Virus record (IMG/VR): IMGVR_UViG_3300036818_000028
Location: 1-45,313 of that record
From: a virus
DNA length: 45,313 nt
Strand: one strand, 5' to 3'
The position numbers were made by a program, and so were the translations under genes. The notes under the pieces are model-generated. The model had not been told where the DNA came from. It searched no databases and saw only the letters and a list, made by a program, of their open reading frames with translations. Positions 1 through 45,313 of the stretch are shown piece after piece. Position 1 is the first letter of the stretch, and each line of letters opens with the position of its first letter.

Positions 1-127
1 TGCACTGTATGCTGCACTGTATGCTGCACTGTATGCACTGGTTGCTGCACTGTATGCTGCACTGTATGCACTGGTTGCTGCACTGTATGCTGCACTGTAT
101 GCACTGTATGCTGCACTGTATGCACTG
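1..127. repeat. Left copy of 127-bp terminal overlap (circular junction)
   Basis: Identical to 45187-45313 when compared base by base. The exact length of 127 matches a common assembler k-mer, so I read it as the overlap of a circular or circularly permuted genome rather than a packaged terminal repeat. It lies wholly inside a tandem repeat of 12-bp and 9-bp units. Confidence 0.9.
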
Positions 128-192
128 GTTGCTGCACTGTATGCTGCACTGGTTGCTGCACTGTATGCACTGGTTGCTGCACTGTATGCTGC
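1..192 (-). repeat. In-frame 12/9-bp tandem repeat coding for Ala/Tyr/Ser/Thr
   Basis: Units CTGCACTGTATG (12 bp) and CACTGGTTG or CACTGTATG (9 bp) alternate irregularly, continuing at 45184-45186 across the junction. All unit lengths are multiples of three. Read on the minus strand in the frame of the gene starting at 627, they encode only Ala, Tyr, Ser and Thr (AYSA and ATSA motifs), about 65 residues. The opposite-strand open frame at 9-212 is only a shadow. Because the assembly was closed inside this array, the true copy number may differ. Confidence 0.85.
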
Positions 193-627
193 AACCCTAT
201 TTTTCTCAGTAGGATTTTTAACCCACGCTTTTGCAGCTTCAATTGCTAATCTAGGCGCTTTATTATTAGGATATACTTTTTCATAGTTTTCTAAAACTAA
301 TTCGGCACAATAGATTGATAGCAAAACACTATCTCTCTTTTCCCATTTGTATACCTTAACTAACTTCATATCACTATAAGCTTCTTTAGTGTCACTAGAC
401 GTGTATTCACCCTTTACCGCCACTCTAGCGATATATTCACCTTGCACAAAACTAAATGCTTGTCTAATCTGTTTAGAACAATGTAAACCATTGTTACACA
501 GTACTAATTTCTTGCTTACATGTTCCCATTTATTTATTGACCACTCTTTTTGTCCTATAGATGATGATATTTTATTGTTTTTGTCTACTAAAAATTTCCA
601 TCTATAGACTTGTCTAGTTCTTTTCAT
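1..627 (-). CDS. N-terminal part of junction-spanning GLH-type phage protein with Ala/Tyr repeat tail
   Basis: First 209 codons of a 229-aa protein whose end lies at 45124-45186 after circularisation. Start ATG at 627 follows GAGGAG at good spacing. Residues 1-145 form a globular part beginning MKRTRQVYRWKFLVD with a CNNGLHCSK segment near residue 45, then EYIARVAVKGEY and an AKAWV segment. This resembles the small phage family (DUF7666-like) in which a G-L-H-[AC]-S motif precedes a beta-strand and Ala/Tyr-rich helical repeats often follow. Residues 146-210 are Ala/Tyr/Ser/Thr only. Function unknown. It follows the 60-aa membrane protein gene with its ribosome binding site inside that gene's end. 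Confidence 0.75.
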   Translation of the reverse strand, partial: MKRTRQVYRWKFLVDKNNKISSSIGQKEWSINKWEHVSKKLVLCNNGLHCSKQIRQAFSFVQGEYIARVAVKGEYTSSDTKEAYSDMKLVKVYKWEKRDSVLLSIYCAELVLENYEKVYPNNKAPRLAIEAAKAWVKNPTEKNRVAAYSAATSAYSAATSAAYSAATSAYSAAYSAYSAAYSAATSAYSAAYSAATSAYSAAYSAAYSA

Positions 628-628
628 G

Positions 629-811
629 CTATTGACTCCTCTTTGTAGTATTACATTCATACCAGTATGATGTGTTACTACTATTACTTATTAATTCGCA
701 CCTATGGCTTAAATAATAGCTAATTGAAAGTATTGAAACAGCAAATGCTATTATTAATGACGATATTAATGCTATTGTAAAGATTAAAGAATACTCAACT
801 ATTTGAATCAT
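629..811 (-). CDS. Small membrane protein, 60 aa
   Basis: Starts MIQIVEYSLIFTIALISSLI; residues 8-33 form one long hydrophobic segment, followed by a polar tail ending KRSQ. Its ATG overlaps the stop of the 49-aa gene upstream (ATGA), and its own end holds the Shine-Dalgarno of the next gene, so it is translationally coupled in the minus-strand operon. Could be holin-like or a superinfection-exclusion protein; nothing in the sequence decides this. Confidence 0.6.
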   Translation of the reverse strand: MIQIVEYSLIFTIALISSLIIAFAVSILSISYYLSHRCELISNSSNTSYWYECNTTKRSQ

Positions 812-957
812 CTTATATCTACCTTTACAAATTTCGCATATCCTAACTGTTTAATAGGTATATGTATTACTTTTCTTCTATTAAAGTATCGTTCAATTAA
901 GAACCAAACTAAATCTATTAAAAACAAAACAAACAGTATTATCCCTGCTATAAGCAT
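808..957 (-). CDS. Small membrane protein, 49 aa
   Basis: ATG at 957 behind AGGAAGG; translation begins MLIAGIILFVLFLIDLVWF, a single N-terminal transmembrane segment, then a basic stretch (ERYFNRRKVIH) and ends KVDIR. N-in, C-out or a signal-anchor topology cannot be told apart. The TGA stop overlaps the ATG of the next gene. No homology recognised; kept because of its ribosome binding site, overlap and coherent hydrophobic profile. Confidence 0.6.
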   Translation of the reverse strand: MLIAGIILFVLFLIDLVWFLIERYFNRRKVIHIPIKQLGYAKFVKVDIR

Positions 958-976
958 GTTGACCTTCCTAAAGCTG

Positions 977-1002
977 TTAAAAGAGGCGGAATTAACCGCC
1001 TC
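977..1002 (-). terminator. Intrinsic terminator (minus strand)
   Basis: Minus strand reads GAGGCGG-TTAATT-CCGCCTC-TTTT: a perfect 7-bp GC-rich stem, 6-nt loop and short U tract, directly after the stop of the 34-aa gene. Likely partial termination, because the downstream genes in the same direction have no obvious promoter of their own. Confidence 0.75.
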
Positions 1003-1005
1003 ACT

Positions 1006-1110
1006 TTAATTACTGTACCAGTACCCGATAAATACTAATGCGACTATTACACCGCCTACTATTTCGTACATATCAGGCATCCATTTACTATGCTGTTGTT
1101 TATTTTGCAT
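1006..1110 (-). CDS. Small single-pass membrane protein, 34 aa
   Basis: ATG at 1110 is preceded by AAAGGAGAAACA, an excellent Shine-Dalgarno. Residues 15-30 (EIVGGVIVALVFIGYWY) form one transmembrane helix. An in-frame ATG at 1140 would add ten residues but lacks a binding site and lies in an 18-bp inverted repeat. Followed by the terminator at 977-1002. Confidence 0.55.
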   Translation of the reverse strand: MQNKQQHSKWMPDMYEIVGGVIVALVFIGYWYSN

Positions 1111-1128
1111 TGTTTCTCCTTTATTTAT

Positions 1129-1146
1129 TTGTGTACTCATTGTTAG
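1129..1146 (-). repeat. 18-bp inverted repeat, left copy
   Basis: Minus strand reads CTAACAATGAGTACACAA, identical to plus strand 1624-1641. The two copies flank the two small genes at 1187-1601. Confidence 0.85.
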
Positions 1147-1186
1147 ACTTAACGGTGTTAATTTATTATCTAGTAATTATTCAATC

Positions 1187-1396
1187 TTATAGACCGCAAG
1201 CTCTTAAAAACATTTCTTTTTTAAACTTAGGATTTGTAGCTTGTAATGCTTGCGCCCATAGCTTGCATGATATTTCATACACGCTAGTAGTTGGCTGACC
1301 ATCCATGTTACCTTGTATATCGCCAGAGTTGTAGCCTAACATTTCATGTTGACTCTTTAATTCTGCTGCTATTAATTCATAGTCTTTTTTAGTCAT
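1187..1396 (-). CDS. Small conserved phage protein, 69 aa
   Basis: Begins MTKKDYELIAAELKSQ and ends NPKFKKEMFLRACGL. The MTKKDYELIA start and a C-terminal N-P-[KR]-F...FL segment recur in many short phage and plasmid proteins of unknown role. One nucleotide separates it from the 67-aa gene upstream, indicating an operon. All-helical, no motif for catalysis. Confidence 0.75.
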   Translation of the reverse strand: MTKKDYELIAAELKSQHEMLGYNSGDIQGNMDGQPTTSVYEISCKLWAQALQATNPKFKKEMFLRACGL

Positions 1397-1397
1397 G

Positions 1398-1601
1398 TTA
1401 CTTGCCTAATCCAAATGTTAATGTTTCAGGTAGTTGTTGTTGTTCAACTGTAACTGTGTAACCAAGTGCTGATATAAGCGCTAATGCTGTATCAGTAAGT
1501 GTTTTAGTACCTGCTAACCTTGCAAACATCTTAGCTTTTTCGCACACAGGGTAAATAGTTTCTTGACCGTAGTTGTTCTTTAGCTTTACTGTAATTTCCA
1601 T
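1398..1601 (-). CDS. Small conserved protein (ITVKLKNNYG family), 67 aa
   Basis: Begins MEITVKLKNNYGQETIYPVC and continues with AGTKTLTDTALALISALGY. The ITVKLKNNYG...IYPVCE...FA.LAGTKTLT pattern is a recognisable short family carried by phages and plasmids, with no assigned function. It is the first gene of the minus-strand block. The ATG follows TCTACA with no strong Shine-Dalgarno, so its transcription start matters. Confidence 0.8.
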   Translation of the reverse strand: MEITVKLKNNYGQETIYPVCEKAKMFARLAGTKTLTDTALALISALGYTVTVEQQQLPETLTFGLGK

Positions 1602-1623
1602 TGTAGACTCGATTCTGTCAAGC

Positions 1624-1641
1624 CTAACAATGAGTACACAA
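1624..1641 (+). repeat. 18-bp inverted repeat, right copy
   Basis: CTAACAATGAGTACACAA, the exact reverse complement of 1129-1146. On this strand it opens only a 9-codon frame. Confidence 0.85.
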
Positions 1642-1642
1642 T

Positions 1643-1668
1643 TTGTTAATGATAATTAATGTTAACAA
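1643..1668. promoter_or_regulatory. Operator-like inverted repeat upstream of the minus-strand block
   Basis: TTGTTAA (1643-1649) and TTAACAA (1662-1668) are perfect 7-bp arms around a nearly symmetrical AT core. It lies about 45 bp upstream of the ATG at 1601, a usual place for a regulator site. Confidence 0.45.
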
Positions 1669-1755
1669 GAACTTTAGTTATTACCATGCAAGAGTTGCGC
1701 TTGCTTACTTGTTTTAATTAATTTGCTTTAGTCGTTGACACAACTAACTGTCAAT

Positions 1756-1784
1756 ATCTTATCAAAGCTAAGTAGCTATGTCAA
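1756..1784 (-). promoter_or_regulatory. Candidate promoter of minus-strand small-gene block
   Basis: Minus strand TTGACA (1784-1779), 17-bp spacer, TAAGAT (1761-1756). It would give a leader of about 150 nt containing the operator-like repeat. Another TTGACA lies just downstream at 1755-1750, so the exact start is uncertain. Confidence 0.4.
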
Positions 1785-2293
1785 TACTGTGTAGTGGTAG
1801 TAAATACAACGCACCTGTGGATAAAGTAGTAACTAGTATATATATAAGGACAACACAAATACTCTGTTATGTTGTATAATAAATTTCCGGACACAACACC
1901 CTAAACAGTATAGCAGCTATATAGTACAACAACTATACTATAGTAATGGTATTGTTGTAGTAGTTGAATAGTATAGTAACTAAACAATATTGTTTTAGTA
2001 TCTAAATAAAATCGCGGACATGTAGCACACACTATAGTATACATACACACACATGTATGATGTAATGTGTTGTTATATATACATGTAATACTAACAACGT
2101 TGTATATATAACTGGCTCATTAGTTTATTGTATAGTAGCCTATTTATAACACTTAGTTGCCAGCCCAGCAAACAGGGGTACTGCACAGCTTCTTCTCCTT
2201 ACAAATTTAATGGTATATCTTTCACCCCTACTACTGTAACTAACAACAAGGTCTAAGGCTATTAATACACCCCCCATATACCAAAATATTTTA

Positions 2294-2323
2294 TTGACAT
2301 AGGGCGTATATACACTCTATACT
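2294..2323 (+). promoter_or_regulatory. Promoter of late operon, predicted leaderless
   Basis: TTGACA (2294-2299), 18-bp spacer, TATACT (2318-2323). The ATG at 2330 begins 7 nt after the -10 box, where transcription should start. Confidence 0.75.
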
Positions 2324-2329
2324 ATTCAC

Positions 2330-2593
2330 ATGCCTAGAGTAACATTCTATTTAAGGAAAGAAGATACATTTAAATGGAAGTCTATAGAACATAAGACTGC
2401 TTTTATACATAACTGTCTGGCCGAAATTATTGTAGATAAAAAAAACATACCAACTACATATGACACATTTAAAGATTCTTCTACACTAGAACCTCCTATT
2501 GAGAAAATAAAACAAACAACAAAGGATAGTACTTGGAGATTCTGTACACATGGATTTAGAGTTGGTATGTGTAAGCATGGGTGTACAAAATGA
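2330..2593 (+). CDS. 87-aa protein with C-terminal Cys/His cluster
   Basis: First gene of the plus-strand late block, predicted leaderless. The N-terminal 45 residues (MPRVTFYLRKEDTFKWKSIE) look like a beta-rich fold; the C-terminus CTHGFRVGMCKHGCTK has C-x2-H and C-x2-H-x-C spacing suggestive of a metal site. Its TGA stop overlaps the ATG of the next frame. No family recognised. Position ahead of the terminase genes suggests a packaging or early late-gene role, by location only. Confidence 0.6.
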   Translation: MPRVTFYLRKEDTFKWKSIEHKTAFIHNCLAEIIVDKKNIPTTYDTFKDSSTLEPPIEKIKQTTKDSTWRFCTHGFRVGMCKHGCTK

Positions 2594-2676
2594 AATGGGT
2601 TGAAGCAACAACACATGATATATCAATATTACCTGGGGGGTATATACTCCATCATTCAATTTGTTGGTGCAAGTAG
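2590..2676 (+). CDS. 28-aa ORF bridging to terminase
   Basis: Begins MKWVEATTHDISILPGGYIL and ends HHSICWCK. Its ATG overlaps the preceding stop (ATGA) and its stop lies 2 nt before the next ATG, typical of coupled phage genes. Too short for certainty; may serve only to deliver ribosomes to 2679. Confidence 0.35.
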   Translation: MKWVEATTHDISILPGGYILHHSICWCK

Positions 2677-2678
2677 TA

Positions 2679-3380
2679 ATGTCTATACGCTATAAGAACG
2701 GTTGTAAAGTATGTAAAGAGAGTAAACAGTACCCTGAACTACGAAAGATGATTTATGCTGCAAAGTTTAATCATGAGCCTGGAGATGTTACTCTAGCTGA
2801 TATACAGAAAATGTTTATGGAAGGTAGAACTGTAGGAGAAGGATTCAGTTACCAGAGTTTAGTTAATCATGCTACTAAACATATTACACGTAACCCTCCT
2901 ACTGCACCTACTAGGGCCCATAATATAGATTTAAAAGCAAAGCAAGCCAGAGTAGATTCCTTAGCAGAACAGATAGGTTTAGATGAAGAAGATGTAGCTA
3001 AGATAGGAGAGTTAGTACAAGTAGCACCTGTAGGAGATGCAGAAGAAGCATTAGATGCTATTATAGACCAAGGAGTAGCGCGAATAAAGACTGGCGAAAT
3101 TAAAGTACAAGTTAGTCACATAATACAAGCAGCTAAAGCTAAGTTAGAACATAAGAATAGAAAACAAGACCAACAATTAGAATTAACTAAAATGGTTTAT
3201 AGATTTGCAGCAGGTAAAGAAACTAAACTAATAGAAGAAGAAAATGTTACCAAAGAACCTACAGGAAGCTCTGATAGAGGGCCGGAACAATCCAGAAGTG
3301 TTCATAACGAAGTTACTAGGGATGCCGTTACACAATGGGCAACTCAAGTACCTTCGGACTACACAGAACCTACAGACTAG
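2679..3380 (+). CDS. Putative small terminase subunit, 233 aa
   Basis: Directly precedes the large terminase. Starts MSIRYKNGCKVCKESKQ with a CxxC pair, then a helical DNA-binding-like region (residues 20-75) and long charged helices (residues 85-185). Size, place and helical nature fit a small terminase, but no diagnostic motif is seen. I chose ATG 2679; TTG at 2661 would add six residues without a better ribosome site. The last 46 codons overlap the start of the next gene in another frame. Confidence 0.5.
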   Translation: MSIRYKNGCKVCKESKQYPELRKMIYAAKFNHEPGDVTLADIQKMFMEGRTVGEGFSYQSLVNHATKHITRNPPTAPTRAHNIDLKAKQARVDSLAEQIGLDEEDVAKIGELVQVAPVGDAEEALDAIIDQGVARIKTGEIKVQVSHIIQAAKAKLEHKNRKQDQQLELTKMVYRFAAGKETKLIEEENVTKEPTGSSDRGPEQSRSVHNEVTRDAVTQWATQVPSDYTEPTD

Positions 3381-4716
3381 AATAAATATACTTACTTGTG
3401 CTAACAGATATGGTAAAAGTACTCTTATTGCATGTCTTCAGTTATGGTATTTGTTCTACAAAGTAGGGATAAGGAGCGACGATGAGGACGCTTGGCTACG
3501 AGCTGACTATAGAACAGCCAACATAGCACCTCATTCTGCGTTAACTGAGCCTGTATTTAGAGCTATAGACGCAATAATGTGTGGTAGATTCCTTATACCT
3601 TCTACTAATAAGCTCAATAAGTGTGAAATTAAATGGTTTTACTTAAAAGATAGAACACTTAATACTCCACCTTACAAGCAATACTTTGATAATAACTCTT
3701 ATATAGAACATAAGTCGCTAGGAGCCGACCAAGGAGACTCATTACAGGGCAAACCTTATGGGATTATTACATATGATGAAGGAGCACGTAGCGACCACCT
3801 ACAAAATGAGTTAGATGATGCTATATTACCACGATTAATGGACTGGCATGCTCCTTTGCATCTTCTTTCTACTCCATCACAAACATCTCACTCTACATTA
3901 TACTTCTATAAGATATATCAGGATGGATTAGTAGGTCTTAATTCTACATATACACAAGAAGGGTCTATATTTGAGAATACTTTCTTTAATGAAGAACAAA
4001 TACAGTCACAAGTAGACCTATATAGAGACAACCCATTAAAAGAACAAGTACTTTATGGTAAGTTTATATGGGGAGGAGATACTTTATTCCCATTAGAAGA
4101 TATCATTAAAGCACATGATGAAACTCTTAATGACGGAATAAGATATATAGAGAACCATAACTATGTAGTAGGTATAGACACTGCTATGGGTAGTGATGAA
4201 ATGGTGTATACAATACTAGATGTTACTGCCAAACCGTACAAGTTAGTGAGAATGATGGCTTGTAAAGGTAATTCTAAATCTCCACAGATGCACTTGAATG
4301 ATTTAATAGACTTAGTAGATAGTTATAGAAAAGACAACAATATACAAATACTATTAGAGACATGGAATGGAGAGTCTGCTAGATTCTACCAAGACCTACC
4401 GCCATATATAAAGAACTTTACACGTTGTTACGGAAGCTGGCAACCAGAAAAGATACGGACTGATAATAAGAACCCAGTTCAGAATAAGACCGCTATGATA
4501 AAGAAAGCTGACCTTCTGTTAGCAGTAAAGAAAGCATTAGCTAACAATGAACTAAGGATACCACCATTCAATCAAGAGCTTACACAGCAATTATCAATAT
4601 ATAAAGAAGATGATAAGAAGCTACCTACTGACAGAATAATTAGTCTTGCATTAGCGACATGGTTAGCATATGATGTAAAGGTAACAACTCCTACCTTCCA
4701 AACAGTAGAATGGTAA
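3244..4716 (+). CDS. Terminase large subunit, 490 aa
   Basis: ATP-driven DNA packaging motor with a nuclease domain. The adaptor region ends LGMPLHNGQLKYL, Walker A is ANRYGKST (about residues 52-59), and Walker B is YGIITYDEGAR (about 174-184) with catalytic Glu. The RNase H-like nuclease domain begins near residue 305 with VVGIDTAMGSDE (first acidic residue) and continues through ILLETWNGES and DRIISLALATWLAYD. Length is normal. It overlaps the preceding gene by 137 nt, unusually long; the N-terminus NPEVFITKLLGMPLHNGQ is typical of terminases and supports this start. Confidence 0.93.
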   Translation: MLPKNLQEALIEGRNNPEVFITKLLGMPLHNGQLKYLRTTQNLQTRINILTCANRYGKSTLIACLQLWYLFYKVGIRSDDEDAWLRADYRTANIAPHSALTEPVFRAIDAIMCGRFLIPSTNKLNKCEIKWFYLKDRTLNTPPYKQYFDNNSYIEHKSLGADQGDSLQGKPYGIITYDEGARSDHLQNELDDAILPRLMDWHAPLHLLSTPSQTSHSTLYFYKIYQDGLVGLNSTYTQEGSIFENTFFNEEQIQSQVDLYRDNPLKEQVLYGKFIWGGDTLFPLEDIIKAHDETLNDGIRYIENHNYVVGIDTAMGSDEMVYTILDVTAKPYKLVRMMACKGNSKSPQMHLNDLIDLVDSYRKDNNIQILLETWNGESARFYQDLPPYIKNFTRCYGSWQPEKIRTDNKNPVQNKTAMIKKADLLLAVKKALANNELRIPPFNQELTQQLSIYKEDDKKLPTDRIISLALATWLAYDVKVTTPTFQTVEW

Positions 4717-4763
4717 AAATATAAATGTACCCAGATATAAATATTCCGTCCGAAAGGGACACT

Positions 4764-6860
4764 ATGAGTTCCTACACGCCGGAACGTTCAATTAGTACAT
4801 CTGATATAGATTACGAACAGCTTTGTAAAGAGTTTGTTGGCGAAGTCAGAAGTATGCTGGCTACACTTACAGGAGAAATAGCTTACCGTAACAACATGAT
4901 TATGCAGAATGATGCATATATTTATGATGACTTAATGTCACGACAGCTAGATATACCTATAGGGCATGACTTTACTCCTGTAAACTGGTTACGAAGAACA
5001 GTTGAAATACATCGTGCTCAAATGATGGGTGATGGATTCAGTGTTGTATCTTCTTATATAAGCAAGGATGTTGAACAAAGTGATGACCCTGACCAACAGA
5101 AACAACTCCAGTTAGATAATAAAAAGAAAAAAGATTATGCAGAGGCTCGTAAACAACTGATAGAAGCTATTAATAGAGACAATATGGCTGACTCATTATG
5201 GGCACGAATGTCAGAGAATGCTTCAGCTATAGGAAACTCAGTATTAAAGACTTGGTTTGATGAAAGAACTGGCAAGTTTATGCTATCTATGGTAGAAGCT
5301 GTGGAGCACTGTTATGCTATTTGGTCTAAAGACGATTTTAGAAGTTATGATTTATTTGCTTATGTATATCAAGTTAGTAAGCAGCAAGCGGTATCACAAT
5401 TCGGTGTATCACCTGATGTTGCTACTTCACCGTTAGGAATGCCTCTTGCCGTACTCTCGTCGGCAAATACTATTGAGTATATCTCTACTCAGCCTATGGT
5501 TACAGTTATGGAAATTAGAGGCAGAGCACAAGGCTGGGGGACTAATTCAGAAGGAACAATTCAAAGAGTATCTATAGGTAGTGAGAATGATATATCTTCA
5601 GTTATAGTAGGAGATAAAGTAAACCAAGTAATTGATGACCCTAAATATCTCCCTAATTATTATATATTTCCTAATAAGCTTGTTCGCAGACGACCTTGGG
5701 GACTAAGCGATATATCTCCTGCTGCTGTTAATATTAACCAAACTTATATAGAAACTCTTTCTGATTGGCGTACAGTAGCACAGAAAGTAAACTTTCCTAA
5801 GTTTAAAGCTTTTGGTTTCGGGTTTGACACACAACTTCCTAAACCTAAAGCACGTACAGTAGAAATGATTGGTTTAGCTGAAGGCCAAGATATACAACCT
5901 ATACAGAATCCTTCTATGGAATCTAATGAAATGATAGACTTTGAGCGTCAAATGTCTGAATTAAAAGAAGAGTTTGTACGTGAAGTAGGTATATCTCAGA
6001 TACTATTTGATAATCCAGAAGCACAGAACCAAGGTTCTAACCAAGTTAATATGACATCAATGATGTCTATTTCTGACTTAGTAGAATCTAAACGCCAGTT
6101 ATGGTCCCCTATTATTGCCAAAGTTTATGAAGATGCTATGTACACACTAGCTTTATGGGATGATAATATAAAAGAACTAGTAGAAGGTGACGATGGCTGG
6201 TATTTAAGAGTGCTATGGCCACCTGCATTACGTAAAGATGACCCTGCTTATCAGACTATGCTTCTTAACCGTCTTAATACTAATACTATATCTCTACAGA
6301 CATTCTTAGAGAAACAAGGCGAGACTAAAGAAGAACTTGATAGAATAAAAGATGAACTAACCGATAAGACCTATGCTTCTATACATGGTAAGATTATAAG
6401 TAGTCTTGCTGAGTTAATGATTATGCCTCCACCACAACAGGCTCCTCCAAAAGTATCTGTAAACTTACGTGGTGATATATCTCCAAACCAAGAAGCTAAC
6501 TTAGCCGCTATGCATGGATTCAATAATGGACCTATATATGGCCCTACAGAAGGCCCACAAGGGCAGTCTGGCATACGTTCTATAGATAACTTTGTTAACC
6601 AAGGAATGATTAGTGGCCCTGCTGGAGCTGGTGGTGGAAGCCAAGGTGGACAAGCTATACAGTATGACCAGAACGGCCAACCGTTACCTGGATATAATCC
6701 TAATGTACCTGAAGTACAGCCACAGCAACAAAGTATGATGACTCCTCCTGAGAATAATCAACCTGGTATGCAACCTATGTCACAACCTGGTAGTGGACAA
6801 CCAACAGCTACTACTCCACAAGGAAGATTAAATAAAGAAGCCCAAAGACGAGGTAAGTAA
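4764..6860 (+). CDS. Portal protein, 698 aa
   Basis: Dodecameric head vertex channel. After a short N-terminal arm come ...NNMIMQNDAYIYDD... and WLRRTVEIHRAQMMGDGFSV, the usual portal clip/wing beginning, then long mixed regions and a stem region around residues 395-470 (FVREVGISQILFDNPEAQ, SMISDLVESKRQLWSP). The last 150 residues are Gln/Pro/Gly rich and probably disordered. I prefer ATG 4764, which has GAAAGGG upstream, over ATG 4725, which would add 13 residues and has no such site. Overlaps the next gene by one base (TAATG). Confidence 0.85.
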   Translation: MSSYTPERSISTSDIDYEQLCKEFVGEVRSMLATLTGEIAYRNNMIMQNDAYIYDDLMSRQLDIPIGHDFTPVNWLRRTVEIHRAQMMGDGFSVVSSYISKDVEQSDDPDQQKQLQLDNKKKKDYAEARKQLIEAINRDNMADSLWARMSENASAIGNSVLKTWFDERTGKFMLSMVEAVEHCYAIWSKDDFRSYDLFAYVYQVSKQQAVSQFGVSPDVATSPLGMPLAVLSSANTIEYISTQPMVTVMEIRGRAQGWGTNSEGTIQRVSIGSENDISSVIVGDKVNQVIDDPKYLPNYYIFPNKLVRRRPWGLSDISPAAVNINQTYIETLSDWRTVAQKVNFPKFKAFGFGFDTQLPKPKARTVEMIGLAEGQDIQPIQNPSMESNEMIDFERQMSELKEEFVREVGISQILFDNPEAQNQGSNQVNMTSMMSISDLVESKRQLWSPIIAKVYEDAMYTLALWDDNIKELVEGDDGWYLRVLWPPALRKDDPAYQTMLLNRLNTNTISLQTFLEKQGETKEELDRIKDELTDKTYASIHGKIISSLAELMIMPPPQQAPPKVSVNLRGDISPNQEANLAAMHGFNNGPIYGPTEGPQGQSGIRSIDNFVNQGMISGPAGAGGGSQGGQAIQYDQNGQPLPGYNPNVPEVQPQQQSMMTPPENNQPGMQPMSQPGSGQPTATTPQGRLNKEAQRRGK

Positions 6861-8575
6861 TGCCAAGTCTTAGTGCAAGCTTTAACATAGGCTCAAAATC
6901 AGCAAGTTCTTTAATCAAGAGTGCTGTTACTATTTCTGACCAAGTAAATGCCTATAATGACGAAGTACAGTCTCTACAGTGGGATGCTAGTGCTAAAACT
7001 GAAGCTGACTATAGGGCTTATGTAAACTACTTAAATAAGCGCTCTAGCAATCTTAGAGGTACTAATAGTATTACTAATAACACTAAAGCTGTAGAAATAC
7101 AGAAGACTATTATTGGTGCTCAAAAAACCTTTACTTCTGCACAAGTACAACGTGCTTCTATTTCAGTAGTTATGGGTAATGCTTCATTAACTGATAAATA
7201 TAGTACAGTCCTACATCTTTATAATGAAGCTGGTAGAGCTGGAGATGCAGGGTTACAACAAAGTCTAGCATTACAGGCAGACCAACTAAGCCAAAGAATA
7301 CAATACCAAAATGACGCAGCAGCAAGTGCAACTTCTACATTAGCTAAGGCAACAGCGACTAAAGCGGGAGCAGCACAACAAAGCGTAGCAACTCAGTTAG
7401 AATATCAATTAAAAGATTTGAATGCAGCATTCCAAACGGCTGGTAATTCTAATATTAATAAACTTACTAGAGATTGGGCTAAAAAAGTTACTCCTCAACT
7501 CAAAGCACTTGGGGTTAAAGTACCTAATGGAGCTCAGCCTAACTATGTAGATTTAGTAGCTGGAATAGTCCAAGGGATAGGACAATCACATGAACTAGCA
7601 GCAACAGCTTTAGCCACTAGTGACCCTGTAGCAGCGAACTCATACATGCAAGAAGCATTAGCAGTAAAATATGGTATAACTAAATTTAGTGTTGGTGGTA
7701 GAAGTATGTCTGCTGCTGATATAGTAAACTACCAAGAGAATCCTGAGTCGTATACTATACAAGATATAAATGGCAAGACTTCATTATTACCAAATAAGAT
7801 ATCTTATGTTACTAAGAACCCAGATGGTACAACTACTAATCACTATGAGACACCATTAAAAAATAACCTTAATACAAAATCTGGTGTAGGCCAAAGTACT
7901 ATCAGTAAAGGCAGCAATACTAATGTAGCAGATTTCTTAAAGAAGATAGGTGTTAATTTCTCTGGTACTTCAGCAGGATTAGAGATACAAGCTACTAAGA
8001 AATCTAATCATTTCTTGTCTCATATACCTGGTCTTAGTGGGAATGAGATAGTAAATCTTAATCAAACTGACCAAGGATTACAATTTCAAACTAAGGATGC
8101 AGCAGGTAAAGTACATCTTTACTATCTAACTGAAGATTCTGGCGGTAGGGCTGGTGTAGTAGAAGATATGGGCAATGGTAAATTAAGTATGGTATCTGGA
8201 CAATATGGATTTACTCCTACAGGTGCGGTAGCTCAAGCACAGCAAGCACAAATAGAGGCACAAAGAACTTCTGCTTTACTTAATAATCTTAAAGACCAAC
8301 ATGGACAAATGTTTGAAGGTAAACAGCTACCTAGTTTGCAACAAGTAGAAGCCAAATCTCCTCCTTATAAACCACAACCATTAGCACCAGCAAAACCAAC
8401 TATAGCTGCAACTCTTAAAGGATTTATAGGTAAACCGGCAAATCCACAACAACATAACCAGCCTACTCCACAGAATGCTACAGGTGGTGGTCCTAACTTA
8501 TTACAGGCGAATGCCAGAGGAAGTAATCAATTTGGGCTATTACCAGGTGGTACTGCAGGCGCGGGGCTACAGTAA
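6860..8575 (+). CDS. Virion/ejection-type protein, 571 aa
   Basis: Lies between portal and a 1516-aa protein, before the scaffold and capsid genes. Ala/Ser/Gln-rich, largely helical: N-terminus MPSLSASFNIGSKSASSLIK, a helical zone to residue 260, a beta-rich part around 290-450, then a Pro/Gln-rich tail. No enzyme motif. Composition and position match internal virion proteins injected with DNA in podoviruses, but no family is recognised. Joined by TAATG overlaps to both neighbours. Confidence 0.55.
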   Translation: MPSLSASFNIGSKSASSLIKSAVTISDQVNAYNDEVQSLQWDASAKTEADYRAYVNYLNKRSSNLRGTNSITNNTKAVEIQKTIIGAQKTFTSAQVQRASISVVMGNASLTDKYSTVLHLYNEAGRAGDAGLQQSLALQADQLSQRIQYQNDAAASATSTLAKATATKAGAAQQSVATQLEYQLKDLNAAFQTAGNSNINKLTRDWAKKVTPQLKALGVKVPNGAQPNYVDLVAGIVQGIGQSHELAATALATSDPVAANSYMQEALAVKYGITKFSVGGRSMSAADIVNYQENPESYTIQDINGKTSLLPNKISYVTKNPDGTTTNHYETPLKNNLNTKSGVGQSTISKGSNTNVADFLKKIGVNFSGTSAGLEIQATKKSNHFLSHIPGLSGNEIVNLNQTDQGLQFQTKDAAGKVHLYYLTEDSGGRAGVVEDMGNGKLSMVSGQYGFTPTGAVAQAQQAQIEAQRTSALLNNLKDQHGQMFEGKQLPSLQQVEAKSPPYKPQPLAPAKPTIAATLKGFIGKPANPQQHNQPTPQNATGGGPNLLQANARGSNQFGLLPGGTAGAGLQ

Positions 8576-11500
8576 TGGCAAGCAGCCTTGGCGACTATAT
8601 AAATAGTGGAGGCTTTGGACAAGTAGGACAAAGTGAGACTCCTGTACAAGAAGCTAATATAGGACATTTAATTAGTTCTGTCGCTCCTTTAGCTACTTCG
8701 TGGAGTGGCCCAATGAGAGGAAGTGCTGTAGACCTTACCCAAACTCCACAAAAAACTCCTACTAATATGTTCTCTGAGTTTGCAGGATTTGCTCATTCTA
8801 CATTCAATACTATAACTAGTTTAGGAGAAGGTGTTATCCACTCTGCTGCTAAAAGTATAGTAGATGCAGGAGAAGCTCCATTCAAGTTAGGGATAGGTGC
8901 ATATGAATTAGGTAAATCAGCATATAACAATCATATAAATTCTAATACCCTTAATAAGTTAGATGAACAACAAAAGTCTTTGCAAGACAATTATGATTCA
9001 GGAAGAATATCTTTAAGTGAATACAATAAAGAAGCTAAAGATATTGCTCAACAAAGGAATTCATTAACTAAAGATATTAGTGAAAATGAGAAATTAATAA
9101 CTCACGGTGCTAAGTTTGCTACAGAAGGAGATATAAATACTGTAGGAGACTTATTTGCTATTGCTACTGCGGGTAAGAGCATGACAGTTAGCGAAGCTTT
9201 AGATACAGGAGCTTCTCGATTAATAGATAAAATGATGTTTGATGGTGGTGACTTCGGATATCATATTATTAAAGGCGCACAAGTACTAGACCATGGATTA
9301 GGAGCTTTGTCAAAAGGATTAGATAAAGCAGTATCTTGGAATGGATTATTTAAACCAGGAGAACAAGCCGCTATAGATGAAGCTGGAGCTAAAGCAGTAA
9401 CCAACAATATAGGTGAAGGTCTTTCTCCTGTAGTACAAGATATAGCTAAGACAGCAGAAAATAATGCTGGTACTGGAGCAAGTGTATTAGATAGAGCTAA
9501 AGCAGTATCAGTTGGCTTGTTAATTAAAAGACCACTTATTTATAATACTGCTGTTGGTAATGCTCAACAAATGTACCACGAAATGTCTACAGGCAAATAT
9601 GGTGACGCAGCTAAGGAGGCAGGTCTATTAGGCCTTATGACGCTTTCTGGAGGCCCTGTAGGGGCTGCACTGCGTTATGGTGGTAAATTAGTGTCTGGAG
9701 CAGAAAGACAGTTATTTGCTAAGCCTACCTTCATAGATAACCTTTCTCAGTATGTAGGCGACAAAAATGTAAAAGGTATAGCTAATGATTTAGCACAAAG
9801 ACTACGTGATGACCCAGAAGCAGGTACACAGGTTATCAGGGCTATTAAGATTCTAGAAGATACAAACGTTAATGCTTCTAATGGTTCTGTAGTAGGTGCT
9901 GTACAAAGAATAGTAGACTATCATATGTTATCTGCACCTGAAACTCCTTTAGACCAAATGACTCATCATGACTTTGTAGATAATCTTTATAAACTAGGGC
10001 ATAGTGCTGACTTATTTGATAATGCAGGTAAGACAGGACAATTAACTGGAGAAGCATTAAAAGCTTACCAGGAAGGTAAGTATGCTTTTGGTAGAATCTC
10101 ACAAGCTACAAAGAATTGGATGGCTAGTCAGTTTAGGGATGCTGATTCTAAAGTAGGGGCTCCTAAGGCTACAGCAGCAGAAGAACCCACAGCAGCACAT
10201 AGAGTGGGGGATATTATTAAAGATAGGTCTATTACCGATAGTGAAATGCATAATATTATCTCTATAAATAGACAACGATTTGGTGATATGAATGTTAAAG
10301 TTGGGTATACAGGTGACCAAAAAGTTCGTGGTATGTATCAATACAAAAAGGACATGATTACATTAGCAAATGGGAATGCTAAAATGTTAGATACTTTTAA
10401 CCATGAATCTATACATAAAGCTATTGGACAATTCCTATCTGATGCTGAAACTGAACAACTTTACAAAGATATTGTTCGTATACGTGGCGGAAAATCAAGT
10501 TTAGTAAGATTATATAGGTCTATGGGATACACTAATATTGGCTGGAGAGGTGCAGCAGACGAACATATAGCCAATAAATTTGTTGAATTTCTAAAAGATA
10601 AGAAAACGATAGAAGATACCGGAAGGACTTTTAGAATTGTTTACTGGGCAGAACAACATGGCCTACCAAAATCTATAGCAGAGACATTTTATACTCTTGC
10701 ATTAAGAATAGATGAACATTTTAAAGGAAAAAATGCAGATTCAATTGGTAGACTTAGTGAATTTTATAAAAAAGTTAATAGTGGTGGTTTTAAAAATGCA
10801 CCACGTAGAGAATCTCTATATAGGACAAATAAAAATAAATTTCAACTTGGTAATTCTGCACAACAAACCTCTATACCAACTCAAGCAGATACTTCAGCTT
10901 CAGAACAAGATATACAACAATATGCATCTGCATTTGATATATCAGAAGAACAAGCAAGAAATGAGTTAACTGCATCTTCTGAAAACGGAGAACCCGTACA
11001 GCCTAAAGAAGGATTCCATGGCCCACCTCCTCCTACAGCAGAACAAATACAAGCTAGATTAGCTGTATTAAACCAGTTAGACGAGAAGTATGGTACTCAT
11101 ATGCCTATTCTTAATAATGTTACTTTAAGAAACCAAATAAATAAATTAGTACAGACTGAAGGCGACACAGAGACGTTAGTAAGTAAGATAACTGCAATAG
11201 AAGCAGGCAGAAGTTTGAACGGCTTACCAGAAGAACTAAAAGCAGAAATGAAAGCTAATTCATATACTCTAATATCCCCCAAACATATAGATGCTCCTTA
11301 TGCAAAGTTCTCAGAAACTAATGGCAAAATAAATACTAAATTTACTAGTAATGATTCATTTGGTTCTCAATACTTCCAAAAGTCTGCCCAAGGGATGCCT
11401 GTATTAAAAGATATAGGTACAGGATTAACTAGAATAGGTTTATCTCCAGACTCAGCAGATGGAGCTGTCTATAGTATATTTAACTTTAATCTTAGAGGAA

Positions 11501-13125
11501 ACTTGTCTAAAGTACTACCAGATATAGAAATGGATGTTCCTATAGGTGAAAGTAAAGCTGATGCTATTGTTAATGCTTTAAGTAACTATGTTAAAAGTAA
11601 CCATAATATAACTGATATTAGGCAATTAAGTACTAAAGAAATAAGTAAAGTTCTACATACTTCAGAAGAAGATTCTAAACAAGTAATGGCTGCAGTACAT
11701 GAAGCTATGCTTAAAGTACCGCTACAGATTAGAGGATTGGGAGATAGAGTAGTAGACTTTAACTATAAGATTAATCCATTCGCTGCTAAGTACGCACGTA
11801 TACAGAGTGCTGGTAAGTTTGCTATGAATCCTTTCTTTAAATGGCAACAAGTAACAACTACTCAAATGTTTGCTGGTATAGAAAAGAAGTCTATAGGTGG
11901 ATTAGCTGAAGCAATAACTGCTCCTATACCTGCATGGAATAGAATAGTAAGTACTATATTCCCAGCACAGGGAGCACGGTTAAAAGAGACTGTAGGTGCA
12001 TTAGAGAAACATGGTATCTTTGAGGGTGGCTTCTCAGGGTACGCTGCAGAAGACCAACCAGCAGGTAAGATTGGTACTCATTTACTAGCAGGTGAAAAGA
12101 CTGCTATGGCAGGTCTAGTTAATTCTATGGCAGATAGACAAGGTTTAACAGTAGAACAATTTATTTCTAATAATTCTCAAGAAGTTATAGATACTCTTAG
12201 AAGCTTTGTGCAGTACCCTAGAGGCGGCAACTTTATTAATTCTCCATTAGCAAGAACTTTAAATATAGCTTTCTTTCCTTTTAGATATAATGTAAAAGTA
12301 ACAGGTATGGCTGCTAAGGTGCTAGCAGAACAAAACAAGTTTGTACAACTAGCTACTATACAAGGATTAATACAAGCACATACTTGGTTAAATACAAATG
12401 AAGGATTAGCTTGGAGACAAAACAATGCTGATGCTATAGGTATATTCCAATGGGTATCTCCTTTGTACTCTATAGGTTATGTATACGATATTCTTAATAG
12501 CGGAGTGTCTACTATAGAAGGTAAAAAAGGTGAAATAACTATGGGAGAATTCGGAGAATTAGGTGGTTTACCTTTCGGAATAATCTCTCAGCTATTAGAT
12601 GCTGAAGGTATAATACATATTAATACTCCTTATGTATCTCCTAAGAATGGACAAGTACTACCAAAGTATGTTCCTAAGACTGCTTTAGGAGCAGCTTCAG
12701 CAGGATTACAAAGCTTAATAGAGTCTTTATTTACTTATCCAGGCGCAGTAGCAGGTCTTCCGTCTAAAGGAGGAATAGTTAGAAGTGCTGTAAATACTGC
12801 TACAGGAGCTAAAACAACAAAAGACTTTACTAAAGTTGTACCAACAGATTTAACTCCAGAAGAACAACAGCAACAACAAGTATGGGCTAAGGGACAACCT
12901 CCTCAAGTAACTATAAATGGTAATGTAGAGAACTTGTATGCTGGACCTAATATTCCTGTAATCCCGCCAGAGGAACGTAATCAGGCATTAAGTCAAAGAG
13001 CTGCTGCTAATGTAAAACCATCTTCTTCTAAAGGCAAACGTAAGAAAGAATCTGAATATACTCCGGCTGCTTTACCAACACAAACTGCTTCTAATGTAAC
13101 TGGCTCATTCCCTATGATTCAATAA
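8575..13125 (+). CDS. 1516-aa internal virion protein with zincin-like HESIH motif
   Basis: Largest head-region protein. Residues 1-120 are low-complexity; Ala/Gly hydrophobic stretches (about 345-370) could insert in membranes. Residues 560-690 resemble a zinc metallopeptidase: strands MNVKVGY and KDMITLANGN, then TFNHESIHKAIG (HExxH, about 610-621) and an acidic helix ADEHIANKFVEFL about 45 residues later that could supply the third ligand. A second structured half covers 850-1390; the tail is Gln/Lys/Pro-rich. This fits polyvalent or ejection proteins delivered into the host. It is also the only protein long enough to be a tape measure, though it lacks coiled-coil repeats. Confidence 0.6.
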   Translation: MASSLGDYINSGGFGQVGQSETPVQEANIGHLISSVAPLATSWSGPMRGSAVDLTQTPQKTPTNMFSEFAGFAHSTFNTITSLGEGVIHSAAKSIVDAGEAPFKLGIGAYELGKSAYNNHINSNTLNKLDEQQKSLQDNYDSGRISLSEYNKEAKDIAQQRNSLTKDISENEKLITHGAKFATEGDINTVGDLFAIATAGKSMTVSEALDTGASRLIDKMMFDGGDFGYHIIKGAQVLDHGLGALSKGLDKAVSWNGLFKPGEQAAIDEAGAKAVTNNIGEGLSPVVQDIAKTAENNAGTGASVLDRAKAVSVGLLIKRPLIYNTAVGNAQQMYHEMSTGKYGDAAKEAGLLGLMTLSGGPVGAALRYGGKLVSGAERQLFAKPTFIDNLSQYVGDKNVKGIANDLAQRLRDDPEAGTQVIRAIKILEDTNVNASNGSVVGAVQRIVDYHMLSAPETPLDQMTHHDFVDNLYKLGHSADLFDNAGKTGQLTGEALKAYQEGKYAFGRISQATKNWMASQFRDADSKVGAPKATAAEEPTAAHRVGDIIKDRSITDSEMHNIISINRQRFGDMNVKVGYTGDQKVRGMYQYKKDMITLANGNAKMLDTFNHESIHKAIGQFLSDAETEQLYKDIVRIRGGKSSLVRLYRSMGYTNIGWRGAADEHIANKFVEFLKDKKTIEDTGRTFRIVYWAEQHGLPKSIAETFYTLALRIDEHFKGKNADSIGRLSEFYKKVNSGGFKNAPRRESLYRTNKNKFQLGNSAQQTSIPTQADTSASEQDIQQYASAFDISEEQARNELTASSENGEPVQPKEGFHGPPPPTAEQIQARLAVLNQLDEKYGTHMPILNNVTLRNQINKLVQTEGDTETLVSKITAIEAGRSLNGLPEELKAEMKANSYTLISPKHIDAPYAKFSETNGKINTKFTSNDSFGSQYFQKSAQGMPVLKDIGTGLTRIGLSPDSADGAVYSIFNFNLRGNLSKVLPDIEMDVPIGESKADAIVNALSNYVKSNHNITDIRQLSTKEISKVLHTSEEDSKQVMAAVHEAMLKVPLQIRGLGDRVVDFNYKINPFAAKYARIQSAGKFAMNPFFKWQQVTTTQMFAGIEKKSIGGLAEAITAPIPAWNRIVSTIFPAQGARLKETVGALEKHGIFEGGFSGYAAEDQPAGKIGTHLLAGEKTAMAGLVNSMADRQGLTVEQFISNNSQEVIDTLRSFVQYPRGGNFINSPLARTLNIAFFPFRYNVKVTGMAAKVLAEQNKFVQLATIQGLIQAHTWLNTNEGLAWRQNNADAIGIFQWVSPLYSIGYVYDILNSGVSTIEGKKGEITMGEFGELGGLPFGIISQLLDAEGIIHINTPYVSPKNGQVLPKYVPKTALGAASAGLQSLIESLFTYPGAVAGLPSKGGIVRSAVNTATGAKTTKDFTKVVPTDLTPEEQQQQQVWAKGQPPQVTINGNVENLYAGPNIPVIPPEERNQALSQRAAANVKPSSSKGKRKKESEYTPAALPTQTASNVTGSFPMIQ

Positions 13126-13154
13126 ATCATTTGTTATTAATTTAATAAAATAAA

Positions 13155-13426
13155 ACTCCCCGAGAATATAACTTTTATGGTTACACACTGAGGGAGTCTA
13201 TTGACCATTCTAACTATGCGTTAGCAAGAGTAATCTCTTATCATTAAAATGGAACCTTTACAAAGAGGAGGTCAACGGAGAGTTAGCCAAAGCCGAACTA
13301 TCTTCTGCGTATAAGTTCGCCAACCAAGGTGCAATGTATAGCAAGGAGTAACTATACATCTATTTAATAGTAGCACACTTTTATTTAAAAGTCAATACAC
13401 TCCGGTTTATCTGCGCTCTTAAGAGC
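13155..13426 (+). ncRNA. Candidate structured RNA or long capsid-operon leader element
   Basis: Perfect complementary segments: 13155-13160 with 13192-13197; 13201-13206 with 13270-13275 enclosing hairpins 13210-13214/13220-13224 and 13226-13230/13235-13239; 13294-13299 with 13314-13319; 13334-13341 with 13352-13359 (8 bp, loop contains AGGAG); 13377-13382 with 13387-13392; palindrome 13415-13426. A competing pairing of 13210-13215 with 13281-13286 would make a pseudoknot. Strand assumed from flanking genes. No known family identified. Confidence 0.4.
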
Positions 13427-13570
13427 TTGCTTTCACGCGGGGTTACTGTAGGAATGTTCCCTATATATAATAAACTTGAGAAACAGAAAAAAGAGAAAAA
13501 GAAAAGATGACACTATCGTACCTCCAAAAAAACACAAAGTCAAGTAAAAAGTGTAGTATTATGAACAACC

Positions 13571-13599
13571 TTGACTGTGGATAACTTTTAGTATACTAT
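13571..13599 (+). promoter_or_regulatory. Promoter of scaffold/capsid operon
   Basis: TTGACT (13571-13576) followed by TATACT (13592-13597, 15-bp spacer) or overlapping TACTAT (13594-13599, 17-bp spacer). Start codon lies about 30 nt further on, so this one has a short leader. Confidence 0.6.
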
Positions 13600-13630
13600 T
13601 ACAACAAGTCGCAATAGCGATTTATCAATC

Positions 13631-14326
13631 ATGCAAGAAAGTGAGAAACTAATGGCAGACACAGAAGAAAAACCTTCTGACCCTGTAACCCAAGAGCCAC
13701 TCAAAAACAAAGGCACAGTGGATGTTGAAGCAATTAAAGCGGAAGCTGAAGCAGCTAAACGTAGAGCAGAGCAAGCAGAAATGCGTGCAAGGCAATTAGA
13801 AAACGAGAAAGCTAAAAAACAGCAAGAAGAAGAAAGCGCTCGACAGAAACAATTAGAAGAACAACAGGAATTCAAAACTCTCTATGAGCGTGAACGTGTA
13901 GAACGGGAACGCTTACAAAGAGAAAGTGATGAAGCAGAACAACGCAAGACTGTTGCAACAGCACAGACTGACATAACTAAAGAGTATCCTAAAGAAGTCT
14001 TAGAAGTAGCTGAGTCCGCTGGTCTCAAGTTACAGGCTGACAGTGAAGAAGCCAAAAAAGACTTTAAGGAAAGACTTGACGCTATAAAGGCTAAAGTTGC
14101 TCCAGGTAAGACAGTTGGTGCTAATAACCCTAATATATCTAAGAATAATATTACAGACCAAGAGAATAGAATTAGCAATAATAACTCAATTGGTAGAGAA
14201 TTAGTCGCAGATGCAGAAGGAATTAAACCGAATCCATTTGCTGCTAAACGAACATTCAAAGATGTTCTTAATAACAACGATGGGTTTAAACGGTTTAAGC
14301 AAACAGCTGGCGTTAAAGTAGACTGA
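13631..14326 (+). CDS. Capsid scaffolding protein, 231 aa
   Basis: Immediately upstream of the major capsid gene. Glu/Lys/Gln/Ala-rich coiled coil over residues 38-115, then a linker and a conserved-looking basic C-terminus (AAKRTFKDVLNNNDGFKRFKQ) of the kind that contacts capsid protein. A second in-frame ATG at 13652 (MADTEEKPSDPV) is an equally good start and may be the real one. Assignment rests on composition and gene order. Confidence 0.75.
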   Translation: MQESEKLMADTEEKPSDPVTQEPLKNKGTVDVEAIKAEAEAAKRRAEQAEMRARQLENEKAKKQQEEESARQKQLEEQQEFKTLYERERVERERLQRESDEAEQRKTVATAQTDITKEYPKEVLEVAESAGLKLQADSEEAKKDFKERLDAIKAKVAPGKTVGANNPNISKNNITDQENRISNNNSIGRELVADAEGIKPNPFAAKRTFKDVLNNNDGFKRFKQTAGVKVD

Positions 14327-14371
14327 AGTAATTCTAAAACATAAATTTAAAAATAAGAAAAGAAAAACAAA

Positions 14372-15265
14372 ATGGCAATTGGACTCGCAACTTTTAGTCC
14401 AGACGCTACTATGCAGGAAGACGTTGTAGATGCAATCTATAATGTAGACTACAAAAGTACGCCATTTATTTCTCGTATTGGTGAAAGTGTTGCAACAAAT
14501 ACGTTGCATCAGTGGCTTGTAGATTACTACGATGCTCCTAGCGCCAATGCAGGAATAGAAGGTGCAGATGTTGTTGTGGTTGACTTAGTCGCCCCAGTAC
14601 GTCGTACTAATGTAGTTCAGATGTTCCAACGTGTGATTACGGTATCTGATACTGAAATCGCAATTCCTCACTATGGGATGAACGACCCCTTTGAGTATCA
14701 AACTCAGAAAACTATGGTTAGGGTCGCCCGTGATATGGAACTTGCGGCAATCGCAGGAACTCGTGCATCTGGTAGCTCAGGCGTAGCTCGTTACATGGAT
14801 GGTGCCATTGCGTTAATCACGACAAATAAAACTGCTGTTACCTCTGGTACATGTTTTACAGAAGACCAATTCAATAACTTGATGCAGCTTGTGTACAACA
14901 GTGGAACAGATGAAGATGTAGACCTAGTATTAACTGGTGCTACATTGAAACGAGCTGTTGATAAATTCAACACGAATACTACAAAGTATTTGGAAGCTAC
15001 AGCATTTGAACAAGTTCTACGTGTAGATACTTACGAATCATCGTTTGGTATACATAAAGTTGTATTAGAACGAAACATCCCTAATGGGGCTATTCTCGGT
15101 GTAGATACATCTAAGTGGCGACTTGCTTGGTTGGTAAACCGTCGTGTTGCAATCCGTCCTTTGGGTAAGACTGGTTCTGCTACTAAAGCTTTGCTGGAAG
15201 GTGAAGCCACTGTGGAAGCATTGAATGAGAAATCTTCGGTGTACGCTAGTGGGTTCTACTTCTAA
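14372..15265 (+). CDS. Major capsid protein, SU10/DUF5309 type, 297 aa
   Basis: Forms the head shell. The N-terminus has the family pattern DAIYNVDYKSTPFISRIGE, TNTLHQWLVDYYDAPSANAG, then VRRTNVVQMFQRVITVSDTE, and DMELAAIAGTRASGSSGVAR, all hallmarks of the SU10-type major capsid family (HK97 fold). Length is normal. Codons are more even than in neighbours, as expected for a highly expressed gene. Only a weak AAGAAAAG precedes the ATG. A terminator follows. Confidence 0.92.
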   Translation: MAIGLATFSPDATMQEDVVDAIYNVDYKSTPFISRIGESVATNTLHQWLVDYYDAPSANAGIEGADVVVVDLVAPVRRTNVVQMFQRVITVSDTEIAIPHYGMNDPFEYQTQKTMVRVARDMELAAIAGTRASGSSGVARYMDGAIALITTNKTAVTSGTCFTEDQFNNLMQLVYNSGTDEDVDLVLTGATLKRAVDKFNTNTTKYLEATAFEQVLRVDTYESSFGIHKVVLERNIPNGAILGVDTSKWRLAWLVNRRVAIRPLGKTGSATKALLEGEATVEALNEKSSVYASGFYF

Positions 15266-15296
15266 AGTTAAATTTTAGTGACAACCAAATAGACTT

Positions 15297-15320
15297 GGCT
15301 CCTTCGGGAGCCTTTTCTAT
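15297..15320 (+). terminator. Intrinsic terminator after capsid gene
   Basis: GGCTCC-TTCG-GGAGCC followed by TTTTCTATT: perfect 6-bp GC-rich stem with a UUCG tetraloop. Confidence 0.9.
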
Positions 15321-15322
15321 TA

Positions 15323-15351
15323 TTGACATTTTATGTTAAACGTGCTATACT
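15323..15351 (+). promoter_or_regulatory. Promoter of glycosyltransferase operon, predicted leaderless
   Basis: TTGACA (15323-15328), 17-bp spacer, TATACT (15346-15351); ATG at 15360 begins 9 nt after the -10 box. Confidence 0.8.
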
Positions 15352-15359
15352 GATATTCA

Positions 15360-15749
15360 ATGTCAAAGAAACCTATAGAACTAAATGTTTCTAGTAGCGA
15401 CGAGACTAATCAATTAAAGAAGCTTTCTAAAAAGGAGATAGGAAAACAAATCTCAGGGAATCCTGATAATTGGGATTTTAAGAATTTAAGTACTATAATA
15501 GATTTATACAAGAAAACATTTCCTGGTCGTTTAGATAGAATGAAACACGATGTAGATGTAGAAGTAGCTTTATCACCTAAAGAGACAACTATGGATAGAC
15601 ACGATGGTATGTGGATGCCAGCAGACCTACAGGAAGTCTTAGAAGCAGCTTATCCTTCTTTCTGGACAAATAGGAAACATAAATCTTGGTTTTTACGTAA
15701 ATTTCCAGTATTTAAAATTAAAGAAAGAAAAGAGTATGAAAGAAGTTAA
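15360..15749 (+). CDS. Hypothetical protein, 129 aa
   Basis: First gene of the operon that follows the capsid terminator, predicted leaderless. Disordered Ser/Lys N-terminus, then a helical/beta region containing WDFKNLSTIIDLYKKTFPGR and DGMWMPADLQEVLEAAYPSF, ending with a very basic tail (WFLRKFPVFKIKERKEYERS). No family recognised. Position after the capsid gene allows a head-completion role; the basic tail suggests nucleic acid or capsid contact. The next gene starts inside its end. Confidence 0.6.
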   Translation: MSKKPIELNVSSSDETNQLKKLSKKEIGKQISGNPDNWDFKNLSTIIDLYKKTFPGRLDRMKHDVDVEVALSPKETTMDRHDGMWMPADLQEVLEAAYPSFWTNRKHKSWFLRKFPVFKIKERKEYERS

Positions 15750-15939
15750 GTCTTTTGATGAGTTTTTAGACATAGTAGCTTTTAACTTAAGCCTTGACCG
15801 TGTTAACGGTGCATGGGTGCTACATAGTATTGAACCATTTGCTTTAGCTTATGCACTACAGAAACAAGTGTGGGCTTTAGAAGAGCGATTACAAAAACTA
15901 GAAAACAAAAAATCATCAACCAAAAAACAATCTAAATAA
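15736..15939 (+). CDS. Hypothetical protein, 67 aa
   Basis: Overlaps the previous gene by 14 nt and the next by one base. Helical; the C-terminal half (ALQKQVWALEERLQKLENKK) is a short coiled coil with a Lys-rich tail. Could be an oligomerisation adaptor. No family recognised. Confidence 0.6.
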   Translation: MKEVKSFDEFLDIVAFNLSLDRVNGAWVLHSIEPFALAYALQKQVWALEERLQKLENKKSSTKKQSK

Positions 15940-18296
15940 TGCAAGTAGCTTGCTGTCTCATTGTAAAAGGGACACCTGATGAGGCTCCTCTATTAGCTAA
16001 TGCATTAGCCTCTATTAATGGTTATGTAGACTATATAGTTGTACAAGCAAATTCGCCAAAAGACAAAGAGATATCTAAAGAAGTAAAGGAAGTTGCTTCC
16101 CAATATGCTGATGTTTACTACGAGTATGAGTGGGAAGGTAATTATGTAAAGGCTAGAGAAGATTGCTTCTCTATGGCTCCTCAAGAAGCTGATTGGTTAC
16201 TCTTTTTAGATTCAGACGATACAGTAGATGTACCAGAAATGATTAAACCATCTTTAGAGATAATGCCTAAAGATGTAGGAGGGGTATATATATCATATGA
16301 CTACGACCATGACGATTTTGGCAATGTCACTATTAATCTTTGGAGCTGTCGTGTTGTACGCAACAATGGTACATTTCATTGGAAAAGCAGTTTTGATGAC
16401 GATGAAATTTCTGTCCATGAAACGTTAGTAGCTAAAACAAGTTCCAGAAGTGTCAGTAATAATGAATGGGCAATTATACATCACGCTGATAAAAACCGCA
16501 GAGAAGTCTCATTAGAAAGAAATGTAGAACTTCTAGAAGGAATGTATAAGAAACATTCTGAGAAGGGGGATGTAGACCCTAGAATACTCTATTACTTAGC
16601 TACTCACTACTATGACCAGTTTAGGTTCAATGAATGCAAGCAATTGTTGTATGAATATCTACAATTATCTGGTTGGTCAGAAGAACGTAGTGAAGCCCAT
16701 GTGTATATGGGTAAGATTCTTTTAATGGAAAAGAAATATCAGCAAGCTAGAATAGCCTTCCTTATGGCTATAGGAGAATATTCTAAGAATGCTAACTCTT
16801 ATTTAGAACTAGCAGAATTAGAATTAAGAGAAAATCGTTATCAGCAAGCCTACGATTGGTTAATAACTTCAGCAGAAATTAAGCAAGATATAACACCTAT
16901 GGTTAAGTTTAATAATACTTACTTGGTGTATTCTTTGTTGTGCCAAACATTAATGAATATTGGTGGTAAGAAGCTTAATGAGGCTAGAGAATGGGCAGTT
17001 AAAGCTTTGAAGCTTAGACCGTATGACCCTAACGCACAAGCATTAAGAGACCAGATAGACCAGCTTATTGATTATAGAGATAACATGAAAGCTGCTAACA
17101 GGATAATAAGAAAGCTAGAACAGGATAAAGATGAAGAAAATATATTACCGCTTATTAAACATTTACCGAAAGATTTACAAGATACTGTCCCAGTTGTAGA
17201 CGCAAGGAATAGATATACAGAGCCTAAAGTTTGGCCATATAAATCTATAGCTATATATTGTGGTTCTGGAGCATTAGGTATATGGGGACCTCATACTATG
17301 GACACTAAGGGTATGGGGGGTAGTGAAGAGGCAGTTATTAGGCTTAGTAGAGAACTAGACAAGTTAGGGTGGAAAGTTACTGTGTATGCTACACCAGGAG
17401 AATCTGCTGGGTTTGACGGTGGAGTAGAGTGGAAACAGTACTGGGAATTTAATCCTAAAGATGAGTTCGATATCCTCATAGGATGGAGAAGTCCTTGGTT
17501 CTATGATGCAGAGTTTACAGCCCGTAAGAAATACTTATGGATGCATGATTTAACGCCACAAGAAGAGTTCACTACCAATAGAGTTAATAATTTTGATAAG
17601 GCTATATTTGTGAGCCAATATCATGCTAATGAATACAAAGATGTAATACCAAACCAAAAACGTTTCGCCTCGTCTAACGGTATAAACTCGGATGAATTTG
17701 ATAAGTATGATGGTAAGTTTAAACGCAATCCTTACCGATGCATCTATATGAGCGCTAACGAACGTGGTCTTAGGATATTATATGACATATGGGAAGATGT
17801 TAAGAAAGAAGTCCCTGAAGCTATACTAGATATTTATTATGGTTGGGAAAGTTTTGACTCTGTTAATAGAGATAATCCTGAGCGTATGATGTGGAAAGCT
17901 CAAATGATAGACAAAGCTTCTAAACTAGATGGTGTTACGGAACATGGCAGAATAGGGCAAGATAAACTCGTACAAGAGATATTTAAATCTGGTATATGGG
18001 CTTACCCTACTTTCTTTCCAGAAGTGAATTGTATTACTTGTCAGAAAGCAATGGCTGCAGGAGCTATACCAGTAACAAGTGATTTTGCAGTTCTTAAAGA
18101 TATTATAGCTTACGGTGAACAAATACCTATGAATAAATTTGAGCAACAAGATATTGACTTGTATAAAAGCAAGCTTATTAGTTGGTTAAAATCTCCTAAA
18201 CGTCAAGAAAATATTAGAGAAGAAATGGCTATGTGGGCGAGAACACACTTTGATTGGTCTAACACAGCGAATCAATGGGCAGAGGAAATGTCATGA
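15939..18296 (+). CDS. Multidomain glycosyltransferase: GT2-like, TPR, GT4-like, 785 aa
   Basis: Residues 1-200 are a GT-A fold: CCLIVKGTPDEAPLLANAL, then LLFLDSDDTVDVPEM with the DSDD metal/sugar-nucleotide motif. Residues 205-370 contain helical TPR-like repeats (HVYMGKILLMEKKYQQARIA; SYLELAELELRENRYQQAYD). Residues 425-785 are a GT-B, GT4-like domain: GMGGSEEAVIRLSRELDKLG, SNGINSDEF, then HGRIGQDKLVQEI and the donor-site region FPEVNCITCQKAMAAGAIP. Both transferase domains keep their key motifs. First of three consecutive glycosyltransferase genes; the target sugar and acceptor are unknown. Confidence 0.88.
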   Translation: MQVACCLIVKGTPDEAPLLANALASINGYVDYIVVQANSPKDKEISKEVKEVASQYADVYYEYEWEGNYVKAREDCFSMAPQEADWLLFLDSDDTVDVPEMIKPSLEIMPKDVGGVYISYDYDHDDFGNVTINLWSCRVVRNNGTFHWKSSFDDDEISVHETLVAKTSSRSVSNNEWAIIHHADKNRREVSLERNVELLEGMYKKHSEKGDVDPRILYYLATHYYDQFRFNECKQLLYEYLQLSGWSEERSEAHVYMGKILLMEKKYQQARIAFLMAIGEYSKNANSYLELAELELRENRYQQAYDWLITSAEIKQDITPMVKFNNTYLVYSLLCQTLMNIGGKKLNEAREWAVKALKLRPYDPNAQALRDQIDQLIDYRDNMKAANRIIRKLEQDKDEENILPLIKHLPKDLQDTVPVVDARNRYTEPKVWPYKSIAIYCGSGALGIWGPHTMDTKGMGGSEEAVIRLSRELDKLGWKVTVYATPGESAGFDGGVEWKQYWEFNPKDEFDILIGWRSPWFYDAEFTARKKYLWMHDLTPQEEFTTNRVNNFDKAIFVSQYHANEYKDVIPNQKRFASSNGINSDEFDKYDGKFKRNPYRCIYMSANERGLRILYDIWEDVKKEVPEAILDIYYGWESFDSVNRDNPERMMWKAQMIDKASKLDGVTEHGRIGQDKLVQEIFKSGIWAYPTFFPEVNCITCQKAMAAGAIPVTSDFAVLKDIIAYGEQIPMNKFEQQDIDLYKSKLISWLKSPKRQENIREEMAMWARTHFDWSNTANQWAEEMS

Positions 18297-19282
18297 AAAA
18301 ACTAAAAATAGCCTTCGTGTGGGACTGGAATCCTCCTATTGAGCAAATAATAACGTGGAAAGATGGTCTAGCTGCTGCATTAGCAGAACTAGAAAACCGT
18401 GGGCACATAGTAGAGTTATTTACTGGAGGAGAGAGATACAATGAATTAATAGACCATCCATATTTCCCAATTATTCAGACTAAGGGCATATCTACCCAAA
18501 TAGCAGACATGCAAACTAAGGTAAGGTTTGGGCCAGATACATTTAGGGCAGATATAATTCTTTACTGGGGAGATATGACACGTCCTAATGCTAAACCATT
18601 GAGACAACTTGGCATACCTATGGCTATATGTTTTGCTGGTGGAAACCCATTCGGAGAAAATGTAGATTTATTTGACCATATATTTGTAGAGAGTGATATA
18701 TATTTACAGCAATTTCTAGCTAAGGATTATACAAGTGTATCTGTAGCCTTTGGTACTAATACAGATTTATTTGTTCCTGTACCACAGCAACCAAAGATAT
18801 TTGATGTTGTATTTCCTGCAACATTTGCTGCATGGAAAAGACACCAGCTTTTAGCTGACGCTACTAAAGACTTAAAGTCATTAGCTGTAGGTTGGATGTA
18901 TAATGACCATGAGACAGAATGTTGGCAAGAGTGCTTAGACAAAGGTACGATGGTTCTACCGCACGTGTCTGCTGATGCTTTACGATATTTATATGCAGCT
19001 TCTAAAGTATGTGTGATACCTTCACGTTCTGATGGCGGCTCACAGAGAACTGTGTTAGAAGCTATGGCAATGGATATCCCCGTAGTTGTGACTGACAGTG
19101 ATAAGTTTGATTTTGCAGAAGGAAAGATTTATGAAGCAGAACCAAACGCAAAAGATTTAAAGGCTATGATAAATATGGCGTTAGAAGCAGAAGTTGATAC
19201 TAGAGACTATGTAGTAGAAAACTGGAGCCATAAGACATATGCAGATTCATTAGAGAAGGAGTTATTAAAATTATGCGAGTAA
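18293..19282 (+). CDS. GT4-family glycosyltransferase, 329 aa
   Basis: Single-domain GT-B enzyme. N-terminal KIAFVWDWNPP and LENRGHIVELFTGG form the acceptor half. C-terminal VVFPATFAAWKRHQLLADAT, then VIPSRSDGGSQRTVLEAMAM is the nucleotide-sugar site (E-x-[AM]-A pattern). Start chosen at 18293, whose ATGA overlaps the previous stop and has AGAGGAAA upstream; an ATG at 18275 lies inside that site. Coupled to both neighbours. Confidence 0.85.
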   Translation: MKKLKIAFVWDWNPPIEQIITWKDGLAAALAELENRGHIVELFTGGERYNELIDHPYFPIIQTKGISTQIADMQTKVRFGPDTFRADIILYWGDMTRPNAKPLRQLGIPMAICFAGGNPFGENVDLFDHIFVESDIYLQQFLAKDYTSVSVAFGTNTDLFVPVPQQPKIFDVVFPATFAAWKRHQLLADATKDLKSLAVGWMYNDHETECWQECLDKGTMVLPHVSADALRYLYAASKVCVIPSRSDGGSQRTVLEAMAMDIPVVVTDSDKFDFAEGKIYEAEPNAKDLKAMINMALEAEVDTRDYVVENWSHKTYADSLEKELLKLCE

Positions 19283-20088
19283 GCGTATTAACAGTTACTA
19301 AAAGATTGGGGTGGTTAGAACAGGCTTATAGACAATTGAAGACTCAAACTTTTCACAACTTTGATTGGGTTATAGTTAGTGAACAAGCAGAGAAGTTAAA
19401 TAAAGAATTTAATAAGGCGGTTGAAGATAACCAAGATGACGAGCTTTATCTATTATTTGCTAGACGTGTTAAAATCTACCAAGCACCAGCTCCTATACGT
19501 GTGTCTAATCTCAATAGGTCTCTCAATCTTGGTATTAGGCAGTGTAGTAATGCTGATTATATTATTTTTTATCAAGATTTCATCGACTTAGACATTGATT
19601 GTTTTGAAAAGCTTTTAGATAATGCTGTACAAGATGAGAGAACCTTTGTTACTACTGCTACTATAAATGATGATGGCAACCTAGATGCTAGGCATACAGG
19701 TATAAATAAGGTACGTAAGTGCAGGCCTGATGAGTGGGAAGCTAATGTGTCTATAGCTCCTATGAAAATTATAAAGAAACTAGGAGGTTTTGATGAAGAA
19801 TATGATAATGGATGGTCTTGGGACAATGTTAATTTGGCTCAAAGAGCTGCGCTCTTAGGAGCTAAGTTCTTATTAGATGAGACAAATAACCCGCAATTGT
19901 TGTACCATGAGAAAGAAACTTCTATACCGATTAACTTAAAATTTCATTCTAAGAATATATATGAAGTTAGACATACCGGAAAGAGATTAATATTAGACTA
20001 TTTATCCTCGGAAGGAGGTGAAGAACAAACAAATTCAGTTCCAGAACTCGATGAAGATATAGAAAAAGATTTAATAATACAGGAATAA
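19273..20088 (+). CDS. GT2-family glycosyltransferase, 271 aa
   Basis: GT-A fold: MRVSVLTVTKRLGWLEQAYR at the N-terminus, SLNLGIRQCSNADYIIFYQD as the nucleotide-sugar/metal region (F-Y-Q-D in place of the usual D-x-D, so divalent metal use may differ), and GGFDEEYDNGWSWDNVNLAQ as the acceptor-side E-D/W-D segment. Overlaps the GT4 gene by 10 nt. C-terminus is acidic. Confidence 0.85.
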   Translation: MRVSVLTVTKRLGWLEQAYRQLKTQTFHNFDWVIVSEQAEKLNKEFNKAVEDNQDDELYLLFARRVKIYQAPAPIRVSNLNRSLNLGIRQCSNADYIIFYQDFIDLDIDCFEKLLDNAVQDERTFVTTATINDDGNLDARHTGINKVRKCRPDEWEANVSIAPMKIIKKLGGFDEEYDNGWSWDNVNLAQRAALLGAKFLLDETNNPQLLYHEKETSIPINLKFHSKNIYEVRHTGKRLILDYLSSEGGEEQTNSVPELDEDIEKDLIIQE

Positions 20089-20089
20089 A

Positions 20090-20743
20090 ATGAAGAAAAA
20101 ACTCTTATTTATTTTAGCTGTTCCTTCGATACTTTTGTTTTCGGCAGGTGCAGTATCGGCTCATAGTAATCAGAACACTAACTGTAGTAAGTTAGATGAA
20201 GGTAAAAGCCAGAATTGGAAGAATGATAAATGTGTAAATGTTTGTCGTCAGGATGAGAATGGTAGATGGCTAGTGCTAACTGTTAACAAAGATGATGTAC
20301 TATTTGGTGACTTTACATATGGTGGTCCAACAAATAAGAATGGTAAGCCTAACGAAAACGCTGCATCTTGGTGTAAAGAAAACCAACCGGTATATTCATG
20401 TAATAGTTTAGCTATTAAGAATACTGGTACTCGTGAAGTTAGTGCTAGTGTAGACACTACAGCTACTAATGGTGCTAAAGTTAATACTGTAACATTTGAT
20501 TTTGGTGATAAGACTACGCCTGATAGTAGTTCATCTATGAGTGATAGTCATACATATGGTATTGATGGTACATACACTGTTACTGCTACAGTAGATTTCG
20601 ATGTTAATGGTGTAGACAAGACTGCTAGTTGTTCTCAGGTATTAACTGTTACAACTAACACTGTTACTGTTAACCACACTGTGCAGACTACAGTGCCTAC
20701 TTCTTCTACGGAAGTTCCTTCAGCTCCATTCCAAGGTAAATAA
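20090..20743 (+). CDS. Secreted PKD-domain protein with Thr-rich tail, 217 aa
   Basis: Sec signal peptide: MKKKLLFILAVPSILLFSAG with AVSA-HS as the likely cleavage site near residue 25. Residues 30-105 contain six cysteines. Residues 120-190 form a PKD/Ig-like beta-sandwich (TFDFGDKTTPD, SHTYGIDGTYTVTATVDF). The last 30 residues are Thr/Ser/Val-rich, a plausible O-glycosylation region. Last gene of the glycosyltransferase operon and followed by a terminator, so it may be the substrate of those enzymes. Could be a virion decoration or a host-surface protein blocking superinfection. Confidence 0.75.
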   Translation: MKKKLLFILAVPSILLFSAGAVSAHSNQNTNCSKLDEGKSQNWKNDKCVNVCRQDENGRWLVLTVNKDDVLFGDFTYGGPTNKNGKPNENAASWCKENQPVYSCNSLAIKNTGTREVSASVDTTATNGAKVNTVTFDFGDKTTPDSSSSMSDSHTYGIDGTYTVTATVDFDVNGVDKTASCSQVLTVTTNTVTVNHTVQTTVPTSSTEVPSAPFQGK

Positions 20744-20762
20744 TAATATAGGTTTAATAAGA

Positions 20763-20790
20763 GAGCGTCCTTAATTGGGCGCTCTTTTTA
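20763..20790 (+). terminator. Intrinsic terminator of glycosyltransferase operon
   Basis: GAGCGTCC-TTAATT-GGGCGCTC-TTTTTA: 8-bp stem with one G-U pair and a U tract. Confidence 0.85.
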
Positions 20791-20792
20791 TT

Positions 20793-20821
20793 TTGACTTT
20801 AGATGTGTTGTAAGATATACT
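20793..20821 (+). promoter_or_regulatory. Promoter of tail-fibre operon, predicted leaderless
   Basis: TTGACT (20793-20798), 17-bp spacer, TATACT (20816-20821); ATG at 20829 begins 8 nt after the -10 box. It abuts the preceding terminator. Confidence 0.8.
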
Positions 20822-20828
20822 CAGCTTA

Positions 20829-21173
20829 ATGGGAAAAATAATTTATAACCGTGGTACGACCTATACACTTACTCATAATTATACTGCTCCACAATATCCA
20901 GGTGTAACTTTAATATTTACTGCTAAGATAGTTGCTTTTGATGCAGACGATAATGATTCATCTAATGCTATTTTTGAGCCTAAAGTGGTTGCTATGTCTG
21001 GTTCTACATTCCCTCAGACTACAGTTCTTACTATCAATCCTGGTGATGTAGACTTAAATATACCTCCTAAAGGATATTTCTATAGTGTTAAAGTTATTGA
21101 TAGTGATGGCGGGGAATATATAACTAGTTCAGGCGTATTCGTGTTAGAAGTAACTACTACTAATCAGATTTAG
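20829..21173 (+). CDS. Fibre-attachment or baseplate Ig-like protein, 114 aa
   Basis: All-beta: MGKIIYNRGTTYTLTHNYT, PGVTLIFTAKIVAFDADDND, INPGDVDLNIPPKGYFYSVK. The pattern of an intrinsic-gain ramp followed by Y-x-Y-D/S-V strands resembles the N-terminal Ig-like domain of upper-baseplate proteins. Five bases upstream of the fibre gene, so probably its partner. Predicted leaderless. Confidence 0.6.
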   Translation: MGKIIYNRGTTYTLTHNYTAPQYPGVTLIFTAKIVAFDADDNDSSNAIFEPKVVAMSGSTFPQTTVLTINPGDVDLNIPPKGYFYSVKVIDSDGGEYITSSGVFVLEVTTTNQI

Positions 21174-21178
21174 GTAAT

Positions 21179-24100
21179 ATGCAAGAAGCAGCTATTATAA
21201 ATGCTACGCTTACAGAAGGCGGTACAATAGATTCCACTTTTACTCCTGCATCTATTATTGATGCTACTTTAATAGCAGGAGGTAGTGGTGGTGGTCCTCC
21301 TGGTGCCCCTGGTCCTGCTGGTTTAGGTGTACCTGCCGGTGGAAATACTAATCAACTCTTAGCTAAAGTATCGGGTACAGATAATGATACTCATTGGAAG
21401 AATATTGTTGAATCTGACGTTACTAATTTAGTTTCTGATTTAGCACTAAAAGCACCTTTAGATTCTCCTACCTTTACTGGTACTCTTACATCTGGTGGTC
21501 CTGCTGTATTCAATGATACAGTAACAGTTCCTAGCCCTGTAAATGCAACTGACGCGGCAGATAAAGACTATGTAGATGGTTTAGCTTCTGGTGTATCTAT
21601 TAAAGCTGCTGTTAATTATGCTACTATAGAAGCTTTGCCTGCGAATACTTATGATAATGGAACTTCAGGCGTAGGCGCTACCCTAACAGGAGATAGTACA
21701 GGAGTGTTATCAGTAGATGGTTCTAATGTTGCTTTAAATGATAGGATTCTTGTTAAGAATGAATCCACAGCAGCTAATAATGGTATATATGTATGTACTA
21801 CTGAAGGTGCAGTAGGCACAGCATATATACTAACTAGAGCAAGCGACCTTGATACTGATTCTGACATAGCTGGTTCATTTGCATTCGTAGAAAACGGTGC
21901 AACTAATATTAGTGCTGGTTTTGTTGTAATAGGTAGCGGCCCATTCACTATAGGTACTACTGATATAAATTGGACACAATTCTCTGGTGCAGGGACCCTA
22001 GCTGCTGGTTTAGGTATAACTATTGCAGGAAATGTTGTTTCTGCTAATGATGCAACTACTATTAGCAAAGGTATACTAGAGTTATCAAATGATTTAGGTG
22101 GTACTGCATCTGCTCCTACCACTCCTACGGCGGTTCATATTACTGGTAATGAAACTATTAATGGTGAAAAAACATTTGTCAACACTATGCATAGTAGATA
22201 TATCTTGCCGAATGCAGATGTTACTTATAATTTAGGTGAAATTGATTTATTCTGGGACCATATTTTTGGCAGAACTATTTATTTAAATCCAACAGCATCA
22301 CTCATAGGTACCATTGATGGAGAAATTGGTATTATGGACGGTGCTAATATTACTCTTGGGGAAGTAACGGGTACATCTATCGGTACGGGAATACACCAGA
22401 AACTTGGTTTTTATAATAATACACCTATAGAACAGCCAACAGGGGATGTAGCAACTGCACTTAGTGATTTGGGCTTAATAGAATCACCAACTATTGCTAT
22501 TCCTGATGCAACTTTTACGGTATCTGGTAAAGTAAAGCAGATTGTTTATAACGTTCTAGATTATGGGGCAGTTGGTGATGGAATAGCTGATGATAGTGGC
22601 GCTTTTAATAATGCTATTGCAGACGCTTCTGCGTCTGGTGGTGAAGTATTTGCCCCTTCTCTCCAATTTTATGCTGCTTCAAATATAGTTATGGCAAGTA
22701 ATGTAATATTAAGAGGCCAGCCACAAGCTACATTAATTATGCCAACCGGAGTAGAATTACTTTGTGATGGGGTTAACAATGTAAGAATAATAGGATTGGC
22801 AACGGATACTGATACACAACCTTCCGGTAATGACCACGCCATTCATATCAAAGACTCATCATATGTTTATATAGACCATTGCCGAGTCGTAAATGCAACT
22901 GCATTCGGTATTTTCATTGATGCTACAGGAACGAACACCTGTAGCCAGATATTTGTTGAGGACAGTTATGTGCAAGGAAAAGGCAATAATGATGTTATCG
23001 GCGGTGGTCCGGAAAACGCCACTGGTTCTGTTGTTAAGGATATATTTATTTCAGGAAATATTGTTGTTCAAGATACAAGTGGTGTAGGTGGTACATATGC
23101 AAATGCTATAGATATTGTTGCCAGCAATAATGTAAGAATTATAAATAATGACACACAGGGAAATATCGTTTTTGGCTTTGAACAGTGGCCTAAAAATGGA
23201 TGTATTATTTACGATAATCATGTCCAGCCTGCAACCGGTACGAGTAATGGTAGCATCGAAGTACAAACGAATGCGTCTGCTACCGATCAAGACCAATATC
23301 TAAAAATTAGTCGCAATATTATAGATAAAGGTCATATTAGGCTTATAGGAATAAACACAGAAAAAGTTGATTCCTGCTCGATCGTTGACAATACGATCAA
23401 ACAGGTTGGGAATAGCCAGCATGGCATAGATTTATTTGATTGTAATAATGTTCTTGTGGCAGATAATCAGATTTATGGTTCTCAGACGGGTTTAGCAGGT
23501 ATCAAACTTCAATTGTCTACTTATATCTTAATGACGGGAAATTCGTTAGTAAGCAATTCTATAGGTATTGAGGATATTACTTCAGATTATAGGAATAGTT
23601 CTATAAATAATTCATTTGTCGGAAATGGTACTAGTATTTCTGGACTAGCCGGAATTGTGAAAAATAACGTAGGGTTAAATCCCGACATTTTCTATAACCA
23701 GACTGATATCACTGGGGCAACAACATTTGACAGAGTAAACGGTAACGCAATCGTCTCTAAGCTTATCGGAGATGTTGATATTACTATAACCGATGGTCAG
23801 GTATCCGGAGATGAATTGACACTTGAGTTTAATCAAGGCTCACCGGGTGGCCATGTTATATCGAGTTGGTCGGCAAATGTTATTTTAGGATATGGTGGGA
23901 CTTTTACACTTGCCACTACAACGAGTTCTGTTGATACGATTACATTTATATGGGATGGAACCGATTGGCGTGAAAAAAGCCGTTCTTCGGCAAATAACTC
24001 TATTATTGATTCTAGCGGGATAGTATTAACGGCTGGTTCTGTTGTTTTTGCCGGAGCTGGTGGCACATACGCTCAGGATAATACTAATTTGTTCTGGGAT

Positions 24101-26233
24101 AATACAGATAACCGTTTAGGAATTGGTTTAAATAATCCATCTACACAGTTAGAAGTTTTGACTTCTAGTGGGAGTGATGCAGTTAAAATCCGAACATCTA
24201 ACAATAGTTCTTCGGATGCTGGTTATATGACATTTATAGGTCGTTCTCGATTCGGATATGATGGTACCAATGTTGTTATATCTGATGCAGGTGCAACAAA
24301 GCCGATCATATTTATAAGTGGTGGAGCAACTAGGTTAACTATTTCTACCGCAGGCAATTTAACACTTACCGATGGTGGGAATGTAGTCTTTGGCACGACC
24401 ACCGGGACAAAGATCGGTACTTCTACGTCTCAGAAGCTAGGATTTTATAACTCGACACCGATTGTGCAACCAACTGGTGATGTACTAACCGCTCTTACAA
24501 ACTTGGGGTTGGTAGCAACTCCAACTATTTCAGAGTCGGATGTGACTAACCTTATCTCTGATTTAGCTCTTAAAGCTCCGTTAGCATCACCTGCATTGAC
24601 GGGAACTCCTACTGCCCCAACTGCCACACCTGCCACAAACAACACACAAATTGCCACAACTGCTTATGTTGATGCTGCTATACTAGGGCAAGACTTTAAA
24701 ATAGCTGCTAGATATGCTACAACAACCGCATTACCGGCTGCAGTATACAGTAATGGTTCTTCGGGAGTCGGAGCAACATTAACTGCCGTATCGTTCGGAG
24801 CTATAAGCTTCGATAGTAATACCCCATCAGTAGGAGATAGAGTTCTTGTTAAGAATCAAGCTTCAACATTTCAAAACGGTATATATACTGTTACCGTTGT
24901 CGGCGGGGTAGCGACACTTTTTGTACTGACTAGAGCAACGGACTTTAATCAATCCGTAGAAGTAAACCAAGGTGATTCGTTATATATAGTCTCAGGGGCT
25001 ACTCTAGGCAGCACAACTTGGGTAGTTAACTCTGGTTCTGCACCGGTAATGGGCACAGATGCAATTACATTTGTCCAGACTGCCGGTGTCGGTTCGTTTA
25101 CTGCCGGTAACGGGATAGCTATTACTGGTGCGTCTATAGCAATAGACACTTCAGTAACAGTTGATGTCGCAACCGTTCAATCGCTAACCAACAAGGATTT
25201 AAGCGGAGTAGGCAATATATTCCCGATTTTTAACCAAAGTACTACTGGAAGCGCTGCAACCCTCACGACTTCTAGGGCGATATATGGCAATAACTTTGAT
25301 GGCTCCACAGCGTTGGCCCAGATCGTAGCCTCAGTATATGGTGGTACTGGGAATGGATTTACGAAATTTAGTGGTCCAACAACTTCAGAGAAGACGTTTA
25401 TGTTGCCGGATACTTCGGCTACGATTTTGACTGATAATGCAGCCGTTACTGTCGTGCAGGGAGGCACTGGTACCAGTGCTGCTTTTACTGCTGGTTCCGT
25501 AGTCATTGCTGGCGCGAGTGGTATTTACTCCCAAGATAACGCTAACTTATTCTGGGATGCGACAAATCACCGTCTTGGTATCTTTACAACTTCTCCTACG
25601 AAACCACTTTCATTCGGGGGAGAATCTGCTCGTACAATCTGGGTGGAACGCCGCACTGCTTCTAATACTGCCGGTAACAGCCTTACTATAAATTCTGGTG
25701 GTGCCACATCGGGGGCTACAAATAAAGCTGCTGGTGATCTTATATTAGGTCCAGGAGTATCGACTGGTACGGGTGGAGCAAACATACGCCTACAAACTAG
25801 TACACGTGCGCTTTCTTCTGGGACCGGCAATAACACGCCAACTGACCGTGTTATTGCTCAATCACCATTTTCAGTAACAAATAATTCAGCAACAACTCTT
25901 TTCAGCATGGCTCTTGCTAGTGGTTCAATAGTCGCAGGATTTATACGATATGCAGTAGAAGTAACTGATGGTACTGATTATCAAATTGAAGAAGGTGTCA
26001 TAGCCTACCACGTAACGAATAAAGCTGGGACTATTGCTAATAATACTGTAGTTAAATCAGGTAACCAGCAAGCAATGACAAGCGGTACATTATCTGTAAC
26101 GTTCACTATTACAGCAGCCAACCCAGCACTCATCCAGGTTAATGCCAATTCCAGCCTCACACCTTCAACAGGTTATCCGCGGATAACCTGCGTATTAGAA
26201 AACCTAACTCAACAGGCCGTAACTGTGTCATAA
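21179..26233 (+). CDS. Modular tail fibre/tailspike, 1684 aa
   Basis: Receptor-binding appendage. Residues 35-55 contain a collagen-like GPPGAPGPAG. Four modules occur twice: ESDVTNLVSDLALKAPL (about 80 and 1120), the domain with GTSGVGATLTGDSTGV (about 160 and 1195), QKLGFYNNTPIEQPTGDV (about 408 and 1090), and AGSVVFAGAGGTYAQDN (about 953 and 1441). Residues 455-830 are a right-handed beta-helix opening with DYGAVGDGIADDSGAFNNAI, a pectate-lyase/rhamnogalacturonase fold typical of tailspikes that bind or cut polysaccharide. The C-terminal 160 residues form a beta domain. CG-containing codons are commoner across about 22500-25850 than in the flanks, suggesting imported segments. Confidence 0.85.
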   Translation: MQEAAIINATLTEGGTIDSTFTPASIIDATLIAGGSGGGPPGAPGPAGLGVPAGGNTNQLLAKVSGTDNDTHWKNIVESDVTNLVSDLALKAPLDSPTFTGTLTSGGPAVFNDTVTVPSPVNATDAADKDYVDGLASGVSIKAAVNYATIEALPANTYDNGTSGVGATLTGDSTGVLSVDGSNVALNDRILVKNESTAANNGIYVCTTEGAVGTAYILTRASDLDTDSDIAGSFAFVENGATNISAGFVVIGSGPFTIGTTDINWTQFSGAGTLAAGLGITIAGNVVSANDATTISKGILELSNDLGGTASAPTTPTAVHITGNETINGEKTFVNTMHSRYILPNADVTYNLGEIDLFWDHIFGRTIYLNPTASLIGTIDGEIGIMDGANITLGEVTGTSIGTGIHQKLGFYNNTPIEQPTGDVATALSDLGLIESPTIAIPDATFTVSGKVKQIVYNVLDYGAVGDGIADDSGAFNNAIADASASGGEVFAPSLQFYAASNIVMASNVILRGQPQATLIMPTGVELLCDGVNNVRIIGLATDTDTQPSGNDHAIHIKDSSYVYIDHCRVVNATAFGIFIDATGTNTCSQIFVEDSYVQGKGNNDVIGGGPENATGSVVKDIFISGNIVVQDTSGVGGTYANAIDIVASNNVRIINNDTQGNIVFGFEQWPKNGCIIYDNHVQPATGTSNGSIEVQTNASATDQDQYLKISRNIIDKGHIRLIGINTEKVDSCSIVDNTIKQVGNSQHGIDLFDCNNVLVADNQIYGSQTGLAGIKLQLSTYILMTGNSLVSNSIGIEDITSDYRNSSINNSFVGNGTSISGLAGIVKNNVGLNPDIFYNQTDITGATTFDRVNGNAIVSKLIGDVDITITDGQVSGDELTLEFNQGSPGGHVISSWSANVILGYGGTFTLATTTSSVDTITFIWDGTDWREKSRSSANNSIIDSSGIVLTAGSVVFAGAGGTYAQDNTNLFWDNTDNRLGIGLNNPSTQLEVLTSSGSDAVKIRTSNNSSSDAGYMTFIGRSRFGYDGTNVVISDAGATKPIIFISGGATRLTISTAGNLTLTDGGNVVFGTTTGTKIGTSTSQKLGFYNSTPIVQPTGDVLTALTNLGLVATPTISESDVTNLISDLALKAPLASPALTGTPTAPTATPATNNTQIATTAYVDAAILGQDFKIAARYATTTALPAAVYSNGSSGVGATLTAVSFGAISFDSNTPSVGDRVLVKNQASTFQNGIYTVTVVGGVATLFVLTRATDFNQSVEVNQGDSLYIVSGATLGSTTWVVNSGSAPVMGTDAITFVQTAGVGSFTAGNGIAITGASIAIDTSVTVDVATVQSLTNKDLSGVGNIFPIFNQSTTGSAATLTTSRAIYGNNFDGSTALAQIVASVYGGTGNGFTKFSGPTTSEKTFMLPDTSATILTDNAAVTVVQGGTGTSAAFTAGSVVIAGASGIYSQDNANLFWDATNHRLGIFTTSPTKPLSFGGESARTIWVERRTASNTAGNSLTINSGGATSGATNKAAGDLILGPGVSTGTGGANIRLQTSTRALSSGTGNNTPTDRVIAQSPFSVTNNSATTLFSMALASGSIVAGFIRYAVEVTDGTDYQIEEGVIAYHVTNKAGTIANNTVVKSGNQQAMTSGTLSVTFTITAANPALIQVNANSSLTPSTGYPRITCVLENLTQQAVTVS

Positions 26234-26330
26234 TAGTTAATTAACGATAAGGATATATTATGAAGTTAAAAATGGGTCAAATACCCACAGACCACGAGGG
26301 CTAATTAACCACTAAAAATAGGATAATAAT

Positions 26331-26474
26331 ATGACACCACAACAAGCATTACAAATTGTAGATCAATTTACAGCGCAAGTTAACGCTAATAGAGAAGCAC
26401 ATCAACAATTACAATTAGCTATTTCTGTGTTGAATAACGAAATAAATAAAGTAGAAGAAAAACCTAAAAAGTAA
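26331..26474 (+). CDS. Small helical protein, 47 aa
   Basis: MTPQQALQIVDQFTAQVNAN, then a Gln/Leu helix and a Lys-rich end (NKVEEKPKK). Upstream ATAGGATAATAAT supplies AGGA at good spacing. The Q-x-L-Q-I-V...N-A-N-R-E-x-H pattern resembles short helical phage proteins that sit downstream of fibres. A 14-codon frame at 26261 upstream also has a ribosome site but is too short to call. Confidence 0.55.
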   Translation: MTPQQALQIVDQFTAQVNANREAHQQLQLAISVLNNEINKVEEKPKK

Positions 26475-26510
26475 TATACTAAAGATATAGATATTATATA
26501 GGACAATAAT

Positions 26511-27092
26511 TTGGAAGCACCGCTTACATTCGAGACTGCATTAGTACAATTAAAACTGATGACAAATCAGTTAAACTTGTTTACTTTTACTATTGACCAA
26601 ATTACTCAGGCATTAACACAAGCATGGCAGGATTCTTATGTTGTTACTTCGCTATGGGATGACTCGTTAACATATATACAAGGTACATGGCAATATGCTT
26701 TACCAGAAAATGTTAGAGTAGTGAGAGGAATATATACAAAGAAAAATGAAACAAGTTATCCTGAGCCTATAAGTACAGACCTATACGAAATAGTAGGCAC
26801 TAATATACAGTTCAGGCCACAAGTACAGAATTTTCTTACTGATAATACTACTTTATATCTAAAAAGTTCATATAAATTATTAACAGCAGATTCTTTGCCT
26901 ACTGAGAATATGATTAACTATGTTCTTTCTTTAGCTACATTCTTAATGTTAAAACAATTGAGCTTTATGAAAGTATTTGTTTTCTTGAGGAATGATACTT
27001 CATTAGCAGATATAATAAATACTCGTAAAGATATACAAATGGAGATGCTACAGTTCCGACAGGCTCTTCAGCGTGATTTTGAAGGGAGTTAA
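26511..27092 (+). CDS. Tail/head-completion family protein, 193 aa
   Basis: TTG start behind AGGACAATAA. Helical N-terminus (FETALVQLKLMTNQLNLFTF), a beta centre (YIQGTWQYALPENVRVVRGI) and helical end. Similar proteins occur next to portal and tail genes in phages with SU10-type capsids; a tail-completion or adaptor role is inferred from this place. Not firmly assigned. Confidence 0.55.
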   Translation: MEAPLTFETALVQLKLMTNQLNLFTFTIDQITQALTQAWQDSYVVTSLWDDSLTYIQGTWQYALPENVRVVRGIYTKKNETSYPEPISTDLYEIVGTNIQFRPQVQNFLTDNTTLYLKSSYKLLTADSLPTENMINYVLSLATFLMLKQLSFMKVFVFLRNDTSLADIINTRKDIQMEMLQFRQALQRDFEGS

Positions 27093-27094
27093 TC

Positions 27095-27592
27095 GTGAGT
27101 ATAATACAGTTAACTCAGGATAAATCTACTTTAGTAGATGATGAAGATTATAATTTTTTGAGTCAGTGGAGATGGCTTACAGTTGGCGGTAAGTATGCCG
27201 GTAGGTATGAATACCATATAAGAGATGGGGTGAAAAAGAAAGTATGTATTTATTTACATAGATTTTTGCTCCAAACTCCGCCAGATATGGACACTGACCA
27301 TAAAAATGGTGACTGCCTAGACAATAGAAGAAGTAATCTAAGGATTTGCACAACTGCTCAAAATCTTGCTAATAGAACTAAATTAAATTCTAGAAATACT
27401 AGTGGGTATAAAGGGGTTAGTTTTGATAAGAAGTCTGGTAGATGGGTTGCACAGATTGGTTGGCAGCGTGGTAATAAGCGCAGGAATTTTGTTCTTGGGT
27501 ATTATGATACTCCGCTAGAGGCTGCGGTACGTTATGAAAAAGAATCTATAGCCCGTTATGGTGAGTTTGCTAGATTGGAGGTATCCAATTAG
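27095..27592 (+). CDS. HNH-AP2 homing endonuclease, 165 aa
   Basis: Free-standing selfish nuclease. Residues 1-55 are the leading beta region (LTQDKSTLVDDEDYNFLSQW); the HNH core is IYLHRFLLQTPPDMDTDHKN with DNRRSNLRICTTAQN (H, D-H and N residues in place); residues 100-160 are an AP2 DNA-binding domain (GYKGVSFDKKSGRWVAQIGW). GTG start behind AAGGGAG. It sits between two tail genes and its end overlaps the next frame; see finding on displaced initiation. Confidence 0.92.
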   Translation: MSIIQLTQDKSTLVDDEDYNFLSQWRWLTVGGKYAGRYEYHIRDGVKKKVCIYLHRFLLQTPPDMDTDHKNGDCLDNRRSNLRICTTAQNLANRTKLNSRNTSGYKGVSFDKKSGRWVAQIGWQRGNKRRNFVLGYYDTPLEAAVRYEKESIARYGEFARLEVSN

Positions 27593-28493
27593 TATTTACT
27601 CCCAAGCAACTCTTGGTGAACCAGACAACCAAATTCAATTCAATGATATATCTTCTGACCCTTACTTTAGAGTAGTATCAAGAGCACCACAGAAGTTTCA
27701 GATACGTCAACAAGATTTACCTGTTCCTTTTGAGAGTGGTTCAGATGATTTTCTTACTTTAATAGGAGATTCTGCTTATATAATCCAAGGTATAATGTAC
27801 CCTTCTACTGAGCTTAAATATGATGAAGGTCTACAGTTAATAAGAAGTGTTAGCTCTCTAGACCTACAGCAAGCAGATATTCTTAGTGATGAAGGATATG
27901 TTCCTTATATTTGGGGCAACGCTAATGGGAATCTACAGACTGTATTTATGAAAGTATTGTATGCTCAGTTAGCAGAGACTACAGCACAAGGATTTGTACA
28001 GCCATTCGTTTTATATGCTAAGGTTATTGACCCTACTATTTATTTAGGGATAGAGCAACAAGCTTCTACAGCAGGCACAGGTAGTCCATATACTACGGGT
28101 AATGCTGCGTTTCCCTTTACTTTCCCTGTCGTATTCGGTGCAGAACTTTATACAGTGAACGCAGCAGCTTTTAATACTGGCAGTTTGCCTGTGTACCCTA
28201 GAGCTGTAACTATATATGGTCCTATTACTAATCCTAAATTAACTAATGTTACTACTGGTGAGTTTATATCTATTAATGTTACTTTAGGCTCTTCTGATGT
28301 ATTGAGTCTTAGTTATAATAATACAAAACAAATAGCTAATTTAAATGGTGCTAATGTATTAAAGAGTGTTAGTACTGATTCTACTTTCTGGAAGGTACAC
28401 CCAGGCACTAATGTGATGTCTTTGTCTGGTACCTCTTCTGGGACTGGAGCTTATGCTACTGTGACATATTTGTCAGGCTCGCCACTTGCTTAG
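27588..28493 (+). CDS. Distal-tail-like protein with probable ATT start, about 301 aa
   Basis: Beta-rich tail component: SIYSQATLGEPDNQIQFNDI at the start, then YFRVVSRAPQKFQIRQQDLP, an insertion, and a C-terminal domain (AVTIYGPITNPKLTNVTTGE, ISINVTLGSSDVLSLSY) of the kind seen at the C-terminus of siphovirus distal tail proteins. The frame is open from ATG 27558, but that start and the in-frame GTG and TTG lie inside the HNH gene without a ribosome site. GGAGG at 27577-27581 points to ATT at 27588. Confidence 0.7.
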   Translation: MSIYSQATLGEPDNQIQFNDISSDPYFRVVSRAPQKFQIRQQDLPVPFESGSDDFLTLIGDSAYIIQGIMYPSTELKYDEGLQLIRSVSSLDLQQADILSDEGYVPYIWGNANGNLQTVFMKVLYAQLAETTAQGFVQPFVLYAKVIDPTIYLGIEQQASTAGTGSPYTTGNAAFPFTFPVVFGAELYTVNAAAFNTGSLPVYPRAVTIYGPITNPKLTNVTTGEFISINVTLGSSDVLSLSYNNTKQIANLNGANVLKSVSTDSTFWKVHPGTNVMSLSGTSSGTGAYATVTYLSGSPLA

Positions 28494-28495
28494 CC

Positions 28496-29710
28496 ATGAA
28501 TAATGTACGAACTACAATAGATATACTTGACAAGAACCTAGACAAAGTGGCTACTGTTAAGACGTTTATCCCGCTAGATAGTAGTGGAGATATAATTAAA
28601 TACTCTAAAGAGCTGTCAGATTTCGGTACTTGTACATTTAGGATATCTTCTTATGATACTTTGTTTAAAACCTATGGAGATATTATTAGCCCACACCAGT
28701 ACCATATAAGAGTACGTAGAAACAATCTTATAGTTTGGCAAGGAGCTATAGTAGAGAACCCTAGGAGGAACAAAGACTATGTTGAAGTAGTGGCTGCAGA
28801 GTATCTGTTCTATCTTAGTAGAAAACTTATACATCGTAATACTCCTGATGCTAATGGTGACAAGAATATCTACAGGAAGTTTGTTACAGGTACAATGGCT
28901 GACGCAGTAACAGCTATAATGAATGAAACTATTACCGATTATCAAGGTGCCCACATGCTTACTGGCCTTACATTAGGTAGAGTAGATAATCCTAACTTCC
29001 CGCCCAATACTACGGTTCCTGACAGTGGAGGCAAACTTAAGAAGCTGACTGGTGGCTGGACATTCGCTAATACAACTTCAGGACAGACAGGTATAGAACT
29101 AGACTATGATTTTAATACAGTTCTTCAAGTGTTAAAAGCTTTTGGTGCTTATACATTTGCTGATTTTGAAATAACGAATAGTTTAGTTTTTAACTTCAGG
29201 TCTTTCTTAGGCAATGACAATCATACTGACATAGCCTTTAGATGGGGTGAGCATGGTAACGTGTATGACTATAATATACCAAGGCTAGGGCAGCGTATGG
29301 CTAATTCTATAATAGGTATAGCCACTACTCCTGCTGGTGTTATATTTCAGCAACCACAGACAGACCAAGCCTCTATAGATAAGTATGGGCTACTAGAGAT
29401 ACCTGCTGCTTATGCAACGGTAGAAACTCAAGCCACATTAAACGCTATAATTGCAGCAGAGTTACCTTTAATCTCTACACCAGATGATACTGCTGCTTCT
29501 GTTGTATTATTCTCTACTGGTAATCAATTCCCTACAGGAACATATGACTTAGGTGATATAATAACTATTAAAGTAGATAACATAGGGCTAAAGTTCAATG
29601 AAGTTAGACGGATTGTAGGTATTACAACAGTAGTACATAATACAGGTAGAGAACAAGTAACTGTACAGACTGAGAAACCACAGCCGTGGCAGTATGGGAG
29701 CGGTGTATAA
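28496..29710 (+). CDS. Gp37-like tail tip/baseplate protein, 404 aa
   Basis: Resembles the siphovirus ReqiPepy6 Gp37-like family: DILDKNLDKVATVKTFIPLD, an early SFGTCTFRIS-type strand (here SDFGTCTFRIS), IRVRRNNLIVWQGAIVEN, and a C-terminal D-L-G-D-I-I-T-I-K...R-R-I-V-G-I strand pair. These proteins form the ring or hub at the tail end. Two-base gap to the previous gene, TAATG overlap with the next. Confidence 0.8.
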   Translation: MNNVRTTIDILDKNLDKVATVKTFIPLDSSGDIIKYSKELSDFGTCTFRISSYDTLFKTYGDIISPHQYHIRVRRNNLIVWQGAIVENPRRNKDYVEVVAAEYLFYLSRKLIHRNTPDANGDKNIYRKFVTGTMADAVTAIMNETITDYQGAHMLTGLTLGRVDNPNFPPNTTVPDSGGKLKKLTGGWTFANTTSGQTGIELDYDFNTVLQVLKAFGAYTFADFEITNSLVFNFRSFLGNDNHTDIAFRWGEHGNVYDYNIPRLGQRMANSIIGIATTPAGVIFQQPQTDQASIDKYGLLEIPAAYATVETQATLNAIIAAELPLISTPDDTAASVVLFSTGNQFPTGTYDLGDIITIKVDNIGLKFNEVRRIVGITTVVHNTGREQVTVQTEKPQPWQYGSGV

Positions 29711-30420
29711 TGGCGATTCATTTTATTGATAAAGAAACCAAAGATAGAAGTGCTCCTTCACCTAACACTATTAATAAACATCCTTTAGAAGCAAGGATGA
29801 ATATAGGTACTCATGCCCAACAATTTAATGGTGGAGTAAGTGATAACCCTGCATTCATTTATTCTAAGGATGCTAAAACATTAGTTAATGATGGCTTTAA
29901 TGATAGAGTTATATTAGGTCAACAAGTAGACGGTTCTTATGGTCTGGTAGTTAGTAAAGCTGGTTTTAATGCAGACCCTACTGACCCTGCAGGATTAATC
30001 TTTAATAGCTCTCAGGATGTATTCAAGATAGTACAAGTAGGGCAAGTTACTATAGACCCCTTTGATGCTTTAGCTGGTACTACAACTACGGGACAAGCTA
30101 TGGCAGTTTATGATTCTGACTCAGATAGCTCTCCTATAGTATTAGGCTTCACTATATTGGCAGCCTCTAACGGATTGTATTTATGGCAAGGACCATCACC
30201 TGAATCTATATTATCTGACCCATCAACTTCACCTATAGGCTTTGATGTGTATGTAGGCTTCAATACTATCGTAGCACCAGGTTCTATAATAGATGGAAGA
30301 CCACAGGTTGAGATAGACTTTAATGCTACTGTAGCTAATTCTACTGGCTCTGATATAACGGGTATTACTTATGATATTAAATACTACATACTTGTAGAGA
30401 CTGCATCACAAGATGTATAA
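29710..30420 (+). CDS. Putative tail/baseplate protein, 236 aa
   Basis: ATG at 29710 overlaps the previous stop and has GGGAG upstream; an upstream in-frame ATG at 29686 lacks one. Begins MAIHFIDKETKDRSAP. A GQQVDGSYGLVVSKAGFNAD segment is typical of phage proteins that carry a low-complexity linker near baseplate and fibre genes; the rest is beta-rich. Role inferred from place. Confidence 0.6.
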   Translation: MAIHFIDKETKDRSAPSPNTINKHPLEARMNIGTHAQQFNGGVSDNPAFIYSKDAKTLVNDGFNDRVILGQQVDGSYGLVVSKAGFNADPTDPAGLIFNSSQDVFKIVQVGQVTIDPFDALAGTTTTGQAMAVYDSDSDSSPIVLGFTILAASNGLYLWQGPSPESILSDPSTSPIGFDVYVGFNTIVAPGSIIDGRPQVEIDFNATVANSTGSDITGITYDIKYYILVETASQDV

Positions 30421-30456
30421 TTTGCAATATAAAATTAGATAGGATATAGTTTAGAT

Positions 30457-31632
30457 ATGTCTGCAGCATCAATAATTACCTCAATTGTTACTGGTGGTAC
30501 TAACAACCACGCTACTGTTTCTGAAGAAGCAAATGCTATAGCTACTGATTTTGTTACTCAGGGTGTTGTAGGCGCTATAACTAGTACAGGCGGTATTGCT
30601 CCTACTACTGGTAGTTTTGCTGCTAATGCTGATGGCTCACTAGATATGGGCGTAACTATTAGTGCAGGAGAAGCATATGTTACTGTTACTCCTGCAAGTC
30701 AAGATTCTCAGACTCTTAGAGCTAGGATGTTATCTGATTATACTAATTATGCAATTAATTCTAATTCTAGTGGTAGTACTAAATACGATTATATATACTT
30801 AAAGGCTGATGCTGCTACTGCTGCTAACCCTAGTGCTGCTGCTGATGATGTTATAACTCTTTATACTTCTAGGTCTACATCTAACAGCGCTGATGATGGT
30901 AGCCCGCCCACCTATGGCGTTATGATAGCTATGGTTACTGTTGCTAATGGTGCAACATTTATTGCTAATGCTAGTATTACTGACAAAAGAACTAATGCTT
31001 CTATAGGTGCTCAGTTAGGCTCTTTAATTGTTACTCAGCCTTCTACTGGCAATCCTGCGCTTGTACAAGCTGCTGGTGTTGACACTAATATAGACCTGAA
31101 TCTTAATCCTAAAGGCACAGGTAATGTACAAGAGAATGGGTTAAATATAGATTGGTGGATGGAGTTAGGTAGAGATACTTTGTCTGTTGCTGGGGATACA
31201 TTGAGTGTTGCAAGCTTTACTCCAATGAAATATCTCAAGATATTAGTTTATACTTCTTCTACTGGTGGTACTACTGATTTAAGTATGCGATTTAATAATG
31301 ATAGTGCTAACCATTATTCTTTCAGATATTCTACCGATGGTGCTACTGATGTGACTCTAGTAAGTCAGAGCAACATAACGATTTCTGGTCCTATTTCTGA
31401 AATATATTTAGCTAATGCTTATATATCTAATGTAGCTACTGATGAGAAATTAGCAGATATTAGTAGAGTAAGACGTGGTACAGCTGGTGCAGGTAATGCT
31501 CCTGGTAGACACAAGCAGGTAGGTAAATGGTCTAATATTGCTGACCAGATTACTAGAATAGATGTTATAAATGTTGGTGGCACTGGTAATTTTTCTGCTG
31601 GCAATGAATTGGTAGTGTTAGGACATAACTAA
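30457..31632 (+). CDS. Putative receptor-binding/baseplate protein, 391 aa
   Basis: Ser/Thr/Ala-rich beta protein. Residues 1-180 (TIVTGGTNNHATVSEEANAI, ISAGEAYVTVTPASQDSQTL, YDYIYLKADAATAAN) resemble the N-terminal part of baseplate or fibre proteins that present appendages; residues 185-225 repeat the N-P-K-G-T-G-N fibre motif (NLNPKGTGNVQENG); the C-terminal 160 residues are a lectin-like beta-sandwich. Likely a second host-binding protein. Confidence 0.6.
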   Translation: MSAASIITSIVTGGTNNHATVSEEANAIATDFVTQGVVGAITSTGGIAPTTGSFAANADGSLDMGVTISAGEAYVTVTPASQDSQTLRARMLSDYTNYAINSNSSGSTKYDYIYLKADAATAANPSAAADDVITLYTSRSTSNSADDGSPPTYGVMIAMVTVANGATFIANASITDKRTNASIGAQLGSLIVTQPSTGNPALVQAAGVDTNIDLNLNPKGTGNVQENGLNIDWWMELGRDTLSVAGDTLSVASFTPMKYLKILVYTSSTGGTTDLSMRFNNDSANHYSFRYSTDGATDVTLVSQSNITISGPISEIYLANAYISNVATDEKLADISRVRRGTAGAGNAPGRHKQVGKWSNIADQITRIDVINVGGTGNFSAGNELVVLGHN

Positions 31633-31769
31633 TGCCTTATCGTTCAAAAGCTCAGGAGCGTTATTTTAATGCTAATAAAAAGAAATTGCAGAAGCAAGGT
31701 GTTAATGTTAATGAGTGGAATAAAGCAAGCAAAGGTAAAAAGCTTCCAAACAAAATAAGGAAAAAGTAA
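31632..31769 (+). CDS. Small basic protein (MPYRSKAQ family), 45 aa
   Basis: MPYRSKAQERYFNANKKKLQ, then VNEWNKASKGKKLPNKIRKK. The P-[FY]-[RK]-S-K-A-Q start and W-x-K/x-H...LP ending are a recognisable tiny phage family of unknown role. TAATG overlaps on both sides. Confidence 0.75.
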   Translation: MPYRSKAQERYFNANKKKLQKQGVNVNEWNKASKGKKLPNKIRKK

Positions 31770-32122
31770 TGCCCGATACAGTCACGAATACAGATATCTA
31801 CGGGCTAGTTAACAGAGTGGATGATAAGTTGGAACGTATACGAGTTGAAGTAACTAAAAAGATTGATGATACCTCTCGTGACCACAAGGCAGAACTTACA
31901 GATTTGCGTAGACAATTTGAAACACTTGAAGCAGGCAGGCTTACTAGAGCAGAAGGTAATATACAAGACTTGAGATTAGCTTACCAAGCACTAAACGATA
32001 TTACTAGTTCTACTGATAAATCTTTATCTAATAAGTTTGTTGTTATAGGTTCAATAGGTATGGTAATATTATCTACATTTTTATCAGCATTATTTATATG
32101 GTTATTTAGGGGGATGAAATAG
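31769..32122 (+). CDS. Coiled-coil protein with C-terminal membrane anchor, 117 aa
   Basis: Residues 10-80 are a heptad-rich coil (VNRVDDKLERIRVEVTKKID, LRRQFETLEAGRLTRAEGNI); residues 90-113 form a transmembrane helix (FVVIGSIGMVILSTFLSALF). This is the layout of haemolysin XhlA-type proteins found in lysis cassettes beside holins, which fits its place four genes before the muramidase. Confidence 0.65.
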   Translation: MPDTVTNTDIYGLVNRVDDKLERIRVEVTKKIDDTSRDHKAELTDLRRQFETLEAGRLTRAEGNIQDLRLAYQALNDITSSTDKSLSNKFVVIGSIGMVILSTFLSALFIWLFRGMK

Positions 32123-32385
32123 TGAGGTTTTATCAAAGTACCTTAGAAAAGACTATGTATATAGTATTATTATTAGTATTTATAGCTACATTTGTATCAG
32201 TAGGTATAAGCTATCGTCTTGTTAATAAAGTACAACAGCAAACATTAACTATAGAGAATAATCAGAAAGTAAACAGCAATAAGATTAAAGAATATATTGC
32301 ATGTTTAATTGCTATTGACCCGAAGGGTAATATAAAGGCACAAGAGAAAGCTTGTTTCGATAATCCGTCTATGGTAGCTAAATGA
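32122..32385 (+). CDS. Single-pass membrane protein of lysis region, 87 aa
   Basis: GTG start overlaps the previous TAG. N-terminal transmembrane helix (TMYIVLLLVFIATFVSVGIS) followed by a polar periplasmic or extracellular domain with two cysteines (EYIACLIAIDPKGN...KACFDNPS). An i-spanin-like or holin-associated role is possible but unproven. Confidence 0.55.
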   Translation: MRFYQSTLEKTMYIVLLLVFIATFVSVGISYRLVNKVQQQTLTIENNQKVNSNKIKEYIACLIAIDPKGNIKAQEKACFDNPSMVAK

Positions 32386-32750
32386 GTGATTGGTTTAATA
32401 AACATAAAGAAAGTTTAAACTTGCAAGACCGTATAGCAGATAGAATAACTAGATTCTCTGGTAGTATGATATTCGTTTACATACATATTGTAGGGTTTAC
32501 AGGATGGATGTTATTTTTAGAGAAGTCTCCTTGGTCAAAATTAACGCTAGTAGTATCCTTAGAGGCTATATTTTTGGCAACCTTTGTTATGATTTCACAA
32601 AATAGACAAGCCGAAAGAGACAAAATACAAGCACAGCATCAATATGAACATCAAGAACTAGAGCTAGAAGAAAATACCAAGCTTACTAAAGAGATACATA
32701 AACTTTCTAATTTAGTGTATAATATATTAGATAAGAAAAGGAATAAATAA
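32382..32750 (+). CDS. DUF1003 membrane protein, 122 aa
   Basis: Starts SDWFNKHKESLNLQDRIADR, then the DUF1003 core ITRFSGSMIFVYIHIVGFTG and LVVSLEAIFLATFVMISQNR, two transmembrane helices, with the R-Q-A-E-R-D segment and a C-terminal coil. DUF1003 is a widespread bacterial family; its presence in a phage lysis cassette suggests a host-derived membrane protein, possibly with holin-like use. Overlaps the previous gene by four bases (ATGA). Confidence 0.85.
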   Translation: MSDWFNKHKESLNLQDRIADRITRFSGSMIFVYIHIVGFTGWMLFLEKSPWSKLTLVVSLEAIFLATFVMISQNRQAERDKIQAQHQYEHQELELEENTKLTKEIHKLSNLVYNILDKKRNK

Positions 32751-33772
32751 TGACATTTTATGGTTTAGATTGTAGTCGTTGGCAGGGTGCTGTAAACTAT
32801 GCAGCTCTTAAAGGGCATACATCTTTTATATTCTTTAAAGGTGGTGGTGGAGATGATGGATTATATGTAGACTCACAGTTTGCTAACAATCTTAAGGGCG
32901 CTAGGAATGCTGGCATACCTCATGGTATCTATTGGTTTGGTGGTTCACATGATGCTACTCAGGAAGCTAATTACTTTGTAGCTAACTGTTGCAAAAGCTT
33001 GTTACCAGGAGAAGTATTGGTATTAGATTGTGAAACATCTACTTCTATGAACCCAGTGTGGGCAAAGACTTTCTTAGATAGAGTGACTAAACTAGTGGGC
33101 TTTAAGCCCTTGGTGTATATGAGTGACAACGTTATTCTTACTCACAACTGGTCTGCTGTAGCTAATGCTAACTATGGGCTGTGGGCAGCAGACTATGCTG
33201 TACCACCTGCACATAATGTACCCTTGAAGTATTGGAGATTCTATGCATTCCAACAGTATTCAGACAATGCACATTTCCCTGGTATAAGTGGAGCAGTAGA
33301 TGCTGATGCATTTTTTGCTACATCTATGACAGATTTCTATAAATATGGTAAACCACATCCTGTAGCTCCTTCTATTAAGCCTGTAGTTAAGGTACCTGTG
33401 GTTGTTAAGGAACCAGTAACTACTGATATTGCTCCTAGTGTGGTAGTAGCACCCGTAGAACCCTATGTGACGCGCGTAGAGACCCCTCAGACCGTTTTAA
33501 ATGATAAAGTAGTACCAAGTACCACTACAACACAAAAACCAGCCACAGGGCTTCAGAATGGCTTAGAAAGCAAATCAATGAATCAACATGTATTAGATAT
33601 AGTTACTAAAGCGTTAAAGACTTTTGTACAAGCAGCTATTCCTTTGTGGGCAGCTACTAATTTTAGTGTAGGCAAAGATGTATTGCTTAGTGCATCAGCA
33701 GCAGGTATCAGTGCTGTATGGAACATGGCTATTAAACTAGAAGCAACTAGCTTGACAGACACCAAGCAGTAG
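32750..33772 (+). CDS. GH25 muramidase endolysin with holin-like C-terminus, 340 aa
   Basis: Cleaves the beta-1,4 bond in peptidoglycan. GH25 catalytic domain covers residues 1-200: GLDCSRWQGAVNY (first Asp), YIDSQFANNLKGARNAGIPH-like region, VLVLDCETS (catalytic Asp/Glu, about 97-105), NYGLWAADYAVPP and AVDADAF. A Pro/Val/Thr linker follows (210-270). Residues 278-328 (LDIVTKALKTFVQAAIPLWA, LSASAAGISAVWNMAIKL) are two hydrophobic helices that look like the core of r1t-type holins. No signal peptide. Confidence 0.88.
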   Translation: MTFYGLDCSRWQGAVNYAALKGHTSFIFFKGGGGDDGLYVDSQFANNLKGARNAGIPHGIYWFGGSHDATQEANYFVANCCKSLLPGEVLVLDCETSTSMNPVWAKTFLDRVTKLVGFKPLVYMSDNVILTHNWSAVANANYGLWAADYAVPPAHNVPLKYWRFYAFQQYSDNAHFPGISGAVDADAFFATSMTDFYKYGKPHPVAPSIKPVVKVPVVVKEPVTTDIAPSVVVAPVEPYVTRVETPQTVLNDKVVPSTTTTQKPATGLQNGLESKSMNQHVLDIVTKALKTFVQAAIPLWAATNFSVGKDVLLSASAAGISAVWNMAIKLEATSLTDTKQ

Positions 33773-33786
33773 AGGACAATATAACT

Positions 33787-33990
33787 ATGGTAAAAGTTAC
33801 ATTAAAATCAAAGAAACCAGGGCAAAAGAAAATAACTTTTAATAAAGGTGGTCTTCATGCCTCTACAGGTACACCAGCAGGGAAAAAGATACCTGCTAGT
33901 AAAATGAAAGCTGCTGCTTCTGGTAAGCTTGGTGCTAAAGCAAAAAAACAAGCACAATTTAAAAAGAATATACTTACTGGTAAAAAATAA
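33787..33990 (+). CDS. Small basic conserved phage protein, 67 aa
   Basis: MVKVTLKSKKPGQKKITFNK, then GGLHASTGTPAGKKIPASKM and GKLGAKAKKQAQFKKNILTG. The GGLH-[AS]-[ST]-[TN]-x-P-x-G-K-K-I-P motif and K-x-Q-A-x-F-x-K-N-[IV]-L-T-G ending define a common tiny phage family, likely virion-associated. AGAGGACAATATA precedes the start. Confidence 0.8.
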   Translation: MVKVTLKSKKPGQKKITFNKGGLHASTGTPAGKKIPASKMKAAASGKLGAKAKKQAQFKKNILTGKK

Positions 33991-34076
33991 TGGCAACACT
34001 TGAACAATCAATTAAAATAAAAAATTCAGGTAGTACAGATGCGCCTGGAAAAGAAAAACAAAATAGCGCAAGCTAA
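33990..34076 (+). CDS. 28-aa ORF
   Basis: MATLEQSIKIKNSGSTDAPG and KEKQNSAS. ATG overlaps the previous stop (TAATG). Polar, disordered. Coupling is the only support. Confidence 0.4.
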   Translation: MATLEQSIKIKNSGSTDAPGKEKQNSAS

Positions 34077-34089
34077 GAAAGGATTACAT

Positions 34090-34248
34090 ATGGCGGTTAA
34101 AAATTCTAACGGACATGCTGTTACTAATATGGCAGGGCAACATCACCAAGACACAGTTGCAGCACAACCACAGTTTATGCCTACCCAAGGCCCAGCAGAC
34201 CATGGTGGCATGAGTAAAAAAAAAGTCAAGTTCCCACCGGCCAAGTGA
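34090..34248 (+). CDS. His/Gln-rich small protein, 52 aa
   Basis: MAVKNSNGHAVTNMAGQHHQ to the basic end GGMSKKKVKFPPAK. AAAGGATTACAT gives the ATG at 34090 a good ribosome site; an upstream in-frame ATG at 34039 lies in the previous gene. No family recognised. Confidence 0.5.
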   Translation: MAVKNSNGHAVTNMAGQHHQDTVAAQPQFMPTQGPADHGGMSKKKVKFPPAK

Positions 34249-34343
34249 CCTCACAAACACTCTCAACGCAGTATCAGAACCAGCAACCTCTGTCTAATAA
34301 CCCTCCTTCCAATGCGTTTAGTTATCCTGGCGGCGTGGTATAA
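34245..34343 (+). CDS. 32-aa Pro/Gln/Asn-rich ORF
   Basis: GTG start overlaps the previous TGA (GTGA). MTSQTLSTQYQNQQPLSNNP, ending PGGVV. No Shine-Dalgarno, only coupling; low complexity. Confidence 0.35.
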   Translation: MTSQTLSTQYQNQQPLSNNPPSNAFSYPGGVV

Positions 34344-34360
34344 GAAAAGAATATAATTAA

Positions 34361-34423
34361 ATGGAATTACTACTATTCATACTGGTATGTCTAGTATTAT
34401 TTCTTTTATTAAGGGATGTATAA
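34361..34423 (+). CDS. 20-aa hydrophobic peptide
   Basis: MELLLFILVCLVLFLLLRDV, one complete transmembrane helix, with TAATG overlap into the next membrane protein gene. May be a real small membrane peptide or a coupling leader. Confidence 0.35.
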   Translation: MELLLFILVCLVLFLLLRDV

Positions 34424-34605
34424 TGTTTAGTTTATTTTTGTTAGCGCTTTATGTATTTCTACAAGCAGCAGTCTATTTAAATTGGATTGCTGTAGCATCT
34501 AAACTACTAGGTGTAGTAGGAATGGCATTTGTTGTTGTAGTTATTGTAGAGAGTCTTTTGTGGGTAGGTAATAGACATCCTATCTGGCGTAATCCTCGGA
34601 CATAA
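34423..34605 (+). CDS. Small membrane protein, 60 aa
   Basis: Two hydrophobic segments (FSLFLLALYVFLQAAVYLNW; LLGVVGMAFVVVVIVESLLW) separated by a short loop, a holin-like class II topology. ATG at 34423 overlaps the previous stop; an in-frame ATG at 34387 lies within the preceding peptide gene. It ends inside the convergent minus-strand gene (26-bp overlap). Last gene of the late strand. Confidence 0.55.
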   Translation: MFSLFLLALYVFLQAAVYLNWIAVASKLLGVVGMAFVVVVIVESLLWVGNRHPIWRNPRT

Positions 34606-34921
34606 GAAGCACTTGGCAAGTATCTAATTTTCTTTCTAATAGGTCTTTAACTATACCTAGCATTTCGTAATCTTTTTCTATGACTGCTACTGATGCATCC
34701 ATAAAGGTTTTACGGTCTAGCTCTGTTTTGTCTTTCTCTTTAGGCCATAGCATTTTAGCACGTTTTTCGTGTAATAGTTGCAGCCAATTAACATAATCTT
34801 CTGCTACGTCATACATGCAGTCAATTATTTTTTGTATATGTCTTGGTATAGCGCCTACAGGTATTGGTTGTCTTAATATTTCTCCGGCTCTGTTTATACT
34901 AGAAGGTTGTTTATAATCCAT
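34580..34921 (-). CDS. Hypothetical protein, 113 aa
   Basis: MDYKQPSSINRAGEILRQPI, then helical (IQKIIDCMYDVAEDYVNWLQ; TFMDASVAVIEKDYEMLGIV). Its ATG lies 6 nt after a consensus TATAAT, so it should be leaderless. No family recognised. Convergent with the late operon end. Confidence 0.65.
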   Translation of the reverse strand: MDYKQPSSINRAGEILRQPIPVGAIPRHIQKIIDCMYDVAEDYVNWLQLLHEKRAKMLWPKEKDKTELDRKTFMDASVAVIEKDYEMLGIVKDLLERKLDTCQVLLMSEDYAR

Positions 34922-34956
34922 TACTATATTATACTACTGTTATGAGTATTTTACAA
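34907..34956. promoter_or_regulatory. Overlapping divergent promoters, both predicted leaderless
   Basis: Plus: TTGTTT (34907-34912), 17 bp, TATACT (34930-34935), ATG at 34942. Minus: TTGTAA (34956-34951), 17 bp, TATAAT (34933-34928), ATG at 34921. The two -10 boxes overlap by four bases, so the promoters must exclude each other. Confidence 0.75.
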
Positions 34957-35268
34957 AACGAACAGCTTAGTCCTCGTGAGCACCTACTGTTAGAGAACGA
35001 AAAAGAGCAGAATAGATTGTCAAGAGAACATGCACTAGAATTAAAGCATTTAGAGATAGAACTACAAAGAAGCCGCTTAGTATTAGAGAATGAGATAAGA
35101 AAGACAGAGATGAAATGGCAGCAAGTCTTTAAGCTACCTATGGCTATAATAAAGCTACCCGTCATGTTATTATTCGGGGTAGCTGTGGTTGCATCTTATA
35201 TTACCAAACACGAAATTAAATCTCGTTCGTTCTGGCAATTTATGCTTGATAGAAAATATATAGATTAA
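34942..35268 (+). CDS. Coiled-coil membrane-anchored protein, 108 aa
   Basis: Residues 5-60 are a highly charged coil (LSPREHLLLENEKEQNRLSR; LEIELQRSRLVLENEIRKTE), followed by a transmembrane segment near 70-90 (MAIIKLPVMLLFGVAVVASY) and a basic tail. Predicted leaderless. Lone plus-strand gene among minus-strand ones. Function unknown. Confidence 0.65.
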   Translation: MSILQNEQLSPREHLLLENEKEQNRLSREHALELKHLEIELQRSRLVLENEIRKTEMKWQQVFKLPMAIIKLPVMLLFGVAVVASYITKHEIKSRSFWQFMLDRKYID

Positions 35269-35375
35269 ACTATTTTATATTGTTTTTTCTTTGTATATAT
35301 ATAGTATAGTTTAAAGTCTTTTAGACTATCATATGTATTCAAAATTAGCGACCAACAGGTGGCAGAGTGTCGCAA
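35265..35375 (-). CDS. Doubtful 36-aa ORF or gene remnant
   Basis: TTG at 35375 follows AGAAGGGATAA. The 17 bp at 35374-35390 (AATTATCCCTTCTATAA on plus) recur exactly at 36447-36463, the ribosome site of the 67-aa gene, so this looks like a copied start region. The short basic product (ends YTKKKQYKIV) has no recognised family. Confidence 0.2.
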   Translation of the reverse strand: MRHSATCWSLILNTYDSLKDFKLYYIYTKKKQYKIV

Positions 35376-35401
35376 TTATCCCTTCTATAAGTTTTACTTA
35401 T

Positions 35402-35414
35402 GCGTGTCTCACGC
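35402..35414 (-). terminator. Hairpin at the end of the glutaredoxin gene
   Basis: GCGTG-TCT-CACGC, perfect 5-bp stem overlapping the stop codon, without a clear U tract. May be an RNA 3-prime stabiliser rather than a terminator. Confidence 0.35.
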
Positions 35415-35642
35415 TATAGTTTGTAAGGCTGCATTAATCTTGGGTAATTGCCAGCCTACTATTACTTCTTTTCCTATAACAGTTATTGGTACGGTCAGTG
35501 CTCCAGATATATCATAAGCTTCTTTTCTATACCCAGGAGATATATCCATATTATATTCTTCATATATATGCCCTCTAGATTTTAAATACTTTTTAACTAA
35601 TGCGCAAAATGCGCAGCTATTTGTTGTATAAACTCTTATCAT
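35409..35642 (-). CDS. Glutaredoxin/NrdH-like thioredoxin-fold protein, 77 aa
   Basis: Small redox protein. IRVYTTNSCAFCALVKKYLK carries the C-x-x-C active site (CAFC, residues 10-13); ALTVPITVIGKEVIVGW has the cis-Pro (TVP) and glutathione-binding G. Length is typical of glutaredoxin/NrdH. In phages these usually serve ribonucleotide reductase, but no reductase gene is present here, so it would act on host enzymes. Overlaps the NinG gene by four bases. Confidence 0.9.
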   Translation of the reverse strand: MIRVYTTNSCAFCALVKKYLKSRGHIYEEYNMDISPGYRKEAYDISGALTVPITVIGKEVIVGWQLPKINAALQTIA

Positions 35643-36091
35643 ACGTTCAGACCTAATGGATGTTCTTTATAGAATTTAATATATTCCTTTGCGTCATCTA
35701 TTACTTGTTGTAGCTCACCTATAGTGAATTTGTGTTCTTGTTTTGATTCTTTGTGTAGTTCAGCAGCAGTTCCTTCTCCGTACTTTTGGTCTATTTTCAT
35801 AGCGTAAACATATTGTTGGCCATGTCTTACTACGTTGCATTGATAACATTGAGCATTTGTATTCATTTCTGAATACCTCAGTATAGTAGAGGAGCGAGAA
35901 ATAAAATGTCCACATTGCATTTTAGAGTATGGTAGCCATTTACCACAAGTTATACATTCAGTAAACCATTGCCCGTTACGATAATCGCCGTCCCTATATC
36001 GTATATACTGGCTCCAATAAGCGTCTGCTATTCCTTTTAATTTTGAGACTGATTGTTTTACTTTTAAATTGGTTGTATTTCTTTGTACCAT
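35639..36091 (-). CDS. ninG: NinG/Rap-like recombination nuclease, 150 aa
   Basis: Matches lambda NinG (Rap): YWSQYIRYRDGDYRNGQWFT, ECITCGKWLPYSKMQCGHFI, NTNAQCYQCNVVRHGQQYVY, and KIDQKYGEGTAAELH. C-x2-C and C-x2-C pairs bind zinc around an HNH-like GH(F/Y)-x-S-R core. Lambda Rap resolves branched recombination intermediates. Gene order with the SSB-like and RecB-like genes suggests a recombination module. Confidence 0.9.
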   Translation of the reverse strand: MVQRNTTNLKVKQSVSKLKGIADAYWSQYIRYRDGDYRNGQWFTECITCGKWLPYSKMQCGHFISRSSTILRYSEMNTNAQCYQCNVVRHGQQYVYAMKIDQKYGEGTAAELHKESKQEHKFTIGELQQVIDDAKEYIKFYKEHPLGLNV

Positions 36092-36194
36092 ATATTATTC
36101 CTAAAAGTGACCATACTACTAGTCCGAAATATCCTAGTGGTTGCGAGTCTTTCCAAAACTCAGTCATAAATTGATAAAGTGAAGTTTGATACAT
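35994..36194 (-). CDS. Small membrane protein overlapping ninG, 66 aa
   Basis: ATG at 36194 has AGGAAACAAAA upstream. A transmembrane segment at 20-37 (LGYFGLVVWSLLGIIYGTKK). The last 98 nt overlap the start of ninG in another frame. The membrane part is non-overlapping and reads well; the basic tail may be accidental. Confidence 0.5.
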   Translation of the reverse strand: MYQTSLYQFMTEFWKDSQPLGYFGLVVWSLLGIIYGTKKYNQFKSKTISLKIKRNSRRLLEPVYTI

Positions 36195-36242
36195 TTTTGT
36201 TTCCTGTTACGGTGGTCTGATTAAATTTATATTCATAGGCGA

Positions 36243-36446
36243 TTAGCGAGAATTAGTTTTGGATTCAGATTCAATATTTTTAATAATTTCTGTAATCTTT
36301 TTCTTGGATTCCCGCAACGCGTTAAGGGCTAAATATCCTTCTAAATTATCAAAATCACCATACATATATGCATCTGTATTTGTAATAAGTAAAAATAATT
36401 TACTTTTTAACAGCGCCTTAGACGCTAGGAGTTTTGATTTGTTCAT
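36243..36446 (-). CDS. Hypothetical helical protein, 67 aa
   Basis: ATG behind AGAAGGGATAATT. MNKSKLLASKALLKSKLFLL, then a D-F-D-N-L-E-G-Y-L-A-L segment and a Lys-rich C-terminal helix (KKKITEIIKNIESESK). No family recognised. A terminator-like hairpin separates it from the upstream gene. Confidence 0.6.
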   Translation of the reverse strand: MNKSKLLASKALLKSKLFLLITNTDAYMYGDFDNLEGYLALNALRESKKKITEIIKNIESESKTNSR

Positions 36447-36463
36447 AATTATCCCTTCTATAA

Positions 36464-36479
36464 AAAACCTTACGGTTTT
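36464..36479 (-). terminator. Terminator-like hairpin
   Basis: Minus strand AAAACC-GTAA-GGTTTT-TTATAG: perfect 6-bp stem merging into U residues. Usable in both directions. Confidence 0.55.
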
Positions 36480-36489
36480 CTAAGCTCAA

Positions 36490-36702
36490 TTATACATCAA
36501 TATTTTCGCTGTTAACACTATCTTCTGACATAATAACTACAAAAACTTGATTCATTAATTCTTGTGTTAACTTTCCAACAACATTACCGTCCAGTTCTTG
36601 AGTAATAAGTTTGACTTCCCAAGTCCTGTCACTCTTAGATTTAAGATTAGTCAATTGTGCTGATAGTACTACTTTCAATTTGTTACCATTTCTTTCAGTC
36701 AA
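36490..36702 (-). CDS. Hypothetical protein, 70 aa
   Basis: MTERNGNKLKVVLSAQLTNL, then RTWEVKLITQELDGNVVGKL: beta-strand rich, ending acidic. Overlaps the upstream gene by eight bases. No family recognised. Confidence 0.6.
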   Translation of the reverse strand: MTERNGNKLKVVLSAQLTNLKSKSDRTWEVKLITQELDGNVVGKLTQELMNQVFVVIMSEDSVNSENIDV

Positions 36703-36976
36703 TTACTGGCAGTCCTCTAACAAATCTATCAACATCATCTATGTAGTAAGCTGGTTCATTGCCTATCATTGAAATAGTCTGACCTATTATAAAATCTTGG
36801 AACGCTGCGAACTGATAGTAATTCATCTTGTGCTGTAATTCGTTGTGCATTACACATTCAGCGCCCTTATACATTTTTCGTCTGCCCTTCTCATACTCAT
36901 AGGTGATTAATCTTACTGTTGTAAAATCATGTATATGCAATGGTTTCTTTTTTTTTCTATTGACTGGTTGTATCAT
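36695..36976 (-). CDS. Hypothetical protein, 93 aa
   Basis: Basic N-terminus (MIQPVNRKKKKPLHIHDFTT), then TVRLITYEYEKGRRKMYKGA and NYYQFAAFQDFIIGQTISMI, mixed alpha/beta. Start lies inside the end of the 49-aa gene. No family recognised. Confidence 0.6.
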   Translation of the reverse strand: MIQPVNRKKKKPLHIHDFTTVRLITYEYEKGRRKMYKGAECVMHNELQHKMNYYQFAAFQDFIIGQTISMIGNEPAYYIDDVDRFVRGLPVID

Positions 36977-37106
36977 TTGGATGCTTCTTTACGTGCTTTA
37001 ATTGTTTACGTTTACGATTGATTTCAGTGATTACACGTTGCTCTGCAAGCTTATCTTTTTTAGATTGCGTTCTTTTATTGCGTGATAGTTTAGATTGCCC
37101 AGTCAA
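36957..37106 (-). CDS. Very basic 49-aa protein with TTG start
   Basis: Too short for most gene callers. TTG at 37106 follows AAGAGGTAGAACAAA. Product MTGQSKLSRNKRTQSKKDKL, then RVITEINRKRKQLKHVKKHP: net positive charge suggests nucleic acid binding. It fills the 113-bp gap between its neighbours and overlaps both (17 nt with the SSB-like gene, 20 nt with the 93-aa gene). Confidence 0.55.
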   Translation of the reverse strand: MTGQSKLSRNKRTQSKKDKLAEQRVITEINRKRKQLKHVKKHPNDTTSQ

Positions 37107-37554
37107 TTTGTTCTACCTCTTTTTTAAGGTTTTCTACTTCTTCGTTTACGGGTATAGTTTTGCCTGCCTGCAAATTGCTTGAGGCTTCGCTAACTATAGC
37201 TATTAGTTCATGATATTTGTTAGCATCTACCTTATCAACACCTACATTTTCGATTATTGCTACAAGCAAGTCTTTAGCATAGGCAGTGTACATAGTTCTA
37301 TCATCTTTAGATGCGCTAGATTGTGCGCTTTTAGGTGTAAAATCTTTCTTAAATTTAGCACCATATTCTCCATTCATATCTATTGTACCCTGTAGCACGT
37401 CACCCATTTTAGGGGCAGGAGTAGTAAACTTTTGTGCTATTTCTACTATAGTATCACCGCTTTCATTGAACCTGACTTTGTAGGCTTTCATTTGTCCATA
37501 AGCAGTAGTATATTCGCGCACATCTTGAGCTACTGAATTAATTGTATAGTTCAT
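37090..37554 (-). CDS. OB-fold-like single-stranded DNA-binding candidate, 154 aa
   Basis: MNYTINSVAQDVREYTTAYG, QMKAYKVRFNESGDTIVEIA, PAPKMGDVLQGTIDMNGEYG, AKFKKDF: five-strand barrel pattern with a Y-G-x-M-K-A-Y-K-V start and Y-G-x-K-F-K-K end, as in short OB-fold DNA-binding proteins of phages. The C-terminal half is helical and ends acidic (EVEQIDWAI), like SSB tails that recruit partners. Neighbours are a RecB-like nuclease and NinG. Confidence 0.55.
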   Translation of the reverse strand: MNYTINSVAQDVREYTTAYGQMKAYKVRFNESGDTIVEIAQKFTTPAPKMGDVLQGTIDMNGEYGAKFKKDFTPKSAQSSASKDDRTMYTAYAKDLLVAIIENVGVDKVDANKYHELIAIVSEASSNLQAGKTIPVNEEVENLKKEVEQIDWAI

Positions 37555-37569
37555 ACCTTCTTATTTCCA

Positions 37570-37636
37570 TTCTAACGCACATAGAGGTACCTTAGAGCCG
37601 TTTTAATACAAAAGATGAGTCTAAGTACGTCTTTAA
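37570..37636. repeat. 67-bp non-coding element, copy B
   Basis: Aligns without gaps to 44491-44557 (46 of 67 positions identical by hand count), sharing TTCTAA, CAC, TAGA, CGTTTTAATA, AAAAGA, GAGT and CTTTAA. This copy folds well: 37587-37596 pairs with 37620-37628 with one bulge, enclosing CGTTTT/AAAAGATG. It lies just upstream of the SSB-like gene on the minus strand. Confidence 0.55.
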
Positions 37637-37648
37637 TATTTTATCGCC

Positions 37649-37735
37649 TTATTTAATGTTTTGTAAGCTATCTTTTATGCTTCTTAATAAATTAATTACT
37701 GTATCTAGTTTAGCTACTACTTTGTCATCATTCAT
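37649..37735 (-). CDS. 28-aa helical ORF
   Basis: ATG overlaps the stop of the RecB-like gene and has GAGG upstream. MNDDKVVAKLDTVINLLRSI, ending KDSLQNIK: an amphipathic helix. Coupling and ribosome site support it. Confidence 0.45.
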   Translation of the reverse strand: MNDDKVVAKLDTVINLLRSIKDSLQNIK

Positions 37736-38466
37736 AATGCCTCGCAACATTCTTTATTAATTATTTTTCCGGTCTTACTCTTGTATCTGCTTTCAGGTAC
37801 GCCGTAACAACAGTAACCTACTTTCCAGTCCTTACACTCGCAATCCGGCGAAATGTTATTTTCTAAACAATGGTTCATATATTTACATCTATCAGTCACT
37901 TCTGTCACGATATCAGGAGTTAATTGAACTGTTGTAATTTTTCCTACATATCCATCATTCTTAGATATATAAGCTAGTTTAGCCTCTTTGACATCGTAGC
38001 CATTTAGATTAGCAAGGATGATATAACATGCCTGTTGAATTATATAGTCGTGTTCTTCTTTTAATTCATCATATTTACCACTTCTGATTTGGTTCTGTAT
38101 ATACCAAAACCATTTACTATTTTGGGTTTTGGAATCCCATATTTCCCACTGGTCGTTGTTCTTTACTAGGAAATCACATGTACCACCTAGATTTAAACCA
38201 GAGTCGTAAAATGGTACCTGTATTTGATAATCAGTACCACTCCATTCTAAAGCGTTTTCCCATAGTTTTTCCCACAAGAAGCCTACCTGAAAGTTTAATA
38301 ATGCTTTAGCACTAGGGGGAGTAGTTTGTTTAACACCTTTAATTTTATAATAATGTACTCTAGGACAACCGCCAAGAGATGACGGCGAAAGGTGTTTATA
38401 TTGCTTTGGGGGTAAATTAGATACCCATTCCTCTAATAACGTTGTGATCTGTAGTCCATCTGACAT
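37732..38466 (-). CDS. Cas4/RecB-like PD-(D/E)XK nuclease, 244 aa
   Basis: Exonuclease fold: HLSPSSLGGCPRVHYYKIKG (first helix with the first Cys), LNLGGTCDFLV (motif II, G-x-x-D), QWEIWDSKT (motif III, E-x-K variant: D-S-K), then IIQQACYIILANLNGY (motif QxxxY). Cysteines at GGCPR and at CECKDWKVGYCC near the C-terminus match the spacing used for the 4Fe-4S cluster of Cas4/AddB enzymes. No cas genes or CRISPR array are present, so a replication/recombination role is likely. Predicted leaderless. Confidence 0.8.
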   Translation of the reverse strand: MSDGLQITTLLEEWVSNLPPKQYKHLSPSSLGGCPRVHYYKIKGVKQTTPPSAKALLNFQVGFLWEKLWENALEWSGTDYQIQVPFYDSGLNLGGTCDFLVKNNDQWEIWDSKTQNSKWFWYIQNQIRSGKYDELKEEHDYIIQQACYIILANLNGYDVKEAKLAYISKNDGYVGKITTVQLTPDIVTEVTDRCKYMNHCLENNISPDCECKDWKVGYCCYGVPESRYKSKTGKIINKECCEAL

Positions 38467-38475
38467 AGTGTATCT

Positions 38476-38552
38476 ATTGTAGCACAGACATGATTTACTG
38501 TCAAGTATATTTTACATAAAGCGTTGACTATTTGTTACTGATGTGCTAGACT
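38476..38552. promoter_or_regulatory. Divergent promoter pair, both predicted leaderless
   Basis: Minus: TTGACA (38504-38499), 17 bp, TACAAT (38481-38476), ATG at 38466. Plus: TTGACT (38524-38529), 17 bp, TAGACT (38547-38552), ATG at 38559. The -35 boxes are 19 bp apart, so a single regulator between them could control both. Confidence 0.75.
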
Positions 38553-38558
38553 TCTTGT

Positions 38559-38753
38559 ATGCCACAATGGAATAAGCCACCCTGTAAAGCACGTCATTCA
38601 ATCCAAAAAGAGATTAATAGTATTTGGGTTAAAGAAAACAGGTCTAAGGGTATTAAAATGACCTCTGAATGGCGTTACGCTGTATATCTAGAACTAAAAA
38701 AACGCTCTAATCGGTGGTGCGACTCAAAGACGGGTGAGTGCGCTTGCTACTGA
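38559..38753 (+). CDS. Small Cys-containing protein, 64 aa
   Basis: MPQWNKPPCKARHSIQKEIN, then TSEWRYAVYLELKKRSNRWC and C-terminal CACY. Predicted leaderless; its end overlaps the convergent HTH gene by 47 bp. No family recognised; four cysteines and a basic character hint at a metal-bound nucleic acid binder. Confidence 0.5.
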   Translation: MPQWNKPPCKARHSIQKEINSIWVKENRSKGIKMTSEWRYAVYLELKKRSNRWCDSKTGECACY

Positions 38754-38919
38754 TAGAGGTGTTATAAAGTTCTTGGTTTCTTTTTATACAGGCGTATATG
38801 CTTTGTCTAGTTGTTTGACACATAGACGCTATTTCAGGGATAGAGAAGTTTTGATAAAGTAAGAATAATATATATTTATCAAAACTCTCTAAGTTTCGCA
38901 ATGTTTTAATATAATCCAT
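38707..38919 (-). CDS. Small helix-turn-helix protein, 70 aa
   Basis: MDYIKTLRNLESFDKYILFL, then NFSIPEIASMCQTTRQSIYA as a helix-turn-helix (sigma70 region 4 or RinA-like) and a polar tail. Predicted leaderless, with an inverted repeat just upstream that could be its own operator. Probable transcription regulator. Confidence 0.65.
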   Translation of the reverse strand: MDYIKTLRNLESFDKYILFLLYQNFSIPEIASMCQTTRQSIYACIKRNQELYNTSISSKRTHPSLSRTTD

Positions 38920-38925
38920 TCAAAT

Positions 38926-38954
38926 ATATTATTATAATTGTACATAATTGTCAA
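38926..38954 (-). promoter_or_regulatory. Promoter of HTH gene, predicted leaderless
   Basis: TTGACA (38954-38949), 17-bp spacer, TAATAT (38931-38926); ATG at 38919 begins 7 nt after the -10 box. Confidence 0.7.
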
Positions 38955-38961
38955 CCTATTT

Positions 38962-38981
38962 TTACACAATCGGTTGTGTAA
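38962..38981. promoter_or_regulatory. Operator-like inverted repeat
   Basis: TTACACAA-TCGG-TTGTGTAA, perfect 8-bp arms, seven bases from the -35 box of the HTH gene and 40 bp after the stop of the amidoligase operon. As RNA it could also act as a weak terminator, but no U tract follows. Confidence 0.55.
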
Positions 38982-39021
38982 GTGTCCATGTTCGGTTAGG
39001 ATTTTGTATTAATTGTACAGC

Positions 39022-39528
39022 TTATCCTTGGTGTGCATCAGCTTGTTCTATAGTCTGTTCTTGTGGCTTGTCTACTTTCCAGTTACCGTATTCTTCTGAT
39101 TCTTCAAATTGATAGGCTACTTGGTTAGAATTATGATACTGTAGTTTTCTATTCTGTTGTTTAGAAAACTTTTTAAACAGTGTGTCGATCTTAGAACCCT
39201 TTAAATTTTCGTCTAACTGTATATAATCTTCAAATACTTCTGCTATTACATGGGAATCTATGATGCTTAATATGCCAACACACTCGCAATCAGTATGTCG
39301 TATCAAGCTTATATAATCATATGACATGCCATACTCTAATGTATATTTTAAACTTTTAAATATACGTTTATCTCTTACCGTTTCTCTATCTTTTTGCATT
39401 TTTGTTAATTGTGCATTTGTTTTTGTAATTTCGGGTGTGGAGGCAGCACGGTTTATAAACGCATCCATTTGGTCTGATATAACGGATGTGAGTGTAGCCC
39501 CGTTGTATTCTGGTGTACCTAAAGGCAT
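39022..39528 (-). CDS. Hypothetical protein of amidoligase operon, 168 aa
   Basis: MPLGTPEYNGATLTSVISDQ, a charged helix, then TLEYGMSYDYISLIRHTDCE and EDYIQLDENLKGSKIDTLFK; polar Gln/Glu tail. AGGAAAATAAT upstream of ATG. Last gene of the operon with the amidoligase and amidotransferase. No family recognised; co-transcription suggests a substrate or accessory factor. Confidence 0.6.
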   Translation of the reverse strand: MPLGTPEYNGATLTSVISDQMDAFINRAASTPEITKTNAQLTKMQKDRETVRDKRIFKSLKYTLEYGMSYDYISLIRHTDCECVGILSIIDSHVIAEVFEDYIQLDENLKGSKIDTLFKKFSKQQNRKLQYHNSNQVAYQFEESEEYGNWKVDKPQEQTIEQADAHQG

Positions 39529-39529
39529 A

Positions 39530-40138
39530 TTATTTTCCTAATCTAGACACATAGTTTATTTTAATAAACGGTCTAGTTTCTCTTAATGCGTTTTCTAATA
39601 TATTTTGATATATCTTTAAATATCCGAACTGTTTTCTTATAGCTATAGATTTATGCGGTCTGAATGTTAGTAATGCTATTTTCTTGTTTTCATATAATAT
39701 ATAACATTTCATGTTATGGTTATCATAATCACGTTCATAGTTAAATCTACCGTGTGCGCCACCGATATATTGATTACTAAATTTACCTGTACCGCCATAT
39801 TGATATGGGTCTATATCTTCAAATATGCGCAACAATAGATTAAGCATATGTTCTTTTTCTTGTTTAAGCTTCGGTTTTTGTGGCATTTGATTGTTAACCT
39901 CGTTATTATCTGCTAATCTTAAATCTATTGATCTGTACCTGTTTGTGTACATATTAGGGTTATTCAGGTTAAAAGATATTTCATATATATACTCGTCCAC
40001 TTCGGTCTCATCATAATCTATTAGCGCTACAACTATTGCTATTCCTCTATCGCCTGTAATAGACGCTATTTGTTCTGGATAATAGTCACTATCCTCTCTT
40101 AATCTAACCCTATCACCTATATTAAAACTTGGTTCCAT
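39530..40138 (-). CDS. SH3/KOW-like two-domain protein of amidoligase operon, 202 aa
   Basis: Residues 1-75 look like a small beta-barrel (FNIGDRVRLREDSDYYPEQI, SITGDRGIAIVVALIDYDET) as in KOW/SH3-like phage proteins. Residues 95-200 form an alpha/beta domain (YGGTGKFSNQYIGGAHGRFN, KKIALLTFRPHKSIAIRKQF). Lies 4 bp after the amidotransferase gene. Function unknown; placement suggests a partner of the amide-forming enzymes. Confidence 0.6.
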   Translation of the reverse strand: MEPSFNIGDRVRLREDSDYYPEQIASITGDRGIAIVVALIDYDETEVDEYIYEISFNLNNPNMYTNRYRSIDLRLADNNEVNNQMPQKPKLKQEKEHMLNLLLRIFEDIDPYQYGGTGKFSNQYIGGAHGRFNYERDYDNHNMKCYILYENKKIALLTFRPHKSIAIRKQFGYLKIYQNILENALRETRPFIKINYVSRLGK

Positions 40139-40142
40139 TATT

Positions 40143-41300
40143 TTATGCCCCTATTAAATGTGTTTTCATTTGATGTGATTGATTTAAAACATTATTTAGT
40201 TTGTCTTTAAAGCTTTTATTTTGTGTTTCTGTTTCTGTCCATTCAGGTGCCATTAACAAGCAATATTCGACGCCTTGTAATATTTCTAATTTATCTTGTG
40301 TATGCCATGAGGCAGTTTCTTCTTCTAGCTTTGTAATTTCTTCTTGTACCATTCCAAAAGCTATTGCATATAACCCGTCGGCGTATTCCATGTACTCATT
40401 AAATGTTTCTTTAATTTTGTTTCTAGTCCGCACTATTTCCGTATGGCTTATCCAATCTAATTCATCATCTTCTAAACTTAATATTTCGCTGACATTCTTA
40501 GCTGTTTCTTGTTTTGTGTAGCTTTCAACTGGTGTATAAGTATAGTTAGTATTGTTATAATTAACACCACTATGGCTACTCTGGTATTGTGGTATTTCAA
40601 AATTCTTTATATTTAATATTTTGTCTAAATGGTTATAAGTAAATAGTTTATCTGATTCTATTAGAACAGCTTTGCTGCTTTTAGATTCGCTGGATATAGT
40701 TATTTTATTATGAAGGTTCTTGTAATATAATGGGTTAGAATTTCTACCAAAATATATCTTATCGTTTTTATTCTTACCATATATATTTTTTGCGTTACGT
40801 TCCATAGCTAAGCATATAAATGCTATACTGCCCTGTACTTTTAATTCTTTTTGTTTCTTTTCCATAGTAAGCGCAAAATCCCACAATAACGCTTCACTGT
40901 CATTAAATCTGTTGTCATCTTGTAATGAAGTGTATTTGATACCTAATTTTTTATGTTCTTCATACAGTGATTTAGCTTTCCAGTGTGTAATTATCCCGTT
41001 ATGGATAAGAACATATGTGGTTTTCTTGAAATAATCGCCGGTACTAAATGGGTGACAAGCGTTCTTAACATTGCTTGTACTAGTGGGCATACGATGATGA
41101 AATAATATTTCATATGATGGATGTTTTTGTATGTATTTGATTATTTTTTCTTCTTTAGGTTCTTTTATTAAATTCCCAAAGACTGTATCAAATAATCCAA
41201 AACCTTCATGCCCTCGTGTTCTTTGTTGTTTGTATTGTTTTAAAACTCTTTTATTAACTGGTTTACCATTAAAATCTTTGCTATAAATTAAACCACAAAT
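40143..41300 (-). CDS. Class II glutamine amidotransferase, 385 aa, ATT start
   Basis: Hydrolyses glutamine to ammonia with an N-terminal Cys nucleophile. From ATT at 41300: [M]CGLIYSKDFNGKPVNKR, then RGHEGFGLFD, ILFHHRMPTSTSNVKNACHP (R site), THWKAKS preceded by VLIHNGII (oxyanion N-G), and NRFNDSEALLWDFAL (D-S-E, glutamine binding). All N-terminal nucleophile residues are present. An ORF search from the first ATG (41090) loses 70 residues including the nucleophile. There is no in-frame ATG, GTG or TTG between the upstream stop TAA and the Cys codon; AGAGAGG lies 8 nt before ATT. C-terminal 200 residues are unassigned. Lies 17 nt after the amidoligase gene. Confidence 0.88.
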   Translation of the reverse strand: MCGLIYSKDFNGKPVNKRVLKQYKQQRTRGHEGFGLFDTVFGNLIKEPKEEKIIKYIQKHPSYEILFHHRMPTSTSNVKNACHPFSTGDYFKKTTYVLIHNGIITHWKAKSLYEEHKKLGIKYTSLQDDNRFNDSEALLWDFALTMEKKQKELKVQGSIAFICLAMERNAKNIYGKNKNDKIYFGRNSNPLYYKNLHNKITISSESKSSKAVLIESDKLFTYNHLDKILNIKNFEIPQYQSSHSGVNYNNTNYTYTPVESYTKQETAKNVSEILSLEDDELDWISHTEIVRTRNKIKETFNEYMEYADGLYAIAFGMVQEEITKLEEETASWHTQDKLEILQGVEYCLLMAPEWTETETQNKSFKDKLNNVLNQSHQMKTHLIGA

Positions 41301-41317
41301 ATTTCTATCCTCTCTTT

Positions 41318-42340
41318 CTATACTGTAATTACAGTATTATCACATGCTCTTTCAGCGTAACGTTCTTTGCGTTGTTCTACGTACTTTTCTTTTGAACAAT
41401 CTTTATTTATAAGCCTGTCGTAGTCTTTAGAATATCTGTTTTCTAGCATCTTATCTTGTATTATCAATTTGTTATTATCTATTTTAAAGCTACGTTCTTT
41501 TTTTAACTCATCAAAAGTTTTGTACGATGGTTTCAAATAATTTACAGTCTTCTCTAATGCTTCTAAATGTTTACTAGTAAAGAAAAACTTTTGTAATCCC
41601 CACCCTTGCTTAAATTTAATTTTTCCTACTGTATTAAAGAAATCAAATTTTACTGGTTTAGCTTTATAGAACTTTAAAGTATTAGCAATAACACATATGA
41701 AATCTATTAAAGCTTCTGGTTTTTCGTAGCATGTTTCAAACACTCTATATTCAAATACATTATGTGAACCTGATATACAACTATATTTACTACCTAATGT
41801 AATTTTAGGTACTCTATAATTCAATGCCCTAGAATTGTGTGAACAACTAGACAAGAAGTATAAGGCAGGTAAAAAATGGTTCATTGTAGTAGCGAAGTTT
41901 AAAGCATGAGCAGATGATAATTGATTGCCTCCAGGATAATTACCATCCTCTGAGTTTAGTATCGCTATATGCATACCGGCACCGCGTACATCTAACCCGT
42001 TACCTATCTTTTCAGCTAATAACTTAAATGCTTTTATATATTCAATACCGTAGTGAGCTAACATAATAGGTAAAGTGAAAGTAAATTCGCTGTCTACTGA
42101 CCCATCTCTATAAAATTTGCTGTATACTAAAGCATTTTTAGCTTCTTTAGAAACATGGCTTTTTAAAAACCTAGAGCATCTATCGTTTGTCCAGCTAGTA
42201 GAAACACCAATCGAATAATCATCGTAATTTCTGTTTAATTGACCTTCTAATTCTAGCTTTATATATTTTCCTTTATATGGACAACTCCTTATATAATTTA
42301 ATGCTTTTTTTAAAGCTTTAGCTTGACTCTCTTTATTCAT
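41318..42340 (-). CDS. Phage amidoligase (GS-like COOH-NH2 ligase), 340 aa
   Basis: Glutamine-synthetase-like ATP-dependent carboxylate-amine ligase. Near residue 85 VDSEFTFTL is the acidic metal strand; GAGMHIAIL (about 121-129) matches the G-x-H-x-H-type strand; HNVFEYRVFETCYEKPEALI (about 194-213) carries the E-x-R core. This pattern fits the phiEco32-type phage COOH-NH2 ligase/putative amidoligase families of Iyer and colleagues. TAGGAG precedes ATG. First gene of a four-gene minus-strand operon with the glutamine amidotransferase. Substrate unknown: peptide, cell-wall and nucleotide amidation are possible. Confidence 0.75.
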   Translation of the reverse strand: MNKESQAKALKKALNYIRSCPYKGKYIKLELEGQLNRNYDDYSIGVSTSWTNDRCSRFLKSHVSKEAKNALVYSKFYRDGSVDSEFTFTLPIMLAHYGIEYIKAFKLLAEKIGNGLDVRGAGMHIAILNSEDGNYPGGNQLSSAHALNFATTMNHFLPALYFLSSCSHNSRALNYRVPKITLGSKYSCISGSHNVFEYRVFETCYEKPEALIDFICVIANTLKFYKAKPVKFDFFNTVGKIKFKQGWGLQKFFFTSKHLEALEKTVNYLKPSYKTFDELKKERSFKIDNNKLIIQDKMLENRYSKDYDRLINKDCSKEKYVEQRKERYAERACDNTVITV

Positions 42341-42350
42341 AAAATAAAAC
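42323..42350 (+). promoter_or_regulatory. Candidate promoter for plus-strand small RNA
   Basis: TTGACT (42323-42328), 16-bp spacer, TAAAAC (42345-42350). Expected start about 42357-42359, at the GGG that opens the 11-bp closing helix. It lies inside the 5-prime end of the amidoligase gene on the opposite strand. Confidence 0.4.
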
Positions 42351-42358
42351 TCCTAGAA

Positions 42359-42518
42359 GGGATAGCAAGTAACGCTAGTGCGAAATCTACAGAGGCAAGA
42401 TTCATGTGTAGAGTCCTATATTTCAGATGAAGCAGAGCTGATTTACCTGCTTGCTATCCCTAATTCGCTGCTACAGTCACAATGACACCTAAAATACTAT
42501 TAGGCTACAGCTTTTTTT
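42359..42518 (+). ncRNA. Candidate multi-branched small RNA ending in terminator
   Basis: Closing helix GGGATAGCAAG (42359-42369) with CTTGCTATCCC (42450-42460), 11 perfect pairs. Inside: CGC/GCG (42373-42375 with 42380-42382), CTACA/TGTAG (42387-42391 with 42407-42411), TCAG/CTGA (42423-42426 with 42438-42441). Downstream, GCTG/CAGC with CCTAA/TTAGG (42467-42511) followed by seven T (42512-42518) looks like an intrinsic terminator on the plus strand. On the minus strand the same helix lies 18 nt before the amidoligase ATG and could be a leader element. No known family matched. Confidence 0.5.
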
Positions 42519-42553
42519 AGCGCTTGCGCTTGTAAAAACGCTAACGCATTTTT

Positions 42554-42581
42554 ATTGTAACACTTTGTTTTTGGATAACAA
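42554..42581 (-). promoter_or_regulatory. Candidate promoter of amidoligase operon
   Basis: TTGTTA (42581-42576), 16-bp spacer, TACAAT (42559-42554). Would give a leader of about 205 nt that contains the complement of the 42359-42518 element. Confidence 0.45.
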
Positions 42582-42645
42582 TTTTACTTTAATATATTAC
42601 GCCATAACATATTTAAGTAGTGTTACTTTTCCTCTTTTAATATTG

Positions 42646-43036
42646 AAGTGACAGAGTAGTATCAGTACCCATAAGTCACTTAGACTCATAGTATTAACCT
42701 AACTATAAATCTCTCAAGTAATACATTAACGCATGTATCACTACTACCACAATCCCGAGTGGTATATAAAGGTTTATCCCGTCAGAATAAACAAAAGTGT
42801 TTTATACTATTAAATAGCGCAAACGGTGGGTGTCTTACCGACCTTATAATATATATGCTATTAATTTAATAGTGTAACTCTATTGTATAGCCAGTACTAG
42901 CAACAATATCATTCGCTTGAGTCTGTGGTTAAAACCAAACATTTCAGACAGGGACTTGCAACCCTTGAAATTATGACTCTCAAGTTACCAGCTCTTTGAG
43001 TAACTACCATTTAGATGTAGTCTCTATCGTTGCTAG
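42646..43036. ncRNA. Candidate large ornate structured RNA (strand unknown)
   Basis: Successive perfect pairings: 42646-42652/42675-42681; 42721-42726/42733-42738; 42745-42750/42759-42764; 42772-42777/42787-42792; 42806-42818 with 42857-42861 and 42866-42873 (13 pairs, one bulge) around 42824-42827/42837-42840; 42897-42904/43029-43036 (8 bp) enclosing 42916-42921/42979-42984, 42942-42953/42962-42970, 42983-42988/43000-43005 and 43003-43007/43017-43021. Such density in 390 nt with no ORF recalls the large phage RNAs (GOLLD, ROOL), but I cannot match either. Confidence 0.45.
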
Positions 43037-43095
43037 AAACAGCTATACAAAGTTAAAGTGTAAAGCAGGTTTAACATTGCTATAAGGGTTTGTAA

Positions 43096-43124
43096 TTGAC
43101 TTCTGCCCTTAGCTATGCTATACT
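43096..43124 (+). promoter_or_regulatory. Promoter of peptide/ATP-grasp/HAD operon
   Basis: TTGACT (43096-43101), 17-bp spacer, TATACT (43119-43124). Unlike the other promoters with this sequence it has a leader of about 150 nt, containing GATTG-TTATAT-CAATC and GGTTAC/GTGACC hairpins. Confidence 0.7.
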
Positions 43125-43281
43125 GCTTATAAATTGATTGTTATATCAATCTGTACTTTAAGGTTTAAGTTACTGGTTACAACCGTTTCGCCTCGTTTGT
43201 GACCATGAACAAATACTATCAAACAAACAATAAATTGTCAATCTTGTTTTACAGATAAAACATTATATAGTAAGGAGTGTT

Positions 43282-43437
43282 ATGGGTCAAGAACAGGTGC
43301 AAAAGCATGAACAAAAAAGAAAAAAGCAAGAAGAAATAGTAGAAGATATAGGCGAAATAGCATTAGAGAATGAAGTATCTGAAGAAGCGGAACAAACAAT
43401 AATACATATAAATGAGGTATTAGATGATACTTTGTAA
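43282..43437 (+). CDS. 51-aa charged peptide coupled to ATP-grasp ligase
   Basis: TAAGGAGTGTT gives a near-ideal Shine-Dalgarno. Product MGQEQVQKHEQKRKKQEEIV, EDIGEIALENEVSEEAEQTI, IHINEVLDDTL: basic first third, acidic remainder, helical and without hydrophobic core. The last 14 bases overlap the ATP-grasp start, so translation is coupled. It may be a substrate or leader peptide for the ligase, as in ATP-grasp peptide modification systems; size, charge and the M-x-Q-E-Q start also recall Pup, but the C-terminal G-G-[EQ] of Pup is absent. Confidence 0.6.
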   Translation: MGQEQVQKHEQKRKKQEEIVEDIGEIALENEVSEEAEQTIIHINEVLDDTL

Positions 43438-44140
43438 CAAAAGAACTAAAAAAAGTGCGTATAAATTAAAACAAGGGTTAAAAAACAATGGCTACAAGGG
43501 TATATATATTAATTATGGAAATTCTTCTTTGCAATATTCTGGTGCTGTATATAATAAAGCGCAAGCGGTAAAACTTGCGGTAAATAAAAGATTAGCATTA
43601 AATGAATTTAGAAAAAATAATATTCCTACTCTATTACAAGATATTAACTATATTTTAGAGGGATTTGATTTTGAGGGCCAACTAGTAGGACGGCCAGATC
43701 ATCATACTAAAGGTAAGTATTTTTATATATGTAATAATCCTGATGAAGTAAATTACTATCGGAATTTAAAAAATAATCCCGCTACTCACTTTATGACTTT
43801 GTTAAAAGACTTTCAAGAGTTTAGAGTTCACGTAGTTAATAATAAATCTATTAAGATCAGTGAAAAAATAGGTAATGGTAAAACTAAGAACCATGCTAAC
43901 GGTGCGATCTTTGAATATCCACACAACTTTAATCATAAAAAGACATTAAGAAAACTAGCACGTAAAGCAGTTAAGTGTTTAGGTTTAGATTTTGGGGCAG
44001 TAGATATTATGTATAAAGATGGTAATTTTGCCCTGTTAGAAGTTAATACCGCACCATGTCTTACTGATGAAACATCAGATACATTAGCTTGTTATGTAAA
44101 GGCATTTATGGATTATGAAGAAAATACTGATAGCGTTTGA
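43424..44140 (+). CDS. ATP-grasp carboxylate-amine ligase, 238 aa
   Basis: Activates a carboxylate as acyl-phosphate for attack by an amine or other nucleophile. GKYFYICNNPDEVNYY preceded by LVGRPDHHTK is the ATP-lid/Lys region (about residues 85-110); LKDFQEFRVHVVNNKSIKIS contains the E-F-R-V central strand; CLGLDFGAVDIMYKDGNFAL and LLEVNTAPCLTDE supply the D and E-x-N metal ligands (about residues 185-217). Shorter than housekeeping ATP-grasp enzymes, as usual for phage members. Joined by overlap to the peptide gene before and the HAD gene after. Confidence 0.88.
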   Translation: MILCNKRTKKSAYKLKQGLKNNGYKGIYINYGNSSLQYSGAVYNKAQAVKLAVNKRLALNEFRKNNIPTLLQDINYILEGFDFEGQLVGRPDHHTKGKYFYICNNPDEVNYYRNLKNNPATHFMTLLKDFQEFRVHVVNNKSIKISEKIGNGKTKNHANGAIFEYPHNFNHKKTLRKLARKAVKCLGLDFGAVDIMYKDGNFALLEVNTAPCLTDETSDTLACYVKAFMDYEENTDSV

Positions 44141-44480
44141 TTGTGATGGCACCTTAGTTAATAATGGTGCTTTAGATGAGCATGAAATAGTAGCTAATGA
44201 AAGAATAAGACATCTGCTTATTATATTAGCTTCTTTTAAGAATACTAAAATACTTGTATGGAGTGGTGGCGGTGAATTGTGGGCTAGACAAGTTACAAAT
44301 AGTTTAGGGTTAAAAAAGTATGTTGATTCATACGCTGATAAAGAATATACAAAATGTCCTGATTGCAATAAGCCATGCAATCATCATGTATTTAATACTA
44401 AAATAAAGCCTGATATTGCTATAGATGATATACAAAGTTGTGAACTAGGCTTGATTAACTTGATAGTTAAAGAAAAGTAG
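44115..44480 (+). CDS. HAD-superfamily phosphatase with Cys/His insert, 121 aa
   Basis: ILIAFDCDGTLVNNGALDEH has motif I (D-x-D-G-T); ILVWSGGGELWARQV has motif II (Ser); IKPDIAIDDIQSC has motif III Lys and motif IV D-D. Between them CPDCNKPCNHHVF forms a compact Cys/His cluster that may bind zinc. Small, capless HAD, resembling phage nucleotidases or polynucleotide 3-prime phosphatases. Overlaps the ATP-grasp gene by 26 nt, so it is part of the same operon. Confidence 0.85.
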   Translation: MKKILIAFDCDGTLVNNGALDEHEIVANERIRHLLIILASFKNTKILVWSGGGELWARQVTNSLGLKKYVDSYADKEYTKCPDCNKPCNHHVFNTKIKPDIAIDDIQSCELGLINLIVKEK

Positions 44481-44490
44481 TAAGATTGCG

Positions 44491-44557
44491 TTCTAAGCCA
44501 CGTAGAAGGGTATAGGACACGTTTTAATATAAAAGACGAGTACAACATCAACTTTAA
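44491..44557. repeat. 67-bp non-coding element, copy A
   Basis: Same length as copy B at 37570-37636 and aligned without gaps. Lies after the HAD stop and before the bidirectional terminator. Its first eight bases TTCTAAGC can pair with GCTTAGAA at 44568-44575, which would compete with the terminator stem. Confidence 0.55.
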
Positions 44558-44564
44558 ATAAAAA

Positions 44565-44599
44565 AGAGCTTAGAATGGCTGTATGTGCCTCTAAGCTCT
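44565..44599. terminator. Bidirectional terminator between convergent operons
   Basis: AGAGCTTAGA (44565-44574) and TCTAAGCTCT (44590-44599), perfect 10-bp arms, 15-nt loop. On the minus strand it is followed by TTTTTTATTT, a strong U tract, ending the small-gene block; on the plus strand the tract is weak. Confidence 0.85.
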
Positions 44600-44615
44600 A
44601 ATTATATATTTATAG

Positions 44616-44798
44616 TTATTTCTTTTTTCTATTCTCCTTATCTAACCTTAAATTTTCTGTGATATATAAATCTTCTACTTTATCACCTAATTCTGTAGCT
44701 GCTTTTGACTCTTCCAGATCATCAGCTATAAATTTTGAGTATTCCACTAAAGCGTTTATTACCATAGCTGTTTCATCTAATGTTAAATCTATATTCAT
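44616..44798 (-). CDS. Small helical acidic protein, 60 aa
   Basis: MNIDLTLDETAMVINALVEY, then AATELGDKVEDLYITENLRL and a Lys-rich tail. The L-x-x-x-E-x-x-x-I-x-x-A-L-x-E pattern is common in short phage helical bundles. Overlaps the 111-aa gene by one base. Last gene of the minus-strand block. Confidence 0.6.
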   Translation of the reverse strand: MNIDLTLDETAMVINALVEYSKFIADDLEESKAATELGDKVEDLYITENLRLDKENRKKK

Positions 44799-45133
44799 TA
44801 TCTTTCCAATATAGCACGATTGCCACTAAACGGTATTGTTTTATTTTTAAATGTTACATACCATACCTTGTTTTTTTGGAATACATGATATCCTAAATCA
44901 AATTGAAATGATGTTTGATTCATTCGTCTTTTAGTAGTCTGAGTTAAGTATCCGTTATTATTAAGATAGATATAATATGCATCAAATCTTACTACCTCTG
45001 TGAAATGATATTTTACGAATGTAAATCTATCTTTACATTCTTTATCACAAAGTTCATTACAAACTATTGTTTTAACAACTGTTTTATGTTTACCTATTTT
45101 AGTATTATCGCTTGATGGTGTAATTACTTGCAT
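44798..45133 (-). CDS. Hypothetical protein, 111 aa
   Basis: MQVITPSSDNTKIGKHKTVV, then TIVCNELCDKECKDRFTFVK (C-x3-C-x3-C) and beta-strands (QFDLGYHVFQKNKVWYVTFK). ATG at 45133 follows AAAGGAG and overlaps the end of the junction-spanning gene by 10 nt. No family recognised; possible metal site. Confidence 0.6.
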   Translation of the reverse strand: MQVITPSSDNTKIGKHKTVVKTIVCNELCDKECKDRFTFVKYHFTEVVRFDAYYIYLNNNGYLTQTTKRRMNQTSFQFDLGYHVFQKNKVWYVTFKNKTIPFSGNRAILER

Positions 45134-45313
45134 TGTTTTAACTCCTTTATATGATTAACTAACCATTTTTCTATCTTATTCCATGCTGCACTGTATGCTG
45201 CACTGTATGCTGCACTGTATGCACTGGTTGCTGCACTGTATGCTGCACTGTATGCACTGGTTGCTGCACTGTATGCTGCACTGTATGCACTGTATGCTGC
45301 ACTGTATGCACTG
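45124..45313 (-). CDS. C-terminal part of junction-spanning GLH-type protein
   Basis: Continuation of the gene starting at 627; positions 45187-45313 duplicate 1-127, so only 45124-45186 add new coding: one Ala codon, then W-N-K-I-E-K-W-L-V-N-H-I-K-E-L-K-Q-C-K and stop TAA at 45124-45126. The frame is continuous across the junction (627 is divisible by 3). Contains the Shine-Dalgarno of the 111-aa gene. Confidence 0.75.
   Translation of the reverse strand, partial: SAYSAAYSAYSAAYSAATSAYSAAYSAATSAYSAAYSAAYSAAWNKIEKWLVNHIKELKQCK
45187..45313. repeat. Right copy of 127-bp terminal overlap
   Basis: Identical to 1-127. The three bases before it (45184-45186) are still repeat; unique sequence begins at 45183. 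Confidence 0.9.

Follow-up and report, generated by a model that had tools for sequence, protein, structure and literature searches.

Many tailed phages carry amidoligase cassettes. The window analysed here is the stretch of 45,313 nt that spans positions 1 to 45,313 of the IMG/VR virus record IMGVR_UViG_3300036818_000028, and it contains two divergent operons that an initial annotation had read as an amide-bond system. The locus raises the question of which of its genes form such a cassette, and on what the cassette would act. The divergent layout around about 0.94 kb of non-coding sequence holds at the annotated coordinates: 42341-43281 carries no credible open reading frames and separates the amidoligase operon from the ATP-grasp operon. 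Open reading frames are present for the following genes, with the amidotransferase start revised as described below:

39022..39528, minus strand: operon partner u168 (168 aa)
39530..40138, minus strand: operon partner u202 (202 aa)
40143..41300, minus strand: class II (Ntn) glutamine amidotransferase (385 aa; ATT start at 41298-41300; predicted catalytic Cys2)
41318..42340, minus strand: GS-fold amidoligase (340 aa; predicted fold and invariant residues)
43282..43437, plus strand: gene for a 51-aa charged peptide, its stop overlapping the ATP-grasp start
43424..44140, plus strand: RimK-like ATP-grasp ligase (238 aa; Pfam, PHROG and PDB profile)
44115..44480, plus strand: HAD-like small protein with a DCDGT motif, overlapping the end of the ATP-grasp gene

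The three enzymes are genuine. As direct queries, the window amidoligase and amidotransferase had no match in INPHARED or IMG/VR, and relatives were reached through the ATP-grasp alignment. An AlphaFold2 model of the amidoligase from an eight-member alignment (pLDDT 84, pTM 0.87) had glutamine synthetases (GS) and gamma-glutamylmethylamide synthetases (GmaS) as its best 50 Foldseek matches in the PDB, and VIA-align aligned 250 residues with Z 13.9, with GS and GmaS types throughout the matches listed. The GS-like ligase call is thus borne out by the predicted fold. Residues E30, E32, D83, E85, H124, R171, R176, E197, and R199 are invariant in the eight-sequence alignment and were equated with GS residues by motif, not by superposition; the protein has the catalytic fold of the GS-like (COOH-NH2) amidoligase superfamily together with the acidic, His, and Arg residues conserved in its active site. 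Named amidoligases from phages tf and LAh_9 are among its viral matches. A DnaJ-like zinc-ribbon insert occurs in all seven amidoligase relatives and is missing from the window protein. Pfam Amidoligase_2 (PF12224) gave no match in the window, this being one of the searches without a positive-control match, and hhalign of the window profile against the known phage Amidoligase_2 profile gave no link (probability 4.6%). Because the sequence profiles do not link, kinship with phage Amidoligase_2 rests on fold and context.

The amidotransferase had been annotated from an ATG at 41090, but its frame is open further upstream and encodes ICGLIYSKDF...RGHEGFGL...HHRMPTST...CHPF...HNG. This segment contains the motifs CG.., RG, HHR, HPF, and HNG, by which it is the predicted N-terminal nucleophile region of class II amidotransferases. 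The stretch from the in-frame stop to the catalytic Cys contains no ATG, GTG, or TTG; an ATT at 41298-41300 encodes the residue just before this Cys, and GAGAGG lies upstream. In the structural model, which matches the GlmS glutaminase domain (1xff) with Z 23.9, residue 2 is aligned to GlmS Cys1. Because of this alignment and the lack of an alternative start codon, the true start is most simply the ATT at 41300, 210 bases upstream of 41090. The structure prediction proposed earlier as a check returned both the GS-like and the Ntn folds, and the N-terminal-nucleophile call stands for the fold and falls for the start. With an Ntn fold, a Cys that is N-terminal after Met removal, and HNG, the protein is, on its modelled structure, a class II glutamine amidotransferase and a predicted glutaminase. 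It carries a helical C-terminal extension, and PF13522 was detected in six of the seven members of the amidotransferase set.

ATT is a very rare start codon. Among 71 distinct amidotransferase genes anchored on the Cys, 65 start with ATG, three with TTG, two with ATT, and one with ATC, a count that leaves out one chance match with CTT. The ATT/ATC starts fall in three of the nine genes of the window's subfamily (the window, L018, and L098) and in 0/62 elsewhere; were starts random, the probability of all three cases lying in the subfamily would be about 0.0015 (84/57155). L129, which also starts with ATT, is a fourth case but only distantly related. Good Shine-Dalgarno-like sequences precede the ATT/ATC starts, and sequencing error is an unlikely source since the metagenomes are separate. 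The weak AUU start probably tunes amidotransferase expression, and the subfamily supplies the correct glutaminase start.

The ATP-grasp call also held, with Pfam scores above the curated cut-offs for both RimK (26.3; cut-off 21) and Dala_Dala_lig_C (27.3; cut-off 24), which identify the protein as a RimK-like ATP-grasp ligase. It matches phrog_2599 at 1.4e-28, and its profile finds RimK as the best solved structure in the PDB (2.5e-9). Against NCBIfam rimK_fam (TIGR00768) the E-value is 2.1e-9, with MptN and CofF as comparable matches, but the score of 37.2 lies below the cut-off of 143.4, and the protein is not assigned to that family. Because this cut-off was not reached, we infer glutamate as the donor rather than reading it from family membership.

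An amidotransferase profile found 37 viral loci, including the near-identical L114 and L115. In 31 of the 37, the gene just upstream of the amidotransferase is an amidoligase, and an ATP-grasp gene occurs anywhere in the contig in 16, so that more than half lack one. Therefore, the amidoligase-amidotransferase pair is taken as the core and the ATP-grasp ligase as an accessory. The closest relative, L012 (amidoligase 44%, amidotransferase 40%, ATP-grasp 52%), keeps the gene pairs, the divergent orientation, and a gap of about 1 kb without credible genes. A gamma-glutamyl cyclotransferase is present in four of eleven contigs checked and missing from the window; its presence in relatives points to gamma-glutamyl chemistry. 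The capsid relative L008/G001 shares structural genes with the window, but the amidoligase is unmatched there.

This survey agrees with the proposed co-occurrence of the enzymes, but that co-occurrence does not extend to their neighbours. The peptide and the two operon partners had been suggested as dedicated parts, and none of them co-occurs with the enzymes in relatives. For the 51-aa peptide, no homologue was found in Pfam, PHROGs, or tblastn of the loci, and L012 and other relatives have no counterpart upstream of the ATP-grasp gene. The u202 protein resembles the uncharacterised phage families phrog_11307/9469 in its N-terminal part and has no IMG/VR relative; homology with genes downstream of the amidotransferase in L012, L014, and L018 was considered and dropped after a leave-one-out HMM failed. 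No convincing relative of u168 was found in Pfam, PHROGs, or the loci, where tblastn matched neither it nor the peptide. The HAD phosphatase call retains its DCDGT motif, but the Pfam Hydrolase match (E 0.004) is below cut-off. As a cassette part the HAD gene is not upheld: its homologue in L014 (55% identical) lies 8 kb from the L014 ATP-grasp gene, and in L012 the gene past the ATP-grasp gene is a cyclotransferase, not HAD. Because none of the four recurs with the enzymes in relatives, the peptide, the HAD gene, u202, and u168 are not dedicated cassette parts by the evidence at hand. PADLOC gave no defence match.

The non-coding stretch had been described as an RNA-like core shared between the operons. 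It contains the following predicted features:

42358..43206, minus strand: predicted RNA, long, structured, and untranslated, that precedes the amidoligase gene (z -6.29)
43213..43241, minus strand: predicted sigma70 promoter (TTGACA-N17-TAGTAT, extended -10 TG), directed into the RNA and the amidoligase operon
43262-43290, minus strand: second predicted promoter (consensus scan, 11/12)
43096..43124, plus strand: candidate promoter of the ATP-grasp operon, TTGACT-N17-TATACT with extended -10 (consensus scan only)

Two minus promoter-like sites adjoin the ATP-grasp operon, and the number of promoter-like sites in the consensus scan was not above that in shuffles. The predicted transcript from the inner promoter to the amidoligase start folds 6.3 SD better than shuffles (n=20), and the best stretches in sliding windows have z of -3.3 to -4.4 on the minus strand versus -1.6 to +0.4 on the plus strand. 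The region is thus structured, but it is not a neutral core: because the structure is on the minus strand only, downstream of strong predicted promoters of that strand, it is assigned to the amidoligase operon, of which it looks like a leader or a separate RNA. In the predicted layout, a closed domain (about 43206-42473) is sealed by a helix in which the first ten transcript bases pair with bases 725-734 (probability 0.6-0.9), and it is followed by a 3' hairpin domain of 11 bp (42461-42358) adjoining the amidoligase Shine-Dalgarno sequence. Since a stable fold that lacks covariation support is evidence of moderate weight, the large structured RNA ahead of the amidoligase is graded a candidate; it probably tunes expression.

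The L012 gap is similarly structured (z -5.2), and neither the sequence nor the fold of the window and L012 RNAs aligned convincingly, with differing predicted closing helices. The motif AAAGAGYTGGTAACTTG, common to both RNAs, was dropped as a sign of homology, as its matches are at chance level: one in G001 is coding, and the 14 in IMG/VR, including L012, are about the chance expectation and mostly coding. We consider it possible, though doubtful, that an RNA of 0.73-0.85 kb from outside Rfam (a regulatory leader or a processed large RNA), made upstream of the amidoligase operon, and AUU/AUC starts that hold the subfamily's glutaminase to low, IF3-sensitive levels together form an undescribed joint control of the cassette.

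The analysis shows the folds with their catalytic residues, the pairing of the genes, and their order, while ammonia transfer, a glutamate donor, an acceptor, and a purpose are inferred. The class II amidotransferase would split glutamine and hand the ammonia to the GS-fold amidoligase, a feed made plausible by the strict adjacency of the genes. The amidoligase, translated just before the amidotransferase, would activate a carboxylate with ATP for amidation, and the RimK-like ligase would add an amino acid (glutamate is the likeliest) either to the acceptor that is amidated or to one beside it. A peptide of the host envelope, for instance a peptidoglycan stem, is the probable acceptor and would be altered early in infection. 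We lean towards this reading as a whole, an early-region amide-bond cassette that amidates and glutamylates probably a host envelope peptide; by analogy with the published hypothesis, an envelope peptide would be the most likely target. The two ligases need not share one acceptor, since over half of the loci found with the amidotransferase profile have no ATP-grasp gene.

The solved structures nearest to the ATP-grasp ligase are the RimK S6:glutamate ligases, and the R2K papers propose that other ATP-grasp ligases of phages act on proteins (PMC4431377). Glutamylation and amidation of a host protein, for instance a ribosomal protein or RNA polymerase subunit, in the manner of RimK on S6 and redirecting host functions, would fit these facts, yet RimK-like ligases also use small molecules (MptN and CofF match comparably) and the window neighbourhood names no protein target, which leaves this unlikely. 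Synthesis of a small peptide metabolite in free form, gamma-glutamyl or other, appears less probable again: the window lacks a transporter, a complete pathway, and the cyclotransferase, even though relatives carry the last and GmaS is among the best fold matches of the amidoligase. The peptide and the ATP-grasp ligase are likely translationally coupled, judging by the overlap, as would suit a peptide serving as ligase substrate or tag with the HAD protein and the two operon partners as further parts. However, HAD, u202, and u168 do not co-occur with the enzymes, the peptide is missing upstream of the ATP-grasp gene in L012 and other relatives, and it matches no tag family. A Pup-like tag was rejected, there being no Pup family match and a C-terminal Leu, not Gly-Gly-Glu/Gln. 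We regard this last alternative as very improbable.

Comparison with known systems places the favoured envelope-peptide cassette in context. GS and GmaS have the catalytic fold and the motifs ExE, GMH, R..R, and ExR in common with the window amidoligase; in contrast, the GS N-terminal domain is not aligned (the alignment starts at GS residue ~100), and the window ligase is paired with a separate glutaminase. The glutaminase domains of GlmS and PurF share the Ntn fold, Cys nucleophile, and HNG oxyanion motif with the window amidotransferase, which, unlike them, is stand-alone and has its own helical C-terminal extension. The candidate RNA resembles GOLLD and ROOL in being long, highly structured, and phage-associated, but it has no Rfam match above the gathering threshold (GOLLD and ROOL included), has no tRNA nearby, and immediately precedes a protein-coding gene, and no homologous family is demonstrated. 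Should it prove real, the large structured RNAs of phages would gain another member, one linked to a defined operon.

The podoviral cassette (phiEco32, LUZ24, PA11, tf, CW02, PSA-HP1, CVT22, LAh_9) combines an amidoligase, a class II amidotransferase, and a RimK-like ATP-grasp ligase in one early-type region, as does the window, and the kinship with phiEco32-type phages proposed earlier agrees in both gene set and fold. This cassette, with which Iyer 2009 is associated in the papers that cite it, has been published as peptidoglycan modification, with a proposed role against superinfection (PMC5498523, PMC10580990), a target that is missing from the initial annotation. In the literature examined, no substrate is established for cassettes of this kind. 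In the cultured podoviral phages it lies close to replication genes and has its genes all on one strand, among them a pair of amidoligases (COOH-NH2 ligase type 2 and Amidoligase_2) and a conserved gene of ~200 aa. The window instead has a single amidoligase of divergent sequence, with the ATP-grasp gene encoded on the other strand beyond 1 kb of predicted structured RNA; CNL and AL2 profiles detected no second amidoligase, and the profile of the ~200-aa gene had no match. Its product may differ from that of the larger cassette, the second amidoligase and the cyclotransferase being missing. The window set is therefore a divergent single-amidoligase variant of the podoviral amidoligase/amidotransferase/ATP-grasp ('peptidoglycan modification') cassette, not a standard member of its two-amidoligase form. 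What stands out in this variant, the rare AUU/AUC starts and the candidate large RNA, is worth a test, and one amidoligase with its glutaminase and an optional ATP-grasp ligase make up a reduced set that is easier to reconstitute.

Further relatives (L094, L098 and L093) also carry 0.5-0.6 kb free of credible ORFs 5' of the amidoligase gene, in each case preceded by a strong promoter-like site. Structure in these gaps is moderate (z about -2.3 against shuffled sequences, sense strand), and that of L093 scores better on the antisense than on the sense strand.

ORF-poor gaps ahead of the amidoligase
L094, 7430-8030
L098, 7480-8100
L093, 7180-7760

Elsewhere in the window, two glycosyltransferase-like genes (15939-19282) lie directly past the capsid genes and are kept in its capsid relative, L008/G001, at 52-58% identity. 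A Cas4-like PD-(D/E)XK nuclease gene (37732-38466; phrog_1706, 2.3e-13) shares the minus-strand gene block of the amidoligase and amidotransferase genes, and a small protein encoded at 44798-45133 matches Kyanoviridae Gp96 (PF23790) and phrog_554. One tandem array spans both window ends (1-193 and 45183-45313; units of 12/21/33 bases, TGCACTGTATGC), and the termini share 127 identical bases; the genome is probably circularly mapped, or else the assembly was broken in this repeat.

An ATT/ATC start immediately 5' of the catalytic Cys codon recurs in class II amidotransferases.

Amidotransferases with ATT/ATC starts
window, 40143-41300, minus strand
L018, 7198
L098, 10001
L129 (distant relative), 10001

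The GS-fold amidoligases of L012 (the closest relative), L014, L015, L018 and L096-L098 contain a DnaJ/BSD2-like zinc-ribbon insert (CxxCxGxG) in their N-terminal third, whereas the window amidoligase lacks it.
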